DNA of 64,000 nt from Planctomycetaceae bacterium (lineage in GTDB: Bacteria; Planctomycetota; Planctomycetia; Planctomycetales; Planctomycetaceae): positions 1 through 64,000 of the forward strand of contig WFTL01000094.1 of assembly GCA_015485495.1 (NCBI GenBank), in the 5' to 3' direction. Below are positions 1 to 64,000 of this stretch, in pieces. The notes under the pieces were generated by a model that ran no database searches, was not told the origin of the DNA, and was given only the letters and a program-made list of their open reading frames with translations. Made by a program: the position numbers and the translations under genes. Position 1 is the stretch's first letter. The number at the start of each line of letters is the position of its first letter.

Positions 1-581
1 TCATCGTGGTCGTGGTCGTGGTCGTGGTCGTGGCTGTGAGAAATCACACCTCGATACGATTTTCCGTTGATGGTCAGCACGAGTCGCGGTTCGGCGGACT
101 GGTCGTCCAGATGTTCGGCCAGTTCCGCATCATTCGATACGAACCGACAGGAACGTCCTTCCGGATCGCCTGCGTCCGGCGATGCGGCCAGCTGAAACTG
201 TTCCGGTTTTCCGTCGTGCCGCACATTGATGGTGATCGCATCCGATTCGATGGCAACCGTTTCGTGGGCACCGGAATCCAGAATGTACACCGTGACTGTT
301 CCGTCGCCGTGCACGATCTCCGCATGGAACTCCTCATTCCCCAGTTCAACCAGATCTCCATGATGCGGCCCTTCCGTGGGATGGCTGTGCCCGCTGTGAT
401 CATGGTCTCCGTGTTCATGACTGTGGTCCCCGTGGTCCTCATGTGCGTCCTCACGCGACGCTGCCTCAGCGGAACGGGAACTCGCGTCATTCCCCGACGG
501 TCCGTCTGTGCAGCCGATCAGCGCTGCGGCACCCACAGCAAGGGAAAGCGAAAGCGTCATCTGAATGGCAGTTTTCTTCAC
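1..581 (-). CDS. His-rich lipoprotein of the metal-efflux locus (3' end cut by window)
   Basis: The frame starts at a GTG (579-581) preceded by GGGAG at good spacing and stays open to the left edge, giving 193 visible residues. The N-terminus is a lipoprotein signal ending in a LIGC lipobox (Cys24). A linker rich in His, Asp and Glu follows (about residues 40-65), then a small globular part of about 100 residues, then a (His-Asp)n run encoded by a hexanucleotide repeat. I do not recognise a named domain. The His-rich stretches and the position directly behind the CusA-type pump suggest a periplasmic metal-binding protein; that role is inference. The gene probably belongs to the same transcript as the pump, 72 bases upstream. 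Confidence 0.75.
   Translation of the reverse strand, partial: MKKTAIQMTLSLSLAVGAAALIGCTDGPSGNDASSRSAEAASREDAHEDHGDHSHEHGDHDHSGHSHPTEGPHHGDLVELGNEEFHAEIVHGDGTVTVYILDSGAHETVAIESDAITINVRHDGKPEQFQLAASPDAGDPEGRSCRFVSNDAELAEHLDDQSAEPRLVLTINGKSYRGVISHSHDHDHDHDHD
3..36. repeat. (GTGGTC)n hexanucleotide repeat inside a coding region
   Basis: About five tandem copies of a hexamer read His-Asp-His-Asp on the minus strand. It lies inside the His-rich lipoprotein gene and touches the left edge, so its full length cannot be seen. Such a repeat could expand or contract and change the number of metal-binding histidines without shifting frame. Confidence 0.7.
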
Positions 582-653
582 AGGTCATCTCCCGTTGATC
601 ATTGTCAGGAAAAGGGAACCGTCTGTTTCGACTGGCTGAGACGGTCCGAATCA

Positions 654-3600
654 TCACGTTTCCACGGGCGAACCGGCGGCGTCGAGTTCCACGTCGGAAG
701 ACGTGGAACTGTTTCCCTCCGAATGCGGTTCGTCATGTTCCTCAACCAGCACGACTTCCGTCTGCGATTCATTCACGACGCGTTCGGCTTCTTTGAGCCC
801 GATGAGCCAGAACAGAGCCGGATGCACGAAGAAATCCAGGAGCGTCGAACTGATCAGCCCGCCCAGAATCACAGTCGCCACCGGGTACAGAATCTCTTTT
901 CCCGGTTCCCCGGCGGCCAGCACGAGCGGTACCAGGCCGATTCCGGATGTCAGGGCCGTCATGAGTACGGGAGCCAGACGTTCCAGTCCGGCCCGCACGA
1001 TCATTTCCTTCGTCCAGTCCTCGCCTTCGTACTTCACCAGATGCAGGTAGTGATTCAGAAGCAGAATGCCGTTGCGGGAGGCAATCCCGGCCAGTGAAAT
1101 GAATCCCACCATCGCCGCGACCGTCAGCGTCTGACCGGTGATCACCAGGGCGACCACCGAGCCGATGAACGCCATCGGCAGAGCCATCATCACCTGCAGA
1201 GAAAGATTCACCGAACGGAACATCGTGAACAGGACGAGAAACACCCCCACCATGGACACAATGAACAGAGCGGCAATCACACGAGAAGCCGACTGCTGAC
1301 TTTCGAACTGTCCGCTGTACTCCACGAAGTAGCCGGCCGGCAGTTTCTCAATCACCGGCTGAACGCGCTTCTGAATGTCCTGGACGACGTCGACAACACC
1401 CCGATCCGACACATTGCACTGCAGCACGATACGCCGTCGGACGTTTTCGCGATTGATCGTGTTCGGCCCGCCGGACTTATAGATCCGTGCCACCGCTTCC
1501 AGCGGCACTTTGCCCCCGCCCTCCAGATCGATTGTCAGCCGCCGCAGCGCTTCGAGATTCTCCCGATAATTTTCATCCATCCGGATCAGCAGATCGAACG
1601 TCCGCTGCCCGATCAGAACTTCCGACACGACCTGCCCGTTCATGGCTGTTTCCACGAACTCGTTGACTCCCACCGGAGTCAGACCGTAAAGCAGCAGTTT
1701 GTCGCGATCGAGCTGAATCCTCAGTTGCGGAATGGTGACCTGCGGTTCGACCAGCAGGTCGCGCACTCCAGGAACCTGCTGGATAGCCGCCCTCATTTCC
1801 TGTGCTCTGCGGCGCAGCGTGTCCAGGTCATCTCCGTAGATTTTGATGCCGATCTGTGCCTTGACACCGGAAAGCATGTGAGAAATCAGATGGGCCAGCG
1901 GCTGTTCGACGGCCGTCACGATCCCCGGGATGTCGGCCATCGCTTCGCGAATTTCATTGAGCTGCTCTTCGCGTGACCGGGGAGATTCCGGGTCGAGCTC
2001 CAGAATGAATTCGCTCATATTCACGCCTTCGGCGTGTTCGTCCAGTTCGGCACGGCCGGTCCGTCGGACGAACTTGAGAATGTCCTGGATCTCCTGAAGA
2101 CGCCGTTCAACGCGTCCCGCGATTTCGTTGGACATCGCCAGTGACGTACCCGGCGGCAGAACGACGTTCAGCTGCACGGCCCCTTCGTTGAACGGCGGCA
2201 GAAAGTCGCGTTCCAGATTCAGAACAAACAGCCCGGCCAGCAGGACGAGCGCTCCGGTCACCGCCAGATTGACTCCGGGGAACCGCAGGCTGAAGCGGAT
2301 CACTTTGTTGCCGATCCATTTGACCGTTCGCAGAACAAAACCGTCCCGACCGTGTTCCGCCAGTTTCTGCTGTCCCAGAAGCCAGTAGGACAGCACCGGA
2401 GTGACCGTCAGCGACACCAGCAGAGAAGACAGGATGGACACGATGTAGGCCACGCCCAGAGGTGCGAACAGCCGTCCTTCCATTCCCGACAAAGCAAAAA
2501 GCGGTACGAAAACCAGAATGACAATCATCGTGCCGAAGACGATGGAATTCCGGATTTCGATGCTGGCCTGAAACACCACCAGCAGCGGGTGTTTCCGTCT
2601 GCTGCTGAGCCGGTTTTCACGCAGGCGGCGGAAAATGTTTTCCACGTCGACAATGGCATCGTCCACCAGTTCACCGATGGCGACGGCCAGACCTCCCAGC
2701 GTCATCGTGTTGATGGACAGACCGAAGAACGCGAACACAATCGCCGTCATCAGCAGCGACAGCGGAATCGCCGTCAGCGTGATGAAGGTTGTCCGGAAAT
2801 TCATCAGGAACAGAAACAGAATGATGACGACCAGAATGCCGCCGTCCCGCAGCGCCTCAATCACATTCTCAATCGCCCGGTCGATGAACGATTTCTGCGT
2901 ATACAGAGGCTCGATCCGCAGATCATCAGGCAGGGAAGGCCTCAGTTCTTCAATGGCCGACATGACGTCGTCGGTCACCCGCCGCGTGTCGGCTCCGGGC
3001 TGCTTATTGATCGTCAGAACGACGGCCGGCCCCCCGGTGAAGTCCCCTCCCCGTTCATCACGGACGAAAGCAGAACTGTCACCACGTTTCACCTGCGGAC
3101 CTTCGATCACGCGGGCAATCTGAGCCAGAGAAATCGGGCGGCCTTCACGCATCGTGACCACCACCCTCTCCAGATCGTTCACGGTCTGCACCCGACCCAG
3201 AGCCCGCACCAGAAGTTCATTCGGGCCCTGTTCATCCAGATAACCGCCGGTGGCATTCTCGTTGCTGTCCTGCACCGCCTGCCGCACCTGATGCAGCGTC
3301 ACTCCATAACGCAGCATGGCATCCGGGTCGACCAGAACCTGGAACTGTTTGCGTCCGCCACCCATCGTGAACACCTGGGACACTCCGGGAATCGTCAGCA
3401 GACGCTGCCGCACCACCCAGTCGCCCAGGGTACGCAGTTCCAGAGGCTCTGTGGACCCGTCATCACTCCACATGCCCAGCATGAGAATCTGGCCCATGAT
3501 GGAGGAAATCGGAGCCAGCGTCGGTTTCACACCGGCCGGCATGCGTTCCTGAACCAGCTGCAGCCGTTCAGCAACGATCTGACGATCGTTGTAAATGTCC

Positions 3601-3902
3601 GTGCCCCAGTCGAATTCGACGTAGATCACGGAAATTCCGACTCCCGATGAACTGCGCACCGCCTGAACGCCCGTCGCCCCGTTGATCGCCGTTTCGATCG
3701 GAAACGTGATGAGCGTTTCCACTTCTTCAGGAGCCAGCCCCGGCGCTTCTGTCATGATCACCACACGAGGCCGGTTCAGGTCGGGAAACACGTCGATCTG
3801 AGCGTTGCGGGCCTGCCAGGTTCCGAACCCCGTCAGAAACAGCGCCGCAGCCATGACCAGCAGACGCTGGCGCAGAGCAAAACGAATGATCGCATTCAGC
3901 AT
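654..3902 (-). CDS. CusA-type heavy-metal RND efflux pump
   Basis: This 1082-residue inner-membrane pump has the full length and layout of the heavy-metal RND family: TM1, a large periplasmic loop, TM2-6, a second loop, TM7-12. The N-terminus reads VFPDLNRPRVV followed by PGLAPEEVE, as is usual in the family. In TM4 the relay segment is AIGELVDDAIVDVENIF: the second Asp and the Glu of the CzcA D-D-E set are present, but the first (DFG) is AIG. CusA-type pumps for monovalent copper or silver have this arrangement, so I favour Cu/Ag over Zn/Co/Cd, with caution. Its membrane-fusion partner ends 12 bases upstream. The C-terminal tail is acidic and rich in Ser and His. Confidence 0.93.
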   Translation of the reverse strand: MLNAIIRFALRQRLLVMAAALFLTGFGTWQARNAQIDVFPDLNRPRVVIMTEAPGLAPEEVETLITFPIETAINGATGVQAVRSSSGVGISVIYVEFDWGTDIYNDRQIVAERLQLVQERMPAGVKPTLAPISSIMGQILMLGMWSDDGSTEPLELRTLGDWVVRQRLLTIPGVSQVFTMGGGRKQFQVLVDPDAMLRYGVTLHQVRQAVQDSNENATGGYLDEQGPNELLVRALGRVQTVNDLERVVVTMREGRPISLAQIARVIEGPQVKRGDSSAFVRDERGGDFTGGPAVVLTINKQPGADTRRVTDDVMSAIEELRPSLPDDLRIEPLYTQKSFIDRAIENVIEALRDGGILVVIILFLFLMNFRTTFITLTAIPLSLLMTAIVFAFFGLSINTMTLGGLAVAIGELVDDAIVDVENIFRRLRENRLSSRRKHPLLVVFQASIEIRNSIVFGTMIVILVFVPLFALSGMEGRLFAPLGVAYIVSILSSLLVSLTVTPVLSYWLLGQQKLAEHGRDGFVLRTVKWIGNKVIRFSLRFPGVNLAVTGALVLLAGLFVLNLERDFLPPFNEGAVQLNVVLPPGTSLAMSNEIAGRVERRLQEIQDILKFVRRTGRAELDEHAEGVNMSEFILELDPESPRSREEQLNEIREAMADIPGIVTAVEQPLAHLISHMLSGVKAQIGIKIYGDDLDTLRRRAQEMRAAIQQVPGVRDLLVEPQVTIPQLRIQLDRDKLLLYGLTPVGVNEFVETAMNGQVVSEVLIGQRTFDLLIRMDENYRENLEALRRLTIDLEGGGKVPLEAVARIYKSGGPNTINRENVRRRIVLQCNVSDRGVVDVVQDIQKRVQPVIEKLPAGYFVEYSGQFESQQSASRVIAALFIVSMVGVFLVLFTMFRSVNLSLQVMMALPMAFIGSVVALVITGQTLTVAAMVGFISLAGIASRNGILLLNHYLHLVKYEGEDWTKEMIVRAGLERLAPVLMTALTSGIGLVPLVLAAGEPGKEILYPVATVILGGLISSTLLDFFVHPALFWLIGLKEAERVVNESQTEVVLVEEHDEPHSEGNSSTSSDVELDAAGSPVET

Positions 3903-3914
3903 GGCGGATTCCCC

Positions 3915-5402
3915 CTAGTGATTGTGCCCGGCATGCGGGTCCACTCCGCCGCCGGCCTTGTTTCTGAGAGCCATCTGCATCTGATGCGCGCCCTTCAGAG
4001 CCACCACATCACCGGGAAACAGGGATCCGTCATTCTCAATCACCGCGGAGAACTGATCCTGATACTTCACATGCACAGCAACGCGATCGAAATGGTTCCC
4101 ATTCTGCTGAAACACGTATGTTTCGGCTCCCTCCTGCGCCACCGCATCCACCGGCAGGACGATCTGATCCTTCCATTCTTCCACCGGCACACGAAGCTGC
4201 AGCCGCTGTCCCGGAAGGTACTTCCATTCGACATACCGATTGCCGTCTTCACGGCGGTCCTTGCTGATCTCATTCGGCAGGTGCACATAAAACCGCAGCG
4301 TGCGCGATTCCGGATCCACATTGTTCGACAGATAGGCGATCCGCAGGCCGCGGACGACGTGCACTTTCGAATCGGGAAGCTGGAACATTCCGTCCACCGT
4401 CCACTCGTTCTGTGACGCCCGCCGCAGAGCACTGATATCCTGCTCAAACGCCAGACCCTCGATGTACAGCTCACTGTAGTCGGTCAGCACACACAGCGAA
4501 TCACCGGCCGCGACCGACTGCCCGTGAAAGACATTCAGCTCCTGGAGAATCAGCGGTGTCGAATCATTCAAGCCGACCGTCCTGCGTCGATAATGAGATG
4601 GCCGGAAGGGACTGCCGGTCAGTTTCAGTTCCGATTCTTTGTGCTGGCTGGCAGACGGAGCAAAGATCTGAAGTTCCCGCAGCAGCCGCCGCTCCCGCTC
4701 GATCTGCTTCACCTGTTCTGCGGAAAGCCCATGCAGTTTCAGTGCTTCGCGCTGAGCCCGCAGCAGCACAACCAGCTTGTCGCGGGCATAAAGACGTTCC
4801 AGCAGCTTCGAACCCGGGACCGCGCCGCTGCGCGTCACATCTTTCAGCCGCGTGATCTCCCTTTCTTCTACTTCCAGTTCCCCAAGCGTCTTGACAAACT
4901 CCGTCTGGGCATTGACCAGGTCTTCATGCGTCAGGCGAATCTGAAACAGCAGCGTGCCAGGATCCACCGCCTCCCCCTGAACGACGTGCACATGAGTCAC
5001 CACTCCTGTCATCGGTGTGGCCACTTCGACCCGAGTCCGCCCAGGACGTTCCACGACAACTGCCGGAACCGTGATCGACCGGCGAAAAGTTTCGAGCTTC
5101 ACCGGGCGAATCATGTCTTCTGTCAGCCCGATGTTGCGGAGTGCCTGGGCCGACAGCTCAAGTGATGTTTCTTCTGCATGTCCGGCATGCGCTGCATGGT
5201 CATGACCGGCATGCGCGTCTTCTGCGTGTGCATCGGATTCCTCCACGTTCCCGGTACCGCGGAAGGACACAATGGTCTCATTCACCCAGGACCGCATCGC
5301 CGGAAGCCAGCGACCTGACGTGGCCACACCGCCGACCGCAACAATGATCAGCCCCACAATCCAGGCCCATTTGACAACGCGTGTGGAAAACTCGATTTTC
5401 AT
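3915..5402 (-). CDS. Membrane-fusion (CusB/CzcB-like) periplasmic adaptor with His-rich ends
   Basis: The protein links an inner-membrane RND pump to an outer-membrane channel. I chose the ATG at 5402 (MKIEFSTRVV) because a single membrane anchor follows directly; 18 more residues are possible upstream. After the anchor comes a His-rich segment (DAHAEDAHAGHDHAAHAGH), then the usual barrel-sandwich halves around a coiled-coil hairpin (about residues 130-235) and beta-barrel and membrane-proximal domains. The C-terminus ends DPHAGHNH. It is placed 12 bases before the CusA-type pump and is almost certainly co-translated with it. Histidines at both ends suggest metal capture and hand-over, as proposed for CusB. 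Confidence 0.9.
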   Translation of the reverse strand: MKIEFSTRVVKWAWIVGLIIVAVGGVATSGRWLPAMRSWVNETIVSFRGTGNVEESDAHAEDAHAGHDHAAHAGHAEETSLELSAQALRNIGLTEDMIRPVKLETFRRSITVPAVVVERPGRTRVEVATPMTGVVTHVHVVQGEAVDPGTLLFQIRLTHEDLVNAQTEFVKTLGELEVEEREITRLKDVTRSGAVPGSKLLERLYARDKLVVLLRAQREALKLHGLSAEQVKQIERERRLLRELQIFAPSASQHKESELKLTGSPFRPSHYRRRTVGLNDSTPLILQELNVFHGQSVAAGDSLCVLTDYSELYIEGLAFEQDISALRRASQNEWTVDGMFQLPDSKVHVVRGLRIAYLSNNVDPESRTLRFYVHLPNEISKDRREDGNRYVEWKYLPGQRLQLRVPVEEWKDQIVLPVDAVAQEGAETYVFQQNGNHFDRVAVHVKYQDQFSAVIENDGSLFPGDVVALKGAHQMQMALRNKAGGGVDPHAGHNH

Positions 5403-5583
5403 TGAACCCATCCCAACCGAAAGAGGCAGCCATGTCAGAATGCAGCACGGCACCATTCACCAGCGCAGCACTCAGCAGGCTCGGGGAATAACCTTGAGGA
5501 GCGGCCGGATGATTCGGCACCCAATTCAGCAGCAGCGGACTGTTTGACGAAACAGCCTCAGCACCCCTCGACAGAGCCGTGTC

Positions 5584-6039
5584 TCAAAGCTGCCAGACCT
5601 GCGTGATGGCCCGCGCGCAGCGGTCACCCGCGATCAAAAGCCCGCGGTCAGAAAAACGCCGCGGTTGGGCGCATGCGCCGGTTCCATGGGTCGCTGCGTC
5701 AGCGTTCGTCGTCAGATGCCACACCGGCAGTGCCAGAAAAAGGTCGATCCCGACAGACCGGCCGGCAGTAAAGAAGCTGCAGCCGTTCTCCCCGCACGAA
5801 CGATCATCCCCGCGGTCGTCGCTGCTGTGCTGGTTACCACCCTGCGAAAGGGAACTTTCCGACCCCAGATCGCCCACGCCGTGCGAACAGCAGGATGAAC
5901 AACAGCCGGCTGCCGACGACACGATCGTTCCGTCAGAAACGGTGTCCACTCCGGCATGTGCATGGTGCGCACAGCATCCGACGAGTGCGTGAAGCACGAT
6001 CGCCCAGGTCGTCAGGAGTGAAACGATGCCGTGAATCAT
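5584..6039 (-). CDS. Cys-rich secreted protein C of the metal-efflux locus
   Basis: I chose the ATG at 6039 (MIHGIVSLL) because it gives a good signal peptide ending near CCAHHAHA. The mature part has CC, CCSSCC and SCGENGC clusters and some His, about 151 residues in all. I recognise no named domain. Two other proteins in this locus (8054-8479 and 14458-14853) share the design: signal peptide, CC just after it, a central CC or CxC, then a short C-x2/4-C motif. It sits 181 bases before the membrane-fusion gene. A periplasmic metal-binding or redox role is inference. No strong Shine-Dalgarno is visible, so the start is less certain than the frame. Confidence 0.65.
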   Translation of the reverse strand: MIHGIVSLLTTWAIVLHALVGCCAHHAHAGVDTVSDGTIVSSAAGCCSSCCSHGVGDLGSESSLSQGGNQHSSDDRGDDRSCGENGCSFFTAGRSVGIDLFLALPVWHLTTNADAATHGTGACAQPRRFSDRGLLIAGDRCARAITQVWQL

Positions 6040-6338
6040 GATCCGACCGGAGAAAGCGACGTCCCTCGGAACCATCCGAAAAGAGCATTTGCACGGGTTG
6101 TATCGGTATTTCGCGCGGTCGTCTACAGAGATCCGCTCCAGAAACCCACCTGCACGACTCATGCCGAACCAAACAGGGACTGTGGCGCCCCTGTGGTGCC
6201 TCCCGAAAACCGTACTCCTGCCGGATTTCGGGCGATGATCCGGACAGCGAATGGCGTCCGGATGACCACACTCCCATATCCTTCTGACGACACAGCCATC
6301 GGCCCTGCCGTCCCCCCCGACACCGTCTTCTGGGATCC

Positions 6339-7973
6339 CTACTGGCCACTCAGAGCCTGCCCTCTCAGAGAGGCCTGCTTTGTGTACATCGGCACAGTCG
6401 TCAGTCCACCGGTCAGCAGCAGTCCATCCAGTTGGGCTTCCGCCTGAGCCAGGCGTCCCAGAGCTGTCACGTACTGGAAGTTCGCGTCGAAATAGGCCCG
6501 ACGCACGATCAAAACCCGCAAAAAGTCGAACTCACCGGCTTCCTGGGCCTTCTGCATCAGATCGAGAGTTTCGCGGGCCCGCGGCAGAATACTCTCTTCA
6601 TAACGCCGCACTGTCGCTTCAGCCACCCGATACTCTCTCATCACTCGAGCCAGATCCCGGCGAATCCGCTGCTCAATACGCCGGACATTCTGAGTGGCCG
6701 CACAGTACGCTGCGAAAGCGGCCCGGATGTTCCCCTGGTTCCGATTGTGAACCGGAACCGGCAGACTCAACTGAATATTGGCGAATGAGTTTCCTGTCGA
6801 GTCGTCGTACGCCGCACCCACCTGGCCGGTGATGTTGGGGATCGGCTGGACTTTCTGCCGCTGCAGATTCACTCGGGCGCGATCGGCCTGAGCACGCGCA
6901 GCGGCCAGTTCCGGACTGTTCTGAACGATCTTCAGAAACTCCGATTCCGTATCCCTTTCGACGACCTGGCGATTCAGTTCCCCGGCCAGTTTGCGATCAC
7001 CCAGATCATTGACACCCGCCAGAGCCGCCAGCTCCTGAAGTGCTGCAGAAAGCTGGTATTCTGCCTGCTGAATCGTCAGATCGACTTCATTGAGCTGAAT
7101 TTCCGACTGCAGGAGATCCGGACGGCTGCCGACCTGTGCTTCGATACGCTGCTCTGATATGGAAACCCCACGCTGAGCCACCCCTCGGAACTCGCGAGCC
7201 AGTTCCAGGCGTCTCTGAGCAGCCAGCGCTTCATAGAAGGCCACACGAATATCCGTCAGAACCCGCTGACGCTGAGCTTCGATCTGCCAGTTCATCGCGT
7301 TGACATCATGACTGATCACGCGCCGGTTCAGATCCAGTTTTCCACCACGAACGAATGTCTGGGACACAAACGCACCGTGCTGTCCTCCCGCATTTTCATT
7401 GCCGATTTCCTGTCCGAAATACCCCATGCTGGGATTGGGCCGCAGACCGACCTGAGTCCGAATGCCGCCGGCCCGGGCTGATGCCGCTTCGGCCTGCCGA
7501 ATGGCCGGATTGTGCGTCAGAGCAATCTGCTCCACGGTCTGCAAAGTCAGTTCCCCTTCCGACGCGACATCCTGACGCGGCAGAAGATGGACAGCAGAAG
7601 ACAGTTCAAACAGATCCTCCGCCTGCTCGAATGTCGTCTCCAGCGGAAAAGCCGTCTCGCCGGTTCCATCCGCATCTGCAGGGTCGCTGTCTGGCACCTT
7701 GTCTGAGATCCATTCGTTCTCTTCCCAGGCCACCGGCCGCACACCGCTCGGCTTCGACTCCGGATTGGCCGAATCATCTGTCAGCGGTCTGCTGACAGAA
7801 TGCTCCTGCGACCAGTCCCGTTCACTCACCCTGTCTGACTCATCTTCTTCCGTCACGACGGACGTTGCAGCCGGTCTGAGCAGGGCATCTGGAGCAACAG
7901 CACAGCCGGGCTGAAGCAGCGTAACCGGCACAGTCAGTGCCCAGAATAAAAAGAGGCATCGTGTCGTGTTCAT
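6339..7973 (-). CDS. TolC/CzcC-like outer-membrane efflux lipoprotein
   Basis: This is the outer-membrane channel of the efflux system. The start [11 protein letters not shown] at 7973 gives a lipoprotein signal with lipobox LQPGC; longer upstream frames would lack one. An acidic linker of about 130 residues precedes two outer-membrane efflux protein repeats, recognisable by [20 protein letters not shown] and long coiled-coil helices such as [20 protein letters not shown]. The length of 544 residues is at the upper end for the family because of the linker. It is the only channel gene seen here, so it probably serves both RND pumps. A Cys-rich secreted protein gene lies 80 bases upstream. Confidence 0.9.
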
Positions 7974-8053
7974 GGGATCCATCCGAAACAGCGGGGTCAC
8001 TGGAGGTTCTGAAAGTGGGACAGGCGGCAAAGTGGAACAGCACACGCGCCCGC

Positions 8054-8479
8054 CTAAATCCGCACCCGGATTCGATGCAGACAACACAACTGCACGCGAT
8101 CGCATTGCGTTTCGGCCGGACATTCCCCGCTCAGACACACCAGACGCATCGTCCTGCGGTCCGCGGCACACCAGATCCCGCTGAAAAGTTGTTCCAAATC
8201 GCACCGAGATGCATCACCGACGGCAGCATGCCACCGACAATCGCGGCAGTACGGACACGACTTCGATGATCCAGGGACCTGATGACCACAGCCAGGCTCA
8301 CCGTGCCGGATTCCGGTCTGTTTCGTGCAACCGCAGCCACCAGCAGCGGCAGACACCGTCCCGCGAACCATAGCTGACGCGGCACATCGCGACACCGGCG
8401 CCTGCCACGTGCAGCACGGCACAACGGTCTGCAGCAGCAGAACAACGGTCAGAACAGCAGTGACAGTTCGACAGACCAT
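8054..8479 (-). CDS. Cys-rich secreted protein B of the metal-efflux locus
   Basis: About 141 residues: a hydrophobic signal peptide ([16 protein letters not shown]) followed at once by PCC, then GCGC, then [11 protein letters not shown], and more Cys to the end, at least 16 in total. It shares layout but little alignable sequence with the Cys-rich proteins at 5584-6039 and 14458-14853. It is placed 80 bases before the TolC-like gene and is probably on the same transcript. A TTG three bases earlier could also be the start. The function is unknown; metal binding is inferred from the cysteines and the locus. Confidence 0.6.
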
Positions 8480-8924
8480 CAAACGATCGCCCGCAGGGAG
8501 ATGATTCAGAACGAACCGCCTGTAACCGGCGTGCCTGCTGGCACGGCTGAAGCGGTCCTTTCGTTTTATCGGTCTGAATCGTTTCGATGGCCTGCCGGAC
8601 TGCCATCGGGCGTTACAGTTTCTCTGTTCGATTCAATCGGAACACCGTTTTCCGCAATCGTCCGCGTCCGTTGTGCTCCCCTTTTGGCCGGAAGGACACG
8701 CAGAAACGACCGTGGAATCCCTCATTGTCGACAAACGGACGACCCGACGGCTGCTGCAACCGCTCCGAACTCCTGAATCGGGCCGTCAGGCCATCGCGAT
8801 ACGCCCCTGTCGCACAGCGTCACCCTGCCTGACGCTGTGCTTCAGGGGACCTGCCAGCCGACCGCCGCGCCGCCGGCTTTCGCACACCAGCCGCATCATG
8901 ACCGGGCTGACGTTTCGACGGCCG
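8480..8924. other. 445-base gap inside the efflux locus
   Basis: No convincing gene on either strand. It separates the pump/adaptor/lipoprotein half from the TolC half of the locus. The only clear structure is the long hairpin at 8804-8848, listed separately. Confidence 0.6.
8804..8848 (-). terminator. Strong stem-loop between the two halves of the efflux locus (possible attenuator or terminator)
   Basis: An 11-bp perfect stem (GCACAGCGTCA pairing with TGACGCTGTGC, loop of 7) is extended by a further 6-bp stem (CCCCTG with CAGGGG) across a 2x2 mismatch, so 17 pairs in all. It begins about 76 bases after the stop of the small lipoprotein gene. No U-tract follows on either strand, so it is not a classical intrinsic terminator. 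It may stabilise or process the upstream mRNA or partly terminate transcription. Confidence 0.5.
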
Positions 8925-9290
8925 TCATTCTTCCGGCTGCGGGGGGCGTTCGCCGAACTTCGCTTCGTAGCGCGCTGCGAAAGCCTCGAAGTTTTCCGGA
9001 TGGCATTTGAAGCACTGCGATTCGGGCCGGTCGTGTTCGTCGCACCAGTCTCCCTTCGCCTTGAATTCCGCAGCCAGTGATGTCTGACACTGAGCGCATT
9101 CCTCTTCCGGCACGCCGTGTTCCGTACACCACCAGCCGCCATGATCGTGGCCGGCCGCTTCTTCACTGTGTTCCTCACCGCCTGCTTCGGCGGATGCTAC
9201 CTGAGGACCTGCCGTTTCCGACTGGCAGCCGGACAGCGTGCCCGCCAGAAGCAGAACCGCTGCCGTGATGATTCCCTGTGTCAGACGCAT
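8925..9290 (-). CDS. Small lipoprotein with two CxxH-x6-CxxC modules
   Basis: This 121-residue protein has a lipoprotein signal ending LSGC (Cys22), a short acidic and His-containing linker, and two copies of a motif: C55-x2-H58-x6-C65-x2-C68 and C83-x2-H86-x6-C93-x2-C96, both with P-E before the second cysteine pair. Each could bind one metal ion in the style of a zinc ribbon. The same motif occurs once in the N-terminus of the membrane-fusion protein at 12672-14327. The start MRLTQGII was chosen because GGAG lies at suitable spacing; ATG or TTG codons two and seven residues upstream are possible. It follows the CzcA-type pump by 30 bases, which suggests a metal-delivery or buffering role for that pump. 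Confidence 0.8.
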   Translation of the reverse strand: MRLTQGIITAAVLLLAGTLSGCQSETAGPQVASAEAGGEEHSEEAAGHDHGGWWCTEHGVPEEECAQCQTSLAAEFKAKGDWCDEHDRPESQCFKCHPENFEAFAARYEAKFGERPPQPEE

Positions 9291-9320
9291 TTCCATTTTC
9301 TCCGTTTGCAAAACATTTCC

Positions 9321-12300
9321 TCAGTAAACATCGGCACCCGACCCATCCGGCTGCCTTTTCTGAGATTCCCGGCCGCGCGCCGCACCTGCCGGCAGCAGGT
9401 CGCGCCCCGCATGACCATTGATTCTTTCCGATTCCGACGAACCTGCGACGGCACGCCGCCGAATACCGAATGGATTCTGAAACACCACGTACAAAACACG
9501 CAGCACAAGCAGTGACATGATGGTCGCGCTGATGACCCCGCCGATGACCACTGTCGCCAGCGGCCTCTGGACTTCCGCCCCCATCCCCGTGCTGAAAGCC
9601 ATCGGCACAAAGCCCAGAGCGGCCACCAGAGTCGTCATCAGCACAGGACGCAGGCGGGTCAGAGCCGCTTCTTCCACCGCCTGCTCCAGGTCGTGTCCTT
9701 TCCCCATGAGCTGACGGATGGTGGATACCAGCAGCATATCATCCAGCACGGCCACGCCGGACAGGGCGACGAATCCCACAGCCGCTGAAATCGAAAAGGG
9801 CATGTCCCGAAGCCACAAAGCCACGATGCCGCCGGTCCACGCGAACGGGATGCCGGTGAAAACCCGCACTGTGTCGATCACGTTGCCGTAGGTGGCGTAC
9901 AGTAGAGAAAAGATGAGCACCAGAGCCACCGGCACCACGATCATCAGACGCTGCCGCGCCTGAATCATATGCTCGAACTGCCCGCCGAATTCCACGCGGT
10001 AGCGGGCCGACGGCATTGTCACCTGCTCTGCGATCTTCCGTTCGGCCTCCGCCACGAAACTGCCCACATCCCGTCCCCGCACATTCACGGACACCGTGAC
10101 GCGCCGCTGGCCCCATTCCCGTGAAATCTGAGACGGACCGGATGTGAACATCACGTCGGCCAGACGTTCCAGAGGAATCTGCTCCCCCCGCGGCGTGGTC
10201 ACCGGAAGGGATGCAATCCGTTCCGGATCACTCCGATACTCGTCCGGCAGCCGTACTGTCAGCGGAAAACGCAGCTGGCCCTGGAAGACGTCTCCCACAC
10301 GACGGTTTCCCAGAGCCTCCACCAGATCCAGAACGGCCGAAGCGGGCACACCGTAGCGGGCGATCTGGTCCTGTCGGATCTTCACCTGCAGCATCGGCTG
10401 TCCGGTGAGCTGCGTGGCGCCCACATCGGCTGAACCGGGCACTTCAATGAGCACCCGTTCGATGTCTGCTGCCGTGGCCGCCAGTTCATCCAGATCGTCT
10501 CCATACAGCTTCACGGCGATGTCGGCCCGCGTGCCGGTTCCCAGTTCGTCCATTCGCAGTTTGATCGGCTGCGTGTACGCCAGCCGCTGGCCCGGAAGAC
10601 TCTGCAGGGTCTGTTCGAACAGGGCGGTGAGTTCCGCCTGCGTCGATGCCCGTTTCCATTCGCTGCGTTTTTTCAAAGTGATGAAAATGTCTGTCAGTTC
10701 AAGCCCCATGGGATCCGTGGCGATTTCTGCAGAACCAATCCGGCTCCAGACATGAGAGATTTCATCGGGAAACTTTTCAAGCAGAGCCTTTTCCATCTGC
10801 GTATTGAATCGAATCGATTCGTCCAGCTTCGTTCCGGCCAGGCGCACCACATTGATAGCCACCGAACCTTCGGATAACTGAGGCATGAATTCCGTTCCCA
10901 GATTGGGAGCGATCATGCCGAAGGCCACCAGCAGAACCATGGCGGCAAACCCGATGATGGCCGCTTTCTGGTGCATCGTGAAGTGAAGAACCGGGTGGTA
11001 CAGCCGCTTGAGAACACGAATCAGAAGCGGTTCGCGGTGGCTGACTTTTCGGGGCAGACAAAGGCTGGCCAGAACCGGCATGAGCGTCATGGAAAGAAAC
11101 ATCGAACCGGCCAGAGCGAAAATGACGGTCATCGCCATCGGCCGAAACATCTTCCCCTCGATCCCTTCCAGAGTCAGGATGGGCAGGTACACGATCATGA
11201 TGATCAGTTCGCCGAACATCGTCGGCCCGCGCACCTCGACAGCCGCATCCCGAATCCGCTCCAGACGACTGCGGCCCAGAGGATTCGCATGGGCCAGATG
11301 CCGCACGCAGTTTTCCACCATCACCACGGAACTGTCCACGACCAGCCCAAAATCGATCGCCCCCAGACTCAGCAGACTGGCCGAAATGCCAAACCGCCAC
11401 ATTCCGCTGAACGCGAACAGCATCGACAGCGGAATCGCCAGAGCCACGATCAGACCGGCCCGCAGATTCCCCAGGAAGAAAAACAGAACGGCAACCACCA
11501 GCAGACCGCCTTCGAACAGGTTTCTGCGGACCGTGTCGATCACCGAATCCACGACCTCCGTGCGGTCGTACATCGTGAGCAGCTCCATCCCCTCCGGCAG
11601 ATTCTCCCGGACCTCCGCCAGACGTTCTTTCAGAGCTTCCGTGTACTGGTGCGTGTTTTCTCCCATGAGCATGAAGCCCAGACCCATCACGACTTCCCCG
11701 CGACCGTCCGCCGTCACGGCACCGCGCCGAATCTCATGGCCGATGCGAACGGTGGCCACATCGCGGATTCTGACCGGCACTCCGTCGACCGAACGAATCA
11801 CGATGTTCTCGATCTGCGGAATGTCCGTGGTGCGGCCCAGCCCCTGGACCAGCAGCATTTCTCCCATCCGGTCCACGTTGCCGCCACCGGCGTTCCGGTT
11901 GTTCTGCTGGAGCGCACGGACAATGTCGTCGAAGGTCAGTCCCCGGGAAACCAGACCGGCCGGATCCACGAGAACCTGAAACTGTTTCTCATAACCGCCC
12001 CAGCTGTTGATCTCCGCCGTTCCCGGCACCGTTCTCAACTGAGGCTTCACGACCCAGTCATGAGTCGTACGCAGTTCCGTGAGAAGACGCTCCCGTTCCT
12101 GCCGGGGCAGTCTGTTGAAATCGATGCCGGGATACGTGAGGACATAATGAAACACTTCGCCCAGGCCGGTCGCCACCGGTCCCATTTTCGGCCGCCCCAC
12201 ACCGGCCGGCAGCTCCACCGTGGCCAGACGTTCGCCGACCACCTGACGAGCGAAATAGATGTCCGTCCCGTCTTCGAAGGTGACGACCACCTGACAGAAT

Positions 12301-12566
12301 CCGTATTTGGTCACGGAACGAATGTTCTTCAGAGCCGGCAGTCCGCTCAAAGACTGTTCGATCGGATACGTGATCTGCCGTTCGATCTCTTCCGGACCCA
12401 GTGCCGGTGCCGTGGTATTGACCTGGACCATCACCGGTGTCGTGTCCGGGAAGGCATCCACATCGAGCTGGCTGAGCGCATAACCGCCGCCGGCGACCAG
12501 CACAAGAATGCCCAGCAGCACCGCGGCACGGTGGTGCAGTGCCAGATCAATCAGTCGCGTGAGCAT
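9321..12566 (-). CDS. czcA: CzcA-type heavy-metal RND efflux pump
   Basis: The 1081-residue pump has the family N-terminus DVDAFPDTTPVMVQVNT and PALGPEEIERQITYPIE. TM4 carries IDFGLVVDSSVVMVENCVR, the full D-D-E proton-relay set of divalent-cation exporters of the CzcA group, unlike the pump at 654-3902. Two large periplasmic loops and 12 predicted membrane helices are present. The last 35 residues are hydrophilic and rich in Arg and Gly. The adaptor gene ends 105 bases upstream and the small metal-binding lipoprotein follows by 30 bases. Likely substrates are Zn, Co, Cd or Ni; the exact metal cannot be read from the sequence. Confidence 0.93.
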   Translation of the reverse strand: MLTRLIDLALHHRAAVLLGILVLVAGGGYALSQLDVDAFPDTTPVMVQVNTTAPALGPEEIERQITYPIEQSLSGLPALKNIRSVTKYGFCQVVVTFEDGTDIYFARQVVGERLATVELPAGVGRPKMGPVATGLGEVFHYVLTYPGIDFNRLPRQERERLLTELRTTHDWVVKPQLRTVPGTAEINSWGGYEKQFQVLVDPAGLVSRGLTFDDIVRALQQNNRNAGGGNVDRMGEMLLVQGLGRTTDIPQIENIVIRSVDGVPVRIRDVATVRIGHEIRRGAVTADGRGEVVMGLGFMLMGENTHQYTEALKERLAEVRENLPEGMELLTMYDRTEVVDSVIDTVRRNLFEGGLLVVAVLFFFLGNLRAGLIVALAIPLSMLFAFSGMWRFGISASLLSLGAIDFGLVVDSSVVMVENCVRHLAHANPLGRSRLERIRDAAVEVRGPTMFGELIIMIVYLPILTLEGIEGKMFRPMAMTVIFALAGSMFLSMTLMPVLASLCLPRKVSHREPLLIRVLKRLYHPVLHFTMHQKAAIIGFAAMVLLVAFGMIAPNLGTEFMPQLSEGSVAINVVRLAGTKLDESIRFNTQMEKALLEKFPDEISHVWSRIGSAEIATDPMGLELTDIFITLKKRSEWKRASTQAELTALFEQTLQSLPGQRLAYTQPIKLRMDELGTGTRADIAVKLYGDDLDELAATAADIERVLIEVPGSADVGATQLTGQPMLQVKIRQDQIARYGVPASAVLDLVEALGNRRVGDVFQGQLRFPLTVRLPDEYRSDPERIASLPVTTPRGEQIPLERLADVMFTSGPSQISREWGQRRVTVSVNVRGRDVGSFVAEAERKIAEQVTMPSARYRVEFGGQFEHMIQARQRLMIVVPVALVLIFSLLYATYGNVIDTVRVFTGIPFAWTGGIVALWLRDMPFSISAAVGFVALSGVAVLDDMLLVSTIRQLMGKGHDLEQAVEEAALTRLRPVLMTTLVAALGFVPMAFSTGMGAEVQRPLATVVIGGVISATIMSLLVLRVLYVVFQNPFGIRRRAVAGSSESERINGHAGRDLLPAGAARGRESQKRQPDGSGADVY

Positions 12567-12671
12567 GAATCCGTCCGTTCGTGGAAAATTTCCGAAGCCG
12601 ACCGACCGGCCCCGCCGGTCTCGTCGACAGGTCTCCCGGACCGTTTCCGGAAGACACCTGACCTGAGAATG

Positions 12672-14327
12672 TCAGTGGCCACAGGTGCATCCGGCACCCA
12701 GATTGTTTTTCAGAAGCTGTGCCCGCAGCACATCACTGCCGCGCGACGCCACCACTTCGCCAGGAAGCACACCGGCAATGATTTCCGTGAATCCATCCTG
12801 TTTCACACCGGTCCGCACCGATCGCGCCACGAAGAATTTCGGACGATCCTCCTCAAAAAATCGGGCATCCCGGACGAACACGAGAGTGTTCTCGCCATCC
12901 CACTGCACGGCTTCATCCGGCACGACGATCGCGTCCGGTTCCTCACGCAGAATGATTTCTCCGATCCCGAACGCTTCGTTTTTCAGATGCCCGTCGGAAT
13001 TATCCAGCTCCGCCCGCACACGCACTGTTCGCGTCTGACGGTCCACCGCGGAGCTGATCCAGATGACATGTCCCTCATGCTGACGGGTCTGTCCATCCGG
13101 CTGAAAACGGACTTCCTGACCGATGTGCGTCAGCATCGCGTCTTCGGCCGGGACCCGCAGATCCAGCCACATCACCCGCGTGTCCGACAGCCGAAACATC
13201 CGGGTTCCCCGATCCACAACCTCTCCGATCACAGCTTCCCGCACCACGACACGGCCGGACAGGGGCGCCGTCACGCCGATCAGATTGCCGCTGACAGACG
13301 ATTCGTCCATCTGCTCGGTTCCCAGCCGGCTGACAGCCCGGTTTGCCTCATCCGCCGCCAGAGACCTCAGATAATCGACATCGACCGTCAGCCCCAGATT
13401 GCTCAGAGCCCGCACGGCCCGATCGACAGCGGCACGGGCCTGCTGCAGATCCGTCTGTGTTTCGATCAGCCGGCGACGCGGAACCGCATCCTGCTGCGCC
13501 AGCGGCTCGATGCGCCGAACAACATCTTTCTTCAGCCGTTCGTCAGACAGCGCCGCCAGAAGTTCCGACTTCAGACGACCGGCCTTTTCCGAATCCACGA
13601 CAGCCAGCAGCTGGCCGGCTTCCACCCAGTCCCCCACATTGACAAACACCTGCCGCACCACACCGTCAGCCGGTGGAGACACTTCTGCGGTACGTGTGGC
13701 GTCGTACAGGACTTCCGCGGCCACATTCAGACTTTCCGTCATGGCACGACGCGTCACAGGTTCCACATCCACGCCGGCCCGCCGCATGGCATCAATCGAT
13801 GCAAACTGAATCCGTGATCCCGGAAACTGACTCGTCGGCAGGTTTTCTCGGCGCGGGCGAATCGCCAGAGCCCGTTCGGCTCGTTCCAGATCCGCCGGAG
13901 TCGCCTGGACCGGCTTCTTCGTTTCCGCCAGCGACGGATCGTCCAGAACACACCCATGAACGCCATGGACGTGACAAAAGGTGAGTTCCGGAGCCGGCTC
14001 AATCAGGTCCGGAATGCAGTTGATGCACTCGTCTTCCGGAACCCCGTGACTGTCGCACCAGGCAACCGTTTCCACCGTGGACGGTTCCGCCAGCGATCCA
14101 AACTTCGGCAGCTTCCAGTCGTTGTGATGGCCATACAGCGCCAGTCCCGCCAAAGCGCATACGACGGCGATCGACGGCAGCCAGCCTGCAGCCGCGGACA
14201 GCAGACCGCGAACGGTCCTGCTGCGAGGTCCATCAGACAGGCCTCCCGGCGACTCTTCCGGCAGATCCGGTTCCCGGGAAGGCAGCGGAGAAGCCGGGAT
14301 TTCCGGCGGAGTGATCACTTCAGACAT
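12672..14327 (-). CDS. Membrane-fusion (CzcB-like) adaptor with N-terminal CxxH-x6-CxxC module
   Basis: The 551-residue adaptor starts at ATG 14327 behind GGAG at 7-base spacing. A Pro-rich cytoplasmic segment, one membrane anchor (about residues 45-66) and then a metal-binding segment follow: C91-x2-H94-x6-C101-x2-C104 and FCHVHGVHGC (118-126). The rest is a typical HlyD/CzcB fold: barrel-sandwich, coiled-coil hairpin (about 235-300), beta-barrel and membrane-proximal domains. The protein ends GCTCGH, another possible metal ligand set. It is the adaptor of the CzcA-type pump that follows. The extra N-terminal module is shared with the lipoprotein at 8925-9290. Confidence 0.9.
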   Translation of the reverse strand: MSEVITPPEIPASPLPSREPDLPEESPGGLSDGPRSRTVRGLLSAAAGWLPSIAVVCALAGLALYGHHNDWKLPKFGSLAEPSTVETVAWCDSHGVPEDECINCIPDLIEPAPELTFCHVHGVHGCVLDDPSLAETKKPVQATPADLERAERALAIRPRRENLPTSQFPGSRIQFASIDAMRRAGVDVEPVTRRAMTESLNVAAEVLYDATRTAEVSPPADGVVRQVFVNVGDWVEAGQLLAVVDSEKAGRLKSELLAALSDERLKKDVVRRIEPLAQQDAVPRRRLIETQTDLQQARAAVDRAVRALSNLGLTVDVDYLRSLAADEANRAVSRLGTEQMDESSVSGNLIGVTAPLSGRVVVREAVIGEVVDRGTRMFRLSDTRVMWLDLRVPAEDAMLTHIGQEVRFQPDGQTRQHEGHVIWISSAVDRQTRTVRVRAELDNSDGHLKNEAFGIGEIILREEPDAIVVPDEAVQWDGENTLVFVRDARFFEEDRPKFFVARSVRTGVKQDGFTEIIAGVLPGEVVASRGSDVLRAQLLKNNLGAGCTCGH

Positions 14328-14457
14328 CGTTGTACTCCAAAACAAAAGCATTCAGGCGGTGCACGAACCGCAGCATGACTGCCGGAACCATCCGGGCAGC
14401 ACCAGCGCAGACAGGCGCCGGAGACAGAACCGACACCCTGCAGCAGACAACAGGCGC

Positions 14458-14853
14458 CTAAAGCAGCAGCCGCCCGGAGCACCTCAGCACAGTGCTCGCG
14501 CCTGAAGGGAGCACAACGGCCAGCAGGCGGGATTCCGCCCCCGCCGAAATTCCTGCATCGCCCGGGCACAGATGAAACACGGGAACAACCGCAGGCCCCG
14601 CATCGGCAGAATCTGCCGGCCCTTCCTGAAGATTCGGCGGCAGCGCCCCGGCGCAGAAGCAGTCGTGGCATTCGTCCGAGGATGGTGGAAGTCCCGGCGC
14701 ATCACCGGCTGACTCCCTGCAGCATCCGTCCGTATGAACATGAACGGTCGTCACTTCCGGCGCAGAATGTCTGCCGGTACAGCAGGCCCCGTCCAGGACA
14801 GGACAGGACAGTGCAGACATGCACAGAATGAAGTGGACGAAACGACTGATCAT
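14458..14853 (-). CDS. Cys-rich secreted protein A, first gene of the metal-efflux locus
   Basis: The start MISRFVHFILCMSA at 14853 gives a signal peptide of about 20 residues. The mature part has ACC, GCC and ECHDCFC clusters plus HVHTDG, about 131 residues in all. It matches the design of the proteins at 8054-8479 and 5584-6039, and its C-terminal part (LRCSGRLLL) resembles the end of the latter (DRCARAITQVWQL). It is 130 bases before the adaptor gene and is the first gene behind the likely promoter at 14902-14930. The function is unknown; a periplasmic metal-binding or sensing role is inferred from the cysteines and the neighbours. Confidence 0.6.
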   Translation of the reverse strand: MISRFVHFILCMSALSCPVLDGACCTGRHSAPEVTTVHVHTDGCCRESAGDAPGLPPSSDECHDCFCAGALPPNLQEGPADSADAGPAVVPVFHLCPGDAGISAGAESRLLAVVLPSGASTVLRCSGRLLL

Positions 14854-14901
14854 GTATGGATGGACGCCATCGCGACGGTAAAACAGCACGACATTGGTCA
14901 A

Positions 14902-14957
14902 AGTTTTCGCCAAACCAGTCCGACTGTCAAGGGCAAAATGAACTGACAGTTTTTTTG
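14902..14957 (-). promoter_or_regulatory. Probable promoter of the efflux locus with overlapping inverted repeat
   Basis: On the minus strand a perfect TTGACA (14930-14925) is followed after 17 bases by AAAACT (14907-14902), a weak -10. Transcription would start about 40 bases before the first Cys-rich gene. The -35 overlaps one arm of a 7-bp inverted repeat, ACTGTCA (14923-14929) and TGACAGT (14944-14950), spaced by 14 bases. The repeat is followed by a T-run on the plus strand, so it could also act as a terminator for plus-strand transcription. A repressor or activator site is the other reading. Confidence 0.45.
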
Positions 14958-15135
14958 TTTTTGGTTTGCGCTGAGATATCACGGACCTGCGGTACGGATC
15001 CGACATGCCGTGCAGACGAATGACTCACGAAACTCTGCACCATGTCTGTATCGATCGGCAGCAGAGACCAGCAGTTGCAGCAGGAAATGGTGCATTCCGA
15101 GAAAAGTCTCTCATGTCGGATCGCCTGACTCTGAA

Positions 15136-16338
15136 CTACGGCCGGTTGCGGCCAAAGCGGTCGTGACTGCTGACCCAGTCCCCGCCCACCACAGCCGCCG
15201 CCAGAGAAATCTCGCCGGCCAGGACGGTCGCTGCGCAGATTTCGGCCAGTTTGAGAACCCGTCCTGGTCCGTAACAGCCCAGGATCTCCAGACATTCCCG
15301 CTGAGTCGCCAGGCCCGTGCCGCCGCCGTACGTGGCGATGATCAAAGACGGCAGTGTGATCGACCAGTACAGATCGCCGTTGTCTGCCAGTGACAGATAC
15401 GTCAGACCGGCCTGCGATTCGGCGATGCAGGCGGCATCCTGACCGGTGGCGATGAACAGAGCCGCCAGACCATTGGCCGCATGCAGCCCGTTGCTCGATG
15501 TTCCCGCCAGAAGTCCTCCCACGGTCGACACCTGACGGGCACGGTAGAGCGAACCGGTGTCCACACGCATCTGTTCCTGCAGGACATCAGCGGGAATGAC
15601 GACTTCCGCCACCACACGCGCTCCGCGCGAATGCAGCGTGTTCATCTGAGAATGCTTCTTGTCCGTATCGATGGCTCCGGACAGCGTGAACCGCACGGGG
15701 ACAGGGGTGTGCTCCGCAATCCATTCACAGGCCGCCAGAGTGGCCTTACCGCACAGATTCTGTCCGGCTGCATCGCCCGTCGTGAAGTTGAACCGCAGAT
15801 AACACAGAGGTCCCACAGCATACTGTTCCACGTGAGACAGCCTGCCCACCGATGTGGTCGCTTCGGCCGCCGCTCGCAGTTGGTCCGTCTGCTGCTTCAG
15901 CCAGACACCGAAGTCACGCGCTTCCTGTGCCGTGCGGCAGTGGAACACGGGCGCACGCTGCATGTAACGATGGATCACCACGGTCGACGCACCGCCCAGT
16001 GTCGTCAGCAGCCGCATCCCGCGGCTGTAACTGGCCACCAGCGTCCCTTCGGTCGTGGCCAGCGGAACGTAAAACACGCCCTGCGCATGTTCTCCGCGGA
16101 TCACCAGCGGGCCGGCCAGCCCGATCGGCACCTGTGCCACACCGATAGGATTCTCGATGTTGCCGGGCAGCATCGCCGGATCGAACGACATCTGCGCCAC
16201 ATGGTGCAGTTCCGCACCGGTCTGTTCCTGCACAAAGTGCCGCCGCCGCTCGATGGTCCGCAGTGTGCAGTCGTTCTGCGGATCCCGCGGGATGCGTGGA
16301 GGAACAGACGATTCCCGGGACAGACGGTCCGGATTCAT
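15136..16338 (-). CDS. Hydroxymethylglutaryl-CoA reductase family protein
   Basis: The family reduces HMG-CoA to mevalonate with NAD(P)H (or the reverse). With the start at 16338, behind GGGGAAG, the protein has 400 residues. Visible motifs: ENPIG (62-66) followed by PIGLAGPL; TEGTLVAS with catalytic Glu97; TTGDAAGQN (186-194), the counterpart of the dinucleotide-binding DAMGMN; TDKK with catalytic Lys227/228; GQDAA with Asp301; YGGGTGL (337-343); and a C-terminal His392 in SSHDRFGRNR. All four catalytic residues thus seem present. No other mevalonate-pathway gene is in the window. The upstream DUF1559 gene ends 218 bases away, so shared transcription is possible but unproven. Confidence 0.85.
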   Translation of the reverse strand: MNPDRLSRESSVPPRIPRDPQNDCTLRTIERRRHFVQEQTGAELHHVAQMSFDPAMLPGNIENPIGVAQVPIGLAGPLVIRGEHAQGVFYVPLATTEGTLVASYSRGMRLLTTLGGASTVVIHRYMQRAPVFHCRTAQEARDFGVWLKQQTDQLRAAAEATTSVGRLSHVEQYAVGPLCYLRFNFTTGDAAGQNLCGKATLAACEWIAEHTPVPVRFTLSGAIDTDKKHSQMNTLHSRGARVVAEVVIPADVLQEQMRVDTGSLYRARQVSTVGGLLAGTSSNGLHAANGLAALFIATGQDAACIAESQAGLTYLSLADNGDLYWSITLPSLIIATYGGGTGLATQRECLEILGCYGPGRVLKLAEICAATVLAGEISLAAAVVGGDWVSSHDRFGRNRP

Positions 16339-16556
16339 GGCAACTTCCCCGCAACAGCCGGAACTCGGCAGGACAGAACCGCCCAGCCTCCCGTCCACCG
16401 CCTGTTTGTACAGCGGGTCCGAAGCGATTTCGACCGTTCCACGTCCCGGGAATCGTCAGAAGACGAGCAAACTCAGGCAGGCTGCCTGCGCAGAAATGGA
16501 CGATGCGCCGGTCAGCCACAGCAGCCAGCGCTGCTCAGCGTCGGCAGCCGCTGCCG

Positions 16557-17453
16557 TCAGTATCGGTCATACAGGGCATCCTGCTGATCCGGATCATCCA
16601 GTCCGCCTTCGCTCACATAACCGAGATTCTCTTCCTCCATGCGGGCGGCCTGATCCGGATGAATGAAATTGGATCCGGGTACGTCGATGCGAAACGCCCG
16701 GCCGAACGTGCGGACGCTGCCATCCATGAAGGCCACGTTGGCTGACTGGCTATGACGAAAATGCACATTCGGAAAATTGTTGGACGGCGGTTCCAGCAGC
16801 CACGTTTCTTCGAAACTGAACGTGGCCGGGACGAAAGTCACGTACTTCACCTGAGCGGCGTCGGCAAACGCCACGGTCTGACTCGTGGAACGCAGATCGC
16901 GGAACTGCCGTGTCAGCGGCTGAGAACTGTACGTGGCCGCATAGGTCGGAGGCGGATATTCGATTCCCGAAGGACGCGACAGATAGTATCCGTTGTATCC
17001 GAAGCCGCAGGCCGGTTTTCCCCAGGCCACGTTGTCCATCTGGGCCGGGCCGAAGTCCGGACACTGAAAGGCCGCATAATTCGTTTCCATGAACGGTGCC
17101 AGCGGCCCGGAGGCGAAATCGAACTGTTCTTCCGGGGTTGCCGCGTCGTAATCCACCACCCCGAACCAGAACTGAGACGTTCCCTGATTTCCCGCAAACG
17201 TCATCAGATAGTTCAGCCGCTGCTCATCTTCTACCACATACGGAAGCAGGTGTTCGGGGTAAACATCCGCGTAGTTGTGCAGGGCCAGCACGATCTGTTT
17301 CAGTCGGCTGCGGCACTGAGTCCGCCGGGCGGCAGCCCGGGCCTGCTGCACCGCCGGCAGCAGCAGACTCAGCAGAATCGCGATGATCGCGATCACCACC
17401 AGAAGCTCGATGAGCGTGAAGGCCCGACGGCGGGCCCCAAAAAGAAACCGCAT
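16557..17453 (-). CDS. DUF1559 prepilin-like protein under a cobalamin riboswitch
   Basis: The start [10 protein letters not shown] at 17453 is behind GGAGAAG. The type IV prepilin signal [20 protein letters not shown] is followed by the usual helix ([17 protein letters not shown]) and a beta-rich body, and the C-terminal region has the [12 protein letters not shown] signature (H-x9-DG) of the DUF1559 family. The 298 residues match the family. Such pseudopilin-like proteins are very numerous in planctomycetes and mostly of unknown function; they are thought to be processed by a prepilin peptidase and to sit at the cell surface. What is odd is its leader: a complete cobalamin aptamer ends 116 bases upstream and the ribosome-binding site can be masked. 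Confidence 0.92.
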
Positions 17454-17457
17454 GATT

Positions 17458-17483
17458 CTTCTCCAGAACAGCACCAGGAGAAG
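17458..17483 (-). promoter_or_regulatory. Shine-Dalgarno-sequestering hairpin (riboswitch expression platform)
   Basis: On the minus strand CTTCTCC (17483-17477) can pair perfectly with GGAGAAG (17464-17458) across a 12-base loop. The second arm is the ribosome-binding site of the DUF1559 gene, 4 bases before its ATG. This is what a translation-controlling riboswitch would use as its off state. A second small hairpin (CCGGT/ACCGG, 17489-17504) lies just upstream. Confidence 0.6.
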
Positions 17484-17564
17484 CAATACCGGTGAACTGA
17501 CCGGGGCGCGCAGGACGCCTGGCTGTCAGTCGCCGACATCACCTTTCCGCGAAGGGATATCAAC

Positions 17565-17775
17565 ACGCGCGGAGGCAGGTCTTCTGGCTTCCGGATCGTC
17601 CAGTAGGATCGCCCTTCCCGCCGGAAAGCACCTGCAAGCGGCTTTCTGCGGCAGTGGACCTGCGATTCTGTCCCCGGTTACAGCGGCGGGACCGCGACGG
17701 ACTTGCACCGTCTTCCCTTTTCAACTGCCCGACGTCTGCGGAATGTTTCGCAGCGCCGACAGTCACCTCCGTCAC
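17565..17775 (-). promoter_or_regulatory. Cobalamin (B12) riboswitch aptamer
   Basis: Read on the minus strand, the region has the conserved cobalamin-aptamer elements in order: a P1 arm CGGAGG (17771-17766); GAAAAGGGAA; GGTGCAAGTCCG (17709-17698); GCGGTCCCGCCGCTGTAA (17695-17678); CCACTGC (17657-17651); the B12 box AAGCCAGAAGACCTGCC (17590-17574); and the closing P1 arm CCTCCG (17575-17570), which pairs exactly with the first. The length of about 200 bases is normal. It controls the gene transcribed in the same direction, the DUF1559 protein, and possibly the HMG-CoA reductase behind it. The divergent argB is on the other strand and is not its target. Confidence 0.93.
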
Positions 17776-17914
17776 GAAGGCCGCACCAGCGACCTCACCG
17801 GTCAGGTTACTCGGCCGGTTTCCCTGTGCAACCCCGGTGGCCGATTGCATCCCGATTCCCGCGGCTTAGAATCCGCCGCATTCCGCATCTCCCGCTCCTT
17901 CCAGTGACTGTCCC

Positions 17915-18790
17915 ATGCAGGAAGCCATCCGCAAAGCCGACACTCTCATCGAAGCACTCGGATGGATCCGCCGCTTCCGTGGCCGCTACGTCGTCGTGAA
18001 ACTCGGCGGCAGCACACTCAGCGACTCCACAGCCGTGGACAGTCTGCTCACCGACATCGTATTCATGGCCACCGTGGGCATGCGGCCGATTCTGGTGCAC
18101 GGCGGCGGCAGTGCCATCAGTGCCGCCATGGCCCGGGAAGGCATCGAACCGACCTTCGTGGAAGGGCGGCGCTACACCGACCAGGCCACTCTGAAAATCG
18201 CTTCCCGTGTTCTCATTGAGGAAATCTGTCCGGATCTGGTCTGTCGGATTCAGGATCGCGGCGGACGGGCCACCGGCCTGCACTTCGGCACCGAAAATGT
18301 CCTCACCGCCGCTCCCCTGCAGCTCACCGATGACAACGGACAAACGATCGACCCCGGTTTTGTCGGCCAGGTGACTCATGTCGATCGCGACCTGTTGTCC
18401 CGCGTCTGTTCCACCGGGACCATTCCCGTCATCCCCAGCATCGCTCTGGACGATCACGGACACCGGCTGAATGTGAACGCCGACACGGCCGCCGCCGCCG
18501 TCGCCCGGGCGATCGATGCGGAAAAGCTGGTTTTTCTGAGCGATATTCCTGGGATTCTCACGGACGTGAACAACCCGGATTCCCGCCTGTCTCATGTGAC
18601 GGCAACTGAGGTTCGCGGATTCATCTCAGACGGTACAATCTCCGGCGGAATGGTCCCCAAAGTCCAGGCAGCCCTGGACGCTCTGGCAGCCGGTGTCAGC
18701 AAAGTGCACATTGTGGATGCCGGAATGCCCCATTCCGTACTGCTGGAAATCTATTCTGACACCGGTGTGGGAACCGAAATCGTAGGATAG
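17915..18790 (+). CDS. argB: Acetylglutamate kinase
   Basis: Phosphorylates N-acetylglutamate in arginine biosynthesis. The 291-residue protein has the amino-acid-kinase fold: KLGGSTL near residue 29 (phosphate-binding Lys), [10 protein letters not shown], the substrate loop [32 protein letters not shown], and [12 protein letters not shown] near the C-terminus with the conserved lysine. The ATG at 17915 follows directly on the region divergent to the riboswitch. argD follows after 177 bases, so the two probably act as a small arginine cluster, possibly in one transcript. Confidence 0.95.
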
Positions 18791-18820
18791 TGTCCGCCGA
18801 ACAGGACAGTGTCCGCCGAA
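18789..18820. repeat. 13-bp direct repeat at the end of argB
   Basis: AGTGTCCGCCGAA occurs twice, at 18789-18801 and 18808-18820, a 19-base period. The first copy overlaps the argB stop codon. It could be chance or a regulatory site ahead of argD. Confidence 0.5.
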
Positions 18821-18967
18821 GACGGAACCCCCGCGCTGCGAATACGTTCATGCCCACTGGGCATCTTCGGGTAAACACAGCATCATTATTCTTCCGAACA
18901 TGAACGAATGACGGGCCGCACGATGCCCGTCTTTTCCGCCCCATCAGCCATTCACAGGACAGGACAT

Positions 18968-20185
18968 ATGACCACCGCCGCGGATCTGGACAGCCAGGCA
19001 ACGATCGGACTGTTCGACCGGTACGTGATCCCCAACTACACACGCTATCCGATTTCTCTGGTCGAAGGATCCGGTTCCTGGGTCCGCGATGCAGAAGGAC
19101 GGCGTTACCTGGACCTGTTTCCCGGCTGGGGCTGCAATCTTCTGGGATACTCGCCCCCGACCGTCGTGGACGCCATCCGTGAACAGGCCGCACGGCTCAT
19201 CCATGTTCCCAATACGTGGTACACCGAAGCTCAGGGACGTTTCGCGGAATTCCTCTGTTCCCGCAGTTTCGGAAAAGCCTTCTTCTGCAACAGCGGCGCC
19301 GAAGCCTGTGAAGCGGCCATCAAGCTGGCCCGGCTGCACGGATCGGCTCGTGGCCGTTACCGGACAATCACGTTCGAACGCGGCTTTCACGGCCGGACAT
19401 TCGGCGCCCTGACCGCCACCGCTCAGCCGAAGTACCACGAAGGCCTGGGACCGCTCCTGGCCGGCTTCCGCTATGCCCCCATCAATGATCTCGACGCCGT
19501 CCGCACTCTGGTGGACGACGAAACCTGTGCGATCATGATCGAACCGATCCAGGGAGAGGGCGGCATTCGCATTCCGGATCCCGCATTTCTGCAGGGGCTG
19601 CGGGACATCTGCGACGAACACGAACTGCTGCTGATTTTCGACGAGGTTCAGACCGGCATGGGCCGAACGGGTACCTGGTTCGCCTATCAGCAGACGCCGG
19701 TCGTTCCGGACATCGTGACGGTCGCCAAAGGACTGGCCGGAGGCGTCGCGTGCGGGGCCATGATCGCCCGGGACGAAATCGCGGCGGATCTGCGCCCCGG
19801 AATGCATGCCTCCACGTTCGGCGGAAATCCTCTGGCCATGGCAGCCGGACTGGCGACGGGAGAAACCATCGAACAGGAACAGCTTCTGGAACACGTGAAC
19901 GCGTCCGCGGAATTCATCCGAGGCAGGCTCAGCGAACTTCAGGAACACCTGAATATCATTCGAGACGTCCGTGTCGCCGGCATGATGGTCGGCATCGATC
20001 TGGACATTCCGGCGGCCCCGGCGGTGGAACTGTGTATGGAACGCGGCGTTCTGGTCAACGCCACGCAGGACACCGTGGTCCGGCTTCTTCCGGCTCTGAA
20101 CATTTCCCGGAACGATCTCGAACAGGGACTGGCCACCCTGACAGAGGTTCTGACACTCATGGCCGACCGGACAGACACCGCCTGA
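18968..20185 (+). CDS. argD: Acetylornithine aminotransferase
   Basis: PLP-dependent class III aminotransferase converting N-acetylglutamate semialdehyde to N-acetylornithine. The ATG at 18968 is behind AGGACAGGAC; 20 further upstream residues would not fit the family. The 405 residues show [49 protein letters not shown] and VAKGLAGG with the Schiff-base lysine. The closest alternative is another omega-aminotransferase of the same class, but the argB neighbour and the sequence motifs favour argD. The lipase gene starts 37 bases downstream. Confidence 0.93.
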
Positions 20186-20222
20186 ACGATCATTCCAGCC
20201 GGACAGCGGAAAGGATGCTGCT

Positions 20223-21056
20223 GTGAACAGTGCGGCCGCCAGCGGAGTCACTTCTGAGACATCCGACGCGGGACTTCTGTCCCCCACGCGCGGCAACGGG
20301 CCGATCGCGGAACTGTCCCTGCTGCAGCAGTCGCTGCTGTTCGCCGAACTGTCGTCTCTGGCCTATTACGATCCGGGCCGCATTGAATGCGTTCTGGCAG
20401 ACGCCGGTTTTTCCGAGGCTCGTTTTTTCAGCCGTGACGGAGCCCAGGCGTGGATCTTCAGTTCGGAATTCGACTGCGTCGTGGCCTGCCGGGGGACGGA
20501 ACCGCAGGAATGGAACGACATCCGGGCCGACATCAATGCCCTGTCCGTGATCACCGAAACGTTCGGCCGTGTTCATCGGGGATTCTGCGAAGAAGCCGAC
20601 GATCTGTGGCCTGGACTGGAAAACGCTCTCCGCGACAACCAGCGGACCCTGTGGTTCACAGGACATTCCCTGGGAGCGGCGGTGGCCACCATCTGTGCCG
20701 GACGCTGTTTTCTTTCCGAAATCGATTCTGTCCCTTATGGCCTGTTCACCTACGGAAGCCCGCGTGTGGGCGACCGGCGATTCGTGAACTTCGTCGAACT
20801 GAACCACACGCGGTGGGTCAACAACAACGATCTGGTCACGCGTGTGCCGCCGGTGTGGATGGGGTACCGCCATTCCGGCCAGGAAATGTATCTGGACCGC
20901 CGCGGCCGCATCCGCAGACTGACCGGGCTGCTCCGCCTGCGCGATTCCCTGTCCGGATTTCTGGCCGCTCTGCTGCGTCTGCGCATCGATCCGTTCGCCG
21001 ACCACAGCATCGACCGCTACATCGCTCACATTCGCCGAACCATCTCCCGGCCATGA
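20223..21056 (+). CDS. Lipase (class 3) family protein
   Basis: Alpha/beta-hydrolase of 277 residues related to fungal triacylglycerol lipases. Visible motifs: ELSSLAYY near the N-terminus, VVACRGTEPQEWNDIRAD (oxyanion region), FTGHSLGAAVATICA with the nucleophile Ser, NNNDLVTRVPP with the acid Asp, and DHSIDRYI with the catalytic His near the end. No signal peptide is visible, so it is probably cytoplasmic. The start is a GTG behind AAGGA; I see no better ATG. It follows argD by 37 bases and may be co-transcribed, without an obvious functional link. Substrate unknown. Confidence 0.87.
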   Translation: MNSAAASGVTSETSDAGLLSPTRGNGPIAELSLLQQSLLFAELSSLAYYDPGRIECVLADAGFSEARFFSRDGAQAWIFSSEFDCVVACRGTEPQEWNDIRADINALSVITETFGRVHRGFCEEADDLWPGLENALRDNQRTLWFTGHSLGAAVATICAGRCFLSEIDSVPYGLFTYGSPRVGDRRFVNFVELNHTRWVNNNDLVTRVPPVWMGYRHSGQEMYLDRRGRIRRLTGLLRLRDSLSGFLAALLRLRIDPFADHSIDRYIAHIRRTISRP

Positions 21057-21144
21057 TCTGTACAGGGACATACCGGCACACTGTCGACGCCACTGTCAGC
21101 GAAGCACGGTACGGCTGACGCGAAAATTCCTGTGCCGTCCGGCT

Positions 21145-22629
21145 TCAGCCCCTGTCTCCAGTGACTTTCAGCAGGGCGCTGCGGGTGCGGACATACAGAG
21201 CGCCGTCGGAAATGGCCGGACTGGCCAGAATCGCGTCGCCCATCTCATTGACCGCCAGCACCTTCAGTGTCGGAGCATTCTCCAGAACCACGATGCGGCC
21301 GTTTTCACCGGCTACGTAGATTCTGCCGCCTCCACAGACCGGCGAAGCGAAGTACTGTCCTTCGTTCCGAATGCGGACCGGCCCGAAAATCGATGACCCG
21401 TCCCGCACATCGAAACAGGTGGCGATTCCCCCTTCTTTGACCAGCAGCATGCGGCCGGAAACCACCAGCGGAGAGACGATATGGTCGGTGTGCTTCGTGC
21501 GGTGCTTCCACAGCACGTGTGTGTCCGTCACGTCTCCACGGCCTCCGCCCCGCACTGCCAGAATGCACTGGTCCGCCGGGTTCTTCGCATCGTACGAGGC
21601 TCCGGCGAAGTTGTCCGGATGCAGAAAAGCCAGGTCCAGTTCCCGCCCTTCCAGATCCCCGTCGCCATCCAGATCTCCCCGCCCGAAGGTCTTTTCGTAG
21701 AAACGTTCCGGGACCGGTCGATTTCCCACAAAGGCCTGGATTTCTTCCCGCGTGAGACGTCCGTCCCCGTTTCCCGTTTCTGCCTGGTCCACCGAGACCA
21801 GCCACTGATTGGCAATCCCGCCGCTCTGCACGGACACATACACGATTCCGTCGTGACAGACGGGGGTCGTCTTGATGTTGCGCAGCAGTGTGCGGGCCTG
21901 CCAGAGACGTTTTCCTGTCCGTGGATCGTAACCAATGAGCAGCCCGGTGCCGGCCACAACCAGTTCGTCTCCGGTCGGCGTCCGGCAGATGACCGGATGA
22001 GAGTAATTCACGGCCATGTCACTGCGGTCATCCATCCACCGCTGCTGCCCCGTTTTCCGGTCAAAGGCCCGAATGGAAGGATGCAGGTCGTCGTCCTGAA
22101 CGAAAATGACCAGATCGTCGTAAAGCACGGGCGACATCCCGGCTCCCCACCGGAATACGAAGTAGGGAATCGGCAGCTTCTGATGCCACACGTCGGCCCC
22201 GGTCTGTGCATCAACAGCCACCAGACCCAGCGTCCAGAAGTAGAAATAGACGCGATCTGAATCGATCGCCGGGGTCGTCGATGCGTAACTGTTCGTCCGA
22301 TGGATGTCATCGACATCGCCGATCGGCCACCGCCGCTCCCACAACTTCCGCCCGCTGGCAGCTTCCAGAGCGACCAGTCCCACATGAGACTCGCCGAACA
22401 TCGTGGACACGACCACCCGGCCGTCCGCCACGACGGGACAGCCGATGCCGTCCCCCAGCTCACAGCGCCAGGCGACTCCCTGTCGGTCAGAAAACTTTAC
22501 GGGCAGATCCGCCGTCTCCCGACTGATGCCGCTGCAGTTCGGACCACGAAACTGAGGCCAGTTGTCGGCTCGAACCACACCAGCCGCCAGGAGCACCACC
22601 ACCGACACAAGAATCGACACACGCCGCAT
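21145..22629 (-). CDS. Secreted PQQ-type beta-propeller protein with inserted EF-hands
   Basis: The start MRRVSILVSV at 22629, behind GGGAGG, gives a signal peptide ending at RADNWPQFRGP. The 494-residue protein is made of PQQ/YVTN-type repeats (LVALEAASGRKLWE, LVAVDAQTGADVW, IRAFDRKTGQQRW, LIGYDPRTGKRLW). Between two blades a segment of about 75 residues carries two EF-hand-like loops: TGNGDGRLTREE and the canonical DLDGDGDLEGRE. It is likely exported, as a calcium-stabilised scaffold or enzyme. Quinoprotein activity cannot be inferred: the repeats are of the PQQ-like kind and no cofactor residues are evident. Confidence 0.85.
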   Translation of the reverse strand: MRRVSILVSVVVLLAAGVVRADNWPQFRGPNCSGISRETADLPVKFSDRQGVAWRCELGDGIGCPVVADGRVVVSTMFGESHVGLVALEAASGRKLWERRWPIGDVDDIHRTNSYASTTPAIDSDRVYFYFWTLGLVAVDAQTGADVWHQKLPIPYFVFRWGAGMSPVLYDDLVIFVQDDDLHPSIRAFDRKTGQQRWMDDRSDMAVNYSHPVICRTPTGDELVVAGTGLLIGYDPRTGKRLWQARTLLRNIKTTPVCHDGIVYVSVQSGGIANQWLVSVDQAETGNGDGRLTREEIQAFVGNRPVPERFYEKTFGRGDLDGDGDLEGRELDLAFLHPDNFAGASYDAKNPADQCILAVRGGGRGDVTDTHVLWKHRTKHTDHIVSPLVVSGRMLLVKEGGIATCFDVRDGSSIFGPVRIRNEGQYFASPVCGGGRIYVAGENGRIVVLENAPTLKVLAVNEMGDAILASPAISDGALYVRTRSALLKVTGDRG

Positions 22630-22749
22630 CAGCGTCCCTCCCGAAGCATCACCGCCGCGGCACAACCGTTCTGAACGCAGCGCCACGTGCCGCCAGGGCA
22701 TTCCCGCCAGGGCGATCTTTCGGCCGGCGTCTCCCGCGTCCCGACCGGA

Positions 22750-24309
22750 TCACGATCCAGGATAGTCGGCCACATACATCGCCTTCACCTGGGTGTAATC
22801 GCGGAACGTGTCTTCGCAGTTGACGCCTGCCCCCGGTCCGCCGGAAATCCCCTGTCCGCCGTACGGCAGCCCGTAGGCGATCATGTTGTGGCAGTTCACC
22901 TGACAGGTGCCGTCGCGAAGCTGTCGGGCCAGTTCGACACCGCGCTGCACGTCCTTCGTCCAGACGCTGGCTCCCAGACCATACGGCGACCGGTTGGCCA
23001 GCTCCAGTGCCTGTTCGGCCGACGACACGGGACAGACCACCGTGAACGTGTGGAACACTTCTGTGGGATTGCAGTCGATCCCCGGAGACGTTCGGAACAG
23101 TGCCGGCCGCACGTAGTAACCGTCCCGGCCGGCGACTTCCGCGGGGCCACCGGGCAGAATCGGCTGTCCGCCGCGCCGGGCGGCTTCCTGCTGAGCCTGC
23201 AGGATGCGGCGGCGCTGCGTCGCATTGATGACAGCTCCCAGCTGCGTTCCTTCATCCGCCTGGTACCCGATTTTCAGTTCGTTCAGAAAGGTCCGTTCGG
23301 CATCGATGAAATCATCCGCGATTTTCTGATCCACAAACACCCGATGCACGGTGCAGCATGTCTGGCCATAGTGCTGATTGGCATGACGACCGATCATGCG
23401 TGCGACCAGCTCCGGATCGGCGTCATCCAGAACAATGGCCGCTCCGTTGCCTCCCATTTCCCGCTTCACACGCGTGCCGTGGCGATCGCAGGTTCGCAGA
23501 ATGTGCTGACCGACCCCAGGGGACCCCGTAAACGAGATGTAGCGAATCTGCGGATGTTCCGCGATGAACTGCCCGGTCAGTTCCCCGCGTCCCGGCAGCA
23601 CATTGATCACCCCCGGAGGAAATCCGGCTTCGATGGCCAGACGCCCCAGATAGAGGGCCGACAGAGGTGTGTCTTCGGCCGGCTTGATCAGCACGCAGTT
23701 GCCCGCCAGCAGAGCGGGAAACATGAACCATGAAGTGAGCACAATGGGATAGTTCCAGGGAATGATGCCCGCCACCACACCCCATGGTTCCCGAGTGGAA
23801 TATCCCTGGATGCCCGGAGCCACTTCCTGGGCGGCGCTGTCTCCCAGAGGAATCCGGCGGGCCACATCGCAGAAGTAGGACGCACAGGCCCGAATCTGAT
23901 CGAAATCTCCCTCGGCCAGTTCCGACAGCTTGCCGCCGTCCCGCACTTCGCACGCCAGCAGAACATCGCGATCGCGTTCGGCCAGTTCCACAAGCTTCAT
24001 GACCAGCTCGCAGCGCTCATCCACGGGAAAGTTCTTCCAGCCGCTCACCCCATTCCCATGAAAGGCCCGCAGGCCGGCCTGGACAGCCGCGTCGACTTCC
24101 GCCTGCCCCATTTCACAGACACGCGCCAGCACTTCCAGTGACCCGGGATCTGCCGTTTCGAACGTCGCATTCATCGTGCCGGAAACGAACTCATTGCCAA
24201 TGATTCCCCCCAGCGGCTGTCCGTCATTGGCACAGAAATCCAGAAATTTCTGCGGGGTTTCGAACCGAGCGGCAGTGATCGACCGAATGTCGGCGGCAGT
24301 GACAGTCAT
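22750..24309 (-). CDS. NAD(P)-dependent aldehyde dehydrogenase (betaine-aldehyde type)
   Basis: The start at 24309 (MTVTAADIRS) follows GAGGAATATC. The 519-residue protein has the ALDH motifs: GIIPWNYPIVLT, KPAEDTPLSA, FTGSPGVGQHI, the general-base Glu in KREMGGNGAAIV, and the nucleophile Cys in YGQTCCTVHRV. The best guess is a betaine-aldehyde or related aldehyde dehydrogenase; the substrate cannot be fixed from sequence. The neighbours (secreted propellers, Gfo/Idh) do not name a pathway. Confidence 0.9.
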   Translation of the reverse strand: MTVTAADIRSITAARFETPQKFLDFCANDGQPLGGIIGNEFVSGTMNATFETADPGSLEVLARVCEMGQAEVDAAVQAGLRAFHGNGVSGWKNFPVDERCELVMKLVELAERDRDVLLACEVRDGGKLSELAEGDFDQIRACASYFCDVARRIPLGDSAAQEVAPGIQGYSTREPWGVVAGIIPWNYPIVLTSWFMFPALLAGNCVLIKPAEDTPLSALYLGRLAIEAGFPPGVINVLPGRGELTGQFIAEHPQIRYISFTGSPGVGQHILRTCDRHGTRVKREMGGNGAAIVLDDADPELVARMIGRHANQHYGQTCCTVHRVFVDQKIADDFIDAERTFLNELKIGYQADEGTQLGAVINATQRRRILQAQQEAARRGGQPILPGGPAEVAGRDGYYVRPALFRTSPGIDCNPTEVFHTFTVVCPVSSAEQALELANRSPYGLGASVWTKDVQRGVELARQLRDGTCQVNCHNMIAYGLPYGGQGISGGPGAGVNCEDTFRDYTQVKAMYVADYPGS

Positions 24310-24491
24310 GATATTCCTCGCTGACAGAAGAACCGAAAACCCGTGCACCCGAGCCTTCAGAATAACGCAGCCATCTCGAAAAATCACGCGACCGGAACTC
24401 TGCTGCCACTGGCCGCACCACCATCAGAAGGCTGATTCGTTACGAAAATACCGATGCCAGCCGCAATCGAGACACACGGCCACCGTCGCCG

Positions 24492-26405
24492 TCAGTGGGA
24501 AATCCAGTCGAACGGCAGAGGCTGACGGGAAAGACCGGGACCTTCCACGTCGAGTTCCAGGATGGCTTCTCCCAGCGAATCGAAGTACTCCAGCTTCAGG
24601 TCGTGGACACCCGCCGTGAGCGCAACAGATTCGCTCAGCTCCAGCTCGCTGTGATCTCCGTCGTTATCGATGATCAGGCGTCCATCGATGAACAGCAGAC
24701 TGCCGTCGTCGGAATTCAGATAAAACGTGTAGCGACCGGTTTTGGGAATCCGCATCTTCCCGGTCAGAACCATGCCCCAGTCGTCCGGACGCAACTGGCG
24801 GGATTCGACATTCAGATCGGACATCACGCTTTCAAATTTCGGAGTCATCCGTTCGAAATCCGGCATTTTCGTCCAGGCCCCTTCGTAGTACCGATATTTC
24901 AGCCCGGTTCCCCGCGGGACGGGCCGATACGTCTGCACCGCTGTGGCGCTCGCCACGCCATCCCGGCGGAACCGGCGGACTTTGAGCGTGGTCGCCTGTC
25001 GAACCATGATCGGAGTATCGAAAATCGGTGAGTTTCTCTGAGGTGTTGTGCCGTCTGTCGTGTAGCGAAGAACGGACTCCGCATCCACCGGAACCGGATG
25101 CACCTGAACCTGTTCCACGAACTCCGGGCAGACTGTGGCGATCAGTGCTTCCTGCTGAGGCCGCACCGGAATGGCGCGTGTTCCGGTCAGAAACAGGTCT
25201 TCCTCATCTTCGAACCGGTAACCCATGTTCCAGCCGAGTTCCAGAAGAGCGGGAGCCTCGGTCGGAATCGGCGTGTCCGCTGTCACGGTCACCCGAACCG
25301 TCTGTTCGCTGCGGGGAGCAATGATCTCGTCCAGAGCCGAAGGCGTCACACGCAGGGCGTGTTCATGCCGAAAAGCGGCCGTCACGTGCAGAGGATGGGC
25401 CGACGGGTTGCGCAGGATCAGATCGACACTCGCCCGGCGGACAGACTGATCGGAATCCGTGAGGACGGAAAACGGCAACTGAGTGGCACTCAGCAGGGCG
25501 CTGGTCAGTTCATAATCGGCCCGCGTCGTCGCATCGTGCGGGAGAATTCCGCTGAGCATCAGATTGGCAATCACCGGCCCGTCGTCTGTCATGGTGACCC
25601 ATGTCACATGATCGAATTCTCCAAAACGTCGCCCACGCAGCGCACTGCCGCCGCCGGTCGTCCCCAGAATGTAGTAATCGGACCCGTTGCGGTGTTCGTA
25701 CAGATACTGATGCGTGTGCCCGGCAATGACGGTGTGCGGACGTCCCTCCAGCAGCGGTTCGATCTTTGCAAACCCCGCCGGATCCTCGTACAGCCAGAGC
25801 GGGTGGTGCAGAAATACGAATGTCCAGCGGGCATCGGCATGTTCCTGCAGAGCCCGGCGCATCGATTCCACCTGATGATCGGGGATGATGCGTCCTTTCT
25901 CGCCGGTGGAATCGAGGGCCAGAAACAGGACGTTGCGGTATACGAACGAATAGAACGGAACACCGAAACGCTTTTTCCAGACATCACGCATCACATCGTT
26001 GTTGATGTCGTGATTTCCCGGCACGAAGAAGAAGGGCACCTTCAGCGGAGCAATCTGCCGATCGATGTCCGCCCAGTCACGGGCAAGCACGGCCCGATCC
26101 GTCGTGTTCCCGGGAATGAAGTCTCCCACGCTCATCACGAACTCCGGCATCAGCAGATTGAGTTTGCGAATGCCGTCTGCAAACACACCCGGACGCGTCC
26201 CGCCGGAATTGTCGCTGATGATGGCGAACTGAAAGTTCACCGGATCATTGAAGAAGTTCAGGTGCGTCCAGGGCCGGACATCCGTTGTCACGTCGCTGGA
26301 AAATCCGGCCCGGGCAGCCGGTTCCGGATTCGACGGTTCCTGAGCTGCTGCAGCCGACAGAACCAGCACGGCTGCCATGAGACACATTCGGATCGGTCGG
26401 TTCAT
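24492..26405 (-). CDS. Secreted metallophosphoesterase with C-terminal PA14 domain
   Basis: The start MNRPIRMCLMAAVL at 26405 gives a signal peptide. Residues about 55-290 are a calcineurin-like phosphoesterase: ISDNSGG, SVGDFIPG, VPGNHDINND, FLHHPLW and IAGHTHQY supply the di-metal ligands. A beta-rich linker follows, with TTDGTTPQRNSPIF, typical of chitobiase-C-terminal-like domains. Residues about 505-637 form a PA14 domain (YTFYLNSDDGSLLFIDG, HDLKLEYFD), usually a carbohydrate-binding module. The protein probably acts on a phosphate ester at the cell surface or in a polysaccharide matrix; the substrate is unknown. Confidence 0.87.
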   Translation of the reverse strand: MNRPIRMCLMAAVLVLSAAAAQEPSNPEPAARAGFSSDVTTDVRPWTHLNFFNDPVNFQFAIISDNSGGTRPGVFADGIRKLNLLMPEFVMSVGDFIPGNTTDRAVLARDWADIDRQIAPLKVPFFFVPGNHDINNDVMRDVWKKRFGVPFYSFVYRNVLFLALDSTGEKGRIIPDHQVESMRRALQEHADARWTFVFLHHPLWLYEDPAGFAKIEPLLEGRPHTVIAGHTHQYLYEHRNGSDYYILGTTGGGSALRGRRFGEFDHVTWVTMTDDGPVIANLMLSGILPHDATTRADYELTSALLSATQLPFSVLTDSDQSVRRASVDLILRNPSAHPLHVTAAFRHEHALRVTPSALDEIIAPRSEQTVRVTVTADTPIPTEAPALLELGWNMGYRFEDEEDLFLTGTRAIPVRPQQEALIATVCPEFVEQVQVHPVPVDAESVLRYTTDGTTPQRNSPIFDTPIMVRQATTLKVRRFRRDGVASATAVQTYRPVPRGTGLKYRYYEGAWTKMPDFERMTPKFESVMSDLNVESRQLRPDDWGMVLTGKMRIPKTGRYTFYLNSDDGSLLFIDGRLIIDNDGDHSELELSESVALTAGVHDLKLEYFDSLGEAILELDVEGPGLSRQPLPFDWISH

Positions 26406-26513
26406 CACGTCGAACTTTCTTTGTTGCCGTTGTGCAGCATCCGGAATTCCCCGGCGTGCCTGCGAATCGTACCGCCACGCCGGACAGACCACATGCCCCC
26501 GGCCGGAAGGCAG

Positions 26514-27830
26514 CTATTCGGAAAAGGGGTCCACCACTTCGATGGAAGTGTCGTGAAGAATGGCCGTCACGGGAGTTCCCCGGCCCGCTTCAAAGTATTC
26601 GTAATTTTTCTGCGCCACCACCGAAGCCGCTTCGATCACCTGCACCACGTCCCGCTGGCTGCGTGCCGTGGGCCAGGTTCCTTCCAGAGACTCCGGAGAT
26701 TCTCCCAGCAGCCGCCGCCGGATGATGGCCAGCAGACCGGACGCGATGGACGCCTTCCCATACCCGAACAGCTCGGGAAATCCGCCCGCATGCTGAATCC
26801 GTCCGCCGAACGACGGATTGCGGGTGCGCGATCCGTCACCAATGACCGCCTCGCGAAATCCGCGGTCCTGCTGATCCACCATCCCGCGCCCGTAGATCCC
26901 GTAGACTTCGATTTCCTGATTGACGGCTCCTTCGAACTCCGCCGGATTGATCCAGTTGTTGTTGTAGTCGCCCCGCATTCCCGTGTCGTACGTCACCGCC
27001 ACGTCGACGCTGTCCCACGTCCGAATGGCCTGTCGCCGCCGGAAGACCGATGGATCCGTCCCGCGCCGCCGGGCGATTTCCACGTGATGTTCGTCCCAGT
27101 GCAGCAACAGGTTCTTCTGCCCCGTGGCGAACACAGCCCGCGGTTTCACGTTCAGATAATGGTGGACGACATCCAGCCAGTGACATCCGACATAGGCGAA
27201 CGGATTGCTTTGTTCGGCCCAGGCGAACACTTCGGTGCTGACTTCCAGAGGTTCTTCCAGAACAGCCCGTACCCGGTTGATGGCACCGTACTTTTCCTGA
27301 GCGTTCATCATCATGTCACGCACGAACGGATCGAACCGCTTGTGCATGTCCACCGCGACAATCAGGCCGTGTTCGTCTGCCTTCTGCACGATGGCATCTG
27401 CTTCCGCTGTGGTCAGACAGAGCGGTTTTTCCGTGATCACGTCGCAGCCGGCATCCAGAGCATCCAGAATGGGCTGCGTGTGCACATGATCCGGAGTCGC
27501 CACAAACAGAATATCCGGACGGTCTTCACGCAGAATGTCCTTCCACACGGTCTCCCCGTAGCGGGCCGTCACCTGACGATCCGGAAATTCGTGCATGAAG
27601 GCGGCCGCGATCTTTCCCGCCGTGCCATTCCGCTCACTGCGCGTTCCCACGGCCACAACCTGAATGCGGACGTCGGCCACCGCCGGCGCCAGATGGCTCA
27701 TGCCGATGCTGTTCAGAGCTCCGGCCAGTCCTCCCCGCATGAAATCGCGAAACGACGGACCGATGATTTCATCGAAAAACATGCCGCCACCCACGATGGC
27801 GACGCGTACAGTGCGCGGATCTGCAGACAT
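26514..27830 (-). CDS. Gfo/Idh/MocA family oxidoreductase
   Basis: The 438-residue protein has an N-terminal Rossmann fold (VRVAIVGGGMFFDE), the family motif DVITEKPLCLT with the catalytic Lys, and an alpha/beta substrate domain with AVDMHKRFDPF and GCHWLDVVHHYLNV. There is no signal peptide, unlike the second Gfo/Idh protein at 41618-42991. The family acts on sugars, inositols and amino-sugar derivatives with NAD(P). No Shine-Dalgarno is evident before the ATG at 27830. It lies between the phosphoesterase and a PQQ-type propeller gene on the same strand. Confidence 0.88.
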   Translation of the reverse strand: MSADPRTVRVAIVGGGMFFDEIIGPSFRDFMRGGLAGALNSIGMSHLAPAVADVRIQVVAVGTRSERNGTAGKIAAAFMHEFPDRQVTARYGETVWKDILREDRPDILFVATPDHVHTQPILDALDAGCDVITEKPLCLTTAEADAIVQKADEHGLIVAVDMHKRFDPFVRDMMMNAQEKYGAINRVRAVLEEPLEVSTEVFAWAEQSNPFAYVGCHWLDVVHHYLNVKPRAVFATGQKNLLLHWDEHHVEIARRRGTDPSVFRRRQAIRTWDSVDVAVTYDTGMRGDYNNNWINPAEFEGAVNQEIEVYGIYGRGMVDQQDRGFREAVIGDGSRTRNPSFGGRIQHAGGFPELFGYGKASIASGLLAIIRRRLLGESPESLEGTWPTARSQRDVVQVIEAASVVAQKNYEYFEAGRGTPVTAILHDTSIEVVDPFSE

Positions 27831-28108
27831 TGGAACCAGCCGGACGGCGATCGGATGACACCGACGGCATCCGATCCTGGAAAGACGCTCAGGAAAACAG
27901 TGAAGGTGATCTGGCAGGACCGAGGCAGCTCCCCGGCAAGGGATCCCCCGGCACAGCGGTGCTGTGGTGCAGAATCATACCGCCATCGTCGACCGACGCC
28001 ACTGTGGATACGGTCCTGTCGCCGGATCGTGCCGATCTGTTTCGATCCTTCCGCCGCGCGCCCACTGCCTGTCGGCCGTTTCGCTCCGCCAGTCCGCTGC
28101 CGTTCGCT

Positions 28109-29476
28109 TCAGTTCGAACTGACTTCCCTGCGAACACCGGCTCCCTCGCGGATGCAGTACAGACGCGGGGCGGTGCGGATCAGCAGACGATCACCGACGA
28201 TGGCCGGAGTCGCCATGGCCATGTCGTCTTCGGCCAGAGAATTCGTGTGCAGAATCTCCAGTTCGTCCGAAGAATTCAGAACGAACGTCACCCCGTCTTC
28301 ATTCAGACAGAAAATGTGGCCACCGCCCGCCCAGGGCGATGCCGTGAAGGCCCGTCCCCGCGGAATACGTTTTTTGGGCGTGATCGGAGACCCGTCGTGC
28401 GGATCGAATGACGCCAGAAATCCGAAGTCGTACAGGACGACCAGCCGGTCGTCGTAAATGATGGTCGACGGGTTGTAGGGACCGGCCAGCTTCTGACACC
28501 ACTGAATCCATTCATTCGACGTTTCCTCATCCCCCAGAGTGATATCGCCGGAAGCCCCCGGGCGAATCGCGAAAATGGGCCGACGACGTCGATCGCCGAC
28601 ATACCCGGACGTCACATACAGCAGCCCGTCGTATTCATACGGAGTGGCAATGGTGATGCTGGACATGCCTCCGAATTCCCACAGAAGATGTCCATCCAGG
28701 TCATAGGAACGGACCTTTCCGGTTCCCGGCGTCACGATTTCCGTCCGCAGCCCGTTCTGCCACACATACGGTGTGGCCCAGTTGCTTTTCTCATCGCGGT
28801 CCACACGCCAGATTTCATTGCCGGTGGCAGCATCCAGAGCCATCAGCCAGGAAGCTTCTTCGTTGTCGTACACGTAATACAGACGGCCGTCGTGCAGAAC
28901 CGGGGAAGCCGCCGTCCCCCAGCCCAGGCGCGTCTTCCTGGGTTCGATGGGACGTTCCCAGATGAGCCGGCCATCGAAGTCGAAGCAGTACAGACCCAGA
29001 TTCCCGAAACACACGTAAACGAACGTCCCGTCCGTCACAGCCGTTTCCGACGCGAAACTGTTCTTCAGATGAATCGATGACTCCGGCCGACCTTCATGGA
29101 CCTGTTTCTGCCACCGGATGGTTCCGGAATTCAGATCGAGACAACAGACGATCCACTGATGCACGCTTTCCGGAGGATCCGGCCGGTCGCCTCCGAAATA
29201 GAGTCCCTTCTTCGGTTCTTCCGACACCCCCTGATTGATCACGGTCGTCAGAAAGACCGAATCGCCCCACACAATCGGCGATGACCAGCCACGTCCCGGC
29301 AGATCCGTTTTCCATTCGACGTTTTCACTGGCCGACCAGTGCAGGGGAACGCGGTCGCCGGGCGCGACACCGCGGGCCCCCGGTCCGCGAAACTGAGGCC
29401 AGGCCGGCTCTTCAGCGTGACTTCCGCAGACAGACAGACACAGGGCAATCACCGGGACCGTCAGGCGAAACAGCAT
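28109..29476 (-). CDS. Secreted PQQ-type beta-propeller protein
   Basis: The start MLFRLTVPVIALCL at 29476 gives a signal peptide, and the mature protein begins near EEPAWPQFRGPGARG, matching the N-terminus of the propeller at 21145-22629. Repeats such as CLDLNSGTIRWQK, LMALDAATGNEIWRV and VRSYDLDGHLLWE indicate a PQQ-like propeller of about 455 residues. There is no EF-hand insertion. The two proteins are distant paralogues at either end of the same minus-strand gene group. The function is unknown; planctomycetes encode many such proteins. Confidence 0.85.
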   Translation of the reverse strand: MLFRLTVPVIALCLSVCGSHAEEPAWPQFRGPGARGVAPGDRVPLHWSASENVEWKTDLPGRGWSSPIVWGDSVFLTTVINQGVSEEPKKGLYFGGDRPDPPESVHQWIVCCLDLNSGTIRWQKQVHEGRPESSIHLKNSFASETAVTDGTFVYVCFGNLGLYCFDFDGRLIWERPIEPRKTRLGWGTAASPVLHDGRLYYVYDNEEASWLMALDAATGNEIWRVDRDEKSNWATPYVWQNGLRTEIVTPGTGKVRSYDLDGHLLWEFGGMSSITIATPYEYDGLLYVTSGYVGDRRRRPIFAIRPGASGDITLGDEETSNEWIQWCQKLAGPYNPSTIIYDDRLVVLYDFGFLASFDPHDGSPITPKKRIPRGRAFTASPWAGGGHIFCLNEDGVTFVLNSSDELEILHTNSLAEDDMAMATPAIVGDRLLIRTAPRLYCIREGAGVRREVSSN

Positions 29477-29668
29477 GACAAACGACCTTCGTTCGGAGGG
29501 AAACGTCTCATCCGGATTCCTTCGACAGCGCCGCCAGCTTACGCAGCCGGCGATGCCCCGACAAACGACTCCGACAGCCGAGCCGACCACGCCCCCGGCG
29601 CCCGGCTCGCCTCCCGTGTCTGCCCACATCCGGCGGCCCCGGCCGGTCGTCGGCTGCCGCAGGCCCCG

Positions 29669-31309
29669 TCAGGCGACCGCGTCCTGCAGAACCTGGCGAT
29701 CGAGCTGTTTTTTCTGCGGGCAGCCATGAGTCATCCACCATTCGCGCGCGTCCCGGCGTGACCATCGGGCTGCATCCGTACAGCTCAGCAGAGCATGCCG
29801 CAGATCGGTTGCACTCTGAAAGCGTTCTTCGGGCTTTTTGCGCAGACATCGCACCACAATGTTTTCCAGATCTTCCGGAATCCCCGCCTGCACATCCGAA
29901 GGCCGTCCGGTATCCCGGGTGGCGTGGGCCACCAGCAGTTTCACGGGATTTTCATCTTCGAACACAGGGCGCCCCGTGAGCAGCCACCAGGCGACCGCCC
30001 CCAAAGAATAAATGTCGCTGCGTTCATCGGCCGGATCCCCGACCGCCTGCTCAGGAGACGTGTACAACGGAGACCCGGTGATCGTGCCTTCCTGAGTGAG
30101 TTCGCTGTCGTTCAGACCTGTCAGCGGACGGGCCAGACCGAAATCGAGCAGTTTGGCCACGTCGTACACACCGCCACGGTGAGCCGCAAAAATGTTGGCC
30201 GGCTTGATGTCTCTGTGAATCAGACCGGATGCGTGAGCTTCTTCCAGCGCTTCGCACAGCTGAGTCATCAGGTGGATGACCCGTTCGGCCGGCAGCGGGC
30301 CGTGCATGGCCACGAGCTGTTCCAGATTCATTCCCGGCAGATATTCCATGACGTAATAGAACGTCCCGTCCTGGGCCCGGCCGTAATCGAAGATCTCCAC
30401 GGTGTTCCAGTGAGTCAGCCTCGACGTGGCCTGAACTTCGCGTTCGAACCGCGCCAGCATCCGGCTGTCGCCGGCGTGATCCGGCCGAATCACCTTGATG
30501 GCACAGGGGCGTTTCAGCAGCATGTGCTCTGCCAGATAGACCTCCCCCATACCGCCGGATCCCAGTTTCTTTGAAAGCTGGTACTGCCCGAGCTGTCTGG
30601 CTTCGAACGCTTCTTCGCGCAGGCTGTTGATCGTATGCACCCCGGTTGTGGCGGCAGCCGCGGTGACCAGCATCAGCAGCGACAGCTCCAGCGGCTGGGC
30701 ATGACGCACATGAGCTGCACTGCCGTGCCAGGCCGCCGGAAACAGACCGGTTTCCGCAGCCAGAACCAGAACCACGGGAATGGCCGTAAGTGTGCCAATG
30801 GGCCAGATCGCCCGCTGCCACCGGTTCGGAATGAACAGCGCATAAATGAACGTCAGCAGAATCCACTTGGGCGAAATCGGACGGTCGATCACTTCCTGAG
30901 GATCCCCGAACAGACAGGCCAGATCGCTGAGCGTGAACAGGACCACCGGCAGTCCGAACAGCAGCCATTCCACCATCCGCAGATGGCCCATGGCAAACCG
31001 GCAGTTGGTACACAGGCGATAGGCTGTCAGCCCCGCCACCAGAATGACGGCCAGATGGGTCCATTCCAGAACCACCGCGACGGGGCCGCCCAGGTCGGGC
31101 ATCAGGAACCGATTCAGAACGAAGAAGACTGAAAACCCCAGGAACAGCAGAATCGAGGCGATTTTCAGTCGATCACGCAGCAGATCACTCACTGCTGAAC
31201 TGAGAGCCGGCTGCTGCCCTTCCACGAGCACCGGTCGGGGCGCGTTGTCTGCCGGATCGGAATCCGGCGAAAACACCAGTGTTTCTTCGATTTCAGATGG
31301 TTCAGCCAT
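29669..31309 (-). CDS. Membrane-anchored Ser/Thr protein kinase
   Basis: The N-terminal half (about residues 48-225) has six predicted membrane helices. A Hanks-type kinase domain follows (about 241-510): GSGGMGEVY (250-258), CAIKVI with Lys272, HRDIKPAN with Asp367, DFG with Asp389, SPLYTSPEQA and DIYSLGAV. All catalytic residues are present, so it should be active. In most bacterial kinases of this class the kinase is N-terminal and the membrane part follows; here the order is reversed. The ATG at 31309 is 199 bases after the ATPase-permease gene. A link to lipid transport or to the propeller gene behind it is possible but unproven. Confidence 0.92.
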   Translation of the reverse strand: MAEPSEIEETLVFSPDSDPADNAPRPVLVEGQQPALSSAVSDLLRDRLKIASILLFLGFSVFFVLNRFLMPDLGGPVAVVLEWTHLAVILVAGLTAYRLCTNCRFAMGHLRMVEWLLFGLPVVLFTLSDLACLFGDPQEVIDRPISPKWILLTFIYALFIPNRWQRAIWPIGTLTAIPVVLVLAAETGLFPAAWHGSAAHVRHAQPLELSLLMLVTAAAATTGVHTINSLREEAFEARQLGQYQLSKKLGSGGMGEVYLAEHMLLKRPCAIKVIRPDHAGDSRMLARFEREVQATSRLTHWNTVEIFDYGRAQDGTFYYVMEYLPGMNLEQLVAMHGPLPAERVIHLMTQLCEALEEAHASGLIHRDIKPANIFAAHRGGVYDVAKLLDFGLARPLTGLNDSELTQEGTITGSPLYTSPEQAVGDPADERSDIYSLGAVAWWLLTGRPVFEDENPVKLLVAHATRDTGRPSDVQAGIPEDLENIVVRCLRKKPEERFQSATDLRHALLSCTDAARWSRRDAREWWMTHGCPQKKQLDRQVLQDAVA

Positions 31310-31508
31310 CAGACGGACGCCGCCTTGTCCCCAGGTTTTCCGGATGAACTCGATTGTACGTGGGGGGAATCTGCACAGACCAGCGGAATGTTCGCCGGGG
31401 CCGCTGAAAACTTACGAGAAAACCGCAGCATCTGATCCGGCAGGGCGTCCCGCCGGCTCGGAACGGGACGATGTTCCGGACCGGTTTCCACTGCTGCACA
31501 TCGTTCTG

Positions 31509-33152
31509 CTACTGCACGGCACGAAATTCCAGCAGCGAGAAAACGAAGTGAACGAACAGAACGAACAGCGTGGACCACAGAATCGACCGCGTGACTCCGA
31601 CACTGATTTCCGGACCGTTCTTCTTGGGAGTGCTTCCGCATGCCCAGGCGATCATTCCGATGCCCAGGGCACAGCAGATCAGCTTGGCCAGCAGCCAGCC
31701 GGTGCCGTGGTACACCATGCTCCCGGGATCGCGGAGTTCCCGATGAAAGTGAGCATCCCAGAAGGCGATGCCTTCGTCAGGATGCGTCGCCGTGAAGGCC
31801 ACCGCCGCCGTCAGACTCGCGGCCGCATAACTGAGCAGCGTCAGCAGCGGAGTTCCCAGCAGAAAGGCATACAGGATCGGCGTGCGCAGAGCCCGTCGGG
31901 GATTCATCCCGATGGTCATCATGGCATCCATCTGATGGCCGTAGACCTTGCTTCCCACATCCGCCGCCACCGCCGCTCCGGACCGGGCCGCAATCAGAAT
32001 CGTGCACAGAATCGGAACCAGAAAACGGTAAAGAGAAAACCCCGTGGCATGCAGCAGATTCTCGATCAGCAGAGGCTCGGTGTACTGACGAAACGGCAGG
32101 TAACGAAAAATGAAATCCTGGGCCACGAATCCCAGAATGATTCCGGCGACAATGATGTACAGGCAGGCAGACGGACCGGCCGCCAGCAGCACATAATGAC
32201 GCGTGCTGCGCAGTCCCCAGCGAAGGCTTTTCCACAGAGGCAGCAGAGACCACGGCAGCAGAAGAATCTCCTCCAGACAACGACCCGATCGCTCCAGAAA
32301 TGCGGCCACGCCGGCGGCAGCCCGCGTCCGCCATCCGGGAACGCGGTCGTCGGCTTCATCGGCACTTGGCGGCGTCCCCAGCCGGTCCCGCAGCCGGTTC
32401 CAGGCGTCCGGCGGCACGCGTTCCAGACGACGTGTGGCATGGTTCACCACGTAAACGTCGTCTGCATCCTTCAGCAGTGCCGCGAAATCATGCGTCACAA
32501 TGATGGCCGTCCGGCCGTATGTTTTCTGCGTGCTGCGAATGAGATCGGCCACACGTTCTGACGTGACGGCGTCCAGACCGGACGTCGGTTCATCGTACAG
32601 GATCACATCGGCATCGGTGGCCAGAGCCCGGGCAATCGCCAGCCGCTGCTGCTGACCGCCGCTCAGGACCGAAACGGGCCGATCAGTCGGAACGCCAAGC
32701 TTTTCGAGAAGTTCCGCAGCCACATCGCAGGAAGAGTTCCCGTCGGCGCGATGTCCTTTCGTGTGATCGACTGCGATCTCAATGTTTTCTTCCGGAGACA
32801 GCTCATCCAGCAGAGCAAAGTTCTGGAACACGACGGCCGGCCGTTCCGGCCGTGACGCGTCTGCGGAATCGGCTGCTCGTCCGCCACCGCGTTCGATTCG
32901 TCCGCTCCAGATGACGGGCCCGGATTCCGAATCGATCAGTCCCGCCAGGATGCGCAGAAGCAGCGATTTGCCCACACCGCTAAACCCGACAATCAGGGTC
33001 ATGCTTCCGGCGGCAAAGTCGGCGGACGTGTGTTCCAGCAGCACCCGGCCACCGGCCGACAGACTGAAATCGGTCAGCCGGATGGCCGGCCGAGTCGACT
33101 CATCCACCGCGGGGCCGCCCCTGTCGGAATCATCCGCTTCTGCACGCATCAT
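31509..33152 (-). CDS. ABC transporter, fused MlaF-like ATPase and MlaE-like permease
   Basis: A 547-residue protein joins two parts that are usually separate subunits. The ATPase (about 25-265) has GFSGVGKS (Walker A), FQNFALLDELSPEEN (Q-loop), LSGGQQQR (signature), VILYDEPTSGLD (Walker B) and VTHD (H-loop). The permease (about 300-547) is of the MlaE type, with IVAGIILGFVAQ, IAARSGAAVAADVGS and MDAMMTIGMNPRRALRTPI. MlaFE drive phospholipid or sterol transport between envelope membranes. The ATG at 33152 overlaps the stop of the gene before it (ATGA), which indicates translational coupling. Confidence 0.9.
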   Translation of the reverse strand: MMRAEADDSDRGGPAVDESTRPAIRLTDFSLSAGGRVLLEHTSADFAAGSMTLIVGFSGVGKSLLLRILAGLIDSESGPVIWSGRIERGGGRAADSADASRPERPAVVFQNFALLDELSPEENIEIAVDHTKGHRADGNSSCDVAAELLEKLGVPTDRPVSVLSGGQQQRLAIARALATDADVILYDEPTSGLDAVTSERVADLIRSTQKTYGRTAIIVTHDFAALLKDADDVYVVNHATRRLERVPPDAWNRLRDRLGTPPSADEADDRVPGWRTRAAAGVAAFLERSGRCLEEILLLPWSLLPLWKSLRWGLRSTRHYVLLAAGPSACLYIIVAGIILGFVAQDFIFRYLPFRQYTEPLLIENLLHATGFSLYRFLVPILCTILIAARSGAAVAADVGSKVYGHQMDAMMTIGMNPRRALRTPILYAFLLGTPLLTLLSYAAASLTAAVAFTATHPDEGIAFWDAHFHRELRDPGSMVYHGTGWLLAKLICCALGIGMIAWACGSTPKKNGPEISVGVTRSILWSTLFVLFVHFVFSLLEFRAVQ

Positions 33153-34579
33153 GGACGCTCCGACTGTGGAACCGGGGAGCGTGGTGCGCGCGGGAATTCC
33201 GGCGTCAAAGGACTCTGCGCCGTGCCGGCGAAGCGCTGAGGATACAGCATGGGTTCCTGAGCGATGGCGACCGGAATGATGGTCGTGTCGCCGGTTCCGT
33301 CCGCCGGTACCATGACCAGCCACCTGCGATCCTTGCTGAGTATCTGCGATCTCAGAACGCGGGCAAATTCCGGCGTCACACCGGTCTGACGGCTGCCGAA
33401 CACCAGATCACCGATTCTTCGCACCATCAGCTCCATTCGGTCCGACGCGTCGCGCATGGCCGCCTGCGTCGCCCGATCGGACAGCCACAGGTCGATCTGC
33501 TCGTGCAGCCGCTCATTCTCCAGCAGCGCCTCTTTCAGCATGTCCCACACCAGCTTCTGCAGCAGCCGGTCTTCCGCCATCCGAACCAGACTGTCGCGGA
33601 TGCCGGCCTGCACACGTTCGTTGTTCATGAGGCGGCGCAGCACCGCCCTGGTCACTTCGACAAACTCGTCCGTCCGCGACTCCAGCTCGGGAACGACCTC
33701 CTCGTCGATGAATCGTTCGAATTCCTGTCGGACAGCGTTCCGCCGAGGCAAAGGCGACACGTCGTACAGGTAACGCCAGGCGAATGACAGCAGAGACACG
33801 CGGTCCCACAGGACAGCGGCGATCTCCATCGCCAGCGGCTGCACTTCCTCCTGCACCACCGGCAGAATTTCATCCCGGGCCAGCGGCAGCAGCTGGCGCT
33901 GCAGAACATCCATTTCGAAGCGGCGTCCCAGCCGCTGAAAGTCTTCCCGGTGCCGTTCCAGAATGGCGGGCACTTCCGCCTCGATGGCCAGCACCATCCG
34001 GCGCAGACCGTCTTTCACAACCGGCTTCAGCTCCGCAATAACGTGTCGCTGATGCCGTCCCCATTCTTCCTGAACGAGTGCCACGATTTCCGCCCGACGT
34101 TCCGGAGGAATCAGCATCTGCATCACCCAGCGGAGATTCATGGGAGTCGCATGCCAGCGCAGTTCCACCCCGCCGGAAAAGCGTGACAGAGCTTTTCTGT
34201 AGATGACCGCCCGAGCCGACCGGACTTTTTTCGCACTCCGGCTGCGGGTTCCGTCGACATCCGACACGAACCCCACCTGAACGAACTGCCCGTCGCCGGT
34301 TTCCATGAAAATCGGGTCATCCAGAGCCAGCACCACATCCTGCGGACATTCCAGCCGACAGACGGTCCGGGAATGGAAGACCCACCGTCCGACTTCCGCA
34401 GACAGTTTCGTCAGACTGCCGGACCGCGCAGCCAGTTCAGCCCGCAGAACCAGCCAGCCCGACAGCAGCACCGCCGTCCAGCCGGCTGCTCCCGCCAGCA
34501 TCCTCAACCGCTTCCGCCTCCGCACCGCCGCCAGCAACAAAACTGCTCCTGATCTGAGGATCTCCGGAATGTCGGACAT
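33149..34579 (-). CDS. Membrane-anchored helical protein coupled to the MlaFE-type transporter
   Basis: The frame is long, but I place the start at ATG 34579 (MSDIPEILRS) because a clean membrane helix follows (about residues 33-50) and the upstream residues are unlike protein. The 476-residue protein has a beta-rich stretch near residues 75-160 (VLALDDPIFMETGDGQFVQV), then long charged helices (about 165-410). I know no named domain for it. Its stop overlaps the start of the ATPase-permease gene, so the two are made together. The beta-rich part might be a remote MCE (MlaD-like) domain, which would make it the missing substrate-binding partner; this is a guess. Confidence 0.7.
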   Translation of the reverse strand: MSDIPEILRSGAVLLLAAVRRRKRLRMLAGAAGWTAVLLSGWLVLRAELAARSGSLTKLSAEVGRWVFHSRTVCRLECPQDVVLALDDPIFMETGDGQFVQVGFVSDVDGTRSRSAKKVRSARAVIYRKALSRFSGGVELRWHATPMNLRWVMQMLIPPERRAEIVALVQEEWGRHQRHVIAELKPVVKDGLRRMVLAIEAEVPAILERHREDFQRLGRRFEMDVLQRQLLPLARDEILPVVQEEVQPLAMEIAAVLWDRVSLLSFAWRYLYDVSPLPRRNAVRQEFERFIDEEVVPELESRTDEFVEVTRAVLRRLMNNERVQAGIRDSLVRMAEDRLLQKLVWDMLKEALLENERLHEQIDLWLSDRATQAAMRDASDRMELMVRRIGDLVFGSRQTGVTPEFARVLRSQILSKDRRWLVMVPADGTGDTTIIPVAIAQEPMLYPQRFAGTAQSPLTPEFPRAPRSPVPQSERP

Positions 34580-35018
34580 CGATTCGTCGAATCCCGCCGC
34601 CGGTCGCTGCCGGTCAGAATGATCTGCTCCCCTGCGGAAAACGGCCCGCGCGGCAGCCTGGATCACACGGATCGCCGGATACTCTAGACGCCGGCTCCTT
34701 TTGAGAAAACTCCGCCGCTCACTGCGATGACTGCAGCCGATCGGTAACAGCAGTCTCCGAACGGCCGAACCCATCGGCCGGACAGCCGGTTCCCTCCCGC
34801 CAGGACAGCCGGATCGGGTACATCCGGATGCTGCTGACTGCCTTCCGAAACCATCTTTCACGGAGAAAAACAGAGAAAAGCGGGGCCGGTCGGCCATGAC
34901 AGAACCAGGACCGCTCACTACCCTGCGTCGTCCTGACGGCGTCCCTGGTGACGCCGTTCGCCAGATTCCGGTTCCTTCTTTCCGGTCCGGCGGTCGCCGC
35001 CGGATGCGTGAGTGCATC
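34580..35018. other. 439-base divergent intergenic region
   Basis: Lies between the helical membrane protein (minus) and hisS (plus). No gene with good codon use, RNA signature or strong hairpin is evident. It should hold both promoters. Confidence 0.5.
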
Positions 35019-36356
35019 ATGTCCGATTCCAGGAAACATCGAATCCGCCCCCAGACACTGCGGGGATTTCGTGATTTCCTTCCGTCGCAGATGATGGCTC
35101 GAGAACATCTGATCGACACCGCCCGCCGCGTGTACCGCAGTTACGGATTCGCCCCCATCGACACTCCGGCACTGGAATACGCCGAAATTCTTCTGGGAAA
35201 AGGCGGCGACGAATCCGACAGGCAGGTCTTCCGGTTTACCGACCAGGGAGACCGCGATGTGGCCATGCGGTTCGACCTGACCGTTCCTCTGGCTCGCTAC
35301 GCCGCTCAGCATATCCAGGAACTGGGAACCCCCTTCCGTCGCTACCACATCGGTCCGGTCTGGAGAGGGGAACGGCCGGCCCGAGGTCGCTATCGGGAAT
35401 TCATGCAGTGTGATTTCGACACGATCGGATCCGCCAGCAACGCGGTCGACATCGAAACACTGATGGTCATCAATGACCTTTTCGAAGCCATTGGCCTGGA
35501 ACGTTTCACCATTCGAGTCAACAACCGGGCCATTCTGAACGGCCTCCTGGAACAGGCCGATCTGGCAGACCGCACCGCATCTGTTCTTCGCTGCCTGGAC
35601 AAACTCGATCGGACAGGCCGCGACGCAGTGGCCGCCGAACTGCAGACTCAGGCCGGCCTGTCCGCCGACCAGGCCGCCCGTCTTCTGGACGTGACACAGC
35701 TCCAGGGAAGCCCGACGGCGATTCTGGATCAGGTGGAAACTCTGCTGAAAGACAGTCCGACCGGGGAAGCCGGTACGACGGCTCTGCGGGAACTGTTTTC
35801 CGCCATCCATGCCTGCGGGCTGCCGGACCAGCGCGTGCGTCTGGATCTGTCCATCGCCCGCGGCCTGGACTACTACACCGGTACGATTTACGAAACCATT
35901 CTGGACGATCTTCCGGAAATCGGCAGCGTGTGTTCCGGAGGACGTTACGACCACCTGGCCGAACTGTTCACCGCTCAGAAACTGCCCGGCGTGGGCGCCA
36001 GCCTGGGACTGGACCGCATGCTGGCCGCTCTGGAAGAACTCGGCATGACGCAGTCATCGTCGACTCCCTGCGATGTGCTGGTGACCATGTTCGAACGGGA
36101 TGCCCTGATCACCTACCAGACCATGGCCCGGACCCTGCGTGCCGCCGGCATAAACACGGAGGTCTACCCGGAAGCCCGCCCCATCGGCCGACAGATGAAG
36201 TACGCCGATCGACGGGGCTTCCGGATCGCTCTGATCGCCGGAGAATCCGAACTGCAGGCCGGAACCTGGCAGATCCGCCGACTCGCCGACGGCTCGCAGC
36301 AGGAAATCCCGACAGCCGATGTTGCCGATGTGGTCGCACAACTTCTGGCCGACTGA
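35019..36356 (+). CDS. hisS: Histidyl-tRNA synthetase
   Basis: Class II synthetase charging tRNA-His. The start at 35019 (MSDSRKHRIRPQTLRGFRDF) is the usual N-terminus; 5 or more residues could be added upstream. The 445 residues show motif 1 around YGFAPIDTPALEYAE, motif 2 with RRYHIGPVWRGERPARGRYREF, the His-specific ARGLDYYTGTIYE, GGRYDHL, motif 3 GVGASLGLDRML, and a C-terminal anticodon-binding domain (CDVLVTMFERDALI onward). Transcription is convergent with the desaturase gene. Confidence 0.96.
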   Translation: MSDSRKHRIRPQTLRGFRDFLPSQMMAREHLIDTARRVYRSYGFAPIDTPALEYAEILLGKGGDESDRQVFRFTDQGDRDVAMRFDLTVPLARYAAQHIQELGTPFRRYHIGPVWRGERPARGRYREFMQCDFDTIGSASNAVDIETLMVINDLFEAIGLERFTIRVNNRAILNGLLEQADLADRTASVLRCLDKLDRTGRDAVAAELQTQAGLSADQAARLLDVTQLQGSPTAILDQVETLLKDSPTGEAGTTALRELFSAIHACGLPDQRVRLDLSIARGLDYYTGTIYETILDDLPEIGSVCSGGRYDHLAELFTAQKLPGVGASLGLDRMLAALEELGMTQSSSTPCDVLVTMFERDALITYQTMARTLRAAGINTEVYPEARPIGRQMKYADRRGFRIALIAGESELQAGTWQIRRLADGSQQEIPTADVADVVAQLLAD

Positions 36357-36448
36357 CGCTCCCGAACCTCCCGGCCCCGGCCGCCGGTCTCCACAACACC
36401 ACAGCCGTCGCGGCACGCGGTCTGCAGAAATCCGCACACGCGGCCGCC

Positions 36449-37489
36449 TCAGCCTGCCAGGTGACCGGCCGGGACTTCCGCAGCAGCAGGCCCCGCTGGT
36501 CCGCTCACGGAACTGACGACCGTTTCTGCCGCGGTTCTCACCTGTGGAATCCGGTCGCGCACATCCCATGCCAGCCCGGCCATTTTCAGGATACGGATGG
36601 CCCACCAGGTCATATCGATTTCCCACCAGCGATGGCCGGCCGGAGCCAGGGAAGGGTGGGCATGGTGGTTGTTGTGCCAGCCTTCGCCGTAGGCCAGCAG
36701 AGCAACCCACCACAGGTTGCGGGAGGCGTCCCGGGTTTCGTAGTTCCGATACCCCCACAGATGCGTGGCGGAATTGATCAGCCATGTCGAGTGATAGGCC
36801 AGCACCATCCGCAGGCACATTCCCCACAACACCAGCGACACGCCCATCTGCCAGCCGCCCCAGATCCAGCCGACGGCCAGCATCAGCAGCCCCTGCCCCC
36901 AGAGCAGCAGAGCAAACCAGCGTTCGAAGAACTTCAGCATCGGATCATCGACCAGTTCCGGAGCATAACGCCGATACAGCGCCTCCGTTTCCGCCGGCCG
37001 GCGCCGGATGAACAGCCACAGGATGTGCGACCACCAGGGACCTTCCAGAGGCGAGTGCGGGTCGCCTTCCTGATCGCTGCGGTGATGATGCAGACGATGC
37101 GTGGCCGCCCAGGTCAGCGGCGATCCTTCTGCCGACATGGAACCGGCCAGCAGCACCAGGAACTTCACCGGTGACCGGAGTCGGAAGGATCGGTGCGACA
37201 GAAAGCGGTGATACCCCAGACAGATCCCGATGCTGCAGGTGAACCAGTGCAGCACCAGACACAGTCCCAGTCCCGTCCAGGAGAAAAAGAACGGAGCCGC
37301 CAGGGCTCCCAGATGCACCCAGATCACAAAAATCGTGACCACCCAGTCGATGTTGTCCTTCCGCAGTCGATCCTGAGCGAACGCCGCTTTCAGCACGGCG
37401 TCATCGTTTCGAAGCGTGCTCGCCGGAACATCTGCCCGACGCTCATGGTCTGCGGGAGGGGAAGAAACGACGGAAGTCAGATCATTCAT
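36449..37489 (-). CDS. Acyl-CoA desaturase (delta-9 type fatty-acid desaturase)
   Basis: Membrane di-iron enzyme of 346 residues introducing a double bond into fatty acyl chains. The three histidine boxes are complete: HRFLSH, HRLHHH and HNNHHAH, set among four membrane helices in the standard topology. The last box lies near residues 285-291. The Ala/Pro-rich C-terminal tail is probably dispensable. The ATG at 37489 follows AAGG. No electron-donor gene is adjacent. Confidence 0.93.
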   Translation of the reverse strand: MNDLTSVVSSPPADHERRADVPASTLRNDDAVLKAAFAQDRLRKDNIDWVVTIFVIWVHLGALAAPFFFSWTGLGLCLVLHWFTCSIGICLGYHRFLSHRSFRLRSPVKFLVLLAGSMSAEGSPLTWAATHRLHHHRSDQEGDPHSPLEGPWWSHILWLFIRRRPAETEALYRRYAPELVDDPMLKFFERWFALLLWGQGLLMLAVGWIWGGWQMGVSLVLWGMCLRMVLAYHSTWLINSATHLWGYRNYETRDASRNLWWVALLAYGEGWHNNHHAHPSLAPAGHRWWEIDMTWWAIRILKMAGLAWDVRDRIPQVRTAAETVVSSVSGPAGPAAAEVPAGHLAG

Positions 37490-37914
37490 TCGTGGTGCCT
37501 TTCAGTGAAACCTCGCCTCTGTCCGACCGGCAGGCAGGCAGAACCAGGCGATACCGTCGCGCCACCATCGATCGGATGTCCGAGGCGACGAACGGTAGGA
37601 GTCATATCGGCACCCTGCAACAGCGCTGTGTCCCCATGCAGTCACGCGTCTGTCAAATCCCTGTCATGAATGGAACACGCTGACACACAACGTTTTACGG
37701 CAGACCTTTTTTCACAGATCGGTGAGTCTCTGAGGCCGTGTCCAGCCAGCACAGCAGGACACTGCGCGGTTTCGCACGGGCCGGAGCAGGCCGTTTCCGG
37801 CGGGAGTCCGTCTGCGGTTGGCATCGCCCCGAATGAGCCGCTACAAGTCGCCGGCAGATACCGTCGGCCGTCTGCTGCCGACAGACGAAAAGTCCCATCG
37901 GGAGATGCCCCATC
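37490..37914. other. 425-base divergent intergenic region
   Basis: Between the desaturase (minus) and the SDR gene (plus). I see no gene, tRNA or strong hairpin. Promoters for both neighbours are expected here. Confidence 0.5.
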
Positions 37915-38697
37915 ATGGAATTCGCCGGAAAGAACGCCCTGATCACCGGAGCATCCCGCGGCATTGGGCGCGCTGTGGCTCTGGAACTGGCACGCCGTGG
38001 TGCCGGCGTGGTCGTCAACTGCCGTTCCGGACTGCAGGACGCTTCGGAAGTGGTCGATGAAATCCGCTCCCTCGGCCGCAGGGCACTCGTCATTCAGGCC
38101 GACGTGGCGCAGCAGTCGGAAGTCGACAACATGGTGGCTCGTACCGTGTCCGAACTGGGCAGCCTGGACCTGTTCGTATCGAACGCCGCCTGGAGCGAAC
38201 GGCAGCTGATGATCGACGCGGATATGGACCGCTTCGAACGCACCGTCAATGTGACGATGTGGGGGGCCTTCTACGGAGTCCGCGCTGCGGCTCAGCAGAT
38301 GGTCCGTCAGGGAACCGGCGGAGCGATCACCGTGGTCAGTTCACCACACGCCCACATCGCCATCCCCACGTCCATGGCCTACAACATGTCCAAGGCTGCC
38401 ATCGATCACATGGTGCGCACCGCTGCCATTGAACTGGTCCGCCACAACATTCGCGTCAACGCGTTCCATCCCGGCTGGATCGACACGCCGGGGGAACGCC
38501 GTTTCTTCACGGAAGAACAGCTTCAGGAAGGAGCCCGTCAGCTTCCCATGCAGCGGCTGGGAACTCCCGAAGAAATGGCCCGCGGCATCGCCTTCACACT
38601 CAGTGAAGACGCCGCCTACATGACCGGCAGCACGCTGGTGATGGACGGTGGCGTGAGCCTGCCGTGGTGGTCCGGCCGCGGCGACGGCACACTGTGA
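37915..38697 (+). CDS. Short-chain dehydrogenase/reductase (SDR)
   Basis: NAD(P)-dependent oxidoreductase of 260 residues with the classical SDR features: TGASRGIG (cofactor loop), SNAA, the catalytic Ser in VVSSPHAH, YNMSKAA (YxxxK), and PGWIDTPGE. A Glu/Asn region after the second strand (VVVNCRSG) suggests NADP preference. It starts at ATG 37915 behind GGGAG. The substrate is unknown; a sugar or polyol dehydrogenase, such as glucose 1-dehydrogenase-like enzymes, is the likeliest class. Confidence 0.9.
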   Translation: MEFAGKNALITGASRGIGRAVALELARRGAGVVVNCRSGLQDASEVVDEIRSLGRRALVIQADVAQQSEVDNMVARTVSELGSLDLFVSNAAWSERQLMIDADMDRFERTVNVTMWGAFYGVRAAAQQMVRQGTGGAITVVSSPHAHIAIPTSMAYNMSKAAIDHMVRTAAIELVRHNIRVNAFHPGWIDTPGERRFFTEEQLQEGARQLPMQRLGTPEEMARGIAFTLSEDAAYMTGSTLVMDGGVSLPWWSGRGDGTL

Positions 38698-38751
38698 CAG
38701 TCATTCTGACAGCACGGTGAATCCGGCGGACGGGAACAGGCCAGACGTCCG

Positions 38752-38771
38752 CGGGCCGGCCCGCCGGCCCG
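38752..38771. terminator. GC-rich hairpin between convergent genes (possible bidirectional terminator)
   Basis: CGGGCCGG and CCGGCCCG form a perfect 8-bp stem with a 4-base loop, 54 bases after the SDR stop. There is no U-tract on either strand. Its place between convergent genes favours a termination role. Confidence 0.4.
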
Positions 38772-38906
38772 AATCATTGCCGACAGACTGTCAGGGCATG
38801 TCCGGACACGCACATCTGCCGGACCTCTGCGTCCCGAACGCAGCGCTCCCTGCCAGGCCGTGCCGAACGCGGAACTCTGCCGGTCCTCCATCCTGCGTGC
38901 TGTCGG

Positions 38907-40208
38907 TTACTGCTGCGCGGCGGCATCGCGATCGTAAACGACCGTACCGCCTACCAGAGTTTTGACGACCGCACCGCGAAACGTATCGCCGTCGAACGGC
39001 GTGTTGCGGCTGCGGGAACGAAAACGGGCCGCATCGATTGTGATTTCCCGATTCGGATCGATGACCACCACATCCGCATGCGCTCCGGAAGCCAGGGTTC
39101 CGGCCGGCAGCTTCAGCACGTCGGCCGGTCCGACCGTCAGACAGCGAATCAGCTCCGCCCAGGAAAGATGCCCCGGTTCGATCAGTGCCCGCACGCAGGT
39201 GCAGAGCATTGTTTCCAGCCCGCAGATTCCGAACGGAGCCACATCCAGTTCCACGGCCTTTTTTTCGATGGCCAGCGGCTGGTGGTCCGCGCTGATGCAG
39301 GTGATCGTCCCGTCTCGCAGACCGGCGATCACCGCGTCGATGTGATCGGACGAACGCAGAGGCGGCATCACTTTATACAGGGTATCGAAAGTCGCCATGA
39401 CCGAATCGTCCAGCAGCAGGTAATGAGGAGCCACATCGGCGGTCACAGACAGCCCCCGTTCTCTGGCTTTCCGCAGCAGATCCACCGTGCCGGACGTTGT
39501 CACCGTCATCAGATGCAGACGTCCTCCGGTCAGTTCGGCCAGAGCGATGTCACGGCCGGCCATGATATCCTCGGCTGCCGCGGGAATGCCGCGCAGTCCC
39601 AGACGTGTGGACTGGAACCCTTCGTGCATCACGCCGGTTTCAGAAAGTTCGGGCACCACGGCATGATGCAGGATCGCCCGATCGAACATCCCTGTGTATT
39701 CCAGAGCCCGGCGCATGATTTCCGCGTTGGCAATCGGCGTTTTCCCGTCCGTGAAGGCCACGGCACCGATTTCGACGAGCTGACCGATTTCTGCCAGGTG
39801 TTCGCCGCGGATTCCCTGAGTCACCGCTCCGCACGGATACACGCGGGCTCCGGGAACCTGAGCGGCCTGGTGCCGCACGAACTCCGCACCTCCCCGATTG
39901 TCCACCACCGGATTGGTGGAGGGCAGGGTGGCCAGACTGGTGACTCCGCCGGCAACGGCTGCCAGCGCCGCTGAAGCAATCGTCTCGTCCTCCTCGAACC
40001 CGGGTTCACCGACGCCCACATGCGTGTCCACGAATCCGGGCGCCACGATGCAGCCGGATGCATCGATGCGTTCGGCATCGATGTCTTCGGGAGCCGGTCC
40101 AGGAAGAAAGGCGGCGATGCGGCCGTCTTCGATGAGCAGGCTGCCGCGTTCGTCGGTGGGACCGGACGGATCAATGACGGTCCCGTCGGTGATCAGAAGG
40201 CGATGCAT
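38907..40208 (-). CDS. Dihydroorotase-like protein lacking catalytic residues (PyrC'-type)
   Basis: The 433-residue protein has the amidohydrolase fold of class I dihydroorotases and aligns over its whole length. Key catalytic positions are changed. The metal motif HVHLREPG reads HVGVGEPG (His63 kept; second His and Arg are Gly65 and Gly67). FTDDG reads FTDGK. The CHIST His is Thr235. TDHAPH reads ADHQPL. Asp308 and one further His remain. It is therefore probably inactive, like PyrC' subunits that associate with aspartate carbamoyltransferase (known in Pseudomonas). pyrB lies 67 bases upstream on the same strand, which fits. The start at 40208 follows GGAG. Confidence 0.88.
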   Translation of the reverse strand: MHRLLITDGTVIDPSGPTDERGSLLIEDGRIAAFLPGPAPEDIDAERIDASGCIVAPGFVDTHVGVGEPGFEEDETIASAALAAVAGGVTSLATLPSTNPVVDNRGGAEFVRHQAAQVPGARVYPCGAVTQGIRGEHLAEIGQLVEIGAVAFTDGKTPIANAEIMRRALEYTGMFDRAILHHAVVPELSETGVMHEGFQSTRLGLRGIPAAAEDIMAGRDIALAELTGGRLHLMTVTTSGTVDLLRKARERGLSVTADVAPHYLLLDDSVMATFDTLYKVMPPLRSSDHIDAVIAGLRDGTITCISADHQPLAIEKKAVELDVAPFGICGLETMLCTCVRALIEPGHLSWAELIRCLTVGPADVLKLPAGTLASGAHADVVVIDPNREITIDAARFRSRSRNTPFDGDTFRGAVVKTLVGGTVVYDRDAAAQQ

Positions 40209-40275
40209 GACAGACAGACAGGACTCCGGATACCAGATGACTGGAAAACGATCGAAATCTCGAACCCGCTGCGTC

Positions 40276-41250
40276 TCACGCCGGCTGTTCCCGTCGGGCT
40301 GCCGTCTGCCGCCGCTGCTGTGCCAGCATCGACAGACAGGCCATGCGAACATACAGGCCGTTGGTGACCTGGCTGAGAATCAGGGAATTCGGCCCGTCGG
40401 CCACTTCCGGCGTCAGTTCCACTCCCCGATTGATCGGTCCGGGAGCCAGGACGAGCAGACCATCCCGGGCCCGGCGGACGCGTTCGGCCGTCATTCCAAA
40501 CAGATGCGCGTATTCTTCGATGGACGGGAAAAAGGCGCCGCGCTGACGTTCGAACTGAACGCGCAGCAGATTGACACAGTCCACTTCCGGAAGAATCTCA
40601 TCCAGATCATGGGCAATTTCCACTCCCATCTGCGTGATCGACCTGGGAATCAGCGTGGCCGGTCCGCAGACAACCACGTCGGCTCCCAGTTTCTTCAGAC
40701 CGTGGATGTTGGAACGCGCCACGCGGCTGTGCCGAATGTCTCCCACCAGAGCGACCCGCAGCCCCGCAATGTCCCGACGCTGACGGATCGTCAGCATGTC
40801 CAGCAGAGCCTGCGTGGGATGTTCGTGGGTTCCGTCGCCGGCGTTCAGCACGCCGGCCTGCAGATGGCGGGCCAGCAGATGGGGGGCTCCTGGAGTCCGA
40901 TGACGGCAGACCACCAGATCAACCCCCATGGCTTCGATGGTCAAAGCGGTATCGACGAACGTTTCGCCCTTGGACAGGCTGCTGCCGCCGGCAGAAAAAT
41001 CCACCGTATCCGCACCGATGCGCCGGGCCGCCAGACTGAAACTCGTCCGTGTCCGGGTCGACGGTTCGAAGAACAGATTCGCCACGACCACGCCGTTCAG
41101 GTCGTCCAGCCGACCACCGCCGTTCTCCATGCGACGCCGGTAGGATTCCGCCCGATCCAGAATGGCGACGATCTGTTCAGCCGACAGATCTTCCAGCCCC
41201 AGCAGATGCCGGCCGATGGACATCGTGTCTGTCTGCGTCGCTGATGTCAT
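40276..41250 (-). CDS. pyrB: Aspartate carbamoyltransferase catalytic subunit
   Basis: Second step of pyrimidine synthesis: carbamoyl phosphate plus aspartate to carbamoyl aspartate. The 324-residue chain has [12 protein letters not shown] (carbamoyl-phosphate site), the loop [23 protein letters not shown] and [12 protein letters not shown]. The start is at 41250; an ATG nine residues in is an alternative. The inactive dihydroorotase-like gene follows by 67 bases. No pyrI-type regulatory subunit is visible. A PyrB-PyrC' complex is the likely form. Confidence 0.95.
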
Positions 41251-41617
41251 GGTCTGTCACGAATGAGAAGCAGAACGGAACCGACCGCGCCGTGAAATGT
41301 TCTGAAACGGCCGCCGGACGACTCCGAACCTGCGGAAGCGGCTTTGCCGACACCGCCGGGTGCGGCCGGGACCGGATCGGCGCTGCCTCAGCGAAAAAAC
41401 GGTCTGCCGACAGGATAGGCTCGTCCCGGCCGCTGGCGACGGACGGCCGCCAGGTTTTCTGCCAGATTTGCAGATTCCCGCCGGGACGTGCGCCGTTCTT
41501 TCCGCGCAGAGGTCGATCGGGGCGGTCGCCCGGACCGTTGTCGAACCATCCCACCGGCTGCGCGGACAGCATCCGATCGCGCGCAGCGGCCCCGAAGCGC
41601 GGCATTCTGTTCGGGAA
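41251..41617. other. 367-base intergenic region upstream of pyrB
   Basis: No coding frame with good support, no tRNA signature and no strong hairpin. It probably carries the pyrB promoter and leader. Confidence 0.5.
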
Positions 41618-42991
41618 TCAGGCGTATTCGCGGTCCTTGATGATGCCCGGATAGGGAATCGGGTAACGCCCCTGTTCATCCGGCATGATCGGCGCGTCGC
41701 TGTCCAGAGTCAGTTTGTCGACGTCCGGTGCGAATTCGTGTTCGCAGTTCATGATCTGATCCATGGTGATCTTCTGGCCGGTGTGAGCAGCCATGCGGCC
41801 CATGGACGCTGTGATGCTGGCCATCGTGCCGCGTTCCACTTCGTTGTACGGCGTATCGCTGCGGATCGCGGCGATCAGGTGATTCCATTCGAGCTGATAG
41901 GGATTGGCTTCCGGCTGCGGGTACGCCCAGGCAAGCGCATCCGGATTTTCCTGATGGCCGCGATAGATCCGGGACTTCGCAGGCACGTGACCGGCCGTGG
42001 ACACGACCGCCATTCCCTTCGAACCATGAGCGAACGTCGCGAAACTGCTGTAGCAGCCCGGGATCGTCCGTCCGTCGACCAGCAGCTTCGTGCCGTCGGC
42101 GAACGTGTATTCCATGGAATACGAATCGAAATTCTGATCGATCATCTCACCGCGGTAATGACGGCCTCCGCAGGCGACAGCTTCCACGGGCCAGGCATCC
42201 TTCATCCAGCATCCTTCGTCGATGTTGTGAATCAGAAAATCGCTGACCGCTCCGCCGCTGAGCCACAAAAAACCGTGGAAATGCTGAATCTGGTAATGCA
42301 GCGGACGGCGGCCTTCCGGCATGGGCGGCACGGCGGCGGATCCGGTGGGCCCGGCCATACGGTAGGCCCGAAGCATCGTGATGTCTCCGATTTCCCCGTT
42401 CTGAACCCGATCGAACAGTTCCCGGCGGGCATCACAGTGCCGGCACATCAGTCCGACGCCCACCTTCAGATTCTTTTCCAGCGCCGCTTTGTTCAGTTCC
42501 AGCATGCGGCGACTGGTGGGCCCGTCCACCGTAACCGGTTTCTCCATGAACACGTTGAGTCCCTTTTCGATGGCGTATGTGTAGTGGACCCAGCGGAACG
42601 CCGGCGGCGTGGCCAGAATCACCACGTCTCCCGGGCGCAGCGCATCCATCGCATGGCGGTAGGCATCGAATCCGATGAAACGGCGTTCTTCCGGAACATC
42701 CATGCGGCCGGCCGGTTCGTGCACGCGTGACAGACGCCCATAACTGGGCTTCATTCGATGTTCGAACACATCGGCCATGGCCACCAGCCGGATGGGACCC
42801 TGATCCGGAACACTGAGTGCCTGATGGGCCGCCCCCGTTCCACGGCCGCCGCATCCCACCAGAGCGACACGGATTTCACTGTCTTCAGACGCATACGCGC
42901 CCGCAGCGGTGGCCTGCAAAGCGGACGCGGCGGCAGCCAGCGTCCCGGTGGATTTCAGAAAATGACGGCGGGAAGAACTGTCAGACATCAT
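41618..42991 (-). CDS. Tat-exported Gfo/Idh/MocA oxidoreductase
   Basis: The start at 42991 (MMSDSSSRRHFLKSTG) is behind AAAGG and begins with a twin-arginine signal (SRRHFLK), ending near AGAYASEDS. A Rossmann domain (IRVALVGCGGRGTGAA), the family signature NVFMEKPVTVDG with the catalytic Lys, and the substrate domain (DFLIHNIDEGCWM) follow in a 457-residue protein. Export in folded form with bound cofactor is the usual reading for this planctomycete subgroup. The SUMF1-type gene ends 104 bases upstream and is probably co-transcribed. The substrate is a sugar derivative of unknown type. Confidence 0.9.
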   Translation of the reverse strand: MMSDSSSRRHFLKSTGTLAAAASALQATAAGAYASEDSEIRVALVGCGGRGTGAAHQALSVPDQGPIRLVAMADVFEHRMKPSYGRLSRVHEPAGRMDVPEERRFIGFDAYRHAMDALRPGDVVILATPPAFRWVHYTYAIEKGLNVFMEKPVTVDGPTSRRMLELNKAALEKNLKVGVGLMCRHCDARRELFDRVQNGEIGDITMLRAYRMAGPTGSAAVPPMPEGRRPLHYQIQHFHGFLWLSGGAVSDFLIHNIDEGCWMKDAWPVEAVACGGRHYRGEMIDQNFDSYSMEYTFADGTKLLVDGRTIPGCYSSFATFAHGSKGMAVVSTAGHVPAKSRIYRGHQENPDALAWAYPQPEANPYQLEWNHLIAAIRSDTPYNEVERGTMASITASMGRMAAHTGQKITMDQIMNCEHEFAPDVDKLTLDSDAPIMPDEQGRYPIPYPGIIKDREYA

Positions 42992-43095
42992 GGCAGGACC
43001 TTTGGCAGGAAACGGGAGGAAAGAGGAAATGGACTGAAAAGTGAACCTGTTTTTACCATCCGACTGATCTGCCTGCGACCATCGGCTGCATGCGG

Positions 43096-44145
43096 TCAGT
43101 CTTCGGGGTCCACCTGAGGCGGATCGGATTTGTCCCATTTGGCACGGCGTTGTTCCGGCGAAGGTTCCTTCAGAGGACGGACCACGCGAAAGCCCACTCC
43201 CAGAGCATCCGTGTGGTACCAGATGCTCTGAGGAATCTGCGGGTCCTGTTCCTTCCATTCCGGACCGGACGCTCTGCGGGCGGCACTGCGCAGCGCCTCC
43301 GGAAAATCTTCATAGTGTCCGCCGCGCACCACACGCGGATACAGCGTCCGGGGAATCATGAGCGGATTGTCGGCCGTGGTCCCGGCCAGCTGTGCATAGG
43401 CATCCGGCAGATACTGATCCAGAACCCATTCGGCGACGTTGCCGTGCATGTCGTAAAGCCCCCAGGGATTCGGTTTCTTCTGCCCAACCGGATGATGCCC
43501 GAAATCGCTGTTTTCGATGTACCAGGCGTACTGTCCGAGTTGAGAAGGATCATCACCGAATGACCAGGCCGTCGTCGTGCCGGCGCGGCAGGCATATTCC
43601 CATTCGGCTTCGGTCGGCAGCCGATAATAGCGGCCGGTTTTGGCGCTGAGCCACTCACAGTAGGTGCGGGCTGCATGCTGCGTCATGCAGATCGCCGGAT
43701 GTTTCTGGCGTCCCATCCCGAAACTCATGTCCGTATACGGAGGCGTGGGACGTGTCACGGCATCGGCCACCGCGTCGCGCGGCGTCGATTTTCGGCCAAA
43801 AATACGGCGGCGCGTGATGTCCAGACGTTCTCCCCAGATCTCGTACTGCTCCCAGGTGATTTCAAACCGCCCCATCCAGAACGGATCGATGCGGACCCGA
43901 TGCACAGGCCCCTCATCGGGGTTTCGCCCGGCTTCGTCTTCCGGGCTGCCCATGAAGAATTCGCCGCCGGGAATCGGCACCATCTCAATCACAACATCCG
44001 TATGTTCCAGACGTTCCGCATAGGGACGCATGTCGTCTTCGGTTTCCGCTTCTGCCTCAGGCAGCGGCAACGGAACCGGCTTCTGATCGGCGGAAAGCTG
44101 CGAGCCACACAGCAGGATGAAGCCGACCACACACACCGGCCGCAT
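43096..44145 (-). CDS. Secreted SUMF1/formylglycine-generating-enzyme-like protein
   Basis: From ATG 44145 ([19 protein letters not shown]) the protein has a signal peptide and 349 residues. The SUMF1 domain covers about 50-330: [83 protein letters not shown] and GFRVVRPL. Family members that act as true formylglycine generators need two active-site cysteines; I cannot confirm them here, so sulfatase activation is not claimed. An upstream ATG at 44187 is possible. It precedes the exported Gfo/Idh gene on the same strand. Confidence 0.85.
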
Positions 44146-44612
44146 CACCTGCTCAGCAGGACAACGAACACACGAAAACAGACTCATCAGGAAAACAGCA
44201 GATACAGGGCAGGAAAGCGGGAAGGGCAGAAAACAGGAAGAAGCGAGCGGACGCAGAAGCCGGTCGCATTATGAATGGCCAACAGGGCAGAGTCGAGCGA
44301 TTCCCCGGCAGCTCAGCGTCGCCACGAAACGATCGGACGCCATTCCTTCCACCCGCCCAGACGCTGCAGCCGATGGAACCGGCACAACCGACAGGGTCCC
44401 CTGGCGGCGGAACGAAAAACCAGACGCCCTGCATCGGTTCCGTAACCTACGGTTGCGCGGAAGTCAGCGGCCGGAACCGGCTGTTTCACACGTCTGTTCC
44501 GCACACATTCGCACACCTTCCGTCTCACGCCATTCACACACCCGAAAACCACGAAACACGGTTTGCGGCCGTGATCCTGACAGACTGTTTCGCCCTTTGA
44601 GGCCCGGGCCCT
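44146..44612. other. 467-base divergent intergenic region
   Basis: Between the SUMF1-type gene (minus) and the GGDEF gene (plus). A purine-rich run lies at about 44190-44250, and CATAAT on the minus strand (44273-44268) could be a -10 element for the SUMF1 gene. No gene is supported. Confidence 0.45.
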
Positions 44613-45650
44613 ATGGTGACGCTGAACCACCTGAACCGACGTGACGGCCGTCTTGAACTGACGGACGGAGACAGACGAACACACGTGATCTGCCTGCCTG
44701 GAGACACCCCTCTGGAAACCGTGGCCAGCGCTTTGGGTGGACAGCGTTACGTGATCGCCACCAGCGGCGACGGCCGCGTTGCCGGCCTGGTCGCCGCGGC
44801 TCAGATCCGCCAGAGACTGGAATCTCCCAACGAAATCGAACGCCGTCGCTGGATGCAGATGCCGCTCAGCGCCCTGCTCAATGTCACTTTTTCGTCATCC
44901 GGCAGTGACCAGGCCCCCGTTCGTCTGCGGAACCGTCTGGACTGCGTTGCCCTGACAGAAGACGATCGCCTGTTCGGGATTGCGGTCGACGACGACATTT
45001 TCCTGAGCTGGCAGCGACTGGAATCGCTGCTGTCCGTGGCTCTGTCCGATCCGCTCACCGGCCTGCTGAACCGCCTGTCCTACGAACGCCGCCTGATGGA
45101 AGAATGGAGCCGCGCTGCGCGAACGGGGATGTCGGTTGGGGTGGTCATTGTGGATCTGGACAGTTTCAAACGCATCAACGACACTCTGGGGCATCCGGCC
45201 GGAGACGCTGTGCTTCTGGGCGTGGCCAATGAACTGGAAGTGTCCACGCGGTCCTACGATGTCGTGGCGCGTTTTGGCGGAGACGAGTTCGTCGCTTTGT
45301 GTTTGGGCTGTGCTCCCGGAGACATCGCCATTCCCATACGGAGAATTCAGCAGGGCATCGCCGGAATGGATCTCGTCTTCGACGGATGCCCGATTCCCGT
45401 AGCCGTTTCCATCGGAGCGGCTGTCCGGCATGCCGATTTCGACAAATCCGATCCGCGGGAACTGTTTTCTGCAGCCGATGAATGTCTGTATCACGCCAAG
45501 GCCTCAGCGGAATCCGCATGGAAAGTGGAACTGGGGCCCGACTGCAGCGGTATTCCTGAACCGGTGTCGCCGATGGGAACCCGCCCCCCCTCCCTGTACG
45601 GCTCCACCACACCCGCTGCCGTATCCCACCCGGAAAAACTGTTCGACTGA
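44613..45650 (+). CDS. Diguanylate cyclase (GGDEF) with CBS-like N-terminus
   Basis: The 345-residue protein should make cyclic di-GMP. Residues about 20-135 look like a pair of CBS-type sensor repeats (TPLETVASALGGQRYVIAT and WMQMPLSALLNV), without membrane helices, so it is cytoplasmic. The GGDEF domain (about 143-295) starts DPLTGLLNRLSYE and has RFGGDEF with intact active-site residues. An RSYD five residues before it matches the inhibitory I-site (RxxD), so product feedback is expected. A 50-residue Pro/Ser-rich tail follows. A potential target, the MshEN-containing protein, is encoded at 56953-57966. Confidence 0.9.
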   Translation: MVTLNHLNRRDGRLELTDGDRRTHVICLPGDTPLETVASALGGQRYVIATSGDGRVAGLVAAAQIRQRLESPNEIERRRWMQMPLSALLNVTFSSSGSDQAPVRLRNRLDCVALTEDDRLFGIAVDDDIFLSWQRLESLLSVALSDPLTGLLNRLSYERRLMEEWSRAARTGMSVGVVIVDLDSFKRINDTLGHPAGDAVLLGVANELEVSTRSYDVVARFGGDEFVALCLGCAPGDIAIPIRRIQQGIAGMDLVFDGCPIPVAVSIGAAVRHADFDKSDPRELFSAADECLYHAKASAESAWKVELGPDCSGIPEPVSPMGTRPPSLYGSTTPAAVSHPEKLFD

Positions 45651-45686
45651 CGGCCCCCGCCATTCCGGCCGTCACCTGCACACCAT

Positions 45687-47708
45687 TCACCTGGACACGT
45701 TCCGGGCAGCCTGATCGCCGTCCAGTATGGCCAGATGTTCCGGCAGGAACCAGGCGTTCAGCAGCCGCCGGACGGGAACCAGAAGAACGACTGCCAGCGG
45801 CAGCAGAACGCCTGCCGGACTGATCTGCAGAATCCACAGTCCCGCCAGACACACGATCTGCACGCCGGTGAAACGAGCGATCACATCCGCGGGAACCGGT
45901 CCGAACCCGGTCTCGTCCGAAAGGCGGTGCGGATCGGACAGCCAGAAGCGAATGCGGTCGGCCAGCCCCGTCCCGCTCACCGCCAGTACACATCCGTACA
46001 GCAACAGTCCCCAGAATACAGGAGCCGGCAGACGGGACAGCTCCGGGAGCCAGATCAGAGACACTCCCAGCAGCAGGTGCACAATCAGTCCGGTCAGCCG
46101 GTTCTCCACCACGGACCGAATCTGCCAGCGGCCGCTGCCGCCAGGAACAACATCGTCATCGATCGTGGCCAGAGAATGAACGTGGCATAAGGAAGGAACC
46201 ACAGCTGCCACCATCCAGGGCAGACGCATCAGTGAACAGATTCCGATCAGCACGCCCGTCACAAACAGGTCCAGATGATATCCGGTTCTTTTGTTCAGCC
46301 GATGGTTTGGCAGCCGAACAGTTCGTCCCGCCAAATTCTGCAGCACGAAAACCAGAAGGGCCGCCAGCAGTCCCGGACCGGCCGCTCCCAGACACACCCA
46401 CAGCGGGACATCCGTCAGAACAGTCCATTCGGCCTGGAGCCCTTTTGCCGAAACATCGTTCGAAATCAACGGAACATCGAAACCGTCACCGGCCCGACGA
46501 CTGAACGCCGTCAGAAGAAGCACCGCCACAACCGGCCCCGCCTGGGACAGTCCCATGCGAAGCGGTGCGGCCAGATAACGGCTGACCCGAAACCGCCTCA
46601 GTCCGATCGCCAGAAGAAAGGTTCCGGCCGCCGTTGTCAGAGCCGGCAGAGCTGCCGCGTCCGTCAGAGACGGTGCCCCCAGGTCCGCCAGCAGGATCCG
46701 CGCCGTATCGGCCGCGAACGCCAAAGCCATCACGGATGTGAATACGTCGAGTGTAAAACGCGTCACGTGACGCGAAAGCCAGCTGACTCCGCTGAACGCC
46801 AGCAGAACGGTCAGAACGGCGGTCCACAGTCCCACCCAGCCCCAGACTGCCGAAAACGGGATCTGAAGAACCTGACACAGTCGGTACAGCAGGGCTGTGA
46901 ACAGCAGCAGAGGGCCGGCCGCACCGGGAATCAGCAGAGACTGCCCGGCTGTCAGAGACGTCACCGTTCCGCACAGAGCGGCCGCCGTGAGCATCTCGGT
47001 GACGCCGAAGGTCTGTCCGGTCAGAGTTCCCGTCCACTGCCCCAGAAACACGGCCTGGGCGAAGCAAAACAATGTCAAAAACAGGACAGCAGCGGCAGAC
47101 TTCGGATGCAGCCCGTCCTTCAGATCGGACGCGATGTGCGGCCAGCAGCCACGGATGTCGTCAGACAGTCCGTCACCGAATCCTTCGGGACGCCGCAGTT
47201 CCGGCTCCTCCGCCATGATCGACGCGGTGCCGAAGGAAGAACGGCGGTTCTGAAACCGTTCGAACGCGTCAACCACTTCCTCGGCAGACGAAGCGTCTTT
47301 CAGACATGCCCGCAGCTCAGGATCGGACATGGCCCGCGCCACCGCCGCCAGCATGTTCAGATGCGTGTCGACTTCGCCGGCATGTCCGATGAGTACGAAC
47401 AGATAGCGGGCCGGTTCCCCGTCGATCGCCCGCACATCGAGGGGATGTTTCAGACGAACGAAAACGACGGACGATTCCAGATCGCTGTCGACATAAGCGT
47501 GCGGGATGGCCACGCCGTGTCCAATGGCCGTGGAATCCAGCGCTTCCCGATTCCGCAGTTTTTTCAGGATGGTTTCCTGGAGAGACCGGGGAACGCGGCC
47601 CGCCTGAACGCTTTGGTGAACGACATCCAGCAGGACATCATCCATGTCCTGCGAATCGCAGTCCAGCAGGACAATGCCGTTGCGAATGGCGGCTGCAAGA
47701 TCTTCCAT
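45687..47708 (-). CDS. PTS EIIA domain fused to an SLC4-type bicarbonate transporter
   Basis: Residues about 1-155 are a phosphotransferase EIIA domain of the mannitol/fructose type, with GHGVAIPHAYV and the phospho-acceptor His70. After a linker, residues about 190-665 form an integral membrane protein with 10 or more helices matching the HCO3 (band 3/SLC4) family: DGLHPKSAAAVLFLTLFC, GVTEMLTAAALCGTV, LIPGAAGPLLLF and a C-terminal HLDLFVTGVLIGICSL region. It is likely an anion (bicarbonate) transporter under control by phosphorylation or by the EIIA fold as a scaffold. No EI or HPr gene is nearby. The DUF1593 gene ends 37 bases upstream. Confidence 0.85.
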   Translation of the reverse strand: MEDLAAAIRNGIVLLDCDSQDMDDVLLDVVHQSVQAGRVPRSLQETILKKLRNREALDSTAIGHGVAIPHAYVDSDLESSVVFVRLKHPLDVRAIDGEPARYLFVLIGHAGEVDTHLNMLAAVARAMSDPELRACLKDASSAEEVVDAFERFQNRRSSFGTASIMAEEPELRRPEGFGDGLSDDIRGCWPHIASDLKDGLHPKSAAAVLFLTLFCFAQAVFLGQWTGTLTGQTFGVTEMLTAAALCGTVTSLTAGQSLLIPGAAGPLLLFTALLYRLCQVLQIPFSAVWGWVGLWTAVLTVLLAFSGVSWLSRHVTRFTLDVFTSVMALAFAADTARILLADLGAPSLTDAAALPALTTAAGTFLLAIGLRRFRVSRYLAAPLRMGLSQAGPVVAVLLLTAFSRRAGDGFDVPLISNDVSAKGLQAEWTVLTDVPLWVCLGAAGPGLLAALLVFVLQNLAGRTVRLPNHRLNKRTGYHLDLFVTGVLIGICSLMRLPWMVAAVVPSLCHVHSLATIDDDVVPGGSGRWQIRSVVENRLTGLIVHLLLGVSLIWLPELSRLPAPVFWGLLLYGCVLAVSGTGLADRIRFWLSDPHRLSDETGFGPVPADVIARFTGVQIVCLAGLWILQISPAGVLLPLAVVLLVPVRRLLNAWFLPEHLAILDGDQAARNVSR

Positions 47709-47745
47709 CGAACAGAATTCCGGTTTTCGTCAGCGGCACCGTGAT

Positions 47746-48810
47746 TCACTGCGCCGGCTGAGCGGACTGTTTCGGCAGCGTGCGATCCATTCGCCGCATC
47801 CAGTCGGAAAGGATGTCCGGACGCCAGCGACTGACCGTCCTGGCACCGGCAAATGCCTGTTCCTTCAGCCGCTCCTCCGGGTGATCCGTCCAGAAGCAGT
47901 CGGAATGATCGGTCTTCGCATAACGTCCTCCCCAGTGAGGCGACTCCGGCAGATCCGGATCGCCGCGCAGCAGATACAGCAGCGACGGAGTGTCCCCCAT
48001 TTTGATGTCCGCCTTCTTTTCGAAGAACAGCCGTCCCAGGGCCCCGTGGCCGCGGACATGCTGCTGAACGAATGTCAGGTTGCCCCAGGATCCATCCTGC
48101 CGACCGCCCACATACATCCCGCGAAACGTTGAATTGCTTTCGATCCACCACAGATTCGGATGATCCCGGTACAGATAGTTCCTGGCCGCCGGATCCATAT
48201 GCGTGTTCCAGGAACCGATGGAGATCAGCCGGATCTGAGCCACAATAGATGGATCATCGTGCACGGCCTGGGCCACATCCGTGAGACTCCCCCAGACAAG
48301 AATCCACAGCGGACGCGATGCGGGCCTGCGGGCACAACGCAAGATGTGCCGTGATCCGTCCGTGGCCCGGCTCCAGCCGGCCGGCGGTGCCGCATTCACC
48401 GCGCCCTGAAAGGCGATCTGCCGCAGGGCATCTGCCGGCGGGTAGCTCGGCGCGTGCCGGACCAGATTCCCGTAATCTGCCTCCCATGTATCCAGCACTT
48501 CCAGAATGTCCCGCAGCCGGCCTTTTCCCGGTGGGGAGGCCACGATTCCTTCCAGGTCCAGCACATCCGCGTACAAAAGCAGGTGGATGAGCGACTGACA
48601 GTCGTCCGGATCCGATCCCCCGATGTCCGTGGACACAATCACCCGCGGGCGGTCTCCCGCCAGTGCTCCGCCGGCCGCCTGCCCCGGGATCGCCCCATCG
48701 ACAGATCCCCACCCCCCGCACACCGCTGCTGCGACGCACACAGCGATCATCGACCGCGCGATCGTTTCTGTTCCTGTTCGGACCGGCACGTCGCCGGGCA
48801 TGGTCTTCAT
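47746..48810 (-). CDS. Secreted DUF1593 (nucleoside-hydrolase-like) protein
   Basis: I place the start at 48810 (MKTMPGDVPVRTGTE) because it gives a signal peptide (MIAVCVAAAVCGGWGS) and is behind GGAG; the 103 residues further upstream are not protein-like. The 354-residue product has RVIVSTDIGGSDPDDCQSL near the mature N-terminus, an Asp-rich calcium site as in nucleoside hydrolases, then WILVWGSLTDVAQAV, LISIGSWNTHMDP and YLLRGDPDLPESPHWGGR, characteristic of the DUF1593 family. These are proposed glycoside or nucleoside hydrolases of the cell exterior; no substrate is established from this sequence. Confidence 0.87.
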   Translation of the reverse strand: MKTMPGDVPVRTGTETIARSMIAVCVAAAVCGGWGSVDGAIPGQAAGGALAGDRPRVIVSTDIGGSDPDDCQSLIHLLLYADVLDLEGIVASPPGKGRLRDILEVLDTWEADYGNLVRHAPSYPPADALRQIAFQGAVNAAPPAGWSRATDGSRHILRCARRPASRPLWILVWGSLTDVAQAVHDDPSIVAQIRLISIGSWNTHMDPAARNYLYRDHPNLWWIESNSTFRGMYVGGRQDGSWGNLTFVQQHVRGHGALGRLFFEKKADIKMGDTPSLLYLLRGDPDLPESPHWGGRYAKTDHSDCFWTDHPEERLKEQAFAGARTVSRWRPDILSDWMRRMDRTLPKQSAQPAQ

Positions 48811-49327
48811 CGGTTTCTCATCTCCGGTTTGTCCCCCTGCTGCGCGCTGTGCGTCTGTGGCCCTGCAGCGGGCGGGCGCCTGGGAACCGGATCTTACGGG
48901 AGCCGGCTGACAGAGCAACAACCGAACGGCAATGGAACGGCAATCGACTGTGCGAACCGCCTGAGCCTGTTCCGCCGCGTGCGCCCCGTTCCATCCCGGC
49001 CGTTGAACGTCGTCATCCGTATGGTCGACTGTTTTTCGGTGGGAAACAGCGTTCCCGTCGTCGGGAACCGATGCGCTCCGCACGTTCCTCCGGCAGGCGG
49101 TCTCGCATCGGGCTTCCAATCAATCGAGGTGCAACTAAGATACGCGCGGCGCCGTGAACCTGGCCGGCATTTCGTTCAGCGACCGGACTGTTCCAGTCAG
49201 AAAACCGTCGGGTTTTCGGAACGTCCTGATCGGCTGACCGACCACTGCAAAGCGCCTGTTCCCGAAGATCCGCGGACGGAACGCGTGACGTGTTCTTCCC
49301 GCATCCGAATCAACCTGCCAAAGACGC
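48811..49327. other. 517-base divergent intergenic region upstream of nqrA
   Basis: No gene or RNA is supported. A 10-bp direct repeat GAACGGCAAT occurs at 48924-48933 and 48935-48944, an 11-base (one helical turn) period, a possible operator. The nqr and DUF1593 promoters should lie here. Confidence 0.45.
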
Positions 49328-50671
49328 ATGCACCGCATCACCAAAGGACTGGATGTCCCGATTTCCGGAGAACCGGAACAGAAGATCGCTGCCGGTCCAC
49401 GCATTGACCAGGTCGCCATTCTTGGTCCGGACTATGTGGGCATGAAGCCCACCCTCATGGTGCAGCCTGGCGACACGGTTCGCGTGGGACAGGCACTGTT
49501 CGAAGACAAAAAAACGCCGGGGGTTCTGTACACCAGTCCCGCAGCGGGCCGCGTCGATGCCGTGCATCGCGGTCAGCGGCGCGTGTTTCAGTCGCTCGTC
49601 GTGAATGTGGATGGAGACGACGCAGAAGAATTTTCCGTCCCGGCCGGAGGTGACCCGGCATCGGCCAGCCGAGAGGATCTGGTGGACCTTCTGGTTCGCA
49701 GTGGTCTGTGGACATCCTTCCGGACACGTCCGTTCAGCAGAGTTCCGGCCGTGGATGCGGAACCGCATTCTGTTTTCGTCCAGGCGATGGACACGAATCC
49801 GCTGGCCGCCGATCCTCTGCCCGTCATTCGAGAGCGGGAACACGACTTTCAGACCGGACTGCTGGTCCTCACACGGCTGACCGAGGGCCCTGTGTTTCTG
49901 TGTCGCCAGCCGGCCCGACCGCTTCCCGGAGAAGACATTCCCGGTGTGCAGGCGGAAGAATTCGAAGGCGCTCACCCGGCCGGCCTGCCGGGCACGCACA
50001 TTCATTTTCTCGATCCGGTCGGGCCTGCGAAAACCGTCTGGACCATCGGCTGTCAGGACGTTCTGGCCATCGGAGCGCTGCTGCGAACCGGACGACTGTG
50101 TGTGGAGCGTGTCATTTCCGTGGCCGGTCCGTCGGTCACGAATCCCGGCCTCGTTCGAACACGCCTGGGCGCGTCCGTCAGCAGTCTGGTGCGGGGACGT
50201 CTGAAAGAAGGGGATCATCGCGTCATATCCGGCAGTGTCCTCAGCGGACGCACTGCGGAAGGCGTGTTCGATTTTCTGGGACGGTATCACCTGCAGGTCA
50301 GCGTCGTCCCGGAAGGCACGACCCGCCGATTTCTTGGATTTCTGTCACCGGGATTCGATCGATTTTCGGTGCGCCGGGTGTTTGCGTCCGCATTTCAGCG
50401 AGGTCGGCGGTTCGCCTTCACGACCAGCCAGGAGGGAGACCGTCGGGCCATGGTGCCGATCGGCATGTACGAACAGGTGATGCCGCTCGACATCCTGCCC
50501 ACGTTTCTTCTGAGGGCTCTGATCACGGGTGACACCGAAGAAGCTCAGGCACTGGGCTGTCTGGAACTCGATGAAGAAGATCTTGCACTGTGTACGTTCG
50601 TCTGTCCTGGAAAACACGAATACGGCCCGATTCTGCGTGAGACGCTCACCCGGATCGAGCGGGAGGGCTGA
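49328..50671 (+). CDS. nqrA: Na+-translocating NADH:quinone reductase subunit A
   Basis: Soluble cytoplasmic subunit of the sodium-pumping NADH dehydrogenase, 447 residues as usual. It begins [18 protein letters not shown], the family N-terminus, and has a lipoyl-like domain ([17 protein letters not shown]), [30 protein letters not shown] and [12 protein letters not shown]. First gene of the complete nqrABCDEF operon; nqrB follows after 79 bases. NqrA helps bind quinone. Confidence 0.95.
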
Positions 50672-50750
50672 GGCTGCCCGGTCATCCGGCTGCCGCGCCC
50701 CGAAGCTGACATTTCTGAGGGTTCACCGACGGTGAGATTCCTGAAACACA

Positions 50751-52028
50751 ATGAAATTTCTGCGTAAGAAGCTCGACCAGATCGAACCGCTGTTCCTCGA
50801 AGGAGGCAGACTGCAGCGGCTGTACCCGGTCTACGAAGCCATCGACACCTTCCTGTACACACCGGGAAAGGTGACGCGCGGAGCATCGCATGTCCGCGAC
50901 GGCATGGATCTGAAACGGATGATGATCTTCGTCGTCATCGCTCTGGCTCCCTGCATTTTCATGGCTCTGTGGAACACCGGGTATCAGGCCAATCGCGCTG
51001 CCGCGTCGGTGATTGCCGACAGTCCGGACACCGCAGATGCCGTCCGGACGCTGATCGAAGAACTCGGCTGGCGGGGAAGTCTGCTGCAGGCTTTGGGCTG
51101 GAATCCGGCCGCCGGACCGCAGTTTCTGTGGAACCTGCTGCACGGGGCGCTGTATTTCGTTCCCGTTTTCCTGGTCACCAATCTCGTGGGCGGCCTGTGG
51201 GAAATGATTTTCGCCTGCGTGCGGGGCCACGATATCAACGAAGGATTCCTGGTGACCGGCATGCTGTTTCCGCTCACCCTTCCTCCCACGATTCCTCTGT
51301 GGCAGGTCGCTCTGGGAATCAGCTTCGGCGTGGTGATCGGCAAGGAAGTGTTTGGCGGAACGGGCCGCAACTTTCTCAACCCGGCACTGACGGCCCGCGC
51401 GTTTCTTTATTTCGCGTATCCGGCTCAGATCATCGGTGACCGCGTCTGGACCGCATCCGTGGATGCCTGGACCAGCCCCACGCTGCTGACCACGATGGGA
51501 TCGGTCCGCCACATCACCGACACGACGTACGCAGACGTTCTGTCTTCTCTGAATCTCACGGCTCAGGATGCCTTCATGGGCTGGATTCCCGGGTCGATGG
51601 GGGAAACATCGACGCTGGCCTGTCTGCTGGGTGCCGTGTTTCTGATTGTCACGGGAATCGGATCCTGGCGGATCATGGCGGGGGTGCTGGTCGGAGCTGT
51701 CGGACTGGCCACGATTCTTCACGGAATTCCCAGCGACACGAACGCGGTGTTTCAGATTCCCCCGCACATGCACCTGTTGACGGGCGGTCTGGCCTTTGGT
51801 CTGGTCTTCATGGCCACCGATCCGGTGTCGGCCGCCATGACGGACACCGGCCGCTGGATCTACGGCATCCTCATCGGCGCCATGACCATCGTGATTCGAG
51901 TGATCAATCCGGCGTTTCCGGAAGGCATCATGCTGGCCATTCTGTTCGGCAACGTGTTTGCTCCTGTGATCGACTGGGTCGTGAAAGAACAGAATATTCG
52001 GCGGAGGGCCCTTCGAAATGCCGCGTGA
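50751..52028 (+). CDS. nqrB: Na+-translocating NADH:quinone reductase subunit B
   Basis: Main membrane subunit of the Na+ pump, 425 residues with about 10 membrane helices; it carries riboflavin and covalent FMN. The FMN-attachment threonine is visible in GSMGETST at about Thr286. [30 protein letters not shown] and [14 protein letters not shown] are strongly conserved in the NqrB/RnfD family. Its last 11 bases overlap the start of nqrC, so the two are translationally coupled. Confidence 0.96.
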
Positions 52029-52869
52029 ATCCGTCCTGAATACGTTTCGAGTGGCCGTGCTGCTGTGTCTGGTCTGCTCTGTGGTCGTTTCATCGCTGGC
52101 TGTGGGCCTGCGGGACACCCAGCAGACACAGAAGGAAACATTCCGTCAGCAGAACATCCTGGCCGCCGCCGGCCTCTGGGATCCCGATTCCGGAACGGCC
52201 CAGGAAGCCCGCGATCTGTACGAACGATCCATCACTCCGGTCGTGGTTGATCTGGAAACCGGTCGGGTGGACCCCGATATCCCGCCGGATGATCCCAGAA
52301 CAGACCCTCGCGTGGCGGCCCGCGACAGCCGGCTGCACACGCCGGTGACGGAACTGGGGGAAGGTGTCCGCGACATCGCCCGAATCCGCCGCCGCGAACA
52401 CTATTCCACAATCTACGAAGTCCGGGAAGACGGCCGGCTGAAAACCGTGATCCTGCCGATTCGAGGTTACGGACTGTGGTCGACACTCTGGGGATTCATC
52501 GCCCTGGACGTGTCCCGTCCGGAAGCCGGTCCGGAAGGCATCACTGTGCGGGGTCTGTCCTTCTATGCCCACGGAGAAACTCCCGGACTCGGCGGCGAAG
52601 TCGAAAACCCGCTGTGGAAGGCCAAATGGCCGGGCAAACGGGTTTACGATGCCGACTGGAATGTCCTCATTGAAGTCTCCAAATCCGCAGCGTCCGACCA
52701 TCAGGTGGACGCCCTGTCGGGGGCCACGATCACATCCAACGGCGTCACCAGCATGCTGCGATTCTGGCTGGGTGAGTACGGTTTCGGCCCCTACCTGCGA
52801 TCGCTGCTGGAATCCGCCGCCAATTCCACACTCCGTACAGCCGGCATCCAGGTATCTGCCGTTCCGTGA
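52018..52869 (+). CDS. nqrC: Na+-translocating NADH:quinone reductase subunit C
   Basis: Periplasm-facing flavoprotein subunit of 283 residues with one N-terminal membrane anchor (about 10-30). Covalent FMN is attached to the Thr of DALSGATIT (Thr237). [12 protein letters not shown] and the [10 protein letters not shown] motif are typical of NqrC. The start overlaps the end of nqrB by 11 bases and nqrD follows after 10 bases. An ApbE flavin transferase is needed to load the FMN but is not encoded in the window. Confidence 0.95.
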
Positions 52870-52879
52870 GACCGACTGA

Positions 52880-53506
52880 ATGACTGAAAAAACCGCGAAA
52901 CAGGTTCTCTTCGATCCTCTGCTGAACAACAACCCCATTGCGCTGCAGATTCTGGGTCTGTGCAGTGCTCTGGCGGTCACCGTGAAGCTGGAAACATCTC
53001 TCGTGATGGCTCTGGCCGTGACGGCCGTCACCGGCTGTTCGGGTGCTGTCATCGGAGCCATCCATCGATGGATTCCCGGCAGCATCCGCATCATCGTGCA
53101 GATGACCGTCATTGCTTCTCTGGTAATCGCCGTCGACCAGCTTCTGCAGGCCTATGCATTCACCATCAGCCAGAAGCTGTCGGTATTCGTGGGACTGATC
53201 ATCACCAACTGCATCGTCATGGGACGTGCGGAAGCGTTCGCCATGAAGAATGGTCCGTGGATGAGTTTTCTGGACGGCATCGGCAACGGACTCGGTTACA
53301 GCATGATTCTGATCATCGTGGGAACTGTGCGGGAACTGTTCGGGTCCGGCAAACTTCTGAACATCACCGTGATGAAGCCGGTGACGGACGGAGGCTGGTA
53401 TCCCACGAACGGACTGCTGCTGATTTCTCCCAGCGCCTTCGTTCTCATCGGACTGATCATCTGGGTCATTCGCACCATCAGGCCGGAACAGGTCGGCAAA
53501 TCCTGA
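52880..53506 (+). CDS. nqrD: Na+-translocating NADH:quinone reductase subunit D
   Basis: Membrane subunit of 208 residues with six helices, N-terminus [19 protein letters not shown]. Cys28 and Cys111 (in [14 protein letters not shown]) are the two cysteines which, with two in NqrE, hold the intramembrane iron-sulfur cluster of the complex. NPI and the [14 protein letters not shown] block are invariant in the family. It lies 10 bases after nqrC. Confidence 0.95.
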
Positions 53507-53572
53507 TTGGATTCGGGACAGCGGCAGCGCCGTTTTTCGGGGCATTTTTCCTTCAGTCAGCGTGTGACAGAC

Positions 53573-54190
53573 ATGGAACACTACCTGAGCATCTTCGTCA
53601 AAGCGGTGTTCATCGAGAACCTGGCACTCGCCTTCTTTCTGGGGATGTGCACCTTTCTGGCGGTTTCGAAGAACGTCCGCACGGCATTCGGACTGGGAAT
53701 TGCCGTTGTCGTCATTCAGACCATCACAGTTCCCGTGAACAATCTGATCTACCAGTACCTGCTTGCTCCGGGAGCCCTGCAGTGGACCGGCAGCGAACTG
53801 CTCGCCGAACAGGATCTCACGTTCGTCGGTCTGATCAGTTACATCGGCGTCATTGCGGCCATGGTGCAGATTCTGGAAATGACGCTCGATCGCTTCTTTC
53901 CGCCTCTGTACAACGCTCTGGGCATTTTTCTGCCGCTGATCACCGTCAACTGTGCCATTCTGGGCGGCACACTGATCATGGTGGAACGCGGCATGACATT
54001 CGATGACAGTCTGGTATTCGGATTCGGATCGGGAGTCGGCTGGGCCATGGCCATCGTGGCCCTGGCCGGAATCCGTGAGAAAATGAAATACAGCGATGTC
54101 CCCGACGGTCTCCGGGGACTGGGTATCACCTTCATCGTCGTGGGACTGATGTCTCTGGCGTTCCAGGCGTTTTCAGGAATCAAGCTCTGA
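53573..54190 (+). CDS. nqrE: Na+-translocating NADH:quinone reductase subunit E
   Basis: Membrane subunit of 205 residues with six helices. I start at ATG 53573 ([19 protein letters not shown]), the usual N-terminus; a longer TTG-initiated form would add residues not found in the family. Cys26 (FLGMCTFLA) and Cys127 ([10 protein letters not shown]) are the partner ligands of the cluster shared with Nqr[12 protein letters not shown] is strongly conserved. Confidence 0.95.
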
Positions 54191-54293
54191 ACCGTCCGTT
54201 CCCGTCCGCGACAGCCGCATTCGACAGAATCCCGCTGCTCCGCTCTCGCCGCATTCCACCCCACGCTTCCTGTTTCTTCAACGGCAGAAATCC

Positions 54294-55517
54294 ATGATCA
54301 CCGTCGTTCTTGGCGTCCTGATGTTCACGGGAATGGTCGTCGTGCTGGTGGGACTGATTGTCATCGCCCGGCGAATCCTCGTTCCTGCAGGAGACGTCAA
54401 AATCCTGATCAACGACCAGAAGGAAATCTCGGTCCCCGCCGGCGGCAAGCTGCTCAATGCGCTCAGCGCCAACGGCATCTTCGTGTCCTCCGCCTGCGGT
54501 GGAGGCGGCACCTGCGGACAGTGCACCGTTCGGGTGCTGGAAGGCGGCGGCGAAATTCTGGACACCGAACGCGCTCACATCAGCCGCCGCGAAGCCCGGG
54601 AAGGCACGCGTCTGTCCTGTCAGGTGGGCGTACGGCAGGACATGAAAATCGAAGTGCCTCCGGAGGTGTTCGAAACGAAAAAATGGACCTGCCGCGTCCG
54701 TTCCAACCGCAATGTGGCCACGTTCATCAAAGAACTGGTGCTGGAGCTCCCCGAAGGTGAAGACGTGGGGTTCAAGGCAGGCGGATACATCCAGATCGAA
54801 TGCCCGCCGCATCGGCTGAAATACAGCGACTTCGACATCGATGAACAGTACCACGAAGACTGGAACCGCTTTCATCTCTGGGATATCGAATCCGTGGTCA
54901 CCGAACCGGTCGTGCGGGCCTATTCCATGGCCAACTATCCCGGCGAAAAAGGCATCATCATGCTCAACGTCCGGGTGGCCAGTCCGCCGCCCCAGGCACC
55001 GCCCGGAACACCGCCTGGAAAAATGTCTTCCTGGATCTTCAGCCTGCGTCCGGGCGATGAAGTCACCATTTCCGGCCCTTATGGCGACTTCTTCATCAAG
55101 GACACGCCGGCCGAAAAGATCTACATCGGCGGCGGTGCCGGGATGGCTCCGCTGCGAAGCCACATCTTCGAACTGTTCAAAAACCGCCACACGAAGTGCA
55201 AAGTGTCCTACTGGTACGGCGGCCGCAGCGTGCGGGAACTGTTCTACATCGACGAATTCCGCGAACTCGAAGCACAGCACGACAACTTCAAACTGTACAT
55301 CGCTCTGTCCGACCCCATGGAAGAAGACAACTGGACCGGGCTGACCGGCTTCATCCACCAGGTGCTGTACGACGAATACCTGTCGAAACACCCGGCGCCG
55401 GAAGACTGCGAATACTATATCTGCGGCCCCCCCATCATGCTCAAATGCTGCCGCGACATGCTGGCCGACCTGGGCGTCGAACCGGAAAACATCGCCTTCG
55501 ACGATTTCGGCGGCTGA
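54294..55517 (+). CDS. nqrF: Na+-translocating NADH:quinone reductase subunit F
   Basis: Electron-input subunit of 407 residues: an N-terminal membrane helix, a [2Fe-2S] ferredoxin domain with Cys68, Cys74, Cys77 and Cys109 ([12 protein letters not shown]), and a ferredoxin-reductase part with the FAD motif [10 protein letters not shown], a glycine-rich NADH motif [13 protein letters not shown] and a C-terminal [14 protein letters not shown] is oxidised here and electrons pass to NqrD/E and NqrC. It is the last gene of the operon; nqrM is not visible behind it. Confidence 0.96.
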
Positions 55518-55561
55518 CCGAGATCCCGTTCGTCCCGGCAGATGCCGCCGCCGGGCGGCTG

Positions 55562-56830
55562 TCACGGGACGCTGTCATACGGATGGACCAGCCGAAATTC
55601 CGGGTGGTCTTCCAGATACCGCTGCACGCGGCCGGTCCACTCCACCGCGGATGACAGAAATCTCACCGCCGCGTCCAGACGGTCTTCCGGTTCCGCACAA
55701 CTGAACCGCACATAACCGGCCCCCGCGTCCCCGAAGCACTCGCCTCCCAGACAGGCCACGCCGAACTCATCGTCGGCACCTTCCAGCAGGTACATCGCCA
55801 GTCCGTGACTGGTGATGTTCAGCCGATTGCAGACCGCCGCGGCATTCGCAAAGACATAGAACGTCGCCGCCGGCGGCAGCGTGTGAAACCCGTCGATGGT
55901 GTTCAGTCCGTCCGCCAGCCTGCGGACCCGTGCCGCGAACTGTTTCATGCCGGCTTCCCGTTCTGCACGGTCGCGCTGCATGGCGGCAATCCCCGCCATC
56001 TGAATGAACGGCGGCGTGCAGGAAAGCGCCGTGTTGATCATCTTTCCGATCATTTCGATCGTGTCCGCCGATGACACGCAGAAACCAAGCCGCCAGCCAC
56101 TCATGTTCCACGATTTGCTGAACGTGTAGCTGGCCACGCACTGAGACAGCATGCCGGGCTGAGCCGCCAGAGAATGGTGCTGTCCGTCCCAGATCATGTG
56201 GCAGTATGGCTCGTCGCTGAACACCACGATGTCGCGGCCGCGAATGACGTCCGCCAGATCGCGCAGATCCTGTTCTGTGACCACACCGCCGGTGGGATTG
56301 TGCGGCGAATTCAGAAAGATGGCCCGGGGGGATTCATCACCGTCCACGAACGACTGCACATCGTCGATGTCGGGACGGAAGTGGTTCTCCTGACGCAGCG
56401 GCCGCAGAACCACCCGGGCTCCGCGCCGTTCGATATTGGGACGATAGGTCGGAAACGCCGGATCGAACACCAGCACGCCGTCACCGGGATCCAGAAACGC
56501 CTCGCAGAAGAACTGTTCGAACACCTTGGCGCCCGGTCCGGCCGCGATGTGACACGCTTCCGCCGGAATGCCGAATTCCTGCCGCACGAATTCGGCAGCG
56601 GCCTGACGGAATTCCGGCAGACCGGGCGAGGCACAGTAGCGGGTCTGTCCTTCGGAAATCGCCTGGATCCCGGCTGCCGCCGCGGCTGCGGTCGTGGGAA
56701 AGGGGCTGTCTCCGATTTCCAGTTCCACAATATCCCGGCCGGCCGCCTTCAGCGTCCGGGCCGCCGCCAGAACTGTAAACGCCTTTTCCACTTCCAGCGA
56801 CCGGGCGAACCGGCTGAATCGAACGGTCAT
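55562..56830 (-). CDS. Class I/II pyridoxal-phosphate aminotransferase
   Basis: The 422-residue enzyme has the fold-type I features: ELEIGDSPFPT, YCASPGLPEFRQA, FLNSPHNPTGGVV, FSDEPYCHMIWDG, and TFSKSWNMSGWRLGF with the PLP lysine. The most likely activity is aspartate or aromatic aminotransferase or a related transaminase; the substrate cannot be settled. It starts at ATG 56830 (MTVRFSRFARSLEVEKA) and is convergent with nqrF, with 44 bases between. Confidence 0.9.
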   Translation of the reverse strand: MTVRFSRFARSLEVEKAFTVLAAARTLKAAGRDIVELEIGDSPFPTTAAAAAAGIQAISEGQTRYCASPGLPEFRQAAAEFVRQEFGIPAEACHIAAGPGAKVFEQFFCEAFLDPGDGVLVFDPAFPTYRPNIERRGARVVLRPLRQENHFRPDIDDVQSFVDGDESPRAIFLNSPHNPTGGVVTEQDLRDLADVIRGRDIVVFSDEPYCHMIWDGQHHSLAAQPGMLSQCVASYTFSKSWNMSGWRLGFCVSSADTIEMIGKMINTALSCTPPFIQMAGIAAMQRDRAEREAGMKQFAARVRRLADGLNTIDGFHTLPPAATFYVFANAAAVCNRLNITSHGLAMYLLEGADDEFGVACLGGECFGDAGAGYVRFSCAEPEDRLDAAVRFLSSAVEWTGRVQRYLEDHPEFRLVHPYDSVP

Positions 56831-56952
56831 GCAGACGATGCTCCATGCAGAATCACAGAACCTTCAGGAAAAGCGGTTCCGGCCGGCAGTTCCTCAACCA
56901 GCGGAAATCCGCAGCAGCCGCACCTGTTCCGAATCCGTCCCGCGCCGGTGCT

Positions 56953-57966
56953 TCATTTCCACCATGTCAGACGCAGCACCGCAGCCGCCAGAGCTCCCGT
57001 CCCCAGTGACACGACTGTCCGAACCAGTCCGCTCAGTTCAGTCGTCATCGACAGCAGCACCATGGGAATGAGGACCGACCAGCAGATGGCAATGATGCTC
57101 AGATTCCGCCGATTGCGTTTTTCTTCATCGGACAGCGGGGCCCGAGGCCCGCCGGGCCGGGGCGGCTTTTTCTTCTTCGCGGCCGCTTTCTGTCCACTCT
57201 CCCGGCTGCCGGCCGCCTGTTCGGCCACCGCTTCGTCGCGGGTTCCCGGTGCATAATAGCGGGCGATCGCCTGACTGATCTGCCGCGGCACCGCCAGCAC
57301 GGGCCGCATGGGCATTTCGTAACGCAGTCGGATTTCGTCTTCCAGGTCAGGCGTCGGTTCATGAGCACAGGCAACCAGCAGCCGGCCTCCGTCTTCGAAC
57401 AGAGGCAGGCAGGTGTGCCGTTTCACCACACTGCGGGGAAGCCGGTCCAGCACGTCGTCTTCCGGCAGCAGGTCCTCCAGCGACAGAAACGCGAGTCTCA
57501 GTTCGGCCGCCATCGCCTTCGTCGCCGTGGCCATGTCGACCAGCTTCATCTGCACGACAGCGTCCCGATGGGACAGTCCCCGAGCTTCCGCAAAGTGTTC
57601 GATTTCCGGAATCTGACTGCGCTGAATGTCCCCCTGGCTGGCCAGATGTTCCAGCAGAGTGACCGGTTCGCCTTCATCAATGTCCTTCTCGACTTCCCGT
57701 CCCAGCGAGGCATCGTACTCGCGCCGGGCCTCCGGGTCGGTCAGGCAGAGCATGGCTTTGGCCAGTTCGTTGAGCATGTCCTGAGACTGCTTCAGATACT
57801 GACCGGTAGCAAACTTACGAACGTGACTGTTCAGCTTCCGGTAATTGCTGCGAATCTTTTCCGTGTCCTCTTCGAACATCACCAGTCGCAGCAGCGTGTA
57901 ATGATCCGGAGGACGCGGTCCGTCCGGAATACCCAGCCATTCTTTGTACAAATCCTTTTCTGACAC
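56953..57966 (-). CDS. J-domain-like / MshEN-like membrane protein
   Basis: The 337-residue protein has three parts. Residues about 18-92 resemble a DnaJ J-domain (PPDHYTLLRL through LTDPEARREYDASLG), but the HPD tripeptide that activates DnaK is missing. Residues about 100-245 resemble the N-terminal domain of type II secretion ATPases (MshEN), with LPRSVVKRHTCLPLFEDG and LRYEMPMRPVLAVPRQISQAI. After a Lys/Pro-rich linker come two membrane helices (about 292-337). MshEN domains can bind cyclic di-GMP. The role is unknown; a regulator or scaffold at the membrane is plausible. Confidence 0.75.
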   Translation of the reverse strand: MSEKDLYKEWLGIPDGPRPPDHYTLLRLVMFEEDTEKIRSNYRKLNSHVRKFATGQYLKQSQDMLNELAKAMLCLTDPEARREYDASLGREVEKDIDEGEPVTLLEHLASQGDIQRSQIPEIEHFAEARGLSHRDAVVQMKLVDMATATKAMAAELRLAFLSLEDLLPEDDVLDRLPRSVVKRHTCLPLFEDGGRLLVACAHEPTPDLEDEIRLRYEMPMRPVLAVPRQISQAIARYYAPGTRDEAVAEQAAGSRESGQKAAAKKKKPPRPGGPRAPLSDEEKRNRRNLSIIAICWSVLIPMVLLSMTTELSGLVRTVVSLGTGALAAAVLRLTWWK

Positions 57967-58047
57967 GATCGTTTCCGCCGTCTGCCGAAATGGGTGAAGT
58001 GCACATGCGTTGTAGTCAGGTGAAACCGCCGATACAAGCGGCGCCGT

Positions 58048-59418
58048 TCACTTGCCGATGCAGAAGTGACTGAAGATGTGGTCCAGAATGTCGTCCGTCC
58101 AGGTTTCCCCGCAGACGATTTTCAGTTCGTGCAGTGCTTCGCGCAGTTCCACAGCCGTGATTTCTTCCCCCGCCTCCTGGCGGACCGACTGGTCGGCACT
58201 CATGACCGCATCGTGCGCCCGGCGCAGGCTGTCCCGGCAGCGGACGGCCGTCGTGGCCAGAAGCTGCTGCCGGACGGAACGGCTGCCGCTCAAAGCCGCC
58301 GCAATGCCCTTCCGCAGATCGGCAATGCCCTCGCCGGTCCGGGCGCACACGGATACATCGGCTTCCGGCAGACGGTCTGCCGGACGGGTTCGTCGGTCGA
58401 TCCGGGTCCCGACACGCAGCACCGCTGTTCCCCTGCGCTCAATGGCCTCCAGCCCCGCCGCATCCCGGTCGCACTCCTCCCGGGACATGCCGGCTGACCG
58501 GCACCAGAGCACCAGGTCAGCGCCGGCCGTCTGCTGTTCTGACAGATCCCGGGCCGCACGGGTCATCGCATCACCGGCATCCGCCGTCCCGGCCGTATCG
58601 ACAAGTTCCACCGTGCGGGAACCCACCGATACCAGACAGCTCAGATAATCCCGCGTCGTTCCCGCCTGGTCGGATGCGATGGCCAGTTCCCGTCCGGCGA
58701 GGCGATTGAACAGTGTGCTCTTGCCGGCATTGGGCAGACCGGCCAGAACGACGCGCGGATGGTACCCCGAAGGCAGCCGCACCTCGGCATCGCGCAGCAG
58801 GCCGGCCAGAGCGGCCCGGATTCCCGACAGCCTGTCCAGCATCGATTCGGCAGACAGGAATTCGATGTCTTCTTCGGCGAAATCCAGACCGGCCTCCAGA
58901 TCGCCCAGCATCGCGATCAGATCGTGCCGCAGTTCCCGGATACGCTGCGTGAGGCCTCCACCGAACTGCGTCAGTGCCTGCTGCAGTTCCTCGTGGTCGG
59001 CTGCGTCAATGATCCCCAGGACCGCTTCGGCCTGCAGGAGATCGATCCGCCCGGCCAAAAAAGCCCTCAGCGTGAACTCCCCCCGTTCCGCCGGGACGGC
59101 ACCGCGCCGATAAAGTGCGTCCAGAAGGATTTCCAGCAGAGACGGCGCGCCGATCGTGTGGATTTCCGCCGACGGCTGCCCCGTGTAACTGCGGGTGCCA
59201 GGCCAGACCTGCACGGCTGCCGGCAGATCTCCGTCCAGTTCATCAACCCGAATGCGGCCCGAAACACGCCGTGGAAGGCCCGATGTCGGCAGACGAACGT
59301 CGAAGACCGTCTGCACGACGGAAACAGCCTCCGGCCCGGACAGTCGAATGACGCCGCGACAGCCGGATCCGGGAGGCGATGCGATGGCAGCGATCGTCCG
59401 ATCCGTCGACGGGATCAT
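58048..59418 (-). CDS. mnmE: tRNA modification GTPase MnmE
   Basis: Acts with MnmG to modify wobble uridine 34 of tRNAs. The 456-residue protein has the N-terminal folate-binding domain (TIAAIASPPGSGCRGVIRLSG), helical domains, and the G domain: G1 GLPNAGKST, G2 TTRD, G3 DTAG. The G4 box, normally NKxD, reads TRID, so guanine recognition may be altered. The C-terminus FCIGK has the catalytic Cys of the FCIGK motif. yidC ends 3 bases before its start, matching the usual yidC-mnmE order near the chromosome origin in many bacteria. Confidence 0.95.
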   Translation of the reverse strand: MIPSTDRTIAAIASPPGSGCRGVIRLSGPEAVSVVQTVFDVRLPTSGLPRRVSGRIRVDELDGDLPAAVQVWPGTRSYTGQPSAEIHTIGAPSLLEILLDALYRRGAVPAERGEFTLRAFLAGRIDLLQAEAVLGIIDAADHEELQQALTQFGGGLTQRIRELRHDLIAMLGDLEAGLDFAEEDIEFLSAESMLDRLSGIRAALAGLLRDAEVRLPSGYHPRVVLAGLPNAGKSTLFNRLAGRELAIASDQAGTTRDYLSCLVSVGSRTVELVDTAGTADAGDAMTRAARDLSEQQTAGADLVLWCRSAGMSREECDRDAAGLEAIERRGTAVLRVGTRIDRRTRPADRLPEADVSVCARTGEGIADLRKGIAAALSGSRSVRQQLLATTAVRCRDSLRRAHDAVMSADQSVRQEAGEEITAVELREALHELKIVCGETWTDDILDHIFSHFCIGK

Positions 59419-59421
59419 CGT

Positions 59422-61602
59422 TCAGCGTCCGGATTTTCCTGGCCGCCGCTTCCTGTCGCGGTTCTTTCCTCCGGACCGCTGACGGTTCTGTTCGGCCTGT
59501 TCTTTGGCCTGTTCGGCCGCTTCCACAAGACGTTCCAGAAACCCTTTCGTCCGGCGGCCGGGTTTGTCCGCAGAAGCCGCCTTTTTCTTCTTCTGGCTGT
59601 TCTTCTGAATGCGCCCGTTGTTCGATGATTCGCCCGGTGTGCCGCCGTCCGCTGCCACCGCCGGTGTCTTCGTCACCAGTCCGCTGCCCAGCAGCTTCCG
59701 CTCCCCGATGCTCCACAGGCTGGATGCCACGAAATAAATACACAGTCCGGCCGGCACATGCCAGAACATAACGGCGAACAGGATCGTCATCACATTCATC
59801 ATCTTGTGCTGCAGTTCCTGCTGTTCGTCGGTCGGCGGGGGCATGAACAGTTTCTGCTGCACCAGAAACAGCGTCACATTGATGCAGGGAAGAATGTTGA
59901 AATCCTGCCCCAGAAACGGCAGCGAAAACGGCATCTGAAACAGAGCGTCCGGCGCTGCCAGATTGTCGATCCACAGAAACCTCGACAGCCGCAGATCGAC
60001 CGCCGTATTCAGACACGTGTACAGACCAATGAATACCGGAAACTGAACAAACACCGGCAGACATCCGCCCAGCGGATTGATGTCGTATTTTCTCCACAGC
60101 TCCATCTGCGCCCGAGCGAGCTTCTCGCGGTCGTCGCCGTATTTCTGTTTGAGTTCATTGATTTTCGGCTGCAGTTCCTTCATGCGGGCGGCACTGACCG
60201 CCTGTTTGCGCGACAGGGGAAACAGACAACAGCGGACAATCACCGTCAGGCAGATGATGGCCAGCCAGTAGGGCAGTCCCACGCCATACAGGAAACTGAG
60301 CACATCATGCAGAATGCGGGCGATGAACCCGAAATAGGATCCGTAATCCAGAACCCGGTCTGCTTCGAACGGCGGCGGATCGAGCAGCGCCCGATGTTTC
60401 GGCCCCGCAAACAGCAGGTACCCGTGTTCTGCAATGTCGCCTTCCTGTCCGGACGGCTGCAGCACCACGGGAGTCGATTTCAGACGGAATGTGATGTCCG
60501 CCAGGCTGGCGTTGCGCCGCGGTTCCAGAAGAACGGGCCAGATCCGGTCGATCCGAGGATGTGCCAGCCGCTGTTCCGCCGACCGAGGGTCGTCCGGAGC
60601 CAGCAGGGCGGCGAAAAACTGAACGTCCACCCCGGCATAGCGAATCGGCTGCGTCCATTTGTCTTCGCCCTCACCAACCGCTTCATCGAGCTGCCGTTCC
60701 GGCCAGTCCGGGTGCAGACGCCGCAGCTCCGTCCACAGTGCCTGCGTGGCCGATGCCGAAAACACTTCGGAACCGGACGCGTTGACAAATTCCAGCTTGA
60801 TGTCACGGAATTTGCGCGTGTGTTCGGTGTTCTCCAGAATGACGCCACAGGGACCGGTCAGCGTGTATTCGATCGACTGCTGCCGCGCCGACAGATTGCG
60901 AAACTGCAGCCGGCACCGAATCGTGTAGGCTGCCGGATCCGTCCGCAGCGGATCGGCGCCCTCCGCATCCCGTTTCAGACGCTGCACATGATAGATTTTC
61001 CGAATCTCCAGCCGGCCATCCGGTGACGGATACGTGAATGTCACCGAATCACGCCCCCGTTCGGCGACCTTCCAGTCGACCGTTTCCAGAGACAGGCCGG
61101 GCTGCAGATCGCTCAACTGGCGATCCACCTCATTCGAAGCCGTCTGCAGCGTCGCATGGGGCGACAGACTGGTTCCCAGAATCTGAACCTGTTCCTCCCG
61201 GTTTTCCAGGTCCTTCATCCTGGGATCGGCCAGCCGCACAGAAGCCACGGCGGCGCCGCGGCTGGTCAGTTCCACCTGAACCGCGTACCCGTCCTGCGGA
61301 TCCAGAGACCCCAGCACGACCGTTTCCTGAGGATAACGGACCACCTGACCCGGGTCACCCTGTGCAGTGTCGTCCGGAACTTCCGATTCTGCCACACCGT
61401 CCGCCGTCCCCTCGGCCGCAGCCGCAGCGCCCTGGTCGGAATCCGCCTGCCCGTCGCGGCGGCCGCCGTCTTCGACATCCGCCACACCCGCAGGCGGTTC
61501 TGCCTGAGGTTTTGGCGGGGGAGGAGGCGGAAACAGACGGGTCCAGATCAGAACGAAGCTGAAAGACAGGGCCAGAAACAGAAGCAGACGTCGCGTTTCC
61601 AT
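59422..61602 (-). CDS. yidC: Membrane protein insertase YidC
   Basis: Inserts and folds inner-membrane proteins with or without SecYEG. I start at ATG 61602 (METRRLLLFLALSFS). The 726-residue chain has an N-terminal helix, a long low-complexity Pro/Ala/Glu linker (about 25-90), a periplasmic beta-rich domain (about 90-390) and five conserved helices (FLYGVGLPYWLAIICLTV, RAQMELWRKYDINPLGGCLPV, FMPPPTDEQQELQHKMM). The tail is strongly basic (KKKKAA ... RDRKRRPGKSGR), which suggests ribosome contact, as in Gram-positive and mitochondrial homologues. mnmE follows directly. Confidence 0.95.
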   Translation of the reverse strand: METRRLLLFLALSFSFVLIWTRLFPPPPPPKPQAEPPAGVADVEDGGRRDGQADSDQGAAAAAEGTADGVAESEVPDDTAQGDPGQVVRYPQETVVLGSLDPQDGYAVQVELTSRGAAVASVRLADPRMKDLENREEQVQILGTSLSPHATLQTASNEVDRQLSDLQPGLSLETVDWKVAERGRDSVTFTYPSPDGRLEIRKIYHVQRLKRDAEGADPLRTDPAAYTIRCRLQFRNLSARQQSIEYTLTGPCGVILENTEHTRKFRDIKLEFVNASGSEVFSASATQALWTELRRLHPDWPERQLDEAVGEGEDKWTQPIRYAGVDVQFFAALLAPDDPRSAEQRLAHPRIDRIWPVLLEPRRNASLADITFRLKSTPVVLQPSGQEGDIAEHGYLLFAGPKHRALLDPPPFEADRVLDYGSYFGFIARILHDVLSFLYGVGLPYWLAIICLTVIVRCCLFPLSRKQAVSAARMKELQPKINELKQKYGDDREKLARAQMELWRKYDINPLGGCLPVFVQFPVFIGLYTCLNTAVDLRLSRFLWIDNLAAPDALFQMPFSLPFLGQDFNILPCINVTLFLVQQKLFMPPPTDEQQELQHKMMNVMTILFAVMFWHVPAGLCIYFVASSLWSIGERKLLGSGLVTKTPAVAADGGTPGESSNNGRIQKNSQKKKKAASADKPGRRTKGFLERLVEAAEQAKEQAEQNRQRSGGKNRDRKRRPGKSGR

Positions 61603-62400
61603 CGGGAGCCTGTGTCGACGATCAGTCGTGCGGTGCGAGAATGTCAGCCGATGGGCTGCCGTGAAAAAAAGCTGCCCGAAAGACACCTGCAGAATGAACA
61701 CGCATCAGCCAGCGCCGATTCAGACGCAGTCCGAACCCGCTGGCGGTCGATCCGGACGCCGGCTGCCTGAATGCACCCGGCGGAACACACGCGATCCGTT
61801 CAGGTGACCCTTCAGGAGTTGCGGACAGGATATCGGAGCCGTCCGGCAGGTTGCATCCCGGTTCAGCAGTGTTCCCAGGAATGCATCGCTTTTCCCGAGA
61901 AAACTCTGTCTGAACTCAGCATCCACAGCCAGCGTGCGCCGCTGTCGTCGCTCTTCGGAACAGACACGGGGTTCCTGAAAGGAAGCAGGGACGTGAAACA
62001 AACTGACTTCCGGAAGCGGCCTGCCGTCCGACCGGAAACCGCGGAGCGTTCTTTTTTGCGGATCAGGCACCGTCGCCGCCCGGTCCAGGGATGCCGGCCT
62101 GTGCCGATTCCCGGTTCTCCCCATCCTGTTTCATCTGTTCCGCGCTGATCATGCGGTGCACCGTGAGGATGTCCAGTCCGCCAACGAAGCTGTCTCCATT
62201 TTTTGGAATCGCTCGCCGCACTTCATAGCCATCCTGGTCCTGCTCAGAGGAAGCAGGAGAATTTCCTTCGTCGTTCCGATTCGGTTCGTTTTCAGCCCTG
62301 ACTGCAATCACTGTTCTGGTTCCGTTTTGCAGGAAAAGAGGAGCCGTTTCGGCACGCCGAGACTCTCGAAGACGGCCGCTTTCCGGAAGAAAACAGCTCC

Positions 62401-62423
62401 GTTCCGTTCGGCCCGAACGGAAC
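62401..62423. repeat. 23-bp near-perfect palindrome
   Basis: GTTCCGTTCGG and CCGAACGGAAC are exact reverse complements around one central C. As DNA this is a possible protein-binding site; as RNA the tight loop would open to a hairpin of about 10 pairs. There is no T-run on either side. It lies in the gap upstream of yidC. Confidence 0.6.
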
Positions 62424-62485
62424 GGCCGTCTGTCGATTCATTCGTCTGTGCCCGGCCGTTCTGATCGTTTCTTCACCGATTCCGA

Positions 62486-62547
62486 CCGGATTCGGGACAA
62501 TTTGCGTCTGCCAATGCGTCTGTTTCGGCAGTTTTGGCCGAATCCGG
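62486..62547. other. Nested inverted repeat, possible structured RNA
   Basis: CCGGATTCGG (62486-62495) pairs with CCGAATCCGG (62538-62547). Inside, CTGCC (62509-62513) can pair with GGCAG. The 62-base element could fold into a two-stem hairpin on either strand. I recognise no known RNA family. Confidence 0.35.
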
Positions 62548-62808
62548 CGTCCCTTTCGCGAGATCACACCAGCCGGCCTGGCCCGACCAGCCGATCCTTT
62601 CGGCGGGGCGGGACCCTATCCATTCGCCTCAACACCGTAAAGACCGATTTCGCGTCGGTCAGATGACGATCTCCCGCGAACGAACCGAAGTTCCGTCTGC
62701 AACGGGCTTTCCGTCTCGCAGTCTGTCGTGACTGACACGAAAGGAGCGATGCCCCCTGGAAGCCGGTTCCCGATCGGGCGCGACAGCTCTTTCCGTCGCG
62801 TTCGGACT

Positions 62809-64000
62809 TCAGTCATCCCCAAACACGTTCGTGTTCAGGCGGCCGGTCAGCTCATAGATGTTGATGAGCGCCCGGTTCAGCATCCGTTCCCCCGCACCGA
62901 TTTCGACCGGTGACACAGGAGCATCGGCCCCGTATCCCCCTTCGGATACCGCTTCGATCGTGGGAAAATACAGGCTGTGCCCGTTGCAGTACCCGAAGAA
63001 CAGCGTGTGATCCAGATAACAGCGTTCCCGCAGGCGAACCGCATGCCGGTGAAAGAATTCGCCGGAACCACCGACCAGAGCGATGTTTCCATTCAGCACC
63101 ACAGTGTTCAGTTCTGCCGGAATTCCGTCTGAAAACTCTTCAGCGGCGTTGCGAATGAGTTCCGGGAAAAACGCGGCCGAATACTGAAACACGACCAGAG
63201 GATTCTGGAAATCGACGCGCGACCGAAACTGAAACGCATCGACGCGACCGGCGACAGACGGCGTTTCCGGCACAGCCGTCGACGTGGACTCCACCAGTTC
63301 CAGAACTTTCTCAGCCAGCAGCGTGCCGAAGGCCTGCGGCCCGTTCACCCCCGATGGCGGTCGGGTACTCATGTCACCGGCAGCCCCCTGCATGAACACG
63401 CAGCCGGCCTGCAGTGACTTCTGAACATGACGCGCCAGATGTCCCGGATAGTCGCCCGAATAACGCAGATCCGCGGCGTCGATCATCGTGGGATGGGCCG
63501 CAAACCGGACGATGACAGCAATGGGCTGCCCCTCCTGGTCGTCCAGACGGATCACCGACAGACGCGGATCCGTGGTGGGAGGCTGCCGTTTGGTGTGGCG
63601 GTTGCGATTCAGGCTCAGATCGTCCCGCACCCCCACACCGATACGAGCCGGCTTCGCGCTGCGATCCGCTTCCAGAATGACATCCACCAGCCGACCGGGC
63701 AGGTCCCGACTCCATGCCACAGCTTCATCAAACGATCCGCGGCCATAACCATCGCGGTCCGTCAGTTCGATCACCGGGCCATGGTGAGTGTGACTGCCGG
63801 AAATCAGAACATGCTCAATGCCGGCCTGCTCGGCAATCTGCCGGCGAATCTGCTTCATCATGGGAGCCGTCGGGCCTCGTCCCAGATCCAGCCCCACAAT
63901 GGCCAGCTTCCCGTCACCGGCGTGAATCACCACCGCGCGGGCAGAAAGAGGATCCATCGTCCCTGTGGCTTTCGCCGCATGCCGGGCTCCGTACCCCCAC
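62809..64000 (-). CDS. Neutral/alkaline ceramidase-like protein (5' end cut by window)
   Basis: The frame is open to the right edge, so the gene begins outside the window. The edge reads GYGARHAAKATGTMDPLSARAV, the start of the neutral/alkaline ceramidase-like domain, which is why I reject the internal Met as the start. GSHTHHGP holds zinc-binding histidines, with NRNRH, RFAAHPT, GDYPGHLARH and QGAAGDMS further along. About 397 residues are visible. Many planctomycete members are exported and their substrate is not ceramide for certain; they are often near sulfatase or sugar-catabolic genes. The stop is at 62809. Confidence 0.87.
   Translation of the reverse strand, partial: WGYGARHAAKATGTMDPLSARAVVIHAGDGKLAIVGLDLGRGPTAPMMKQIRRQIAEQAGIEHVLISGSHTHHGPVIELTDRDGYGRGSFDEAVAWSRDLPGRLVDVILEADRSAKPARIGVGVRDDLSLNRNRHTKRQPPTTDPRLSVIRLDDQEGQPIAVIVRFAAHPTMIDAADLRYSGDYPGHLARHVQKSLQAGCVFMQGAAGDMSTRPPSGVNGPQAFGTLLAEKVLELVESTSTAVPETPSVAGRVDAFQFRSRVDFQNPLVVFQYSAAFFPELIRNAAEEFSDGIPAELNTVVLNGNIALVGGSGEFFHRHAVRLRERCYLDHTLFFGYCNGHSLYFPTIEAVSEGGYGADAPVSPVEIGAGERMLNRALINIYELTGRLNTNVFGDD

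Follow-up and report, generated by a model that had tools for sequence, protein, structure and literature searches.

A cobalamin riboswitch precedes a pilin-like DUF1559 gene in planctomycetes and suggests a role in corrinoid acquisition in the genomic place of BtuB

The window, that is, the whole 64-kb stretch of Planctomycetaceae DNA analysed here, carries a cobalamin riboswitch directly in front of a gene for a prepilin-like DUF1559 protein, with the following features around it:

9321-12566, minus strand: RND gene of a CusA/CzcA-type heavy-metal pair (Pfam/NCBIfam scan)
12672-14351, minus strand: HlyD gene of the same pair (Pfam/NCBIfam scan)
14458-15006, minus strand: small Cys/His-rich ORF ahead of the RND pair, with no Pfam match
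15136-16398, minus strand: HMG-CoA reductase gene (PF00368), a neighbour judged incidental
16557-17453, minus strand: B12-clade DUF1559 prepilin gene, 298 aa (PF07596, PF07963, ectodomain profile, clade tree, AF2 model)
17454-17556, minus strand: leader from aptamer to start codon and putative expression platform (sequence read directly, alternative pairings folded)
17458-17464, minus strand: putative Shine-Dalgarno sequence GGAGAAG, within a 7-bp hairpin in the MFE structure of the aptamer-to-start stretch
17477-17483, minus strand: putative anti-Shine-Dalgarno sequence CUUCUCC, its exact complement
17785-17557, minus strand: cobalamin riboswitch aptamer (RF00174, cmscan), full length (model positions 1-189) with the large peripheral region present
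17915-18790, plus strand: divergent argB-like amino-acid kinase gene (PF00696), outside the system, a syntenic anchor that is also the neighbour in genomes G099 and G100

An earlier note, made from the sequence of the window, had placed a cobalamin aptamer at 17454-17775, an interval that takes in nearly all of the aptamer and its leader, and the covariance model bears it out, since RF00174 scores 106.4 bits (E 1.2e-25), far above the gathering score of 31.5. No other Rfam family exceeds its threshold in the window, and the 4.67 Mb host genome yielded no second cobalamin riboswitch. The ligand is probably adenosylcobalamin, which we assume from the full class-I type architecture of the aptamer. 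As the note had also claimed, the target is a DUF1559 prepilin-like gene, the first gene on the same strand, whose start lies 103 nt past the aptamer; judging from the sequence, the aptamer would bind cobalamin, and B12 would repress this gene. The genome holds about 21 DUF1559 genes among an estimated total of ~4,000, and the accidental placement of one riboswitch before one of them has a probability of about 0.5%.

The encoded protein has a pilin-type N-terminal helix and, at residues of about 65-298, an ectodomain that is predicted to be beta-rich and carries the signatures FWFG and HFRH. It matches the DUF1559/SBP_bac_10 family (PF07596; 50.4 bits versus a cut-off of 23.3) and the prepilin methylation motif N_methyl (PF07963; 31.6 versus 21.2 bits), and it contains the NCBIfam H-X9-DG motif. 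The AF2 model (pLDDT 91.2, pTM 0.85) comprises a helix at residues 14-64 and a beta-rich head. A known fold was sought for the ectodomain; Foldseek returned nothing significant with this model (E > 0.5) and all the chains listed after realignment with VIA-align were type IV pilins, the best being PilA4 (Z 5.3, 123 aligned residues), a result that does not by itself establish a new fold. Several residues, including F97, G98, L118, D198, E216, H231, F232, R233, Y295, and D296, are near-invariant in the clade described below and rare or absent in 17 paralogues from the same genome, and the clade-specific conservation of F97, G98, L118, D198, E216, and R233 suggests a specific ligand or partner.

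Between the aptamer and the start codon, the exact complementarity of the two motifs listed above allows a perfect 7-bp hairpin able to close the Shine-Dalgarno sequence, and a predicted alternative leader fold pairs CUUCUCC elsewhere. Such an arrangement would fit a translational OFF switch. The predicted stability of the leader fold does not exceed that of shuffled sequences (z −0.18), and Shine-Dalgarno accessibility is not clearly lower in riboswitch-linked leaders (median 0.27 unpaired) than in six paralogues from the same genome (0.39). As this control gave no separation, sequestration was rejected as a general feature and is kept as an observation on the window. An intrinsic terminator was also considered as the platform and discarded, the single weak candidate on this strand (17504-17489) being within shuffle expectation.

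Of 170 genomes from the family to which the host belongs, 135 contain RF00174 cobalamin riboswitches. In a non-random sample of 60 family loci with 63 riboswitches, picked to represent different genera together with extra copies from multi-riboswitch genomes, a prepilin gene is next on the same strand at 49 of the 63 sites. At the 14 remaining sites, the genes that follow encode class Ia NrdAB, DUF4465 PEP-CTERM proteins, DUF6580 (together with a BtuF-like or Cob-type gene), or BtuB, so that B12-type targets account for all inspected sites that lack a prepilin. An ectodomain profile (A2) was built from the riboswitch-linked genes of the family, leaving out the shared prepilin helix; at E ≤ 1e-30 it matches a single gene, and no more, in each of 105 out of the 170 genomes, where DUF1559 candidates number some 20-130 per genome. 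Ninety-four of these 105 genes lie directly behind a listed cobalamin riboswitch. The repetition of the linkage in so many genomes removes chance as an explanation. Among the remaining 11, the aptamer is cut by the contig end in G109 and is weak in G057, and several more genes are at contig ends. The two nearest congeners of the host, G099 and G100, keep the DUF1559 ortholog in the same place beside argB (loci L211 and L212), with a leader about 200 bp shorter and no aptamer even at a relaxed threshold; the riboswitch has apparently been lost inside this genus. In genus g10 (L278, L279, L280), the genomes are large, hold around 100 DUF1559 candidates, for the most part lack a cobalamin riboswitch, and contain a distant B12-clade member without a riboswitch.

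The search across planctomycete genomes and the tree proposed in the earlier note extend this association beyond the family. In a tree of 69 riboswitch-linked and 23 unlinked DUF1559 proteins, the latter mostly paralogues from the host genome, 50 of the linked proteins, including that of the window, form one clade (SH-aLRT 100) that contains none of the 23 unlinked ones. Its members come from six families (f1, f3, f4, f5, f6, and f8), and families f3, f4, f5, f6, and f8 of the class show the same riboswitch-DUF1559 arrangement as the family of the window. Two further groups of linked proteins are separate lineages, a second one with 15 members, some adjoining DUF4465, and a small third one from family f2. 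A profile search of the phylum gave five distant matches outside the class; in four of them (G531, G707, G765, and G519), the gene has a cobalamin riboswitch ahead of it on its own strand, about 0-2.9 kb away, and the fifth sits on a 3.3-kb contig. In G531 and G707, the same stretch also contains a BtuF-like gene.

The genes that accompany the prepilin gene point to B12 metabolism. Of 37 B12-clade genes inspected in the family, 25 have behind them a small lipoprotein-like gene bearing a CxxC motif, 20 have DUF6580, 14 a BtuF-like gene, and 11 a Dph6-like ATPase. In the cultivable relative Thalassoglobus neptunius (L138), the operon runs in the order DUF1559, small lipoprotein-like gene, Dph6-like gene, DUF6580, and BtuF-like gene. 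The structural model of DUF6580 weakly resembles an ECF-transporter S-component (best Foldseek probability 0.97, TM 0.45, E 0.34), which would make this protein a candidate B12 membrane transporter; no mention of DUF6580 was found in open-licence papers. DUF6580 accompanies BtuF-like genes at L061 and its relatives, and the BtuF-like proteins read as having no signal peptide. In G051 (L059), the order in the riboswitch operon is DUF1559, small lipoprotein, BluB, CobQ, CobO, and CobT, the Cob and Blu names being assigned by sequence alone, and this operon reads as joining the pilin-like gene to corrinoid salvage genes. The host genome carries DUF6580 next to a BtuF-like gene on a different contig (C91), without a riboswitch, and in the window, as at L073, L102, L110, and L112, the DUF1559 gene is the sole recognised B12-type gene behind the riboswitch. 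Other genes found behind these riboswitches include DUF4465, a family shown experimentally to bind B12 (PMC13398666), at L054, L064, L091, L095, and L258, and also at L068a, L087, and L088; at the first five, it comes directly after a member of the second, separate DUF1559 lineage, constituting a second DUF1559/B12 module. Class Ia NrdAB, or its large subunit, is directly behind a cobalamin riboswitch at L063a, L070b, L082, L086, L090, L103, L254, L257, and L263.

The host appears to have a need for B12. A 1297-aa B12-binding protein reads as methionine synthase (MetH), and a putative methylmalonyl-CoA mutase gene lies beside a MeaB-like gene; no match to CbiC was found in the host genome, at 98% completeness. 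With B12-dependent enzymes and no CbiC, the host probably relies on imported or salvaged corrinoid. The other neighbours in the window are judged incidental. The earlier note had drawn attention to the HMG-CoA reductase gene behind the DUF1559 gene and to the cobalt-type RND locus nearby, and both are present as described, but neither is conserved at riboswitch loci. The HMG-CoA reductase gene was rejected as a co-target, having no homologue at other riboswitch loci, and the small Cys/His-rich ORF likewise has none there. The RND pair was also left out of the regulon, given that the same arrangement occurs elsewhere only at L063 (L063b) and that a gap of 785 bp, with the small ORF in front of the pair, separates it from the HMG-CoA reductase gene; the stretch 9321-15006 on the minus strand is probably a separate metal-efflux operon.

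The distribution of BtuB in the family is complementary in part to that of the DUF1559 gene. BtuB-type receptors occur in 22 family genomes, as strong TIGR01779 matches that all fall below the curated cut-off of the model, and in at least 15 of these genomes BtuB is directly behind the riboswitch. The B12-clade DUF1559 gene is missing in 18 of the 22 and present in 101 of the 148 genomes without BtuB (Fisher p = 1e-5, phylogeny ignored). The exchange between the two genes is seen inside genera g15 and g48. Both genes occur in G082, G083, and G108, and neither in 47 family genomes; the host genome (G000) has no BtuB match. In G103 (L113), which bears a riboswitch-BtuB arrangement, a riboswitch-linked DUF1559 gene is split over two frames, by decay or assembly error.

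What is established, namely the aptamer, its adjacency to a single-copy DUF1559 ortholog, the clade- and phylum-wide linkage, the operons with B12 genes, the replacement by BtuB at the same place, and the B12-dependent enzymes of a host genome without CbiC, is best explained by an OFF switch, responsive to cobalamin, for a pilin-like protein that is dedicated to corrinoid acquisition and takes the genomic place of BtuB (probability about 0.7). Conserved B12-riboswitch control and shared operons with B12 genes align the DUF1559 gene with BtuB-like B12 acquisition, and a surface protein for corrinoid capture, one of the roles raised in the earlier note, is the best-supported reading, the covariance score and the wide occurrence in relatives both speaking for it. 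When intracellular cobalamin, probably adenosylcobalamin, is plentiful, it would bind the aptamer and the ribosome-binding site would be closed, so that repression by B12 would act at translation. When cobalamin is scarce, translation of the prepilin would proceed, prepilin peptidase would process it, and the product would be exposed in or on the envelope; there its beta-rich ectodomain could bind and capture corrinoid or aid its passage inward to DUF6580 and the BtuF-like protein as inner-membrane and cytoplasmic components. DUF1559 would fill the envelope role held by the TonB-dependent BtuB in relatives. The broader proposal, that in most planctomycetes a pilin-derived family has taken over the initial step of B12 uptake from the TonB-dependent outer-membrane receptor, is tentative and somewhat short of an even chance.

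A different role for the protein, as an assembly or adhesion factor, for instance a pseudopilin that exports or anchors B12-binding lipoproteins or DUF4465 proteins and is co-regulated with them, would suit its true prepilin N-terminus, its predicted pilin-like fold, and the second DUF1559 lineage that directly precedes the B12-binding DUF4465 family at five loci. Nevertheless, it seems rather unlikely, since in the window and at four other loci DUF1559 is the one recognised B12-type gene behind the riboswitch, and since the invariant ectodomain residues of the clade suggest a specific ligand or partner. The earlier note had alternatively envisaged a process that is replaced when B12 is scarce, and the presence of riboswitches of this class ahead of NrdAB (class Ia) in the genomes studied recalls isozymes, such as MetE and NrdAB, that are needed only under B12 scarcity without handling B12. 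For DUF1559, such a function is quite improbable, because none of the known B12 enzymes has a pilin as its isozyme, because members of the clade are found in operons alongside DUF6580, BtuF-like, and Dph6-like genes or, in G051, alongside what read as corrinoid salvage genes, and because the clade occupies the position that BtuB has in other genomes. It could also be argued that the riboswitch controls the downstream genes, transport-type genes being behind DUF1559 in most operons of the family, and that DUF1559 is a mere passenger in first position. There is very little room for this explanation, as the host genome keeps the aptamer and DUF1559 together and has DUF6580 and the BtuF-like gene on a separate contig, and the linkage to one ortholog holds across the class and beyond.

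The corrinoid-acquisition reading can be compared with known systems. The DUF1559 gene shares with riboswitch-controlled btuB (TIGR01779) the same RNA, the same first-gene position, sometimes swapped within a genus, and presumably a step at the envelope. The proteins themselves differ, since the window protein is pilin-like, with a predicted single helix and beta-rich head, and has no barrel, plug, or sequence relation to BtuB; its Pfam and NCBIfam matches are to prepilin and DUF1559 models only, and not to a TonB-dependent barrel with a plug. With other DUF1559 proteins it has in common the prepilin N-terminus, the CP motif, H-X9-DG, and the Pfam match above cut-off, but the B12 clade has its own ectodomain signature, is single copy, and is tied to the cobalamin riboswitch, no such tie being known for the others. 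In Bacteroides, BtuG, BtuH, and BtuJ/DUF4465 are surface B12-binding lipoproteins (PMC13398666, PMC12751083). They are likewise encoded in B12-riboswitch loci, and DUF4465 is also found behind planctomycete riboswitches; however, they are not recognisably related to DUF1559 and work with BtuB, whereas most genomes considered here have no BtuB match.

DUF1559 proteins are among the largest planctomycete families, with 68-74 genes per genome in model species (PMC10632474, PMC2754498), including 68 paralogues in Planctopirus limnophila (PMC10632474), and have no established function, so a conserved B12 switch on one clade offers a concrete role. Searches of the open-licence literature on DUF1559, H-X9-DG, cobalamin riboswitches with pilins, and planctomycetes with BtuB found no earlier report. 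If true, the proposed function would give a pilin-like protein a role in vitamin uptake and a DUF1559 protein a physiological role, neither of which was found described. The shared riboswitch and the exchange with BtuB suggest that the uptake of a large vitamin could proceed independently of a TonB receptor in planctomycetes. Moreover, the expansion of DUF1559 may reflect many ligand-specific surface proteins, and riboswitch linkage would be a practical marker to assign ligands to other clades of this family.
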